From an uncultured Bacteroidales bacterium (GTDB lineage Bacteria > Bacteroidota > Bacteroidia > Bacteroidales > Paludibacteraceae), in the NCBI GenBank assembly GCA_903927945.1, contig CAIYOZ010000123.1, positions 1 through 38,466 of the forward strand: a stretch of 38,466 nucleotides of DNA, written 5' to 3'. Positions within the stretch are counted from its first letter, which is position 1. The number at the start of each line of letters is the position of its first letter. Under the pieces are notes generated by a model. The model ran no database searches and was not told the DNA's origin. It saw only the letters and a list, made by a program, of their open reading frames with translations. Both the position numbers and the translations under genes were made by a program. Below are positions 1 through 38,466 of the stretch, piece after piece.

Positions 1-163
1 AGGTTTTAAACTGATTTATTAAAAAAAGAAGTTATAAGAGCGATTGATTATAAGTTCATTGTAATAAGTTATATAGCAGGGCAAAAAAAAAAGGAAAATA
101 AGGTTTTTTTAATACAAATAATAAATTGATTATTAGCGACATGCAATTAGTTATATAGTAGTG

Positions 164-204
164 TTAAACAATGAAATTAGGGTTTCATTGTTTAGTTTGT
201 TTTT
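164..204 (+). terminator. Rho-independent terminator of an off-window gene
   Basis: A perfect 12-bp stem (165-176 with 183-194) closes a 6-nt loop and is followed by gtttgttttt. No coding region precedes it here, so it probably ends a transcript entering from before position 1. Confidence 0.7.
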
Positions 205-434
205 ATGTTCCGACTCTGTTTTATGAATCTTAATATCTTTTTCAATCTGAATTTGATGCATTATACTTCATAAAACTACTGAATTTTCATCTTAATTCCT
301 TAAATGCTCCTTTTTTGATTTTACAGTTCAATACAAAAGAGCCTGGAACGCTACTTAATGAACTTATTTTCTTTCTTTCTATGCTTTATTCAATCATCCT
401 TCCACCGTACCTTGCTCTACATCCGGCCTATATT

Positions 435-542
435 CCGATGGTATTCGGAGAGTCTTTGGAGGGAGTTGCCAGGGGGTTCGAAGGGTCACATCCCTCGGAA
501 CACCCTAGCAACACCCTAGCAACCCCCTAGCAACCCCCTCGG
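435..542. repeat. 11-bp-periodic inverted repeat, copy 1
   Basis: The left half is G-rich and runs in 11-bp steps (units start at 435, 446, 457, 468, 479). The right half consists of C-rich 11-bp units: aacaccctagc at 499-509 and 510-520, aaccccctagc at 521-531, aaccccctcgg at 532-542. The halves are complementary: 465-485 pairs with 492-512 at 17 of 21 positions around a 6-nt loop. A second copy of the same design lies at 32861-32979. A start-to-stop reading frame across it is repeat-driven and not taken as a gene. Confidence 0.85.
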
Positions 543-852
543 AACTAAAGACAAAATACCTCGATTGTAAGAGCAACGGAAACAGGAAATACGACCTTCA
601 AATGCAGAGGAAATGTCACTAAATGATCGGGAATGACTTTATAGATTTATTCTATCGCGGTATATAAATTACAGTCATCTAATTTACGATAAGTTAATAA
701 AAATATGGAGCTTCATAGTATCTATTTGAAAATATGAATTTTAGCCAAAGGGTAGCTGTTGTTTTACTGAAAATTTTCAGAGAGGAAAACTGTCGACTGC
801 GCTTAAAAATCCATTCATTTACAAATTTATGATTATTTCAAAAATATAATTG
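543..852. other. Gene-free stretch upstream of marR
   Basis: About 310 bases of AT-rich sequence in which I see no convincing gene, RNA or repeat before the marR promoter. Confidence 0.5.
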
Positions 853-883
853 TTGATTTTGTCAACTATTAATATTATCTTTG
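853..883 (+). promoter_or_regulatory. marR promoter with overlapping palindrome
   Basis: The -7 box TATCTTTG is at 876-883 and a TTG -33 element at 853-855, spacing 20. The -33 element lies inside the palindrome TTGA-N5-TCAA (853-865, flanked by g and c to give GTTGA/TCAAC). This position suits an operator through which MarR represses its own gene. Confidence 0.7.
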
Positions 884-904
884 CGGCGAATTAAAAGGAA
901 AGTA

Positions 905-1345
905 ATGGAAAATCAGAAAATATCTTTTGGAATGTCAGTGGGTGGTATGATGCGCGAGGTGGTTCAAATACTCAAGAAGCGGTTTGCGGATCATGCCGAC
1001 ATACAGCTCACCATGGAACAAATCGGGTTGTTGCTGATCATTTACACCAGCCAGGACGAGGTCATCCAGCAGGAATTGGCATGCACCATGGGAAAGGATA
1101 AATCGGCCATTTTGCGCACAATTGATGTTATAGAACATAAGGAACTCATAAAAAGGGTGTCGGACACCCAGGACAGGCGTAAAAAATACCTGATGATAAC
1201 CAAAAAAGGGGAACGGGTAGTGGATCAATACAAGGAAATAGAGTTGGAATTGATCACCGTGCTTCAACAAGGGTTAAGCGCAGAAGAGATAGCTACTTTT
1301 TATAAGGTGGCGAATCATATTAAAACAAATGCAAGGGCATTGTAA
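905..1345 (+). CDS. MarR-family transcriptional regulator
   Basis: A 146-residue protein of MarR size with a winged helix-turn-helix over roughly residues 35-105. The wing is at 87-102 and carries the family's D-x-x-D-R-R pattern (DTQDRRKKYLMITKKG). MarR proteins bind palindromic DNA as dimers and are usually released by small ligands. An in-frame TTG at 881 would add 8 residues, but it lies inside the -7 box, so ATG 905 is preferred. The next genes on the strand encode TolC, a membrane-fusion protein and an RND pump; this order is common for a pump and its repressor. TTGA-N5-TCAA sites occur upstream (853-865) and just downstream (1363-1375), suggesting autoregulation and possible control of the pump genes. 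The ligand cannot be inferred. Confidence 0.88.
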   Translation: MENQKISFGMSVGGMMREVVQILKKRFADHADIQLTMEQIGLLLIIYTSQDEVIQQELACTMGKDKSAILRTIDVIEHKELIKRVSDTQDRRKKYLMITKKGERVVDQYKEIELELITVLQQGLSAEEIATFYKVANHIKTNARAL

Positions 1346-1362
1346 AAATCGCACCAAACTCG

Positions 1363-1383
1363 TTGACATTATCAATTATTGAT
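1363..1383 (+). promoter_or_regulatory. Second TTGA-N5-TCAA palindrome, between marR and tolC
   Basis: TTGA-catta-TCAA (1363-1375) repeats the architecture of the palindrome over the marR promoter. It overlaps a perfect 13-bp palindrome, ATCAATTATTGAT (1371-1383). Candidate MarR operator for the efflux genes. I find no clear -7 box within the next 60 bases, so the tolC promoter is unresolved. Confidence 0.45.
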
Positions 1384-1624
1384 GATTTAAACTGTTCAGG
1401 ACGCAACTAAGCACTCAAGTTAAACAGCAAATTAAAGTTAAATAAAAATGACAAAATCCTTACATATAGCCTCTTCCGAATTGAAATCATTTTATTCCAC
1501 CTAAATTTAAAATAAAATCAGTTTTCATTCGTCTACAGGGTTAGAGCACCTTAGGGTACTCACCTGTTTATTACCCTTTCAGATTTCTATTCACAGTACA
1601 CTATTAAAATTCTAACAATTTTTT

Positions 1625-2968
1625 ATGAAGAAAAATTATTTTGTAATCCTGGCACTTAGCAGCCTATCATTGGTTGCATTCGGGCAAGGATACACACTAA
1701 AACAATGCGTAGACTATGCCAATACCTACAATGGCAACCTGAAAAATGCCGCTACGGATATACGGATCGCCCAACAGAAAATAAATGAACAGAAGGGTAC
1801 CATGCTACCCCAGATTGATGCTTCCGGCTCTTACGTCAATAACCTGTTACTCGCCACTACGTTACTTCCCGGAGAAATTATAGGCAAGCCGGGGACAGAA
1901 GTACCGGTGACCTTCGGGACCAAACACAATGTACAGGCCGGCGTCACCTTGAACCAGAAGATATTCGACCCAACATTCGGGATAGCCTTAAAAGCTGTCA
2001 AGGTGAGCAAGGATCAAGCGGAACAGTTACGCAGGAAAACGGAGGAACAAACAGCCTACTCCATCAGCGGCACCTTCTACCAGACCCTGGTGATCGGAAA
2101 ACAAATCAACACCCTGCATGCCACGAGTGAAGCCTCGCAAAAACTGCTGGCTTCCACCGAGTTGAAATTCAACAACGGAATGGCCAAGAAAGTGGACGTG
2201 GATAAGATACGAGTGAGCTATAACAATATCCATTCGCAGTTGCAACAAAGCGAGTTGAGCTACCTGCAATCGCTGAACAACCTGAAGTACCAAATGGGAA
2301 TGCCCGTGGACAGTACGTTGGTATTATCATCGAATGCCATAGAGACGGACCTGACGGTATTCCAGGCACCGGTAGACAGTTTCCAAATCGAAAACCGCGT
2401 GGATTACCTGCTCCAGAAGATCAACCTCAGCGGATACGAGCTTGACAAGAAGCGCAACCAATCGGGATACCTGCCCACGCTGTCGCTGAATGCCAATTAC
2501 GGGGTAAGCGCCATGCGCAACCAGTTTGATTTTACCAAGTCGGGCGGACAGTGGTATCCAAGTTCGGGTATCGGGGTGACCTTGAAAATTCCTATTTTCG
2601 ATGGGTTGCAACGTCAGGCAAGGGTATCGCAATCGAAGATGAACATCGAAAAGAGCAAGGAGAGCATCCACCAGACCGAACAGTCGATCCGGGTAGATCT
2701 GTCGAACTACGAGATACAATACCGCAACGCCATAGACAATATCCACAACGAGAAGGACAACCTGGACCTGGCGGAAAGTGTGTACAAAAACGTACAGAAC
2801 CAATACCAGCAGGGAGCCTGTTCAACACTTGACGTGGTGCAGGCCGAAAGCTCTTACACCGAGAGCCAGAACAACTTCTATAACAAACTACTCACCTTGT
2901 ACGTGGCACGTATAAACCTGGAACAAACAAAAGGAACACTCATCAACTATATTAACAAACAAAAATAA
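1625..2968 (+). CDS. TolC-family outer membrane efflux protein
   Basis: A 447-residue protein with a signal peptide (residues 1-20, ending ...VAFG-Q). The mature part starts with the typical YTLKQCVDYA segment and then shows two outer-membrane-efflux-protein repeats rich in long amphipathic helices (for example AESVYKNVQNQYQQGACSTL near the end). TolC-type trimers form the outer-membrane channel and periplasmic tunnel of tripartite pumps. The gene is followed after 7 nt by the membrane-fusion gene and then the RND permease, so the three are probably co-transcribed. Length fits the family. The exported substrate is not evident. Confidence 0.93.
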   Translation: MKKNYFVILALSSLSLVAFGQGYTLKQCVDYANTYNGNLKNAATDIRIAQQKINEQKGTMLPQIDASGSYVNNLLLATTLLPGEIIGKPGTEVPVTFGTKHNVQAGVTLNQKIFDPTFGIALKAVKVSKDQAEQLRRKTEEQTAYSISGTFYQTLVIGKQINTLHATSEASQKLLASTELKFNNGMAKKVDVDKIRVSYNNIHSQLQQSELSYLQSLNNLKYQMGMPVDSTLVLSSNAIETDLTVFQAPVDSFQIENRVDYLLQKINLSGYELDKKRNQSGYLPTLSLNANYGVSAMRNQFDFTKSGGQWYPSSGIGVTLKIPIFDGLQRQARVSQSKMNIEKSKESIHQTEQSIRVDLSNYEIQYRNAIDNIHNEKDNLDLAESVYKNVQNQYQQGACSTLDVVQAESSYTESQNNFYNKLLTLYVARINLEQTKGTLINYINKQK

Positions 2969-2975
2969 CACTTGT

Positions 2976-4034
2976 ATGAAACGAATAATCAGCCTTCTCA
3001 TCCTAGTCCTTGTACTCGTAGCGTCAGGATTTCTACTGAAGAAAAACCATGATACCATTAACCAACAACACTTGTCGACCGGTATTTCGTCTGTTGTTAG
3101 TGTGAACGTGACGGAAGTAAAAGAAATGACTTCTGCCCATGCACTGCATTTAACGGGTACGTTAAGTCCGGTTACCGAGCTGAACATAGCCACCCAGGTA
3201 CAGGGACAAATCACGTCCTTAAACGTGGAGTTGGGACAATTCAAACAAAAGGGAAGCGTACTGGCAACCATCGACGACAAGCTCAAGCAATTAGCCTTAC
3301 AGTCGGCTTTGTTGAGCTCTTCGAAACTGAAACGCGACCTGGAACGTATCGAGAACCTTTACAAAGGCGGATCGGCTACCGAACAACAACAGGATGACGC
3401 CCGCAATGCCTGCGAGAATGCGAAGATTCAACTGGAACAAGCCCGCAAACAACTGGCGGATGCTACCATCATTGCTCCGTTCAGCGGCGTGGTGACGCAG
3501 AAACAAGTGGAAAAAGGGGCCTTTGTCAATGTGGGAAATCCGATTGCCAGCATTGTGGACATATCGAAACTCAAAATCAAACTTAATGTATCGGAATCGA
3601 ATGTGTACCAATTGAAAAAGGGAGATAATGCGAACATTACGTCCGAAATATACCCGGATCATTCATTTACAGGGCGGATAAGTTTTATCAGCGAAAAGGG
3701 CGACGAGACACACAATTACCAGGTGGAGATTGAAATGCCTAACAGTGCCAAATATCCATTGAAAGCGGGTACGTTTGTCAATGCCACGGTGACGATTCCC
3801 GGAAAAGGAATGTCGTTGTTTATCCCCCGTGAAGCATTACAGGGAAGCTCTCAGGATGCCAGTGTATTCGTTGCAGAGAATGGAAAAGCAGTATTGAAAA
3901 AGATCACCGTAGGAACCGGTAATGACCTAGCTCTGGAAATAATTTCCGGGCTTAAAAAAGGGGATAAGATCATCACCACGGGTCAAATCAACCTGGAGAA
4001 CGGAAAAAACATTCAGATCGTAGAAACTAAATAA
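2976..4034 (+). CDS. RND efflux periplasmic adaptor (membrane fusion protein)
   Basis: 352 residues. The N terminus is a hydrophobic anchor or signal (residues 4-21) without a lipobox cysteine. Residues about 70-100 (VQGQITSLNVELGQFKQKGS) and 163-193 (IIAPFSGVVTQKQVEKGAFV) are the two halves of the lipoyl-like barrel-sandwich domain, separated by an alpha-hairpin (about 101-162). Beta-barrel and membrane-proximal domains follow. This family links the inner-membrane pump to TolC in the periplasm. It sits 7 nt after tolC and 10 nt before the permease gene, consistent with one operon. Confidence 0.93.
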   Translation: MKRIISLLILVLVLVASGFLLKKNHDTINQQHLSTGISSVVSVNVTEVKEMTSAHALHLTGTLSPVTELNIATQVQGQITSLNVELGQFKQKGSVLATIDDKLKQLALQSALLSSSKLKRDLERIENLYKGGSATEQQQDDARNACENAKIQLEQARKQLADATIIAPFSGVVTQKQVEKGAFVNVGNPIASIVDISKLKIKLNVSESNVYQLKKGDNANITSEIYPDHSFTGRISFISEKGDETHNYQVEIEMPNSAKYPLKAGTFVNATVTIPGKGMSLFIPREALQGSSQDASVFVAENGKAVLKKITVGTGNDLALEIISGLKKGDKIITTGQINLENGKNIQIVETK

Positions 4035-4044
4035 TAAATCAGAC

Positions 4045-7000
4045 ATGTCAATTACAGAAATAGCCATAAAACGGCCCACCTTAGTCGTAGTCATCTTTGT
4101 GGTGCTGGCCATATTTGGTATCAGCAGCTACAGGCTACTTAATTACGACCTGATCCCAAAGATGAACCTCCCGGTACTGACTGTAGCCACTGCTTATCCC
4201 GGTGCAGGAGCCAACGCGGTGGAAAGTTCGGTGACCAAGAAGCTGGAAGATGCCGTATCGTCCCTTGAAAACATCAAGACTATCCAATCGACTTCCCAGG
4301 AAGGATTTTCGATGATCGTCATTACCCTGGAAGCTACGGCTGATCCGGATATGGCACTGCAGGATGCCCAACGGAAGATCAATGCCATCATATCCACCCT
4401 GCCTACCGATTCCAAGACTCCTTCGTTAAACAAGGTCTCCATGGATGACATGCCGATCATTAAACTTGGCGTGACGGGCAAATTACCCCCTACCGAATTA
4501 TACCGACTGACCGATGATCAGGTAAAGGCTCAATTTTCGAAGATCAAAGGAGTAGGACAGGTTTCGCTGGTAGGAGGAAATCAACGGGAGATAAAGATTA
4601 ATATCAATAAAAAGAAACTCGATTTCTACAAACTATCGATCGGCAGCGTTTACGTAGCCTTGGGAAATTCGAACCTCGAATTGCCTACGGGAAAGATAGA
4701 GGGCGACCTGAAACAATATACGGTACGACTGGCGGGAAAATTGCAATCTGTAGAGGACCTGCAGAATATCAGCCTGTTGAAATCTGCAACGGGAAGCATT
4801 GTCAAGATGTCGGATGTGGCCGAGATTACTGATGGACAAGCCGAACAGACCACACTTAACAGGATAAACAACCAACCGTCCATTGGTATTGTCATTCAAA
4901 AACAATCGGATGCCAATACAGTGGAAGTTTGTAAACAAGTGAAGGCTACGGCAGCCCAAATTGAAAAAACGTATGCCGACAAGAATATCAAATTCGATAT
5001 TGCATCCGATTCTTCCGTATTTACTATGGAATCGGCCGATGCGGTAATGGAAGATTTAATTTATGCCATTATTCTGGTAGCTATTGTCATGTTCCTGTTC
5101 CTGCACAGCGTGCGCAGTTCCATGATCGTGATGGTATCCATCCCCTGCTCTATCATATCGGTATTTGCAGCGATGTATGTCTTCAACTTCTCCTTAAACC
5201 TTATGACCTTGCTGGCATTGTCACTGGTCATCGGTATCCTGGTGGATGATTCCATTGTGGTACTCGAGAATATTCACCGGCACCTCGACATGGGGAAAGA
5301 CCGTGTTCAGGCAGCCATCGACGGACGTAGTGAGATTGGGTTTACAGCGTTGGCCATCACTATGGTAGATGTCGTGGTATTTGTACCATTAGCGATTGTC
5401 ACAGGTATGATTGGCAACATGTTACGTGAGTTTTCGCTGGTGATTGTATTTTCAACCCTGATGAGCCTCTTTGTATCATTTACCATTACCCCCTTATTGG
5501 CATCCAGGTTCAGCAAGATAGAAAAGATTTCAAGGGATAACATTATGGGCCGGTTGGCACTTGGGTTTGAGAGCCTCTTCAACAAGGTTTCAGCCAAGTA
5601 TGTACAGATATTAAACTGGGCGCTGGGACACCGCAAGACATTGTACGGTATCATTACCATGTTGCTGATAGGATCGTTCTCCCTGGTAGGCCTGGGCTTT
5701 ATAGGTACAGAATTCTTCCCGAACAGTGACCGTGGCGAGTTTATGATCAAGTTGGAAGGAGAACCTCAGAACACAGTTTACGAGACCAACCTGCTGACCC
5801 AAAAGGTAGAAGCCATGCTTTACAAGAGACCGGAGGTATTGAAAGTATTTTCGAATATCGGATTTTCGAGCGGACAAGGAATGGTGGGTGTAGGAAGTGG
5901 TGGTGAGCAAAACAAGAGTGAAATCACGGTAGATATCATTCCGAAAGATAAACGTAAAATCAGCATCAACGAATTCACCAGTCAGGTAAAAGCTGAGATC
6001 ATGAAAATTCCGGGTGTCAAGGCCACGGTAACGCCGATGTCGATGATGGGGAATGCAGATGATGCCCCCGTTCAGATCCTGTTACGAGGTCCGGATGTGC
6101 CGAAGTTATTTATCATGGCCGATAGCGTGATGGCGATCATGAAGGCTATACCGGGGACCAATAACGTGAAGCTATCCATAGACCAGACAAAACCGGAGTT
6201 GCAGATAGCACTCGACCGGGAGAAGATGGCCATGCTCGGATTATCGGTATTCGATGTCGGTAACACCCTGCGACTGGCATTGGCCGGAAGTACGGAATTA
6301 CAATACTCCGAACACAACAAGGACTACAACATGAACCTTCGTTTCGACCAATTCGACCGGAAGCGCATAGAAGACCTGTCGTCATTGACCTTCCTGAATA
6401 ATCAGGGCAAGACTATTGAATTGCAGGATTTCGCCACCATAAAACAATCGTTGGGACCCAACAAGCTGGAACGCTACGACCGTATATCCTCGATCACTGT
6501 GAAATCATCAGTACTTGGACGTCCGGTAGGTACAGTGGGTGCTGAGATTAAGAAGATGGTACAGGAAAAGATTCATCCCGGAGAAATCAGCATAGAATAC
6601 AAGGGACAGCTGGAACAACAGTCGGAGGCATTCGGCAGCTTGCTCTTAGTGATTATGGCAGCATTGGTTTTTGTATACCTGGTTATGGTAGCCCTTTATA
6701 ATTCGTACCTATATCCATTTGTGGTATTGTTCTCCATACCAATGGCAGTGATCGGGGCATTAGTGGCATTGGCCTTATCGGGCACATACCTGAATATCTT
6801 TTCGATTATCGGAATGATTATGTTGATCGGACTGGTAGCCAAGAATGCTATCCTGTTGGTCGATTTCACCAATCAGCAGAAAGCTGAAGGTAAGGGGGTG
6901 CACGAAGCATTGATTGAAGCCGGGAAGGAACGGTTACGTCCGATCCTTATGACTACATTCGCCATGATATTCGGCATGTTACCTATCGCCATGGCTACGG

Positions 7001-7185
7001 GAGCTTCCTCAGAGAGCAAGAACGGACTGGCATGGGTAATTATTGGCGGTCTAACTTCCTCCTTGTTATTGACCCTGGTATTGGTACCATCGGTTTACAT
7101 GACCATGGAGAAATACAAAGAAAAATTCAACAGGAAATTCCGCAAAAAGAAAAAAGTGGAAGCACCGGCTGTTGTAACGATTTAA
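4045..7185 (+). CDS. RND (HAE1/AcrB-like) efflux permease
   Basis: 1046 residues, the normal size for AcrB-type pumps. A transmembrane helix near the N terminus (residues 10-30) is followed by a large periplasmic domain, a membrane block from about residue 335, a second periplasmic domain and a second membrane block. The proton-relay pair D401-D402 lies in transmembrane helix 4 (GILVDDSIVVLEN), and the relay lysine K933 in helix 10 (GLVAKNAILLVDF). The C terminus is short and lysine-rich. The protein exports substrates using the proton-motive force together with the adaptor and TolC-like genes upstream. Drug, bile-acid or lipid substrates are all possible; sequence reading alone does not decide. 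Confidence 0.95.
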   Translation: MSITEIAIKRPTLVVVIFVVLAIFGISSYRLLNYDLIPKMNLPVLTVATAYPGAGANAVESSVTKKLEDAVSSLENIKTIQSTSQEGFSMIVITLEATADPDMALQDAQRKINAIISTLPTDSKTPSLNKVSMDDMPIIKLGVTGKLPPTELYRLTDDQVKAQFSKIKGVGQVSLVGGNQREIKININKKKLDFYKLSIGSVYVALGNSNLELPTGKIEGDLKQYTVRLAGKLQSVEDLQNISLLKSATGSIVKMSDVAEITDGQAEQTTLNRINNQPSIGIVIQKQSDANTVEVCKQVKATAAQIEKTYADKNIKFDIASDSSVFTMESADAVMEDLIYAIILVAIVMFLFLHSVRSSMIVMVSIPCSIISVFAAMYVFNFSLNLMTLLALSLVIGILVDDSIVVLENIHRHLDMGKDRVQAAIDGRSEIGFTALAITMVDVVVFVPLAIVTGMIGNMLREFSLVIVFSTLMSLFVSFTITPLLASRFSKIEKISRDNIMGRLALGFESLFNKVSAKYVQILNWALGHRKTLYGIITMLLIGSFSLVGLGFIGTEFFPNSDRGEFMIKLEGEPQNTVYETNLLTQKVEAMLYKRPEVLKVFSNIGFSSGQGMVGVGSGGEQNKSEITVDIIPKDKRKISINEFTSQVKAEIMKIPGVKATVTPMSMMGNADDAPVQILLRGPDVPKLFIMADSVMAIMKAIPGTNNVKLSIDQTKPELQIALDREKMAMLGLSVFDVGNTLRLALAGSTELQYSEHNKDYNMNLRFDQFDRKRIEDLSSLTFLNNQGKTIELQDFATIKQSLGPNKLERYDRISSITVKSSVLGRPVGTVGAEIKKMVQEKIHPGEISIEYKGQLEQQSEAFGSLLLVIMAALVFVYLVMVALYNSYLYPFVVLFSIPMAVIGALVALALSGTYLNIFSIIGMIMLIGLVAKNAILLVDFTNQQKAEGKGVHEALIEAGKERLRPILMTTFAMIFGMLPIAMATGASSESKNGLAWVIIGGLTSSLLLTLVLVPSVYMTMEKYKEKFNRKFRKKKKVEAPAVVTI

Positions 7186-7282
7186 ATAACAGACACAACA
7201 AAGAACTGTTGTCCAACGGAGAATCACTCCAACAAGGCATAAGCCTTAATATTAATTTAACATTGCAATCAAAGTCATTCCT

Positions 7283-7314
7283 TCCTCCAATCCGTTATAT
7301 TACGGATTGGAGGA
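7283..7314 (+). terminator. Hairpin after the efflux operon
   Basis: A perfect 13-bp stem (7283-7295 with 7302-7314) around a 6-nt loop, about 100 nt after the RND stop codon. No U-tract follows, so it may act as a 3' stabiliser or a non-canonical terminator. Confidence 0.5.
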
Positions 7315-7322
7315 TCCGGAAT

Positions 7323-7330
7323 TATATTTG
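7323..7330 (+). promoter_or_regulatory. Candidate promoter of the DUF5686 gene
   Basis: TATATTTG matches the TAnnTTTG -7 consensus, about 80 nt before the start codon and directly after the hairpin that closes the efflux operon. No good -33 element is visible. Confidence 0.5.
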
Positions 7331-7412
7331 CCAATTAGAATTCCTTCACTCCTGACTTTTTACAACATATATTGCTGTAAATCATCAATTTATGAATGAT
7401 TTAAAAAAATAG

Positions 7413-9953
7413 ATGAAACTAAAAATATTCATACTAACCATTATCATCAGCTTATTGCCTTTTACAGCTTTTTCTCAGGCTGATATGCTTTTGGTAATAA
7501 AAGGTGTGGTTCTGGATGCGCAGACCAATCAACCGATCCCCATGGTTTCCATCACGGTGGTAGATCAAAATTACATTACGCGGACCAATCAGTTTGGCAA
7601 GTTTACGGTCAACTTAAATTCTACAGATATCAAAGCAACTACCAAGTTAAAGGTGACCTGCGTGGGCTATAAAAATGAAATTGTATCTGTGAAAGGGAAT
7701 AACGAACCGGAAATACGATTAACTCCACAAACGCAGGCCCTCAAGGAAGTTACTGTAAAAAAACAAAAATATCACAACAAGAAAAACCCGGCGGTAGAAC
7801 TGATTGAGAAAGTCATTGCCAACAAGAGTAAAAACAGGCAAGAGGCTGTGGATTATTATGAGAATGACAAATATGAAAAGATTGAATTCGCACTCGATGA
7901 TATAACCCCCAAGTTTAAGCAACGGAAGATATTCAAACATTTTCAATTTATGTTTATCCCCAAGGATTCGACGGATTCAAGTGGAACAGAGATCATGCCT
8001 ATTTATTTAAAGGAGGCAATCTCAAAACATTATTACAGGAAGTCACCCCGGAATGAAAAGGATATCATTACCTCCAATAAAAGGGTAAACTATGAAGGTC
8101 TTGACAACAAAGGTATTGAAGATGACATAAAATACCTGTATCAGGATATAAACATTTATGAAAGTAATATCAATTTACTAACCAATCAGTTTCTAAGCCC
8201 GATAGCAGCAACAGCTCCTTCATTCTACAGGTATTATATCCTGGATACTATCCAGTCCGGTAGCGATAAATATATCAAGTTATTTTTTGGTTCCCGCAAT
8301 AAGGAAGACATGCTTTTTGAAGGTTTTTTGTACATCACCCTTGACGGGACTTATGCCATCCGGGGAGTTGAACTGACGGTGAATAAAAACATCAACCTTA
8401 ACTTTGTGAAGAATGTGAAAATCGTTCAACAATTCGACAAGACAGAGCAAGGTTGGATGCTTTCCTCCGACGAAACCTCCATTAATTTTGGACTCACCAA
8501 GAAAGGACAAGGCGTATTGGGCCGAAAAACGGTCACGTTCAACAATTACCGGTTCGTCCCATCCGCTAATGAATCGATCTTCAAGGGAAAGAGCGTCATT
8601 GTTCAAGACAGTGCCAATTTAAGAAGCAATGACTATTGGAGAGATCACCGGCCTCAGTCACTCTCTAAATCGGAGGAAGAAACGTATGCCATCATTGATA
8701 GTGTACAGAAGGTTCCGGTATTTAAAACCGCTTATAATATCGCCAGCGTGATATTGTTTGGCTATGAAGACCTGGGTAAATTCGAGATAGGTCCGGTCAA
8801 CACATTTTACATGTATAATCCTATTGAAGGGTTTCGGTTTAGGCTGGGTGGAAGAACCACCGACAAATTAAGCAAAAGGTTTAACCTGGAAGAATATGCT
8901 GCTTATGGTTTTACGGACCATCGATTCAAGTATTATCTGGGAGGAACCTATTCGTTCACAAATAAAGGCTTGCATGACTTTCCGTTAAAAACCCTCAAGA
9001 TGAGCATTCAGGATGAGACTCAGTTACCGGGGCAACAGATGCAGTTTTTAATGGAAGACAATTTCCTGTTATCGATAAAAAGAGGAGTGAATGATAAACT
9101 TTTTTACAACAAAACATTCAAAATAGAGCATTTGAATGAATTTGAAAATCATTTCTCATATACAGTCGGCTATAAGTTTACCAATGAGGCACCGGGAGGA
9201 ACTTTGCGTTTTAATTACAGCGATTATCTGGCACCGGTAAATGACGTTAAAAATCTTAATATTTCAGAGTTTTACCTGAATTTAAGGTATGCACCCCATG
9301 AGAGTTTTTATCAGGGAAAAACCTTCAGGTTCCCGAATCACAACGCTTATCCGATATTCGAATTGCGCTATAACGTAGGATCAACCGCTTGGAAAAATGA
9401 TTACAATTATCAGATACTCCGCTTCTCAATACATAAAAGATTCTTTATGTCGGTTTTGGGTTATACTGACGTAGCCTGGGAAGCTGGTAAGATATTTGGG
9501 AAAGTCCCCTACCCGATCATGAATATACCTCAGGCCAATCAAACATACTCCTATCAGATTGAATCGTACAACATGATGAATTTCCTGGAATTTGTTACCG
9601 ACCAATACACATCACTACTCATTGACCATTCATTCAATGGATTCTTCTTCAACAAAATACCGGTCATGAAACATCTGGCCTGGCGGGAAGTTCTTACTTG
9701 TAAAATCCTGTACGGAAATGTCACAAAAACGAATGATCCCAGTTATAACAATGATTTGTTCCGCTTACCGGTTGAGTCGGATGGAACCCCGATAACGTAT
9801 ACCCTGGGTAAAATCCCGTATATTGAAGGAAGTATTGGAATTGCAAATATTCTGAAGATTTTTAGGGTGGACTTCGTGAAGCGTTTCACCTATCTGAGTA
9901 ACCCAAATGTATCGGAATACGGCGTTCGGGTAAGATTTAGATTTGACATTTAA
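7413..9953 (+). CDS. DUF5686 outer-membrane protein with carboxypeptidase-regulatory-like domain
   Basis: 846 residues. A signal peptide (MKLKIFILTIIISLLPFTAFS-Q) leads into a CarboxypepD_reg-like beta-sandwich at about 28-105 (IKGVVLDAQTNQPIPMVSI ... CVGYKNEIV). The rest matches the DUF5686 family of Bacteroidota: basic charged stretches, then a C-terminal half with alternating aromatic beta-strands ending in RVRFRFDI, as expected of an outer-membrane barrel. Function of the family is not established; the regulatory-like domain is shared with TonB-dependent receptors. It has its own candidate promoter and is followed 50 nt later by a nitroreductase gene. Confidence 0.85.
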   Translation: MKLKIFILTIIISLLPFTAFSQADMLLVIKGVVLDAQTNQPIPMVSITVVDQNYITRTNQFGKFTVNLNSTDIKATTKLKVTCVGYKNEIVSVKGNNEPEIRLTPQTQALKEVTVKKQKYHNKKNPAVELIEKVIANKSKNRQEAVDYYENDKYEKIEFALDDITPKFKQRKIFKHFQFMFIPKDSTDSSGTEIMPIYLKEAISKHYYRKSPRNEKDIITSNKRVNYEGLDNKGIEDDIKYLYQDINIYESNINLLTNQFLSPIAATAPSFYRYYILDTIQSGSDKYIKLFFGSRNKEDMLFEGFLYITLDGTYAIRGVELTVNKNINLNFVKNVKIVQQFDKTEQGWMLSSDETSINFGLTKKGQGVLGRKTVTFNNYRFVPSANESIFKGKSVIVQDSANLRSNDYWRDHRPQSLSKSEEETYAIIDSVQKVPVFKTAYNIASVILFGYEDLGKFEIGPVNTFYMYNPIEGFRFRLGGRTTDKLSKRFNLEEYAAYGFTDHRFKYYLGGTYSFTNKGLHDFPLKTLKMSIQDETQLPGQQMQFLMEDNFLLSIKRGVNDKLFYNKTFKIEHLNEFENHFSYTVGYKFTNEAPGGTLRFNYSDYLAPVNDVKNLNISEFYLNLRYAPHESFYQGKTFRFPNHNAYPIFELRYNVGSTAWKNDYNYQILRFSIHKRFFMSVLGYTDVAWEAGKIFGKVPYPIMNIPQANQTYSYQIESYNMMNFLEFVTDQYTSLLIDHSFNGFFFNKIPVMKHLAWREVLTCKILYGNVTKTNDPSYNNDLFRLPVESDGTPITYTLGKIPYIEGSIGIANILKIFRVDFVKRFTYLSNPNVSEYGVRVRFRFDI

Positions 9954-10003
9954 TTTCAGCAGCCGATATAGAGTTTATCAAATAGAAAAATCCAGAAAAA
10001 AGA

Positions 10004-10843
10004 ATGATGCCCGAAATAGAAGAAGTTATCAGAACCCGAAAATCAATACGTACATTTTCGAACATAGATATAGAACCGGAAACAAAGCAGTTAATCCTAA
10101 AATTTATGACAGCCAATTCGGTGGGGATATTTGGCAATAAAGTGGATTTTTACTGGACAGATGGAAGTTCCGATGAATTTAAAAATGTAAAGCTTGGAAC
10201 ATACGGTGTCATCTCGGGTACAAAATGTTTTATTGCTGGTAAAGTAGGGACCTCGGAGAAAAACTTTGAAGATTTCGGGTATTGTATGGAAAAACTGGTT
10301 TTGTATTGTACACAAATGAATATCGGAACCTGTTGGTTAGGTGGAACCTATAAAAGAACTGCTTTTTCAGCGGCTATTGAACTACAGGAGGATGAATTTA
10401 TTCCGGCAGTGACACCCATAGGGTATTTTGGAACAAAAAAAAGGACGATTGATAAGATGTTCAGACGTCTTGCCGGTTCAGACAATCGGAAGCCGTTTGA
10501 TGAAGTGTTTTTTTCGGGAAGCTTTTCACAGCAACTAAGCGAAAAGGAAAAGGAAACTTATCATTATTTCCTGGAAATGGTGCGTCTGGCACCTTCCGCA
10601 TCTAATAAACAGCCCTGGAGAGTAGTAGTGATTGATAAAATGCTCCATTTTTTCTTAAAACGGACACCAAATTATAATAAAACCATGCATTCTGATTTGC
10701 AACGGGTGGACATGGGTATTGCCATTTCGCATTTGGAACTGGCATTGGGCGAAAAAAACATATCGCATAGGTGGATAGTTAGTCAACCCGATCTCGATTT
10801 AGATGAAATGACGGAGTATATTGCAAGCTGTGAGATACTTTGA
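10004..10843 (+). CDS. TM1586-type nitroreductase-family protein
   Basis: 279 residues resembling putative TM nitroreductases, a duplicated FMN-binding fold in one chain. The N-terminal half begins EVIRTRKSIRTFSN, the typical flavin-contacting RxSxRxF start. The second half has RLAPSASNKQPWRVVVID, the usual APSAxNxQPW motif. A flavin-dependent redox function is likely; the substrate is unknown and some relatives have lost activity. Two adjacent ATG codons (10004, 10007) are possible starts. It follows the DUF5686 gene by 50 nt and may share its transcript. Confidence 0.82.
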   Translation: MMPEIEEVIRTRKSIRTFSNIDIEPETKQLILKFMTANSVGIFGNKVDFYWTDGSSDEFKNVKLGTYGVISGTKCFIAGKVGTSEKNFEDFGYCMEKLVLYCTQMNIGTCWLGGTYKRTAFSAAIELQEDEFIPAVTPIGYFGTKKRTIDKMFRRLAGSDNRKPFDEVFFSGSFSQQLSEKEKETYHYFLEMVRLAPSASNKQPWRVVVIDKMLHFFLKRTPNYNKTMHSDLQRVDMGIAISHLELALGEKNISHRWIVSQPDLDLDEMTEYIASCEIL

Positions 10844-11006
10844 TATTAGATTCATTCATCCGTCTCCTAATGGATTTTACTTAAAAATGCTACAATCAAA
10901 CCCTCATGATACCCGGTTGTCAGCTTAAGGAGTATCTTAAAAATGCATTAAAAATATATTTTGGAATAACTTTGAACAAAATAATTAAAAATATCAAAAC
11001 TTTGTT

Positions 11007-11014
11007 TATCTTTA
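11007..11014 (+). promoter_or_regulatory. Weak -7 box before the CDP-alcohol transferase gene
   Basis: TATCTTTA matches the TAnnTTTG consensus at all but the last base, 80 nt before the start codon, within the 250-nt gap after the nitroreductase gene. Nothing else stands out in this gap. Confidence 0.35.
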
Positions 11015-11093
11015 TATGGTTTATTAACTAGTAAAATATCTTGTTTGAACTTTCCATATAAATGCGGGTCTATACAATAACAAAATAGGAATT

Positions 11094-11819
11094 ATGAGTG
11101 ATCAATTACAAAAACAACCACCTACCATGAAGCAAGAGAATAATCACTCGTTGAGTGATATCTTGAAGATTATTTCCCAGGACCGGGGGCGAACCAACTT
11201 ACTGAAGAAATCGGAGCAAATCACCCTTGCTTATTTAGTTCAAAAGATACCATCATGGGTGAGTTCGAATATGTTGACAGCAATTGGGTTTTTGGGAAGC
11301 ATTATTATATTGGTAAGTTTTGTGTTAGCCACTTACTTTAGCCGTGTATACCTATTAGTTGGGATTTTTGGATATGCGGTTTGTTGGTTTGGCGATTCAC
11401 TGGATGGCCGGATTGCTTACTATCGAAATAAGCAGCGAAAATGGTATGGTTTCGTGCTCGACATAACCACCGATTGGATCAGCGTTGTACTGATGGGGTT
11501 GGGATTTATGATCTATGTAGGTAATAATTGGGAGATGCTAGGCTTTTGTTTTGTGATATTATGGGGTTGGGAGATGCTGACCACCCTGCTCCGGTATAAA
11601 ATCACCAACCAATATTCGATTGATTCGGGATTATTCGGTCCCACAGAAATGAGGTTTGTTATCTCATTTATCCTGATATTGGAAGTTTTATTGAAAGATT
11701 CCATCATCTATTCTACTGCATTGGCCTGTATTTTACTTTTCATTACAAATTTGATAGACACAAAGAAATTGTTAAAAATGGCAGATGCTCGTGACAATGA
11801 TGAAAGAGAACGTAATTAA
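11094..11819 (+). CDS. CDP-alcohol phosphatidyltransferase family protein
   Basis: 241 residues with several transmembrane helices. The family signature D-x2-DG-x2-AR-x8/9-G-x3-D-x3-D appears at D101, D104-G105, A108, G119, D123 and D127, so all four metal-binding aspartates are present. The usual arginine after A108 is tyrosine (Y109). The family transfers a phosphate-linked group from a CDP-alcohol to an acceptor alcohol in the inner membrane. Whether this one makes a phospholipid head group or another lipid cannot be read from sequence. Its last codons overlap the start of a GtrA gene, so the two are translationally coupled. Confidence 0.85.
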   Translation: MSDQLQKQPPTMKQENNHSLSDILKIISQDRGRTNLLKKSEQITLAYLVQKIPSWVSSNMLTAIGFLGSIIILVSFVLATYFSRVYLLVGIFGYAVCWFGDSLDGRIAYYRNKQRKWYGFVLDITTDWISVVLMGLGFMIYVGNNWEMLGFCFVILWGWEMLTTLLRYKITNQYSIDSGLFGPTEMRFVISFILILEVLLKDSIIYSTALACILLFITNLIDTKKLLKMADARDNDERERN

Positions 11820-12237
11820 GAGAAATAGACCCGTATTCGAAAAGCTATTTATTTTTGCCAAAGCGCAGGTTTCATCTCTGGTGGGTGGTATGACAGATTA
11901 CCTGGTAATGGTTTTCTTTACCGAAGTCTTCCATGTGCATTATACCATTTCCATTGCCATAGGTGGAATCATAGGCGCTGTAGTGAATTTCAGTTTAAAC
12001 AGGAACTGGACATTTCGGACCAAGGGGTTACGCTACAAGAATTCTTTCAACAAACAGTTGCTAAAATTTGTATTGGTTGTGGCTAACAGCATCTTTTTGA
12101 AATCTTCCGGCACTTACCTCATCACTACTTTTTTGCATTTAGACTATAAAATAAGCCGGATCTTTGTCGACTTAATTGTTTCGATCGGTTTAAATTATAC
12201 CCTTCAAAAGTACTGGGTATTCAAAAATATAAAATAA
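11785..12237 (+). CDS. GtrA-family membrane protein
   Basis: About 150 residues with four predicted membrane helices. The family pattern is visible: AKAQVSSLVGGMTDYLVMVFF at the N terminus and GAVVNFSLNRNWTFR in the middle. GtrA-like proteins are thought to help flip polyprenyl-phosphate-linked sugars across the inner membrane. Start choice is uncertain: ATG 11785 gives a 35-nt overlap with the preceding gene, while ATG 11797 or 11800 would shorten the protein by 4 or 5 residues. The overlap with a CDP-alcohol transferase suggests a joint role in envelope lipid or glycolipid metabolism. Confidence 0.83.
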   Translation: MLVTMMKENVIKRNRPVFEKLFIFAKAQVSSLVGGMTDYLVMVFFTEVFHVHYTISIAIGGIIGAVVNFSLNRNWTFRTKGLRYKNSFNKQLLKFVLVVANSIFLKSSGTYLITTFLHLDYKISRIFVDLIVSIGLNYTLQKYWVFKNIK

Positions 12238-12359
12238 TGAGTATTTAGTTATCCTGGAAGTTCCAATTAATGATTTATATTTCACCCTTCATTCAATAGG
12301 GAACCTATTTCATAGGATAGTTAGGAATCGACCATATTTCGTAAAAAAGAAACCCGTAA

Positions 12360-12422
12360 TTGTACTGAGAATAATAGAAATTGCACTGAGAATAAACGTA
12401 GTTGTACTGAAAAACAAGCTGG
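12360..12422 (+). repeat. Three tandem 21-bp repeats before pepD
   Basis: The core ttgYactga starts at 12360, 12381 and 12402, exactly 21 bp apart. The first two units continue gaataa; the third has diverged to aaaaca. The array ends about 20 bp before the pepD -7 box, and its last unit lies where a -33 element would be. The 21-bp spacing equals two DNA turns. Confidence 0.75.
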
Positions 12423-12440
12423 CATTTTGACATTTTTCTG

Positions 12441-12448
12441 TATCTTTG
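12441..12448 (+). promoter_or_regulatory. pepD promoter -7 box
   Basis: TATCTTTG is a full match to the consensus, 38 nt before ATG 12487. No convincing TTG element lies at the expected distance; the last 21-bp repeat occupies that place. Confidence 0.7.
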
Positions 12449-12486
12449 TCGATAGGGGAATAATTGAATTTAAACACACAAACAAT

Positions 12487-13938
12487 ATGATAACACTTAA
12501 GCCAACGTTGGTATGGAAATTTTTTCATGAAATCACCCAGATACCCAGACCTTCAAAGAAAGAGGAACGGATCATTGAATTCCTGAAAGACTTTGGGGTA
12601 AAACACAAACTATCCACAAAAGTTGATGAGACCGGCAACGTTTTAATCAGCAAAGCTGCCACTGAAGGTTACGAGAAACAGAAAACCATCATCATGCAAT
12701 CGCACATCGACATGGTGTGTGAGAAAAACAGCGATGTGGTTCATAACTTTGACACTGACCCGATTCAAACTTACATAGATGGAGATTGGGTGAAAGCGCG
12801 GGGAACAACCCTAGGGGCTGATAACGGCATAGGCATGTCGATGATGTTGGCTGTACTGGCTTCGGATAATTTAAAACATCCTGCACTGGAATGTTTATTC
12901 ACCGTCGATGAGGAAACCGGTTTAACAGGAGCTTTTGCCCTGAAACCAAATTTCCTGAGCGGCGAGGTACTAATCAACCTGGATTCGGAAGATGATGGGG
13001 AGATATTCGTAGGTTGTGCCGGTGGAATTGACACAGTGGCTGTACTAAAATACGAACACGAAAAAACCCCGGACAATTACTTCGGGTTTACGGTCTCCGT
13101 GAAAGGATTGCAGGGAGGACACTCAGGTGATGATATAGACAAGGGATTGGGGAATGCCAATAAGATATTGAATCGTTTTCTGTGGGTCCTTAATAGTCAA
13201 ATGGACTTGCGTCTGCACAACTTTGATGGAGGAAACCTACGGAATGCCATACCAAGGGAAGCTGTAGCCTTATGCAGTGTTCCATTTTCCGAAAAGGAGA
13301 ATATCAGGGTACTGTTCAATCATTACCTGAATGACCTGGAAACGGAGATTGGTGATGTGGAACCTCATATGAAACTGACCATGGAATCGGGACCGGCACC
13401 GGGAACCTCAATTGACAAGAAGACATCGAATGCGCTGCTAAACGTACTTTACGCATGTCCTCACGGCGTCATAACCATGAGCCGGGATATGCCCGGATTA
13501 GTGGAGACTTCCACCAATCTGGCTTCGGTGAAGATGAAAGGGGAACATACAGTGGTCATAACATCCAGTCAGCGCAGTTCAGTCGAATCATCGAAACAGG
13601 ATATAAAACAACAAATAGAGGCTGTCTTTATCCTCTCGGGGGCCACAGTCTCACATGGAGATGGTTATCCGGGTTGGAAACCAAATCTGAAATCAGATAT
13701 CCTGAAAGTGGCAACTGCCAGTTACGTGAAACTTTACAACGACCAACCGAAAGTAAGAGCCATTCATGCAGGATTGGAGTGCGGCCTGTTCCTGGAAAAA
13801 TATCCCTTTCTGGATATGATTTCTATAGGGCCAACCATGAAAGGGGTACATTCTCCCGACGAAAGACTTAGTATCTCAGCCACTCAAAAGTGTTGGAACT
13901 GGCTCACGGATATACTAGAAGCGAAGAATGAGAAATGA
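12487..13938 (+). CDS. pepD: Aminoacyl-histidine dipeptidase (PepD, M20 family)
   Basis: 483 residues. Zinc-site motifs of M20/PepD peptidases are present: QSHIDMVC with H73 and D75, TTLGADNGIGMSMM with the bridging aspartate, and FTVDEETGLTGAF with the catalytic glutamate pair. CAGGIDTVAV and QGGHSGDDIDKG belong to the PepD lid domain. The enzyme hydrolyses Xaa-His and other dipeptides in the cytosol. A TTG 60 nt upstream in frame would place coding sequence over the -7 box, so ATG 12487 is used. A 21-bp repeat array sits just upstream of the promoter and may regulate it. The HD-domain gene follows after 75 nt. Confidence 0.93.
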   Translation: MITLKPTLVWKFFHEITQIPRPSKKEERIIEFLKDFGVKHKLSTKVDETGNVLISKAATEGYEKQKTIIMQSHIDMVCEKNSDVVHNFDTDPIQTYIDGDWVKARGTTLGADNGIGMSMMLAVLASDNLKHPALECLFTVDEETGLTGAFALKPNFLSGEVLINLDSEDDGEIFVGCAGGIDTVAVLKYEHEKTPDNYFGFTVSVKGLQGGHSGDDIDKGLGNANKILNRFLWVLNSQMDLRLHNFDGGNLRNAIPREAVALCSVPFSEKENIRVLFNHYLNDLETEIGDVEPHMKLTMESGPAPGTSIDKKTSNALLNVLYACPHGVITMSRDMPGLVETSTNLASVKMKGEHTVVITSSQRSSVESSKQDIKQQIEAVFILSGATVSHGDGYPGWKPNLKSDILKVATASYVKLYNDQPKVRAIHAGLECGLFLEKYPFLDMISIGPTMKGVHSPDERLSISATQKCWNWLTDILEAKNEK

Positions 13939-14013
13939 GAAGCAAGAAAGTAAGAGGTAAGAGGTAAGCATCGAGTGTTGAGAATTGATTTGATTAAGGA
14001 ATAAAAGTAAGGA

Positions 14014-15243
14014 ATGAACCAACCTAATAAGCGTAAAATCATCAACGATCCTGTTTTCGGATTTATCAATATCCCGAACGATTTTTTGTATGACATCATA
14101 CAGCACCCCTATTTCCAGCGAATGAACAGGATCAAGCAACTGGGATTGACTTCTACGGTTTATCCTGGTGCCCAGCACACCAGGTTACAGCATTCATTGG
14201 GAGCCATGTATCTTATGGGTGAAGCCATTGCTCAATTACGCATTGTAGGGCATGAAATTACTGCCCGGGAAGCTGAAGGAGTGCAAGCCTGTATTCTCCT
14301 GCATGATATCGGTCATGGTCCATTTTCGCACACATTGGAACATAGCGTGGTGAGTGAAATCAACCATGAAGAAATATCCCTGTTGATGATGCAGAAGATT
14401 AACCGGGAAATGAACGGAAAACTGGATACTGCCCTTGAGATTTTCACAAACACTTACCCTAAGAAATTCCTGCATCAATTAGTCTCGGGTCAGCTTGATA
14501 TGGACAGGATGGATTATTTAAGCCGGGATAGTTTTTTTTCAGGAGTAAGCGAGGGCATCATTGGTTCTGCACGGATTATTAAAATGTTAAACATTCATAA
14601 TGATCAGTTAGTAGTTGAAGCCAAGGGAATTTATTCCATTGAGAAGTTTTTAGTGGCACGTCGTTTGATGTACTGGCAAGTCTATTTACATAAGACCGCC
14701 GTGGCTGCAGAGAAGATGTTGATGAACATATTGAAACGAGCTAAAGAATTGGCAAGCAGAAAGATAGAACTATTTGCCTCACCTGCTTTACATTATTTTC
14801 TTTATAATGAAGTAAATAGGCAGTATTTTTTAGATGTTCAACTAGCATTGGAGAACTTCGCCATGCTTGATGATTCTGATATAATATGTGCTATTAAAGT
14901 ATGGTCATCTCATCCGGATATTGTTTTATCAAAATTATGCAAAGCTTTTACCGACAGGCATTTATTTAAAGTTATAACTGGGACTGATGTAATCGATGAA
15001 ACAACACGCCTGCAGTATTTAGAGCAATACCAATTGCATTTCGGCGTTAGTAGCAAAGAGGCCGAATATTTTATGGGGGATGAAACCGTGAGCACCGATA
15101 CCTACAGTCAGGAAGATGACAACATCAATATATTATATAAGGATGGCACCATTAAAGATATAGCCGAAGCGTCTGACATGTTGAATATAAGCGTCCTGAC
15201 AAAAAAAGTGGAGAAGCATTTCTTTTGTTACTATCGAATATAG
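14014..15243 (+). CDS. HD-domain phosphohydrolase (dGTPase-related)
   Basis: 409 residues. The HD metal site is visible: H55 (QHTRLQHSLG), H97-D98 (LLHDIGHGPFSHTLEH), and a later aspartate in SGQLDMDRMDYLSRDS. This arrangement matches the HD superfamily phosphohydrolases related to SAMHD1 and bacterial dGTPases (YwfO-like). Hydrolysis of a nucleotide triphosphate is likely, but the substrate is not certain. The start INDPVFGFINIPNDFLYDII is typical of the group. It lies 75 nt after pepD on the same strand, with short purine-rich repeats (gtaagag) in the gap. Confidence 0.87.
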   Translation: MNQPNKRKIINDPVFGFINIPNDFLYDIIQHPYFQRMNRIKQLGLTSTVYPGAQHTRLQHSLGAMYLMGEAIAQLRIVGHEITAREAEGVQACILLHDIGHGPFSHTLEHSVVSEINHEEISLLMMQKINREMNGKLDTALEIFTNTYPKKFLHQLVSGQLDMDRMDYLSRDSFFSGVSEGIIGSARIIKMLNIHNDQLVVEAKGIYSIEKFLVARRLMYWQVYLHKTAVAAEKMLMNILKRAKELASRKIELFASPALHYFLYNEVNRQYFLDVQLALENFAMLDDSDIICAIKVWSSHPDIVLSKLCKAFTDRHLFKVITGTDVIDETTRLQYLEQYQLHFGVSSKEAEYFMGDETVSTDTYSQEDDNINILYKDGTIKDIAEASDMLNISVLTKKVEKHFFCYYRI

Positions 15244-15345
15244 CCTATAAGAGTGAATTCAACTAATTAAGCAAAAAAGAGCTATTATAAAGGTTTGTTT
15301 TACATGTTAAGGCTCAGAATTTATGGTTAATTGAAAATTGTTTAG

Positions 15346-15353
15346 TACTTTTG
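15346..15353 (+). promoter_or_regulatory. lpx operon promoter
   Basis: TACTTTTG matches the -7 consensus, 117 nt before lpxD. No strong -33 element is seen. The leader between it and the gene is AT-rich and contains repeated attaattat segments (15430-15468) that can pair with each other. Confidence 0.55.
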
Positions 15354-15469
15354 CAACCAATTTTTTAATAAGTTCTCAAAAGATTCGATTAAAAAAAGGG
15401 TACTCAACCAGATCAGGATTGGCATACATAATCAATTATTAATTGTACACTATTAATTATTAATTACAT

Positions 15470-16522
15470 ATGGAGTTTACAGCTCAACAAATAGCGGACT
15501 TTTTAGGTGGTACGATCCAAGGCGATCCAACTATAAAAGTATCTGACTTCTCCAAAATCGAAGAAGGAAAACCCGGAACCTTAAGTTTCCTTTCAAACCC
15601 GAAATATAGTCAATACATATATGACAGTCAGGCAAGTATTATACTTGTAAATAGAGATTTCCAACCTGAACGGGAAGTTCAATCCACATTAATTCTTGTG
15701 GATGACGCTTATCAATCACTGGCCATGTTATTATCCATGGTGGATTCTGCAAAACCAAGGAAAACAGGAATTTCACCTTTAGCATTCATAGACTCAAGTG
15801 CTGTAATTGGCGAGAATGCCTACATTGCTCCGTATGTTTTCATCGGTGAGAATGTTAAAGTAGGCAAGAATGTAAGCCTTCATGCACATTGCTGCCTTGA
15901 AGACGGTGCACATGTTGGTGAAAATGTAATTTTATACTCTGGGGTAAAGGTCTATTATAATTGCAAAATTGGAAATAATTGCACATTGCATTCGGGATCG
16001 GTGATCGGTTCTGATGGTTTTGGCTTTGCTCCTACCGAAGATGGCAGTTATAAGAAAATTCCACAAATGGGGAATGTGGTGTTAGAGGACAACGTCGAAA
16101 TCGGTGCAAATTCAGTAGTAGACAGGGCCACATTGGGAAGTACGACAATACATACGGGTGTGAAAATTGACAACCTGGTGCAAATTGCACATAATGTAGA
16201 AGTTGGGATGAATACGGTTATTGCGGCGCAAACAGGCATATCAGGTTCTACCAAGCTTGGAAAACAATGTATTTTGGCCGGACAAGTAGGAATAGCCGGA
16301 CATTTGCACATTGCCGATGGTACTATCTTCGGTGCTCAAACCGGAGTTCCTAATTCCGTTAAAACGCCAAATCAAACACTCCAGGGATATCCTGCGTTAC
16401 CCATTATGACTTTTCATCGGGCGTCAGTGGTCTATAAAAATTTGCCTGAACTGCAGAAAACAGTTTATGGATTACAAAAGAAAATTCAGGAATTAGAAAA
16501 TAGAATCAGTAGCATTTCTTAA
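15470..16522 (+). CDS. lpxD: UDP-3-O-acylglucosamine N-acyltransferase
   Basis: 350 residues. An N-terminal uridine-binding domain (about 1-100) is followed by left-handed beta-helix hexapeptide repeats ([20 protein letters not shown] and onwards) and a C-terminal helix ending in a leucine/isoleucine-rich coiled segment. H241 in [13 protein letters not shown] corresponds to the catalytic histidine of LpxD (H239 in E. coli). The enzyme adds the N-linked 3-hydroxyacyl chain in the third step of lipid A synthesis in the cytosol. It is the first gene of an lpxD, lpxC/fabZ, lpxA cluster; the next gene starts 5 nt after its stop. Confidence 0.96.
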
Positions 16523-16527
16523 GAAGT

Positions 16528-17910
16528 ATGTCGAAACAAAACACTATTAAACAAGCTTTTACAGTTAAAGGAAAAGGTTTACACTCAGGATTGGAGATTG
16601 TCTTAACATTCACACCGGCACCAGAGAATCATGGAATAAAGATTAAACGGGTTGATTTACCGGAACAGCCGGAGATGGATGCAGTGGCAGAATATGTGGC
16701 AGAAACAACACGCGGTACGGTTTTAAGAAAAGGGGATGTCCAGGTCAGTACGATTGAACATGTACTCTCTGCCTTGTATGCTTTAGGGATTGACAATTGT
16801 ATGCTCGAAGTCGATGCTCCTGAATTTCCGATTTTGGATGGGAGTGCTAAATACTTTGTAGAAGGAATTCAAAAGGTTGGAATTGAAGAACAAAGCGCAG
16901 AAAAGGATTATTATATTGTTCGCAAGAAAATCGAATTCTATGTTCCTGAAACAGGCGCAAAGATTACAATACTCCCGGATGACACATTTAGTGTAGACGT
17001 CCACATAGGTTTTAATTCCTCGGTGCTTAGCAATCAGTTTGCCTCTCTTTCATCGCTGAGCAATTATACAAGCGAAATTTCAAGTGCCCGAACCTTTGTG
17101 TTCGTCCATGAAATTGAGCCTTTGGTAAAGATGAACCTGATTAAGGGGGGTGATCTTAAAAATGCTATTGTTATCTACGACAAACAAGTTTCACAATCCG
17201 ATTTTGACAATTTGGCTGACCTCATGGGTCAACCACACCAAAATGCCGAGAAATTAGGATATCTGAACGGTGGAATTAAATTTCCAAACGAACCCGCCTC
17301 ACATAAATTACTTGATATTATTGGTGATTTAGCTTTAATAGGCAAACCTTTAAAAGGAAAAGTCATTGCAACTTATCCGGGACATAAGATCAATACAGAC
17401 ATTGCTAAAATAATCCGCCGGGAAATAAAGAAACAAGAAATACAGGCACCTGTATATGATGATACTGTCCCTGCGATTTTAGATGTAAATGCTATCCGGA
17501 AGCTACTTCCCCATCGCTGGCCTTTTCTAATGGTAGATAAAGTCATTGAAATGCGGAATAAGGTCATTGTTGGGATAAAGAATGTGACAGTCAATGAAAC
17601 TTTTTTTATGGGACATTTCCCTGAGGAACCAGTCATGCCGGGAGTATTGATCGTTGAAGCAATGGCTCAAACAGGAGGATTATTGGTATTGCATGGTCTG
17701 GAAGAAGCGCATCGTTATTCAACTTATTTCTTAAAAATTGACAATGTAAAATTTCGTCAGAAAGTGGTTCCGGGTGATACACTTGTTTTTCACCTGGAAA
17801 TGACAGATGATATCAGAAGGGGTTGTGCTTTGATGCGAGGGATTGCTTTTGTAGGCGGAAAAGTCGTTTGTGAAGCAGAATTTATGGCTCAAATTGTGAA
17901 GAATAAATAG
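16528..17910 (+). CDS. lpxC/fabZ: Bifunctional LpxC deacetylase / FabZ dehydratase
   Basis: 460 residues made of two enzymes. Residues about 1-300 are LpxC, the zinc deacetylase that commits UDP-3-O-acyl-GlcNAc to lipid A: zinc ligands H78 (STIEHVLSAL), H259 and D263 (HKLLDIIGDLALIG). Residues about 315-460 are FabZ, the 3-hydroxyacyl-ACP dehydratase: LLPHRWPFLMVDKV with H329, and MGHFPEEPVMPGVLIVEAMAQ with its active-site glutamate. This fusion is known from Bacteroidota and relatives and links lipid A flux to fatty-acid elongation, which compete for 3-hydroxyacyl-ACP. It is flanked by lpxD and lpxA. Confidence 0.97.
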   Translation: MSKQNTIKQAFTVKGKGLHSGLEIVLTFTPAPENHGIKIKRVDLPEQPEMDAVAEYVAETTRGTVLRKGDVQVSTIEHVLSALYALGIDNCMLEVDAPEFPILDGSAKYFVEGIQKVGIEEQSAEKDYYIVRKKIEFYVPETGAKITILPDDTFSVDVHIGFNSSVLSNQFASLSSLSNYTSEISSARTFVFVHEIEPLVKMNLIKGGDLKNAIVIYDKQVSQSDFDNLADLMGQPHQNAEKLGYLNGGIKFPNEPASHKLLDIIGDLALIGKPLKGKVIATYPGHKINTDIAKIIRREIKKQEIQAPVYDDTVPAILDVNAIRKLLPHRWPFLMVDKVIEMRNKVIVGIKNVTVNETFFMGHFPEEPVMPGVLIVEAMAQTGGLLVLHGLEEAHRYSTYFLKIDNVKFRQKVVPGDTLVFHLEMTDDIRRGCALMRGIAFVGGKVVCEAEFMAQIVKNK

Positions 17911-17984
17911 AAACCAGAATACAAACAGACTGTGAGAGTCGAATATAATAGAATAACGTAAAAAAAAAGTAAAGTAAAAAAAGA

Positions 17985-18764
17985 ATGAAACAACCTTTAG
18001 CATATATACATCCTGACGCGAAAATAGCTCCATCAGTAGTAATAGAACCATTTGTTACCATTGATAAAAATGTCGTTATTGGCGAAGGTTCACGAATCGG
18101 TTCAAACGTAACTATCCTGGAAGGAGTCCGCATTGGTAAAAACTGTACGATATTTCCCGGAGCCGTCATAGGAGCCGTGCCACAGGACTTAAAATTCAAA
18201 GGCGAGGATACATTGGTCGTGATAGGAGATAACACCACCATACGCGAGTATGTGACAATCAACAGGGGTACAGCAGCCAAAGGTAAAACAGTTGTAGGAG
18301 ATAATTGTTTAATAATGGCGTATTGTCATGTAGCGCATGATTGCGTTGTGGGAAATTCTGTTATTATGGCAAATGCATGTCAACTGGCAGGAGAAGTAGA
18401 GATAGATGATTATGCTATTTTAGGGGGTGGATGTCTGGTACATCAATTTACACGAATCGGTTCGCATGTGATGCTTCAGGGAGGTTCTAAAATCGGAAAA
18501 GATGTACCTCCATTTGTAAAAGCAGGCCGGGAACCTTTATCTTATGCCGGGATCAATTCAATTGGGTTGCGTCGTAGAGGTTATACGAATGAACAAATCA
18601 GGGATATTCAAGACATATATCGTTATTTGTACTTATCAGGAATGAATACTTCACATGCCATAGAACGTATTGAAGCCGAATTGCCCGCGACAAAGGAAAG
18701 AGACGAGATTTTACTTTTTGTTCGTAATTCCCCACGTGGAATAATAAAAGGGTACTTTGAATAG
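17985..18764 (+). CDS. lpxA: UDP-N-acetylglucosamine O-acyltransferase
   Basis: 259 residues, usual LpxA length. Hexapeptide repeats run through the first two thirds and a helical C-terminal domain follows from about residue 190. H118 in CHVAHDCVVGN matches the catalytic histidine (H125 of E. coli), with H115 beside it. GGGCLVHQFTRIG is also typical. The enzyme catalyses the first step of lipid A synthesis. It lies 74 nt after lpxC/fabZ in the same direction. Confidence 0.96.
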   Translation: MKQPLAYIHPDAKIAPSVVIEPFVTIDKNVVIGEGSRIGSNVTILEGVRIGKNCTIFPGAVIGAVPQDLKFKGEDTLVVIGDNTTIREYVTINRGTAAKGKTVVGDNCLIMAYCHVAHDCVVGNSVIMANACQLAGEVEIDDYAILGGGCLVHQFTRIGSHVMLQGGSKIGKDVPPFVKAGREPLSYAGINSIGLRRRGYTNEQIRDIQDIYRYLYLSGMNTSHAIERIEAELPATKERDEILLFVRNSPRGIIKGYFE

Positions 18765-18776
18765 TTCGAATTGTTG

Positions 18777-18784
18777 TATCTTTG
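18777..18784 (+). promoter_or_regulatory. glnS upstream promoter
   Basis: TATCTTTG at 18777-18784, with TTTG at 18756-18759 inside the end of lpxA (spacing 17). A second -7-like TAATTTTG lies at 18835-18842. Either start would give a leader of roughly 80-140 nt. Confidence 0.6.
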
Positions 18785-18882
18785 TATTAACAAATTCAAA
18801 AACAACAATCAATTGTTCATTTTCTAATTTAAACTAATTTTGCATAGATAATTACTGGCAAAAAATATAGTTACAAGAATAG

Positions 18883-18907
18883 GACGTATTTTTATACGTC
18901 TTTATTT
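18883..18907 (+). terminator. Terminator-like hairpin in the glnS leader
   Basis: A 7-bp stem GACGTAT/ATACGTC (18883-18889 with 18894-18900) with a TTTT loop is followed by tttattt. It lies downstream of both candidate glnS promoters and 30 nt before the start codon. It may simply end lpx transcription, or act as an attenuator of glnS. Confidence 0.55.
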
Positions 18908-18929
18908 GTAAAATATAATTCATAACATT

Positions 18930-20618
18930 ATGGACAATATTGATGAATCACCTAAAAAAAGCTTGAATTTTATAGAAGCTTTTGTGGAGCAAGATTTAAA
19001 AGAAGGTAAAAACGGCGGACGTATTCAGACACGCTTTCCACCGGAACCAAATGGGTATCTGCATATCGGTCATGCCAAGGCAATATGCCTGGATTTCGGG
19101 ATTGCAGATAATTATAATGGGATTTGCAACTTGCGGTTTGATGACACCAATCCGGTCAAAGAAGATGTAGAATATGTGGATTCCATCCAGGAAGATATTA
19201 AATGGCTTGGATATCACTGGAAAGACATCTATTATGCCTCTGATTATTTTCAGCAACTCTGGGACCTGGCTATTGTATTGATCAAACAAGGGAAGGCCTA
19301 TATTGATGAACAATCGGCTGAAACAATTGCCAAACAAAAAGGTACACCTACTGTTGCAGGTACTGAAAGTCCTTTCCGGAACAGACCTATGGAGGAAAAC
19401 CTTGCACTGTTCAATAAAATGAACACCGGTGAAATTCCTGAAGGAGCAATGGTGTTGCGTGCTAAAATTGATATGGCATCCTCCAATATGCACTTTCGTG
19501 ATCCATTGATGTACCGGGTAATTAATTCACACCCCCATCACCGAACAGGCTGGACATGGAAAGCGTACCCAATGTACGATTATGCACACGGACAATCCGA
19601 TTATTTTGAAGGAGTGACCCATTCACTTTGTACGCTGGAATTCGAAGTTCACCGTCCGCTTTATGATTGGTTTATCGACCAGTTTAAAGATTCCGATTAC
19701 CGTCCACGACAAATTGAATTCAACCGGTTGAACCTTACCTATACCGTGATGAGCAAACGCAAAATGCTCCAGCTTGTTCAGGAAGGCCTGGTAAGCGGTT
19801 GGGATGACCCCCGGATGCCTACCATCTGTGGATTACGCCGTCGGGGATATTCTCCGGAATCTATTCACCATTTCATTGATAAAATAGGATACACTAAATT
19901 TGAAGCCCTCAATGATATCGGCCTCTTGGAACATTCAGTCCGCGAAAGCCTGAACAAAACTTCCATTCGTGTAAATGCAGTGCTCAATCCAGTCAAACTG
20001 ATTATCACCAACTATCCTGAAGGACAGGTCGAAATGCTGGAGACAGTGAACAACCCTGAAGATGAATCGGCCGGAACACGTGAAATAGCATTTAGCAAGG
20101 AATTGTATATCGAACGGGATGATTTTATGGAAGAAGCCCCTAAGAAATACTTCCGTATGACACCGGGTCAGGAGGTACGTTTAAAAAGCGGGTATATTGT
20201 AAAATGTACCGGTTTTAAGAAAGATACTGAGGGAAACATTGAAGAAATCTATTGTGAATACGACTCACAAACTAAGAGCGGAATGCCTGAATCGAGCCGC
20301 AAAGTAAAAGGAACACTTCACTGGGTTTCAGCAGCTCATTGCCTTCCGGCAGAAGTTCGTTTATACGATCGGTTGTTCAGTGTAGAAAACCCTACTGCTG
20401 ATGAGCGGGACTTCCGGGACCTTTTAAATCCTGGTTCTTTGAAAACATTGACCAACTGCCTTGTGGAAGCCTCAATGAAAGATGTAAAACCATTGGATCA
20501 TTTTCAGTTCCAACGAATCGGTTATTTTAATGTCGACTACGATTCTACTTCTGATAAATTAGTATTTAATCGCACAGCTTCCCTGAAAGACAGCTGGGCC
20601 AAGGAACAGGGAAAATAA
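18930..20618 (+). CDS. glnS: Glutamine--tRNA ligase
   Basis: 562 residues, normal for bacterial GlnRS. The class I signature is at 38-50 (PEPNGYLHIGHAK, HIGH with H45 and H48) and the KMSKS-equivalent VMSKRK at 273-278. FDDTNPVKED and RFPPEPNG are typical of GlnRS rather than GluRS, and the C-terminal part is the two-barrel anticodon-binding region. It charges tRNA-Gln with glutamine in the cytosol. A tRNA-Gln(UUG) gene lies in the same window at 34652. It is followed by a strong terminator. Confidence 0.97.
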   Translation: MDNIDESPKKSLNFIEAFVEQDLKEGKNGGRIQTRFPPEPNGYLHIGHAKAICLDFGIADNYNGICNLRFDDTNPVKEDVEYVDSIQEDIKWLGYHWKDIYYASDYFQQLWDLAIVLIKQGKAYIDEQSAETIAKQKGTPTVAGTESPFRNRPMEENLALFNKMNTGEIPEGAMVLRAKIDMASSNMHFRDPLMYRVINSHPHHRTGWTWKAYPMYDYAHGQSDYFEGVTHSLCTLEFEVHRPLYDWFIDQFKDSDYRPRQIEFNRLNLTYTVMSKRKMLQLVQEGLVSGWDDPRMPTICGLRRRGYSPESIHHFIDKIGYTKFEALNDIGLLEHSVRESLNKTSIRVNAVLNPVKLIITNYPEGQVEMLETVNNPEDESAGTREIAFSKELYIERDDFMEEAPKKYFRMTPGQEVRLKSGYIVKCTGFKKDTEGNIEEIYCEYDSQTKSGMPESSRKVKGTLHWVSAAHCLPAEVRLYDRLFSVENPTADERDFRDLLNPGSLKTLTNCLVEASMKDVKPLDHFQFQRIGYFNVDYDSTSDKLVFNRTASLKDSWAKEQGK

Positions 20619-20666
20619 TTACAAATAGAACTAAATTAAGACGGTTAATTTCAACTATCTTTTTAC

Positions 20667-20697
20667 AAACCGTTGCAACTTACTGCAACGGTTTTTT
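20667..20697 (+). terminator. glnS terminator
   Basis: An 11-bp perfect stem (20667-20677 with 20684-20694; core aaccgttgca/tgcaacggtt), a 6-nt loop and a run of T to 20697. Confidence 0.92.
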
Positions 20698-20725
20698 GTT
20701 TAATCGGAATAATTTTGATCATCTC

Positions 20726-21913
20726 ATGATTAAATCAGCAAGATACTTTTGGTTAGTTTTATTTCTGTGTTATTTTACCGCTGCCTATTCAACTGACTCT
20801 ATCTCGTTTTCTCATACTGGATTGAGACAAGCTCAGGTTTTGGCAAAGAAGGCAAACAAACCGGTACTTTTGTTTTGCTATGCTTCGTGGTGTCCGCATT
20901 GCAAGTACATGAAGGAGAATGTCTTTACTCAAAAAGAGGTGGCCGATTACTTCAACAAAACATTTATTTGTGTTTCCCAGGACATGGAGAAAGGAGAAGG
21001 TATTGAACAAAACAAAGTAGTTAAAATCAATTCATTTCCGACTTTTATCATCTATGATCCTAACGGAATTATTGTTTATCGTGTGGAAGGAGAATTAAAA
21101 CCGGAAGCATTTATACAGGAAGGAAAAATTGCATTGACTTCCAAGAAACAATTGCCTTATTTAAAGCAACAGTTTGAAACGGATGTCAGCAATTCCAATA
21201 ATTGCTACGAATACCTGAGAGCGCTCAAAAAAGGAGGATTGGATTACTCCCAAGTCACTAAACAGTATTTTGCCACGCAAGGTGAGGATCAACTCTTATC
21301 CGATGTAAATTGGCGGATCATTTCGAATGGTATTTCAGACTTAAACTCCCGCGAATTACAGTTTGTGAGTCATCATCAGATCGAATTTGGGAAGATTGCT
21401 TCACCTTTAAGGGTAAAACGCAAATTGGACTATGAGGTCAAAGAATTGCTAGCTCCATTGGTTGAAACTTCTGACACTGTCAATTATCGCATTAAAAGAA
21501 GGCTGGCAGTGCAAATACACTCATTCAGCTCCGACTCATTGATCTTTTGTTTTGATCTGAGAATAGCTCAATTAACGAAAAATTGGAGTTTATACCGTCA
21601 AACCAGTTTACAATACGCCGATACCTTTGCAGCGCACAATCACACCCAACTTACAGAAATAGCAGGGAACTTTCTTAAATACATAAATGACAAAGAGGCT
21701 CTTTCAACGGCAGAGCTATGGTCTCAGAAATCCCTGGCCCTCGACGAAGAATATGACACGTATCTTCTTTGTTCCAGACTTTATCAAAAAACAAATAATA
21801 TACCCGCAGCAATTAAGATGGCAGAAAAGGCAAAAGAATTATCTGCAAAATATGGGTGGGAAGGTACAGAAGCGGAAAAGTTATTGAAAGAGTTGATTGA
21901 TCTGAAAAAATAA
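20726..21913 (+). CDS. Exported thioredoxin-family protein
   Basis: 395 residues from ATG 20726; an in-frame TTG at 20696 lies in the T-run of the glnS terminator and is rejected. Residues 1-22 are a signal peptide (FWLVLFLCYFTAAYS). A thioredoxin fold at about 30-140 carries the redox pair C56 and C59 in ASWCPHCKYM, followed by the cis-proline segment INSFPTFIIYDPNG. The remaining 250 residues look helical and resemble repeat scaffolds, with SLALDEEYDTYLLCSRLYQK near the end. It is probably a periplasmic disulphide reductase or oxidase of unknown client. It stands alone between two terminators. Confidence 0.85.
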   Translation: MIKSARYFWLVLFLCYFTAAYSTDSISFSHTGLRQAQVLAKKANKPVLLFCYASWCPHCKYMKENVFTQKEVADYFNKTFICVSQDMEKGEGIEQNKVVKINSFPTFIIYDPNGIIVYRVEGELKPEAFIQEGKIALTSKKQLPYLKQQFETDVSNSNNCYEYLRALKKGGLDYSQVTKQYFATQGEDQLLSDVNWRIISNGISDLNSRELQFVSHHQIEFGKIASPLRVKRKLDYEVKELLAPLVETSDTVNYRIKRRLAVQIHSFSSDSLIFCFDLRIAQLTKNWSLYRQTSLQYADTFAAHNHTQLTEIAGNFLKYINDKEALSTAELWSQKSLALDEEYDTYLLCSRLYQKTNNIPAAIKMAEKAKELSAKYGWEGTEAEKLLKELIDLKK

Positions 21914-21923
21914 AAGCTTTCTA

Positions 21924-21966
21924 TATTAATCGGAGTGCAAATCTAAGTCGTGCGCTCCGATTAATA
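21924..21966. terminator. Bidirectional terminator between convergent genes
   Basis: A 16-bp stem (21924-21939 with 21951-21966) with one G-U pair and an 11-nt loop, in the 76-nt gap between two convergent genes. A T-rich stretch follows on the minus strand. Confidence 0.75.
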
Positions 21967-21989
21967 AGGATAATGATCTTTTCTTTATA

Positions 21990-22514
21990 CTATCTTATTC
22001 TCTTGCTTTTCCCCTCAATATAAGTATTGAATTTTTCACCGTCCGGTGACATTTCAAATTTCGTATTGATCAGTCCATTGTCAAGCAATGTGTAAGTAAG
22101 TCGAAAGACAGGAGCATTCATTGTTTTACTACTGGTAAAGACGATAGCATTCTCTGAACAGAATACAGCATAACTAATTGTATGACCCTCACTGTCGAAA
22201 TAAATAGCCGTTGAAGGATTTCCAGAATAATCCAGAGATATCACCATTAAATCATCATGCTTTATTTCCTGCTTATTTTCAGTTTTTGGAAACCGCGTAT
22301 GACTCTTGCGAACAAGTATTTTCTTATCCAGATCAAGATTGAAAGTGAAGGACCCGTTTCCCTGACCAGGTTGACCTGCGCCTTCGCCTATCCATTCTCC
22401 CATTAACCATTCAAACTTACTCCATGGCACGCTTGATTGGCCAAGACACAATGAACAAAACCCCACAAAAACAAAAAACGCAACTAGCCTTTTCTTCGAA
22501 TTAAGATCTATCAT
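21990..22514 (-). CDS. Small exported protein, lipocalin/nitrobindin-like pattern
   Basis: 174 residues with a signal peptide ending ...FCSLCLG-Q. The mature part opens with SKFEWLMGEWIGEGAG, which resembles the first strand of small beta-barrel families such as nitrobindin-like and DUF1579 proteins. Alternating strands follow (ILVRKSHTRFP, MVISLDYSGNPSTAIYF). I do not recognise a specific family with confidence, and no heme-ligating histidine can be assigned. It follows the beta-propeller gene by 14 nt and is the last gene of a three-gene minus-strand unit. Confidence 0.7.
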   Translation of the reverse strand: MIDLNSKKRLVAFFVFVGFCSLCLGQSSVPWSKFEWLMGEWIGEGAGQPGQGNGSFTFNLDLDKKILVRKSHTRFPKTENKQEIKHDDLMVISLDYSGNPSTAIYFDSEGHTISYAVFCSENAIVFTSSKTMNAPVFRLTYTLLDNGLINTKFEMSPDGEKFNTYIEGKSKRIR

Positions 22515-22528
22515 TCATTTCCATTTTA

Positions 22529-23554
22529 TTATTTCAATCCAACTTCCAGCACCATAAAAGTTCCGGGTTTGACCGTTGCCCTTGGATGAGGATTTTGAGT
22601 CGTCGCTGCCGGGGCTTCATTGAATTCCGCTGTTGGCAAATATAGTTTATGTGTTTTCGAATTCAAAGTGATTGTTCTGGCTCCCTTTTGAGTGGGTAAG
22701 TTCTCTAGAACATTAAAAGTATTGGCATCTTTCTCCTGAACAATGGTCATAGTTCCTTCTCCATTTGATGAATAAACTCTTTTTAATGTTGGATCAAAAG
22801 AAACACCGTCAACTCCAGAGCCTATTTTTACGGTGGTAACCACTTCCCCTGTTACATAATCAGAAACAACCATGAGCTTGTTTTCACATACTGAGAACAA
22901 CCTATGATTTTTCAAATCAATAGCCAGGCCGCTTGGCGACTCTCCCGGTGTTACAGGCCATGTTCGTTCAACTTTAAGTGTATTGACATTGATAGCACAG
23001 ATCGAATTTTTATCCTCAATATTCACAAAGATCTTCCCGTTAAGATCAGTCACCGGGAATTCCGGTTTCCCTGACAATGAGATAGTACCAATCACTTGAT
23101 TGGTGCGCGCATCGACGACTGTTGAATTAGAGCTTCTTCCATTAAAGGTAAAAACCTTGTGTGAGTATGGATCGTAAAGGATACCATCGGGATTATTTCC
23201 CGTCACTTTTACTTTACCGATTGTTTTCAATGTTTTCAAGTCAATAATGGTTACCGATGTATCACGGCCATCACTGATAAAGCCTTTATTCAGATCAGTT
23301 GCCAGTGTAATGCCATGCACTCCTTTTGTATCGGGAATGGTACCAATAACCTTATTGGTATTTACATCAATCACATTCATCACATTTCCGTGCGAAACAT
23401 ACAACCTTGAAGCAGCTTCATCCATGGTAATGTAATCCCAACCTCCATCACCGCCCACATGAATTTTACTCAGGACCTGATAATTAGATTGAGCAAATGA
23501 AAAACTGGTGCTTAGAAAAGCCAACAGACTGAGAGTTAAATTTATTTTTTTCAT
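22529..23554 (-). CDS. YncE-like YVTN beta-propeller protein, exported
   Basis: 341 residues. A signal peptide (LLAFLSTSFSFA-Q) is followed by about seven propeller blades with the recurrent pattern VIDVNTNKVIGTIP, IIDLKTLKTIGKVKVTGNNPDG, VVDARTNQVIGTISLSGKPE and so on. This is the YVTN/YncE family of periplasmic propellers. Some relatives bind DNA or partner proteins, but no common reaction is known. It is preceded 48 nt upstream by an output-less HAMP sensor gene and followed 14 nt later by a small exported protein, so the three may form one sensing or envelope unit. Confidence 0.85.
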   Translation of the reverse strand: MKKINLTLSLLAFLSTSFSFAQSNYQVLSKIHVGGDGGWDYITMDEAASRLYVSHGNVMNVIDVNTNKVIGTIPDTKGVHGITLATDLNKGFISDGRDTSVTIIDLKTLKTIGKVKVTGNNPDGILYDPYSHKVFTFNGRSSNSTVVDARTNQVIGTISLSGKPEFPVTDLNGKIFVNIEDKNSICAINVNTLKVERTWPVTPGESPSGLAIDLKNHRLFSVCENKLMVVSDYVTGEVVTTVKIGSGVDGVSFDPTLKRVYSSNGEGTMTIVQEKDANTFNVLENLPTQKGARTITLNSKTHKLYLPTAEFNEAPAATTQNPHPRATVKPGTFMVLEVGLK

Positions 23555-23602
23555 TTTGTATTGTACTATAAATGAGTATTAGACAATTACTATTTTAACT
23601 AA

Positions 23603-24562
23603 TTATGACTTTATCGATTTCATTAATTCATGTTCTATCTCTTTTAGCAATTGTGATTGCTGTTGTAATGTTTCATCGTTATTGGTTTGTGATATTGTAT
23701 CCAGCAAAGTCCTTACCGATCCAATCAAAGATCGAATATTCTGAAGCATTAAATTATTATCAACTGTCTCCTGTATGACAGGTTTTTCAACTATGACCTG
23801 CTGATAGTTTTTCTCTAATTTTTCAGCCATAAAATTGATCGCTTCGGCCAATTCCTTAAACTCATCTTTCGAATTGATGCTGATTCTGCTTTTAAAATTA
23901 GAATTGGCAATTTCTTTAATATCTTCCGTAATCTTCTTGATGGGACCGGCAATGATACCCGGAAAATTAATCATAAAAGAGAACGTAATGAGAAAACAGG
24001 ACATGAGTACAATGGAAAGATTCTTATACATACGCTTGATCATCACACTCACATTCTCGTTTTTCTGAACAATGGATTGCATATTCAATGTTGAAACTGT
24101 GAAAATCTTTGCTTTGATATCATTGGACAGTGGCAATATATTAGTAGAATAATAATTTATCCTGTCAGCCATATTATTATTTTTCTGTTCCAGCATCATC
24201 GCTTTATAGTTCAAATACTCTTGCTTGATAGATTGTACCAAATCTTTTTCACCGAATTCGGTAATGTTCTTTTCCTCCAGGTTTAAATTCTCTTCAAACT
24301 TCGAAAATGAATTGTTCAGGGTGCTTTTGTCGTAATTATACTGCTTGTTGTATAATAAGGAATTTGCAGCTGAATTTGTTTCATCAATCGCCTGAATCAT
24401 GTTTTCCGAATAATGCACTGACCAGTAATTATTCTTGATCATCATTTCAGAGCTGTATTTAATGGAAGAAATGTAAAATATACTCAAGGCTCCAATTAAT
24501 ACGAATTCAATAAAAATAAAAAGTATCCCAAGCAATACTTTTGTTCTGATTTTTAATTTCAT
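23603..24562 (-). CDS. Output-less HAMP-domain sensor protein
   Basis: 319 residues. A transmembrane helix at about 9-32 is followed by a helical periplasmic region (about 35-175) and a second transmembrane helix (about 183-205). Then comes a HAMP domain (PGIIAGPIKKITEDIKEIAN through DEFKELAEAINFMAEKLE, about 205-260). The last 60 residues are a glutamine-rich coiled coil. The layout equals the sensor half of Bacteroidota histidine kinases, but no kinase, methyl-accepting or cyclase domain follows; the next gene starts 48 nt later with its own signal peptide. It could be a truncated kinase or a true scaffold/sensor. It is first in a three-gene operon. Confidence 0.8.
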   Translation of the reverse strand: MKLKIRTKVLLGILFIFIEFVLIGALSIFYISSIKYSSEMMIKNNYWSVHYSENMIQAIDETNSAANSLLYNKQYNYDKSTLNNSFSKFEENLNLEEKNITEFGEKDLVQSIKQEYLNYKAMMLEQKNNNMADRINYYSTNILPLSNDIKAKIFTVSTLNMQSIVQKNENVSVMIKRMYKNLSIVLMSCFLITFSFMINFPGIIAGPIKKITEDIKEIANSNFKSRISINSKDEFKELAEAINFMAEKLEKNYQQVIVEKPVIQETVDNNLMLQNIRSLIGSVRTLLDTISQTNNDETLQQQSQLLKEIEHELMKSIKS

Positions 24563-24609
24563 GACGGCTGAGTTTAATTATATAAGTTGACTGATAAGTA
24601 TTTTCGCAG

Positions 24610-24617
24610 CAAAGATA
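24610..24617 (-). promoter_or_regulatory. Promoter of the HAMP/propeller operon
   Basis: Reading the minus strand, TATCTTTG at 24617-24610 lies about 48 nt before the HAMP gene start codon. Confidence 0.65.
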
Positions 24618-24651
24618 ATTTAAAATAATCAAATGCTTAATTTAAATCAAA

Positions 24652-24686
24652 AAAAATCCCGTTGAATTAATTCAAACGGGATTTTT
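24652..24686 (-). terminator. rsmA terminator
   Basis: A 12-bp stem, aaaaatcccgtt with aacgggattttt (24652-24663 with 24675-24686), has further pairing inside. On the minus strand it ends in a run of T, 37 nt after the rsmA stop codon. Confidence 0.88.
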
Positions 24687-24722
24687 CATTGATTGTAAAC
24701 GAAACACGGCTTTATTATCTGC

Positions 24723-25505
24723 TCATTTTGAAGCAAGGGCTGCCTCCACCCGGTTTGTCAGGTCTATAAAAGCAGCTACATCCAGTCTCTCCGGACGTAA
24801 GTCAAAGAGTGGATCGGCATACATGGGATGACCCTGTTCCACCAGTGGTTTTAAAGAATTGCGCAATGTCTTTCTGCGTTGATTGAAGGATGTTTTCACC
24901 ACTGACTTGAAGAGTTGTTCGTTGCATTTAATCTGGGATACTTCGTTCCGTGTAAACCGGATCACAGCCGATTCCACTTTTGGAGGTGGATCAAATACTT
25001 GTGCCGAAACGGTAAAAAGGTATTCGATCTTATAATAGGCCTGCATCAGCACGCTCAGGATTCCGTATGTTTTACTTCCGGCAGGAGCTGCAATACGTTC
25101 GGCAACTTCCTTTTGAATCATGCCTGCCAGACATGGGATTGAATCCTTGTTATCAAGCATTTTGAAAAATATCTGACTTGAAATATTATAAGGAAAATTG
25201 CCAATGATACAGAATTTACCCGGAAAGAGGTCATTTAAATCCATTTTTAGAAAGTCAGCTTCAATGACCCTTAGCTGCGGATAGTGTTTATGCAGGTATT
25301 CCACCGATTCGCCATCAAGTTCAACAGCTGTCAGATCAATAAGCGGATTCTCAAGCAGGAATTGAGTCAACACACCCATACCCGGTCCAATTTCCAATAC
25401 TGAAGTCTGGCCATCGAGTGTCAGACTCTCTGCTATTTGACGGGCAATTCCCATATCCTTTAGGAAATGCTGTCCCAGGTACTTTTTTGCTTTAACTTGC
25501 GCCAT
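24723..25505 (-). CDS. rsmA: 16S rRNA adenine dimethyltransferase
   Basis: 260 residues, full KsgA/RsmA length. The N terminus KKYLGQHFLKDMGIARQI, the SAM-binding motif VLEIGPGMGVLT and the catalytic motif NFPYNIS (N-x-P-Y) are all present, with RRKTLRNSLKPL in the C-terminal domain. It dimethylates two adjacent adenines in the 3'-terminal hairpin of 16S rRNA (A1518 and A1519 in E. coli numbering), a late check on small-subunit maturation. It is transcribed divergently from the GtrA/flippase pair and ends in its own terminator. Confidence 0.96.
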   Translation of the reverse strand: MAQVKAKKYLGQHFLKDMGIARQIAESLTLDGQTSVLEIGPGMGVLTQFLLENPLIDLTAVELDGESVEYLHKHYPQLRVIEADFLKMDLNDLFPGKFCIIGNFPYNISSQIFFKMLDNKDSIPCLAGMIQKEVAERIAAPAGSKTYGILSVLMQAYYKIEYLFTVSAQVFDPPPKVESAVIRFTRNEVSQIKCNEQLFKSVVKTSFNQRRKTLRNSLKPLVEQGHPMYADPLFDLRPERLDVAAFIDLTNRVEAALASK

Positions 25506-25596
25506 TATCTTTATTCGTGTTGTAATTCAGGTTTATTAGTTGTATAAAAAATTGAAAATGGTTATTATCAGAGTGTTTCAGTTCGTAAAATAAACG

Positions 25597-25604
25597 TATC
25601 TTTG
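25597..25604 (+). promoter_or_regulatory. Promoter of the GtrA/flippase pair
   Basis: TATCTTTG, 116 nt before the GtrA start codon, in the divergent gap with rsmA. The upstream element is weak (TTTC at 25576-25579). Confidence 0.6.
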
Positions 25605-25719
25605 TACTCGGAATAACCGAAAGTACTCTGTTTAGTGGCTTACAAAAGTAGCTAAAATTGTTCGTCTAATCTAAAAAATGAAATTGATTATCCTTTAACA
25701 AACAAGTTTATAGAACTGA

Positions 25720-26235
25720 ATGAGAAATATTTTCGTAACTATCGGTAGTTGGATTCGTAGTGTGATCGATTTTTTTTATCCACCTTTCAGGAAATATATG
25801 GCCATTCAGTTCTTCCGGTATGGAGTTTCCGGAGTTGCCAATGTCATTTTCGACTGGGTCTTATACTTTTTGGTCTATCATTTTGTGTTGCATCAACAAA
25901 TGTTACACCTAGGCATTGTAACACTCAGTTCACACATCGGTGCATTGTTCATTACTTTCCCCGTTTCATTCATTTCAGGTTTCCTGCTTCAGAAGTATGT
26001 GACATTTTCCACCTCTGAATTACGTGGCAGGGTTCAGCTTTTCAGGTACTTCATTGTCCTGCTGGCTAATTTGGTGTTGAATTATCTTGGATTAAAACTG
26101 TTGGTCGACACGTTGCGGGTATTCCCGACTCCGGCTAAAATGATTGTGACTATCTTTACAACTTTATTCAGTTATTTCTCTCAAAAAAAATATACTTTTA
26201 AGAAAATAAAACCTCACACTCACCAACGGGCTTGA
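25720..26235 (+). CDS. GtrA-family membrane protein
   Basis: 171 residues with four membrane helices. The family pattern is FFRYGVSGVANVIFDWVLYF at the start, FPVSFISGFLLQKYVTF in the middle and FTTLFSYFSQKKYTFKK at the end. It is the second GtrA-type gene in the window; the other is at 11785. GtrA-like proteins are linked to translocation of polyprenyl-phosphate-linked sugars. Its stop codon is 3 nt before the next gene, which encodes a LPG-synthase-type integral membrane protein, so the two are co-transcribed and may act together in envelope lipid transport. Confidence 0.85.
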   Translation: MRNIFVTIGSWIRSVIDFFYPPFRKYMAIQFFRYGVSGVANVIFDWVLYFLVYHFVLHQQMLHLGIVTLSSHIGALFITFPVSFISGFLLQKYVTFSTSELRGRVQLFRYFIVLLANLVLNYLGLKLLVDTLRVFPTPAKMIVTIFTTLFSYFSQKKYTFKKIKPHTHQRA

Positions 26236-26238
26236 AAA

Positions 26239-27216
26239 ATGGAAAGTACAAGGTTTGGAAATCCTATCAGCCAACGTGCTTTTAAGCATCCATTGAAAAT
26301 TGGAATGTTCTTGATACTGCTTGCATCCTACTCATTCCTGATTTTCAAAATTCTCACTTTCCAGCACTATTCCGATCTTGCCACTCAATGGAAACAAATG
26401 CCCGTCTCCCGGTTATGGTGGTTAACGGGCGTTTTCGTTTTATTACCCTTAAATTGGCTCCTGGAGTCCGTAAAATGGAAGATGCTCACCTCCCATGTCC
26501 AAAAGATCACTATTTACACTTCCATTCAGGCTGTTTTATCGGGTATATCCACTGGCTTTTTTACACCGAACAGGGTGGGTGAATTAGTAGGAAGGGTGAC
26601 ATTCCTGGATTCCAAACACAGGAAAGCCGGCATAACCATAAGCATGATGAATAGCCTGACGCAAAATTTGATCATGGCCTTGTGCGGCATCCCGGCATGC
26701 GTGTTGTATTTTTCATTTACTGCCGGAAAATTGCACCCGGATATTGAACATTTTGTGTTTCTTACCCTGATCGGAATCCTACTCTTTGGAACGATCTACC
26801 TCTCCCTCCCGCTCTGGAGCCGGCAATTAAAAAGCAGCAGGCTGTCCCTGAAGATAAGGAACTTTACCGATTGCCTGTCTCACTATAACGGAGCAGACCT
26901 ACTAAAAATCATGCTGGTATCCCTGCTCAGATACAGTGTATTTTGTATTCAGTTCTTCTGCATGTTGCAGTTTTTCGGCATTGGACTAACCCCGTGGCAG
27001 GCCGTCATTGCCATCCCTACCACCTATCTTTTTGTCACCTTCACGCCTTCGCTTGCCTTTTCGGAGGCTGCCGTACGCAGTTCGTATGCCGTGTTGATTA
27101 TCGGCGCATTCTCCGGTCAGGTAATTGGTATTGCCCTGGCAGGAGTAGGTATATGGGTCATTAATTTTGTGCTGCCCATGTTAGCTGGTTCGGTCATCAT
27201 GGTGAAGAGAAAATAA
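26239..27216 (+). CDS. Lysylphosphatidylglycerol-synthase-like membrane protein (flippase domain)
   Basis: 325 residues with about eight predicted membrane helices. It matches the LPG_synthase_TM/UPF0104 family: LNWLLESVKWKMLTSH, the conserved GISTGFFTPNRVGELVGRV loop and PTTYLFVTFTPSLAFSEAAVRSS. This is the flippase half of MprF without the aminoacyl-transferase domain. Lone flippase-domain proteins are thought to move lipids or glycolipids across the inner membrane; the substrate is unknown. It starts 3 nt after the GtrA gene and is followed by a hairpin. Confidence 0.85.
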   Translation: MESTRFGNPISQRAFKHPLKIGMFLILLASYSFLIFKILTFQHYSDLATQWKQMPVSRLWWLTGVFVLLPLNWLLESVKWKMLTSHVQKITIYTSIQAVLSGISTGFFTPNRVGELVGRVTFLDSKHRKAGITISMMNSLTQNLIMALCGIPACVLYFSFTAGKLHPDIEHFVFLTLIGILLFGTIYLSLPLWSRQLKSSRLSLKIRNFTDCLSHYNGADLLKIMLVSLLRYSVFCIQFFCMLQFFGIGLTPWQAVIAIPTTYLFVTFTPSLAFSEAAVRSSYAVLIIGAFSGQVIGIALAGVGIWVINFVLPMLAGSVIMVKRK

Positions 27217-27244
27217 TGATGTTGATCAAAACAAATCATTTTAC

Positions 27245-27277
27245 AACGACCCTGTCGCTATTCGCGACTGGGTCGTT
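27245..27277 (+). terminator. Hairpin after the flippase gene
   Basis: A 14-bp stem with one mismatch (27245-27258 with 27264-27277) and a 5-nt loop, about 30 nt after the stop codon. No U-tract follows. Confidence 0.6.
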
Positions 27278-27400
27278 AAACATATTAAAATCAAAGTTAT
27301 CTCTGTTGATGCAGGACTTTGCAGAAACAGCCAGGCCTGTGAAAACAAAGGTGCAGAGGACCAGAATATAAATCAGAGACACACAGGGCGGATATTCATA

Positions 27401-28099
27401 TTAATCTTTTATGCATCTTACCGAGAACCCCAGGGTCTTGGCACCGGCTTTATCAGTGATGGAACTGGAACTGTTGCTAATGTATTGGTGCAAGGCATCT
27501 GTCGACGTGCTTTCAGTGGAGCTCCACCAGAATCCATAGGATCCCATGATGTAGAAAGAACCATTTGAATAACGGCTTCCTCCCGGGAATGCCGTAAATC
27601 CACTACTATTATCGCCTCCTGTGTTGGGTGTAGACCAGTGTGCTGTACCGGCCTCTTTTAATTTACCTCCTGCTACTGCTGTCCCCCCTAAAAAAGCGAC
27701 TAACGTATTCCATTCAGCATCAGTAGACACATGCCATCCTGTAGGTGCCAGTTTGCCTGTATTTACGGCATACCAGTTATACAGTGCACCATAAGTGGCC
27801 TTATTCGAAGCTTGATCGTTGTTATACCAGGCATAGGCGGGGGTTGTAAGCGTACTCCAGGCAGTACCATTGGTGATAGGGGTAATACTTGACCCATCAT
27901 TAAATTTTGTGGTTTTAAGGTTCTCAACCATCCATACTTGTGTCCCAATCGTCACGATATGGTATACATTTCCATCGGCATCCTTCACGGAGGTGCTCAG
28001 GTTGTTATTATCATTACTGCAACCGGTTGACAACACGATAGAAATACCCACTATTATTAATGGATATATCCAAAGAAAGCTTTTCTTTTTCATGGCCAT
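27401..28099 (-). CDS. FISUMP-domain lipoprotein
   Basis: 232 residues. A signal peptide ends in a lipobox (VLSTG-C27), so the protein is probably a lipoprotein. The body is the Fibrobacter succinogenes major paralogous (FISUMP) domain: DADGNVYHIVTIGTQVWMVE, then KATYGALYNWYAV, PTGWHVSTDAEWNTL, GGSRYSNGSF, WWSSTES, and a final GFSVRCIKD. The domain is abundant in Bacteroidota surface proteins and its role is undefined. ATG at 28099 or 28093 (two codons later) could start it; the second gives the more usual MKKKS opening. It stands alone on the minus strand. Confidence 0.88.
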   Translation of the reverse strand: MAMKKKSFLWIYPLIIVGISIVLSTGCSNDNNNLSTSVKDADGNVYHIVTIGTQVWMVENLKTTKFNDGSSITPITNGTAWSTLTTPAYAWYNNDQASNKATYGALYNWYAVNTGKLAPTGWHVSTDAEWNTLVAFLGGTAVAGGKLKEAGTAHWSTPNTGGDNSSGFTAFPGGSRYSNGSFYIMGSYGFWWSSTESTSTDALHQYISNSSSSITDKAGAKTLGFSVRCIKD

Positions 28100-28424
28100 T
28101 AAAGTTTTAAGTTAGCACTTGGTTGTTACTCTATTTCAATGATCGTTTTCGAAGGAGTTGTTGCGTATTGAAGATTAATATGAAAAGTTCAATACGACAG
28201 ATTGAATTTTCGCCCTTTTGACTGTTAAATACCTAAATATCTTATATTTGATTTGATGATAGAACAAGGATGAAAACCTTTTGTTTAGATACAAGTTTAT
28301 TTTTATGAGTTTTTATAAAATTTATTTAACAACATGATTCACTCACTTTTTTATGCATATCATAATGTCTTTTATGATTCCAAAAGCAATCAACTCTCCC
28401 TCCAAAATCAATTGTAATAACAAA
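28100..28424. other. Gene-free stretch upstream of the FISUMP gene
   Basis: AT-rich sequence with no credible reading frame. A TATATTTG box at 28243-28250 points to the plus strand, but only a 12-codon frame follows. No clear minus-strand promoter is seen. Confidence 0.4.
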
Positions 28425-28461
28425 AAAAAGCTTTCACTAATAAATGGTTTAAAAGCTTTTT
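28425..28461 (-). terminator. Terminator after the frameshifted gene
   Basis: A 10-bp stem AAAAAGCTTT/AAAGCTTTTT (28425-28434 with 28452-28461) with a 17-nt loop. T-runs on either side allow it to work for both strands. Confidence 0.65.
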
Positions 28462-28550
28462 GAGAATATTTTTTTCTGTCAGTTAGTGTAGACTCCATTT
28501 TCTCTTAATGGCCATTCGAATATTCATATAAAAAACATTATATTCGGGAA

Positions 28551-29323
28551 CTATGGAGTATCCAGGGCTGATGTAGCCTTCTTCTTTTCCCCGAATTTAA
28601 AGAATAGCGGCATGATAAACGGCCGTATCACCCATTTCTGTTTAAAGGCGTCGTACTCATATTCGCTGCCTACCGTCAATCCCCAGCTTTTATTGAATTT
28701 GAACTCCAACGATGCCCCATAATTTGAATAGGGATAAAGCGGAGAGATCAGGGGTGAAATCACAAATTTACTCTCGGTGTATGAGTATTGCCCAAACAGG
28801 TTCAGGCTAATGCCATTGGACACATATATTTTTACATTCCCGTTGACGCCCCATCATCCAGATACACATTGTAGATATTATACTTTGCCGCGTAAACTCC
28901 GGCTGTAAACATCCCGACATTCTCCCAGCTAAAATTATAATTGGCACCTGCTGAAGTGGTTTGACTTAAACCCATGAAGTTCGAAAGTTCGTGGGATGTA
29001 GTGATACTCGATGAACTGTTGAGGATATATTGGTTCGTGAAATTGTCATCCAGAATGAACTGTTTGAGGAATATATCCCGCTGGTATTCCGGCAGGATAG
29101 TCAGTTTGTAGCTTTCGGGATAGTTGAATTCGTTGAGATGATTCAATTCGTAGTTGCCTTTCTGTGCAGGAGATGCCAGATTAAACCTGTTGGAGAAACC
29201 AAAATTCTTCAACATGAATAGTTGCCTCTTTATCAGCAACGAGTCATCATTCGAGTCCGTATTTATTTGACCGAAACAAATAAAGGGAATCATGAAAATC
29301 CATATCCATAGAATTTTTCTCAT
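28551..29323 (-). pseudogene. Exported protein gene broken by a single-base frameshift
   Basis: Two adjacent minus-strand frames, 29323-28832 and about 28850-28551, join into one protein if one base is added. The first part has a signal peptide (IWIFMIPFICFG-Q) and runs through ENVGMFTAGVYAAKYNIYNVYLDDG before a premature stop. The second frame, read upstream of its GTG, gives VNGNVKIYVSNGISLNLFG, which continues smoothly. Restoring a fifth G in the GGGG run (plus-strand C at 28849-28852) gives DDGGVNGNVKIYV and a 257-residue protein. The strand-rich C-terminal part (FNKSWGLTVGSEYEYDAF, RPFIMPLFFKFG) suggests an outer-membrane or periplasmic beta protein. Family not recognised. Genuine mutation or sequencing error cannot be told apart. 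Confidence 0.75.
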
Positions 29324-29516
29324 GGCAAATCAATCAACTGATTTTACCAACACTACAATTATTTTACTACAATTATCTTGCCAAAACTGAAGATTTTACC
29401 TTCTTCACGCTATCAATCTCAATAGAATCAATATCCCTTGAACGACTAAAAATCAGTCTTTCTACCCTATTTTAAAAAACATGTACCATCGATTGAAAAA
29501 ATCCAACAATATCGCT

Positions 29517-29552
29517 TGCGATACAATTAATTTATACTACTTTTGTATCGCA
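29517..29552 (+). promoter_or_regulatory. gpx-ohrR promoter enclosed by inverted repeat
   Basis: The -7 box TACTTTTG is at 29538-29545, with TTG at 29516-29518, spacing 19. A perfect 10-bp inverted repeat TGCGATACAA (29517-29526) and TTGTATCGCA (29543-29552) encloses the region and overlaps both elements. Within it, TACAATTAATTTATA resembles the TACAATT/AATTGTA boxes bound by OhrR repressors. The regulator gene 30109-30561 is the obvious candidate to bind here. Confidence 0.75.
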
Positions 29553-29593
29553 CACGACATAGTATACTAAACTTACTAAAAAGAACAATCAAT

Positions 29594-30076
29594 ATGAATA
29601 ACAAGTTTTATCAATTCACCGCAAAAAGCCTTGGTGGCAAGGACGTAAATATGGACATTTACAAAGGGAAAACAATTCTAGTAGTAAACACAGCCAGCAA
29701 ATGCGGACTGACACCTCAATTTGAAGGGTTGGAAAAGCTGAATCAGAAATACAAGGACAAAGGGCTTGTGATATTGGGTTTCCCGTGTAACCAGTTTTTG
29801 AACCAGGAACCCGGTGATGAAAAATCAATATCCGAAGGTTGCCTGATAAACTACGGGGTAAGTTTTCCTATGTTCTCAAAAATCGAGGTGAATGGTAAGA
29901 ATGCCCACCCTATTTATAAATACCTGAAGGGTGAATTAGGTGGTTGGTTTGGCAGTAAGATCAAATGGAATTTCACGAAATTCCTGATTGACTCCACCGG
30001 AAAACCTATAAAAAGATTTTCCCCGACCACTTTGCCAGAAAAGATAGACGAGTACCTGGTCAATGTTTTGAAGTAA
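29594..30076 (+). CDS. Glutathione peroxidase-family thiol peroxidase
   Basis: 160 residues, typical of bacterial cysteine-type GPx. C37 in NTASKCGLTPQF is the peroxidatic cysteine; Q67 (GFPCNQF) and the W-N pair in IKWNFTKFLID complete the catalytic set, and C65 is conserved. The missing selenocysteine and short length suggest a thioredoxin-linked peroxidase rather than a glutathione-dependent one. It reduces hydrogen or organic peroxides in the cytosol. A TTG frame start at 29543 lies in the promoter and is rejected in favour of ATG 29594. It is followed 32 nt later by an OhrR-type regulator that probably controls it. Confidence 0.93.
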   Translation: MNNKFYQFTAKSLGGKDVNMDIYKGKTILVVNTASKCGLTPQFEGLEKLNQKYKDKGLVILGFPCNQFLNQEPGDEKSISEGCLINYGVSFPMFSKIEVNGKNAHPIYKYLKGELGGWFGSKIKWNFTKFLIDSTGKPIKRFSPTTLPEKIDEYLVNVLK

Positions 30077-30108
30077 AAAATTAAAGATTACAACTAAAAA
30101 AAAATAAT

Positions 30109-30561
30109 ATGGAATTTGAACAACTAAAGCTCGAAAACCAACTCTGTTTCCCGCTATATGCCGCTTCCAGGCTTATCATCCGGGAATACCAGCAACACCT
30201 TGACAAGTTGGATATCACCTACCCGCAATACCTGGTGCTTATGGTACTGTGGGAAAATGACAACATTTCGGTGAATGATATCTCACGGAAACTGATACTG
30301 AATACCAATACAGTCACCCCGTTGCTAAAGCGCATGGAGGTGCAGGGATTTATTACAAGGAATCGTTCGGAAGATGATGAAAGGAAGGTAATGATTAAGC
30401 TCACTGAAAAGGGATTGCTCCTGCGAGTTGAAGCGGCAAGTATCCCCGGGAAACTGAGTGCCTGTATTATCACAGACGCACTGAATATCGAAGAACTGGT
30501 CGATATGAAGGACAAACTGAATGTGTTGATTGATTATTTATCAAAGAACAAGATAGAATAA
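30109..30561 (+). CDS. ohrR: OhrR-type MarR-family peroxide sensor
   Basis: 150 residues. The N terminus LENQLCFPLYAASRLI carries the OhrR reactive cysteine (C13), with the conserved TYPQYLVLMVLWE helix after it. The winged helix follows (NTVTPLLKRMEVQGFI, wing NRSEDDERKVMIKL). C119 lies 106 residues after C13, close to the spacing in two-cysteine OhrR proteins, where peroxide causes a disulphide between subunits and releases DNA. Here the neighbour is a glutathione peroxidase rather than an Ohr protein. An operator-like inverted repeat covers the shared promoter. Confidence 0.87.
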   Translation: MEFEQLKLENQLCFPLYAASRLIIREYQQHLDKLDITYPQYLVLMVLWENDNISVNDISRKLILNTNTVTPLLKRMEVQGFITRNRSEDDERKVMIKLTEKGLLLRVEAASIPGKLSACIITDALNIEELVDMKDKLNVLIDYLSKNKIE

Positions 30562-30642
30562 CCTGCAACCGGTAAACTGGAAACGGACTGAGAAATAAGA
30601 TAACGAATGAATATACTCCCTTAGGAATTATATATCAACAGA

Positions 30643-31506
30643 TTATTTCTTTTCCAGTTCCATTTCTACTCTACCCAGGTACATGCCGCTCTTCGCCATC
30701 TGAGCAATCACCACCGGTTTTCCCAACGCATTCTTCACGTTGGTGTTCATGATCATACTATGGGTATGGCCTCCTATGATCACATCGATATATTTAGTCG
30801 CATGGGCAATCGCAAAATCATTCACCACCTGTTTCGTAGAATCCGATCCTAAATGCGACAGACAGACAATCACATCACACTTTTCTTTCTTTTTCAGCAA
30901 GGTGGATATTTCAATCGCTTTTTCCACAGGGTTTTCATAAACCACTCCCTTGTAATGGCTTTCAATGATCAGGCTCTTCGGGTTTACATCCAGGGCCATA
31001 ATCCCAATGCGTAAACCACCACGCATGATGATCACATATGGTTTCAACACATCTTTCAATGGAGTATTTCCCACCTCATAGTTTGAGCTCACCACGTTAA
31101 ACCGTGCGTTTTTCAATATCACAGCCAACGTATCCACCCCATTGTCAAATTCATGATTCCCAAGTGTGACTGCATCATATTTCATGCGGTTCATGCCATC
31201 GACCTCCACCCTTCCGTTGAAGAAATTAAAGTAAGGTGTGCCTTGTGAGAAATCACCTGCATCCAACAGCAACACATTCTTTTCCTTAGCCCTAATTTGC
31301 TCAATGACTCCCATCCTGCGGGCATAACCACCCATATCCGAAGTCCTGAGTATGGATTTTTCCGTGGGCTCAATCTGACTGTGCGTATCGTTGGTATGCA
31401 GTATCACCAGTTTGATCTTTTCCTGAGCCACCACCGTCACTGCCGAAATCATCAACAATACAACTAATAACCCCAAGCCCCTAAAGGGGATATATATTAC
31501 CTTCAT
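30643..31506 (-). CDS. 5'-nucleotidase-type metallophosphatase, catalytic domain only
   Basis: 287 residues. A signal peptide (LGLLVVLLMISAVTVVA-Q) precedes a calcineurin-like metallophosphoesterase domain with all five metal blocks: HTNDTHSQIEP, LLDAGDFSQG, TLGNHEFDNG, IVCLSHLGSDS and IGGHTHSM. This equals the N-terminal domain of UshA-like 5'-nucleotidases, which hydrolyse nucleotides in the periplasm. The substrate-binding C-terminal domain is a separate gene upstream (32611-31859), as in other Bacteroidota. The codons for the first residues after the start lie on a GC-rich palindrome (31471-31490). Confidence 0.92.
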   Translation of the reverse strand: MKVIYIPFRGLGLLVVLLMISAVTVVAQEKIKLVILHTNDTHSQIEPTEKSILRTSDMGGYARRMGVIEQIRAKEKNVLLLDAGDFSQGTPYFNFFNGRVEVDGMNRMKYDAVTLGNHEFDNGVDTLAVILKNARFNVVSSNYEVGNTPLKDVLKPYVIIMRGGLRIGIMALDVNPKSLIIESHYKGVVYENPVEKAIEISTLLKKKEKCDVIVCLSHLGSDSTKQVVNDFAIAHATKYIDVIIGGHTHSMIMNTNVKNALGKPVVIAQMAKSGMYLGRVEMELEKK

Positions 31507-31858
31507 ATACTAAACTTTATAATTTAAAAACTCTAAACTCATAATTGACCCACTTAATCTATAAACTCCACTCTTAACATCCCTTTTGCAAGATATGTAT
31601 TTACTTTCAAATTGAAACATGAAATTGAATAAGGTAATAAGGTTCAGACATCTTTACCTCTTTTTCTACTGAGGTTGACAATAAAAATAATGTTTAATTG
31701 TTCAAAAACCTTATTTTCAGATTTTTAAAGCTTAGTAGAAAGCAAACGAAAACAAACCTTAACCTTATTACCTTATTTAAAAAGACATCAACTATCAAAT
31801 TGTAAGTAATGAAATCAATACCTTTAAGTCATACACAGGCTTTTTAAGGGTCTGGGGC
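31507..31858. other. Long spacer between the two 5'-nucleotidase genes
   Basis: 352 gene-free bases between two genes expected to be co-transcribed on the minus strand. The main content is the nested inverted repeat at 31628-31777. A weak minus-strand -7-like TATCTTGC lies near 31588-31595. Confidence 0.6.
31628..31777. repeat. 150-bp nested inverted repeat
   Basis: The outer arms are a perfect 17-bp inverted repeat (31628-31644 with 31761-31777), each made of two copies of the 8-mer AATAAGGT or its complement. A middle pair, TTTCTACT (31663-31670) with AGTAGAAA (31734-31741), and an inner imperfect pair (about 31671-31682 with 31697-31712) nest inside it. The whole can fold into one long stem, in either DNA or RNA. 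No target-site duplication is evident. Confidence 0.7.
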
Positions 31859-32611
31859 TCACTGCCTGCTTATTCGTCCGTCCAATGTTGCCTGAATCAA
31901 TTTCCCTTTTTTTGTTTCATTCTTGATGTAATCAATCAATACACTTCTTATTTTCAATCCTGTATTCGTCCTTTTCTCGTACTGTCCCAGTTGCACCATG
32001 TTGTCATTCCCACCGGCACAGTAATCGTTGGTGGCTACGCTGTACAGTTTTGCAGGATCAATCGGCAATCCGCCGATGGTCACCTCTTCCGCCTTTTTAT
32101 TTCGTATCACCATGCGAAGTCCCGACTCCCCTTCCCCACCAACCCGGGCAAAAAACTGTGCTAATTCTATCAACTTATCACCCCGTATCCAAAGTATGAC
32201 CAGTTCATTTTCAAAAGGCATCAGTTCGAACACCTTCCCGATCGTTATGTTACCCGCCGGTATTACCGTACGCAGCCCGCCCAGGTTTACGACCGACATA
32301 TCAACCGGTTTTCCCAGAAATGCCGTAGCAGCTTCACGGTACACATCGGCGTTAAAGTTGGACAGCAGGCTCTCGGGGGCATGTCCTTTCATGGTCACAG
32401 CTGCCCGACCGATCACCACATTCATTTGGGCATCAATCTTTTGCTTCACCGGCAGCAGGTAAGCCTCATAATCCTTGTCCGCCAATGATTCCGTAGTGCT
32501 GTCGATGGCTATCTTACCGGATGTGGCTTTCGTGATCACCCAGGTTTTATGACTACAGGAAGTGACTGAAAGCACTAATAATGAAAGGATGAAAAGATTC
32601 TTAAACTTCAT
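31859..32611 (-). CDS. 5'-nucleotidase C-terminal-domain lipoprotein
   Basis: 250 residues from the ATG at 32611; a start 24 nt further upstream is possible but would push back the signal peptide. MKFKNLFILSLLVLSVTSC is a lipoprotein signal with C19 in the lipobox. The body is the 5_nucleotid_C domain: ESLLSNFNADVYREAA, NLGGLRTVIPAGNITIGKVFELMPFENELVIL and YSVATNDYCAGGNDNM, the parts that bind the nucleoside base. The catalytic metallophosphatase domain is the next gene downstream (31506-30643). The two probably act together at the membrane, with the spacer between them carrying a nested inverted repeat. Confidence 0.9.
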   Translation of the reverse strand: MKFKNLFILSLLVLSVTSCSHKTWVITKATSGKIAIDSTTESLADKDYEAYLLPVKQKIDAQMNVVIGRAAVTMKGHAPESLLSNFNADVYREAATAFLGKPVDMSVVNLGGLRTVIPAGNITIGKVFELMPFENELVILWIRGDKLIELAQFFARVGGEGESGLRMVIRNKKAEEVTIGGLPIDPAKLYSVATNDYCAGGNDNMVQLGQYEKRTNTGLKIRSVLIDYIKNETKKGKLIQATLDGRISRQ

Positions 32612-32860
32612 ATAGCATGAATAAGGGATAATCAACTCTGAAAAACAACACGAAAGTACTGAAAATTAATTAATACACAAAGGTGAGAAGACAAGCATTT
32701 ACAGGCTCAATGAATCATGGCTTTTCTCAACCGGCACAATGTGCTACTGAACTATTGCCAGACCACCATTGAATCAGGAACTAAAAAATATGTTTATTAA
32801 AAGGAGGTGACAGGTTCATTCTGCTTTCGTCCGGACCTTGACATACCTTCCTCTGAGATA

Positions 32861-32979
32861 CAAAGGGGCATCCGAGGGTCATTCGAGGGACTTCTGAGGG
32901 GGTTGAGAGGGTTTCATCCCTAGGAACACCCTAGCAACACCCTAGCAACACCCTAGCAACCCCCTAGCAATCCCCTCGG
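32861..32979. repeat. 11-bp-periodic inverted repeat, copy 2
   Basis: The G-rich half has 11-bp units at 32861, 32872, 32883, 32894 and 32905 (for example ctgagggggtt). The C-rich half has aacaccctagc at 32925, 32936 and 32947, aaccccctagc at 32958 and aatcccctcgg at 32969. The halves are complementary and can form a long imperfect hairpin. The design equals copy 1 (435-542), with one more C-rich unit. It lies in the divergent gap between the 5'-nucleotidase unit and tyrS. Confidence 0.88.
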
Positions 32980-33177
32980 AATATAAGACTAATTCCATTC
33001 AGATGGAGAACGAATTCCAGAGAAGGGAACTCATAAAATCGTAGTTTAGAGAAAGCCGTAACCCCATTAAAAAAAAGTACATGCACCTGACTTGACAAAG
33101 AAGAGATTGCGGGTGATTCAAAAAAAAGACTTAAGAGGATATTTACCCCAAAGCGGTCACATCTCTGTCTTTAAGTT

Positions 33178-33209
33178 TTTGCGGGTAAAAGCAAATTGTC
33201 GTATCTTTG
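33178..33209 (+). promoter_or_regulatory. tyrS promoter
   Basis: TTTG (33178-33181), 20 bp, TATCTTTG (33202-33209): a full match to the two-part Bacteroidota promoter, with about 50 nt to the start codon. The rest of the 32636-33177 gap holds the 11-bp repeat and no visible gene. Confidence 0.85.
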
Positions 33210-33260
33210 CATTTCATGAACTCGTTTGAAAATAATCGTCTTAAAATAAGCATTTATACC

Positions 33261-34553
33261 ATGAATTTTATTGAAGAATTGCAGTGGAGGGGAATGATCC
33301 ATACCATGATGCCCGGCACCGGGGAACAACTGGCAAAAGAAATGACATCAGCCTATGTGGGCATCGACCCGACGGCTGATTCACTGCATATTGGCCATCT
33401 GGTGAGTGTGATGATGCTCAAGCATTTCCAACGGGCAGGGCACAAACCCATCGCGTTGGTGGGCGGGGCAACCGGAATGATCGGCGATCCCTCCGGGAAA
33501 TCGGCGGAACGCAATTTGCTGGATGAGGCTGCACTGCGACATAATCAGGATTGCATACAGGCCCAGTTGGAAAAATTCCTTGACTTTACCAGCGACAAGC
33601 CCAATGCGGCCGAGATGGTGAATAACTATGATTGGATGAAGGGATATTCTTTCCTCAATTTTATCCGGGACATCGGGAAGCACATCACCGTGAATTACAT
33701 GATGGCGAAAGAATCAGTAAAAAAACGATTGAGCAGTGAATCGAATGTAGGCATGTCATTTACCGAGTTTTCATACCAGCTGTTACAAGGCTTTGACTTT
33801 TTGCATTTATATCAGGAGAAGGGCTGCAAACTGCAAATGGGAGGCTCTGACCAATGGGGAAACATTACCACCGGCACAGAACTGATACGCCGAAAGACGG
33901 GCGGTGAAGCTTTTGCCCTGGTATGTCCGTTGATCACGAAGGCTGATGGCGGTAAATTTGGTAAGACCGAGAGCGGAAATGTGTGGTTAGATCGCAGGTA
34001 CACCTCCCCTTACAAATTCTACCAGTTCTGGTTGAACGTGAGCGATGCCGATGCAGAAAAATACATCAAGATCTTTACCGCCATTGGCCAGGAAGAGATT
34101 GGTGCATTGGTAACCGAACACACATTGGCTCCTCACCTGCGTATCCTGCAGAAAAGGCTGGCCCAGGAAGTCACCGTCATGGTGCACTCCGAAGCGGACT
34201 ACCAGGCAGCTGTGGAAGCCTCGGGCATATTGTTTGGAAATGCCACCTCGGAAGCGTTGAAGAAACTTGACGAAGAAACCCTGCTGGCAGTGTTTGATGG
34301 GGTGCCTCAATTCCAGATTTCAAAGGAAATCCTTCAAGGAGGAGTCAAAGCGATAGACCTATTGACCGAGAATGCAGCTGTATTCCCTTCAAAAGGCGAG
34401 ATGCGCAAGCTGGTTCAGTCGGGAGGGGTGAGCCTGAACAAAGAAAAACTCGAAAACCAGGACGAAATACTTGACAGCACTATCCTTCTGAACAACAAAT
34501 ATTTATTGGTACAGAAGGGTAAAAAGAACTACTACTTATTAACGGCGGAATAG
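33261..34553 (+). CDS. tyrS: Tyrosine--tRNA ligase
   Basis: 430 residues from ATG 33261, which gives the family start [21 protein letters not shown]. Earlier in-frame starts at 33207 and 33216 lie in the promoter or at the transcription start. The class I HIGH motif is DSLHIGHLV (H43), the KMSKS equivalent KFGKT is at 232-236, and [26 protein letters not shown] is the tyrosine-binding region. A C-terminal S4 RNA-binding domain contains [18 protein letters not shown]. It charges tRNA-Tyr in the cytosol. Single-gene unit, followed by the tRNA-Gln gene. Confidence 0.97.
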
Positions 34554-34591
34554 GGACCTACGGAGTATTTCTGAATAAATTTCCAACTATA

Positions 34592-34622
34592 TTTGGAAAA
34601 AAAGAAAAAATTCGTATCTTTG
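34592..34622 (+). promoter_or_regulatory. tRNA-Gln promoter
   Basis: TTTG (34592-34595), 19 bp, TATCTTTG (34615-34622), 30 nt before the tRNA. Confidence 0.85.
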
Positions 34623-34651
34623 CACCGCTTTAGAAAACAAAGCATACCGAT

Positions 34652-34722
34652 TGTCTCATGGTGTAATGGTAGCACTGCAGTTTTTGGTTCTGCCTGACCA
34701 AGTTCGAGTCTTGGTGAGACAA
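34652..34722 (+). tRNA. tRNA-Gln (anticodon UUG)
   Basis: The acceptor stem TGTCTCA (34652-34658) pairs with TGAGACA (34715-34721), with A34722 as discriminator. The D-loop contains AATGGTA. The anticodon loop has TTG at 34684-34686 after T34683, and the T-arm is CCAAG-TTCGAGT-CTTGG. CCA is not encoded. The stem pair just below the anticodon loop is a T-T mismatch (34681 with 34689). It is followed directly by a terminator. Confidence 0.93.
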
Positions 34723-34730
34723 CAAAATTA

Positions 34731-34768
34731 AACGCTAAATCATTTGAAAGAATGATTTAGCGTTTTTT
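34731..34768 (+). terminator. tRNA-Gln terminator
   Basis: A perfect 14-bp stem (34731-34744 with 34751-34764), a 6-nt loop and a T-run to 34768. Confidence 0.95.
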
Positions 34769-34775
34769 AGTTGTG

Positions 34776-34783
34776 TATATTTG
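34776..34783 (+). promoter_or_regulatory. Candidate promoter of the DUF4160/DUF2442 pair
   Basis: TATATTTG immediately after the tRNA terminator, 20 nt before the inferred DUF4160 start. No clear -33 element. Confidence 0.45.
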
Positions 34784-34802
34784 CAAAGTAAAAACTGTCA
34801 TC

Positions 34803-35039
34803 ATAAGCCCGTTGTTTAAAGAAGAAAATGGTTTTGCATTCAGGATATTTTCAAACGAAGAAGATAGAATGCATATTCATGTTCTTAAAGATAATAACGA
34901 AACAAAGATTTGGCCTGAGCCGGAAATAAAAATCGAATATAATTTTGGATTTAAGCAACAAGAGTGAAAGAGAATAATGAAAATAGTGAAAGAAAATGAA
35001 GAAGATTTCAAACAAAAATACAGAGAATACATCGATTAA
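34803..35039 (+). pseudogene. DUF4160 gene with lost start and an internal stop
   Basis: The frame 34803-35039 reads as DUF4160: ISPLFKEENGFAFRIFSNEE, RMHIHV, KIWPEPEIKIEYNFGFKQQE, then a TGA at 34965-34967, then KRIMKIVKENEEDFKQKYRE to TAA at 35037. Relatives from memory start MSP and have Leu after the KxKE or QxQE segment. So ATA at 34803 probably replaces ATG and TGA replaces TTA, two point changes. A GTG at 34773 could start a frame, but it lies before the -7 box. The remainder overlaps the DUF2442 gene by 44 nt. DUF4160/DUF2442 neighbours are a common pair, sometimes proposed as toxin-antitoxin. Confidence 0.7.
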
Positions 35040-35280
35040 GGTTGTTTCTATTCATGCTGAAGGAATCTATTTATCAGTTGCCGGAAAAGATTATTTTATT
35101 TCCTACAATCGGGTACCTTGGTTTCGAAATGCAACGGTGAATGAGATCATGAATGTAACCCTGATGGGTAGAATGGGAATCAGATGGGAGGATTTGGATG
35201 TCGATTTAGAGATTGACAGCCTGGAACATCCTGAAAAATACCCTCATGTGATAAAAAGGTATGAAGGTGAAGTACTATAA
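34996..35280 (+). CDS. DUF2442 protein, partner of a decayed DUF4160 gene
   Basis: 94 residues. The DUF2442 core is visible: IYLSVAGKDYFISYNRVPWFRNATVNEI in the middle and GIRWEDLDVDLEIDSL near the end. DUF2442 proteins are small, often occur next to DUF4160 and have been proposed as the antitoxin or partner of such pairs; their activity is unproven. The frame is intact although the neighbour is broken. The start ATG 34996 lies inside the tail of the DUF4160 frame, a 44-nt overlap suggesting original translational coupling. Confidence 0.75.
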   Translation: MKKISNKNTENTSIKVVSIHAEGIYLSVAGKDYFISYNRVPWFRNATVNEIMNVTLMGRMGIRWEDLDVDLEIDSLEHPEKYPHVIKRYEGEVL

Positions 35281-35316
35281 CAATTGAATAACACCTTTAA
35301 TCTAGGAACTTAAAAC

Positions 35317-35348
35317 AAAAAAGCAATTCAGCAATGAGTTGCTTTTTT
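35317..35348 (+). terminator. Terminator after the DUF2442 gene
   Basis: AAAAAAGCAA (35317-35326) pairs with TTGCTTTTTT (35339-35348). Three further pairs inside, one of them G-U, give a 13-bp stem and a 6-nt loop. Confidence 0.88.
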
Positions 35349-35395
35349 GTTTAATACACATTGAATTCCAAGATTGATCTTGACGTTTTAGAAAT

Positions 35396-35575
35396 ATGAA
35401 TAAACCCATGAAATCAGATTCAGATTACCGAAATGCATTAATACGGCTGGAAACTATTTTTGATGCACCTGTAGGTACGATCGAAAGCAACAGGTTGATG
35501 TTTATGAAAAGAAACATTTCCCCATCGACACACCCAATCCTATCGGGTAAACTATTACTTCAATTTTTATATTGA
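35396..35575 (+). pseudogene. HigA-like antitoxin remnant
   Basis: A 59-codon frame opens MNKPMKSDSDYRNALIRLE and continues TIFDAPVGTIESNRL, the usual N-terminal part of HigA-type antitoxins (DYRxAL, FDAxxGTxE). The expected next segment, YEEKHYPIxxPxP, is found only in another frame: VYEKKHFPIDTPNPIG at 35500-35547, followed by TAA at 35548. A small deletion before 35500 and loss of the C-terminal helix-turn-helix explain this. No toxin gene is recognisable beside it. Confidence 0.7.
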
Positions 35576-35590
35576 TAGGACAAGAAAACG

Positions 35591-35616
35591 CTCAAAGGTG
35601 CTTGGCACGCTTTGAG
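35591..35616 (-). terminator. Terminator of the TonB-receptor-like gene
   Basis: CTCAAAGGTGC pairs with GCAC plus CTTTGAG across a 3-nt loop and a one-base bulge (35591-35616). On the minus strand it is followed by gttttctt, 25 nt after the stop codon. Confidence 0.7.
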
Positions 35617-35641
35617 GTTTGGACGGATCGATGTATTTTGG

Positions 35642-38092
35642 TTATAAATCTGGTTGTTGTGGTTCCTTGTTATCTTCTTTAGGTTCCTTCTTGAATTCCA
35701 GCTTGCCAAACTTATAGCTGAGCGTAATTCCGAATGACTGGAAGGGCACCAGCCTTACATTTGACTGATAAAAATTGGAGCCATACGATGCAGACTTCTG
35801 AGTAATGTTCATGTTAAACGGATTGGCTGCAGTCAGTCCGATACTGGCATTCTTATTCATGAATTGCTTTCGGATGGCCAGGTTATAGAAGAAAAAGGCA
35901 GGACGGGTACTTGATATATTCTTCTGTGATGAATTGTAGTTCCCAAACACCTCGAATGCCAGATCGTGCGGTAGCTGGTAGCTGGCATTTAAATTGGCAC
36001 GATAGGAGAATCCGCTCACAGTGGGCAATCCCGGTGTACTGTTGGTTCGTTCTCCGAGTTGGATACTGGAACGAAGGTTCAATTCGCTCGTAACAGGCAA
36101 GGAACCAAAGATGTTGGCCCCAAGGGTTGTTTGCGAGCCAATGTTCTGCCGGATCGTCAATGCCACATCGTTATAATCGGTTCCATTCACGTTAAGTACG
36201 GCATAGTACGTGGTAAACGGCTGCAAATCCTGTGTATTATAACGGTAATATCCTGCAAAATAAATACTTCCCCCTTTATCGAACGACTTATTGTAGCCCA
36301 GTTCATAATTATGACCAATCTCCGGTTTCAGTAAAGGATCACCTGTGCTGATATTATGAGGATCGCTGATATTAAAAAACGGATTCAGATCGCCGTAGTC
36401 TGGTCTTTCTATCCGATAGCTGTAGGCAAATTTAACAGATTGGGTCTTATCCAGTTTATGTTGAATGGTGATAGAGGGTGCAAAGATGTTATAACCCGGA
36501 ATTGAAGTTCCGGCAAAATCAGCGGAAGTATTGGTACGTTCGTAACGTAAACCGACTTTCCCAATCAAAAAATCGCGCCACAAAGAAAAGGAAGTGGAGA
36601 GATAAACGGCATATATACTGCGTTTATAGTTGAAACTATAGGTCTGACCGTCATTTCTTACATAATTCCCGTTAGTAAGCAATGTGTCGGTCAATACACT
36701 GTTATTGATATCTTGCAGAATAATTTTTCCTCCCGTTTCAATTGTAAATCCTTTGCTGACAGGCTGTGTATAATCTACCGATAGCTCGGATTGATGATCC
36801 TCACCCGGGTTATTGTTGTGCAACCCTGATGACGTAGAGCCGCCATTCGGGAAGCTGGTGATTTGGGATCCGCTGTTGGAATTATTTCCGAAGCTTGAAG
36901 TATACAAGATATCCAATTCCTGATCTTTCTGTTGAAAGGTTTTCTTGTAGCCCAGGCTCCAATCGGTGGAACTGGCACTTAACCGGCTATCGGAAGTCCT
37001 GACAGACATTAAATCAGAGAGAACGTTGCCCGATGACAATAACAATTGCTGATCCTGACTGGTAATACCACTTCCATGGTTCTCAAAATGATTATAGTTC
37101 AACACCGCTGTCAGTTCATCTTGGGGAGTAATACTCCAATTGAAATTTATACCCGACCGATAACCTTTTCGGGTAAAAGGGTTTTCTCCTTGTTGAAACA
37201 GCTGGTTGATGGTATCCTTAGCAGCAGTATAAGACTGCCTGTTGATGCTGTTTTTAGTAACCGTGTTTAATTGCATATTCCCATTCAAAAATACGCCCAC
37301 TCCGACATTACCTTTACGGGCATTCAATGTGAACCCACCGTTTTCGAGACGCGTGCCGGCAGAGAGATTCAAACTGCCATTAATCCCCTGAACCTGGTTA
37401 TCTTTTAATACGATATTGATAATACCTCCGGTTCCGGTAGCATCATACTTTGCACCGGGGCTTGTGATGACATCAATGCTTTTGATCTGACTGGCAGGGA
37501 TAGATTGCAAGGCATCGGTTATGCTGGCACCAAATATACTGGATGGCTTTCCATTGATCAGAAAGCGAACATTGCTGTTACCCATCAATTCAACGTTTCC
37601 ATTAATATCAACACTAATCATGGGTACTTTTTTTAAAATATCAATGGCAACGCCCCCTTGACCGGTAAGGTCATTGCCCGGATTATAAACCATTTTATCA
37701 ATTTGATTTTCGATCACAGCTTTAGTTCCCGTGACGGTTACCTCATTCATAGCCACAGCAAGAAATTGTAATAATAAGGTTCCGATGTTCACGTCGGCCT
37801 TATCAATACGAATGCTATCTTTAATGTAGGGCCGGTAAGCAATGAAATCGGCCTTTAATTTATAAATTCCCGGCTTTTGAACAACTAACGTAAATACTCC
37901 TTTCGCATTACTAACAGCTCCGTCGATTATTTTGCCGGTTTGCTGGTCTATCAAGGCTATGCTGCAATAATCGATCGGCGTATTCTGAACGGCATCTATT
38001 ACCGTTCCGGTGAGGTTGATTTTGTTTTGACTATACAGAAAATTTGAATTTAGAGAGAATAAAATTATTGATAAAATTAAATTTTTAAACAT
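35642..38092 (-). CDS. Outer-membrane beta-barrel protein, TonB-receptor-like
   Basis: 816 residues from the ATG at 38092; an upstream in-frame start would put 36 polar residues before the signal peptide and lies before the promoter. Signal peptide MFKNLILSIILFSLNSNFLYS-Q. Then a CarboxypepD_reg domain (LTGTVIDAVQNTPIDYCSIAL, about 23-105), a Plug-like domain (AVIENQIDKMVYNPGN to TSPGAKYDATGTGGIINIVL, about 120-240) and an outer-membrane barrel (OMP_b-brl_3 type) ending SFGITLSYKFGKLEFK with a charged tail. Such proteins import ligands or support surface assembly; the ligand is unknown and no SusD partner is adjacent. Confidence 0.9.
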   Translation of the reverse strand: MFKNLILSIILFSLNSNFLYSQNKINLTGTVIDAVQNTPIDYCSIALIDQQTGKIIDGAVSNAKGVFTLVVQKPGIYKLKADFIAYRPYIKDSIRIDKADVNIGTLLLQFLAVAMNEVTVTGTKAVIENQIDKMVYNPGNDLTGQGGVAIDILKKVPMISVDINGNVELMGNSNVRFLINGKPSSIFGASITDALQSIPASQIKSIDVITSPGAKYDATGTGGIINIVLKDNQVQGINGSLNLSAGTRLENGGFTLNARKGNVGVGVFLNGNMQLNTVTKNSINRQSYTAAKDTINQLFQQGENPFTRKGYRSGINFNWSITPQDELTAVLNYNHFENHGSGITSQDQQLLLSSGNVLSDLMSVRTSDSRLSASSTDWSLGYKKTFQQKDQELDILYTSSFGNNSNSGSQITSFPNGGSTSSGLHNNNPGEDHQSELSVDYTQPVSKGFTIETGGKIILQDINNSVLTDTLLTNGNYVRNDGQTYSFNYKRSIYAVYLSTSFSLWRDFLIGKVGLRYERTNTSADFAGTSIPGYNIFAPSITIQHKLDKTQSVKFAYSYRIERPDYGDLNPFFNISDPHNISTGDPLLKPEIGHNYELGYNKSFDKGGSIYFAGYYRYNTQDLQPFTTYYAVLNVNGTDYNDVALTIRQNIGSQTTLGANIFGSLPVTSELNLRSSIQLGERTNSTPGLPTVSGFSYRANLNASYQLPHDLAFEVFGNYNSSQKNISSTRPAFFFYNLAIRKQFMNKNASIGLTAANPFNMNITQKSASYGSNFYQSNVRLVPFQSFGITLSYKFGKLEFKKEPKEDNKEPQQPDL

Positions 38093-38110
38093 CTTAACTG
38101 GTTTTAAATG

Positions 38111-38118
38111 CAAAAGTA
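38111..38118 (-). promoter_or_regulatory. Promoter of the TonB-receptor-like gene
   Basis: On the minus strand, TACTTTTG at 38118-38111 lies 18 nt before the ATG at 38092, giving a short leader. Confidence 0.6.
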
Positions 38119-38367
38119 GTCTGTAATGCTGGAGACATTCTGAAGATTGAAAGCATATTAAAATAAAATCATATTTTTTATGTTCCTTTTCAGATTCCAA
38201 TCGTTCAATAGACCCTATTCTTCACGATAAAATCCAATAAAATCTAAATTACCATTTATTACTGAAGGAATAGCCTATAATTGTTGATAATCAGAGAACA
38301 AGGTGAAAAACAACTCCTAAAAACGGTTAATTAAAGAGCAATATTCCATTGTTTTTTCACCTTTGAA

Positions 38368-38398
38368 TTTGTGAAGTCAATTTATTTTTGTAATTTTG
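38368..38398 (+). promoter_or_regulatory. Promoter of the second tRNA-Gln gene
   Basis: TTTG (38368-38371), 19 bp, TAATTTTG (38391-38398), 50 nt before the tRNA start. Confidence 0.75.
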
Positions 38399-38448
38399 AC
38401 ACGCAATTGAGATCAGGACCAGAAACCTGATTCTCATAAATTAAAAAT

Positions 38449-38466
38449 TGTCTCATGGTGTAATGG
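38449..38466 (+). tRNA. tRNA-Gln, 5' part, cut by the window end
   Basis: TGTCTCATGGTGTAATGG equals the first 18 bases of the tRNA-Gln gene at 34652. It has its own consensus promoter, so it is probably a second full gene, but the remainder lies outside the window. Confidence 0.75.

Follow-up and report, generated by a model that had tools for sequence, protein, structure and literature searches.

What are the 11-bp-phased palindromes that lie in the intergenic spacers of an uncultured Bacteroidales bacterium, and are the two copies noticed in one contig an isolated pair or members of a class? The window, that is, the whole stretch of 38,466 nucleotides analysed here, contains two such copies, W1 and W2, at a distance of 32.4 kb. 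Genomes are labelled G, contigs C and loci L, G000 being the genome to which the window belongs. The features needed for the argument are the following.

384..593, no strand: W1, whole element; dyad at 488/489, arms of about 105 bp; the extent is the class average
492..546, no strand: W1 right inner zone, five C-rich 11-bp units at a spacing of 11
905..1345, plus strand: MarR-like regulator, right neighbour of W1 (MarR-family NCBIfam models, all matches below the curated cut-offs)
31859..32635, minus strand: 5'-nucleotidase C-terminal-domain protein, left neighbour of W2 (PF02872)
32805..33020, no strand: W2, whole element; dyad at 32914/32915, arms of about 105 bp; the extent is the class average and does not derive from W2 alone
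32865..32908, no strand: W2 left inner zone, four G-rich 11-bp units, GGGGCATCCGA, GGGTCATTCGA, GGGACTTCTGA and GGGGGTTGAGA, read from the sequence
32909..32920, no strand: W2 centre, GGG-N6-CCC, likewise read from the sequence
32918..32983, no strand: W2 right inner zone, six C-rich 11-bp units, CCCTAGGAACA to CCCTCGGAATA, at a spacing of 11
33261..34553, plus strand: tyrS (tyrosine--tRNA ligase), right neighbour of W2 (TIGR00234)

The two copies in the window

The units on both arms of W2 keep an exact 11-bp phase about the GGG-N6-CCC centre, and a centre of this type is also found in most of the printed family members. The first-pass annotation had counted five G-rich and five C-rich units at 32861-32979; the phased arrays on both arms are indeed there, and the numbers are four and six. 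Its second copy of the same design is W1, at about 435-546 with the five C-rich units at 492-546, and both copies run on, as it had noticed, into the matching outer flank GGAA..AAGAC. The complementarity of the arms is weaker than the roughly 50 bp that it described, the arms matching in register over 35 bp at only 57% (W2) and 66% (W1). An inverted-repeat search returned one 29-nt pair at 76% for W2 and reported no inverted pair for W1. The lag-11 palindrome score (within ±35 bp) is 1.32 for W1 and 1.30 for W2, against 1.09 for the next best place in the window and 0.94-1.00 for the best place in each of three single-base shuffles of the window. RNA folding of 32800-33030, the W2 region, was slightly better than that of shuffles (z -1.5), and an Rfam search of the window at the gathering score gave no match except a tRNA at 34652-34722; this tRNA gene lies on the plus strand, shortly after tyrS. 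The nucleotidase to the left of W2 is apparently split into two adjacent minus-strand genes, a metallophosphatase-like N-terminal part (30643-31506) and the C-terminal domain (31859-32635), and homologues of both also stand to the left of the element in G007 L064.

Copies in the genome, the genus and beyond

The dispersed non-coding element suggested at first reading is borne out: besides the two copies in the window, many further loci, mostly intergenic, occur in the own genome and its relatives, with the 11-bp phase retained there as well. In the own genome, 64 matches to a 20-base pattern built on the C-rich units (three mismatches allowed) fall at 18 loci, the reversed control giving one match; a G-side pattern added three loci (in C414, C377 and C392), which brings the CCCTAGCAAC family to 21 loci in this genome. 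Two further places, L028 and L029, matched the short pattern spuriously and were left out. A 26-base pattern (up to three mismatches) matched five of 60 genomes (G000, G005, G007, G022 and G014), and in 31 of 35 congeners there was no match to the CCCTAGCAAC-type pattern. The single match in G014 (L069, contig C105) was rejected as an element, being a C-rich 11-bp direct array with no mirrored arm; in a congener otherwise devoid of elements by pattern, this array is possibly a relic or a one-armed form.

A pattern that demands mirrored 11-bp units matched five of the 48 genomes of the genus, at 21 places in G000, 39 in G005, 11 in G007 and one each in G022 and G001; the place in G001 is unlike an element and resembles chance, and the reversed control matched once in each of four genomes. 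Most congeners are apparently without elements, so that a function, whatever it is, would not be required across the genus. Among 295 genomes drawn for the order (the sole congener being G000 itself), only G000 and G172, the latter with one chance-like site, matched, and the control also matched two. Viral contigs held no exact match to a closely related structural pattern, and plasmids no match to the two elements searched.

A contig scan with a mirrored GG/CC pattern returned 61 stretches: 29 from Paludibacter STB_57, one from Bacteroidales bin-1918, 12 from Sphingobacterium, six from Pedobacter, one each from Chitinophaga and Epilithonimonas, four from Cloacimonadota, in which the arms look shorter, and seven chance-like stretches that were set aside (L072, L088, L100, L107, L111, L119 and L126). 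The units are TTAGTAGGGGG-like in Sphingobacterium, TTGNTAGGGCG-like in Pedobacter and TTTGGTAGGTG in Chitinophaga; the scan demands GG/CC at fixed places, and other unit types in other genera would be missed by it.

Detection without a sequence model

The detector used here takes no consensus; it combines palindromy over ±40 bp with autocorrelation in both arms at lags of 6 to 20. Contigs C1-C40 of G000 (248,701 bases, taken by contig number) gave four hits at lag 11 and zero to two at each other lag, and all four elements belong to families that the first pattern had missed (units TTATATAGGGT, TTACATAGATG, found twice, and GGATAACCCAA). Contig C77 of G005 (384,951 bases) gave 15 hits at lag 11, of which 14 were judged real by eye, and contig C81 (362,819 bases) gave 13, all judged real, with zero to seven at other lags; the hits of both contigs comprise GGG-type and other families. 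Lags 9 and 18 were also raised in C77 (11 and 8 hits), the printed hits being mostly a separate 9-bp direct repeat of CAACTTAAT type. One further convincing C77 element, at 324633, appeared at a lower threshold. Together, C77 and C81 hold 28 elements of all families in 748 kb, or about one per 27 kb. Such densities are lower bounds, because not every known element is detected: the threshold applied here recovered 14 of the 19 known G000 loci besides the two of the window and 30 of the 32 known G005 loci, and the lower threshold 17 of 19 and 31 of 32.

When mirror symmetry replaced palindromy as a control, lag 11 gave three hits in C77 (other lags 0-24) and seven in C81 (other lags 1-9), that is, no lag-11 peak in the former and none standing out in the latter. 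The congener G332 gave no lag-11 element in 124 kb, and among congeners other than G000, G005 and G007 a single weak lag-11 hit came from 54 loci (180 kb). Two candidates, C77:5091 and L114:2904, are AT-rich background and were dropped from the pairing and architecture sets, though they still stand in the 93-element autocorrelation set below; C3:71785 passes the detector and was dropped by eye as an unrelated palindrome.

A second dispersed class is present in the spacers of G000 and G005, namely non-palindromic direct arrays of CAACTTAAT- or CAATTAACC-like repeats, about 8-9 bp in period. They were located in the flanks of L012, L013, L021 and L026 and in C77 near 379206, 87338 and 284364, and further direct repeats of GGTTTGAAAGG type stand beside G005 elements in the flanks of L053 and L044.

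Spacing and gene context

The detected elements keep apart along the two long contigs of G005. The smallest of the 25 gaps among the 27 elements of C77 and C81 measures 11,584 bp, and the coefficient of variation (CV) of the gaps is 0.50. A minimum gap as large was reached in none of 100,000 uniform placements and in none of 20,000 length-weighted intergenic placements, the median minimum of the latter being 1.7 kb; for the CV, P = 0.00015 (uniform) and 0.0001 (intergenic). Adding the element at 324633 splits one C77 gap into 23.6 and 24.3 kb. The sample is two long contigs of one genome, G005. All eight checked places found by pattern in C77 and C81 were also detected, a check that has no equivalent for the AT-rich families, and missed elements, especially AT-rich ones, could shorten the gaps. 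Contig C3 (140 kb) has three elements, one found only at the lower threshold, with gaps of 62.4 and 45.1 kb; these agree with predictions fixed beforehand (none below 10 kb; near multiples of 15.3 kb), although two gaps prove nothing. A 15-kb spacing period was discarded, since with the period left free P is 0.54 under a hard-core null and 0.12 under a gamma null; the P values for a fixed period are post hoc and were not used.

W2 sits between divergent units, as the first-pass annotation stated, with the nucleotidase-like gene running leftward and tyrS rightward. Across elements this is a tendency and not a rule. The 67 detected elements of G000 and G005 include seven at contig edges and nine within short predicted ORFs (91-131 codons); the other 51 lie in 25 divergent, 20 tandem and six convergent spacers, one of the tandem cases being C77:5091, later dropped as background. 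By the length of spacers above 300 bp, the expected divergent, tandem and convergent shares are 36, 53 and 10% in G005 C77 and 20, 51 and 29% in G000 C1-C40.

The same sites with different units in sister species

Orthologous intergenic regions were compared upstream of tyrS and of marR, and at both sites G000, G005 and G007 carry elements with differing units. A tyrS match was found in 44 of 48 genomes, and 30 tyrS loci were examined, the upstream letters being read for nine of them (L252 has only 58 bp upstream). Among the 30, the lag-11 detector at its lower threshold was positive upstream of tyrS in G000 and G005; in G007 the element there was recognized by pattern and scores below that threshold. 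The units upstream of tyrS are CCCTAGCAACA in G000 and AATAATCCATA in G005, which are mutually unrelated. In a tree of the 30 TyrRS proteins, G000, G005 and G007 form a clade with a support of 0.90. Upstream of marR, L283-L286 showed no element and L287 a background-level score of 1.0.

Further cases, which like those above are selected examples, come from the comparison of flanking proteins, by which W1 pairs with G005 L040, W2 with G007 L064, L015 with L042 and L023 with L048. L019 and G005 L045 share both neighbours, panC and a starch/glycogen-synthase-like protein, and the units differ; several sites beside genes for DUF6266 proteins pair with G005 L046 and C77:31443. At several shared sites, then, the geometry is conserved while the unit sequence differs.

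These positions bear on the mobile palindrome that the first-pass annotation had offered as one choice. Selfish MITE-like palindromes, moved in trans by some transposase, would read the minimum spacing as target immunity and the conserved sites as old insertions. In favour of this are the many copies in a few species while most sisters gave no match, the dispersed families whose members resemble one another within a genome, and a hard-core spacing of the kind that immunity would give. However, sister species carry unrelated families at one and the same site, which a single insertion does not account for; several positions are conserved between species, and neither viral contigs (exact structural pattern) nor plasmids (two elements) gave a match. 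Y1_Tnp, the sole transposase family searched, does not track the elements, being present in 40 of 48 congeners, 36 of which have no element by the structural pattern (the chance-like match of G001 uncounted). We therefore regard selfish mobility as unlikely; it would be an unusual kind of selfishness as well, with unrelated families at one site in sister species.

Anatomy and folding

Members of the class are intergenic and symmetric about a dyad; each arm extends about 105 bp and is made of two zones of 11-bp units with a period of 11.0 bp, about five units in the inner zone and about four to five in the outer. Averaged over 93 elements, of which two were afterwards taken for background, the within-arm autocorrelation falls from 0.56 at lag 11 through 0.49 at lag 22 and 0.43 at lag 33 to 0.37 at lag 44, against 0.34 at lag 10 and 0.33 at lag 12. 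Followed outward from the dyad, the lag-11 similarity stays high through blocks 0-3 and has its minimum among the first six blocks at block 4 or 5; at blocks 5-6 it is roughly level or rises again, and by blocks 8-9 it has fallen to background. Profiles were drawn for 29 elements of G000, 45 of G005, six of G007 and 19 of other genera (including Chitinophaga and Epilithonimonas); the dip is clearest in the other genera, where 0.33 is followed by 0.39 and 0.38; in G000 it is slight (0.42, then 0.45), and in G005 it is a shoulder without a rise (0.45, 0.44). The outer zone (blocks 5 and beyond) is independent evidence, because selection used at most ±40 bp.

Identity between the arms stays above background to about 100 bp from the dyad, being only about 0.35-0.48 in the outer zone. 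Pairing (91 elements) falls to about 0.5 past about 28 bp from the dyad, except at the phased positions 33-34 and 44-45 and at 37 and 48. This pattern is as expected for contacts made once per turn, and not for a selected hairpin.

Nevertheless many elements fold well as hairpins, which would admit a role as a cruciform or as RNA. Over 106 elements (16 shuffles each) the median z of RNA folding is -4.7 and 75% have z below -3, and the AT-rich copy upstream of tyrS in G005 (L251) is a near-perfect long hairpin with z -9.2; these z-scores are partly circular, since palindromy over ±40 bp was itself the criterion by which most elements had been chosen. As cruciform-forming supercoil sinks, the palindromes would be extruded where the DNA is underwound, a state that the 11 bp per turn would reflect. 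The folds just given are what such sinks call for. Against them stand, besides the circularity, the z of W2 and the low identity of the outer zones, and pairing alone needs no repeat of 11-bp units, so that we find this quite unlikely.

The units within one arm are often near identical, and their number is variable. The zones recombine: the element of L166 has close to full-length counterparts at five other places of the own genome (82-87%), and its inner zone alone is shared by many more places (43 matches in all, counting both strands and itself). In pairwise blastn between elements, the alignments end at varying distances. Neighbouring elements show a weak tendency to come from different families (P = 0.025 by mean shared 9-mers, P = 0.16 by counted pairs). 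Homogenised units of variable number are also what functionless minisatellites would show, if slipped replication together with template switching in hairpins yielded homogenised palindromic arrays. A mutational process would, however, hardly fix 11 bp across unrelated families in several genera, and a shared two-zone length and a minimum spacing are hardly to be expected from it; such an origin is very unlikely.

Structured RNA is the least likely of all: a turn of A-form RNA takes 11 bp, and long structured transcripts would suit both the 11.0-bp period and the stable folds of many copies, yet the window matches no Rfam family except tRNA, divergent, tandem and convergent spacers are all occupied, and G-T mismatches do not exceed A-C ones (425 against 480 in total, 91 elements), so that a pure RNA-hairpin explanation fits poorly. 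A per-element excess would allow for strand bias, and such a strand test was overdispersed (chi-square 187 for 91); it is confounded by the repeated units and was not used.

Rotational phase of AT and GC relative to the dyad was measured in 108 elements. In the inner zone R = 0.45; most GGG-type elements fall around 300-350 degrees, several AT-rich families around 100-130 degrees, and some families are nearly half a turn apart. A phase common to all families, which had been suggested early, was withdrawn on this analysis.

Spaced docking sites as the preferred reading

Geometry and several sites are kept, sequence is not, and the sites stand apart; this combination fits an assembly site at the level of DNA that is read mainly through helical spacing and symmetry. 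We tentatively prefer, as a real possibility that falls somewhat short of an even chance, to see the elements as spaced docking sites for a multimeric complex that wraps or bridges DNA. A symmetric multimeric protein complex would assemble outward from the dyad, with one subunit or contact per helical turn of the element, and by wrapping or bridging the DNA it would mark or pin chromosome (supercoil) domains. Slippage of units and exchange between copies would alter the unit sequence while spacing and symmetry persist. Candidate binders are a gyrase-type topoisomerase, a nucleoid protein peculiar to the lineage, or several paralogues that each recognize one kind of unit. The idea of a phased protein-binding site, put forward at first reading from the window, would agree with this, and the geometry shared by unrelated sequence families is beyond what the window alone could show.

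Several results count against docking: the differing AT/GC phases, because one wrapping protein that reads the AT/GC phase should give one phase; the near-identical units within an arm, because a purely geometric reader would not need them; the good hairpin folds of many elements; the apparent lack of elements in most congeners; and, for the spacing, the sample of two contigs of one genome, the incomplete detection and the mere three elements in 140 kb of C3. The wider proposition, that Bacteroidota have chromosomal sites encoded by geometry rather than sequence, with units swapped wholesale and sites at least about 11 kb apart, anchoring chromosome or supercoil domains, is more doubtful.

Comparison with known repeats

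According to PMC6379681, the gyrase motif of E. coli obtained by Topo-Seq is symmetric, 130 bp long and very degenerate, with a GC period of 10.75 bp; the same paper describes DNA wrapping and a possible indirect readout at gyrase sites, and the strong gyrase site of phage Mu (SGS), which sets the prophage as a separate topological domain. This symmetric, 10.75-bp-phased motif is the nearest known design, and by analogy gyrase might bind the elements. Dyad symmetry and a helically phased composition are common to both, for the elements near the dyad by the detector's criteria and independently beyond ±40 bp. Unlike the strong gyrase sites, the elements are about 210 bp long with a unit period of 11.0 and strong sequence repetition, are periodic close to the dyad, have a second zone, and do not share a single rotational AT/GC phase.

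PMC3733652 and PMC12306157 give repetitive extragenic palindromes (REPs) as 20-40 bp long and built on one shared consensus, two large super-families bearing a GTAG or CGTC tag; according to PMC6379681, gyrase binds the BIMEs. REPs and BIMEs are, like the elements, dispersed, intergenic, palindromic and multi-copy; the elements differ in being about 210 bp long, built of 11-bp units and divided into several unrelated families. An assignment to REP/RAYT systems fails on length (arms of about 105 bp against 20-40 bp) and on the single consensus, and Y1_Tnp does not follow the elements. On plasmid R1, the iterons of parC are 11 bp long and stand in two blocks of about five each, and ParR assembles on them as a protein superhelix. 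These iterons are direct repeats; arrays of 11-bp iterons are shared with the elements, whereas the blocks of the elements are inverted, chromosomal, many per genome and unrelated in sequence, and the genes named beside the elements are other than parM and parR.

Among the papers listed by searches of the open-access (PMC) literature, none was seen to describe such 11-bp-phased palindromes, most subscription papers being outside that scope. The bacterial interspersed repeats compared here are all defined by a consensus, and a class that keeps only period, symmetry, length and spacing would escape the usual motif and repeat searches. If the docking reading is true, the elements would provide a sequence-independent yet computable map of the positions of a chromosome-organising complex, and helical phasing as a chromosomal address would become directly testable.

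DUF6266 genes beside the elements

DUF6266 (PF19781), a family of unknown function, has 17 matches in G000 (L131-L147), several of them close together, and a lag-11 palindrome lies upstream in six of these 17 loci, one of them weak (L131, score 1.15); some of the loci overlap. Related DUF6266 paralogues within G000 retain the element site with different units. As a partner of the elements the family was rejected, since its copy number over 48 congeners does not follow them (17 in G000, 10 in G005 and three in G007; 10 in G023 and nine in G018). Two DUF6266 proteins that were scanned had no PHROGs or NCBIfam match. In L018, 3'-end remnants of DUF6266 genes are found at offsets from the element (turned) of -1540 to -1470 and -2353 to -2284. 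One of these remnants adjoins a dispersed hairpin-like sequence containing CGCGATATGGAAATCGCG, which is also present in L010 (offset 263-292).
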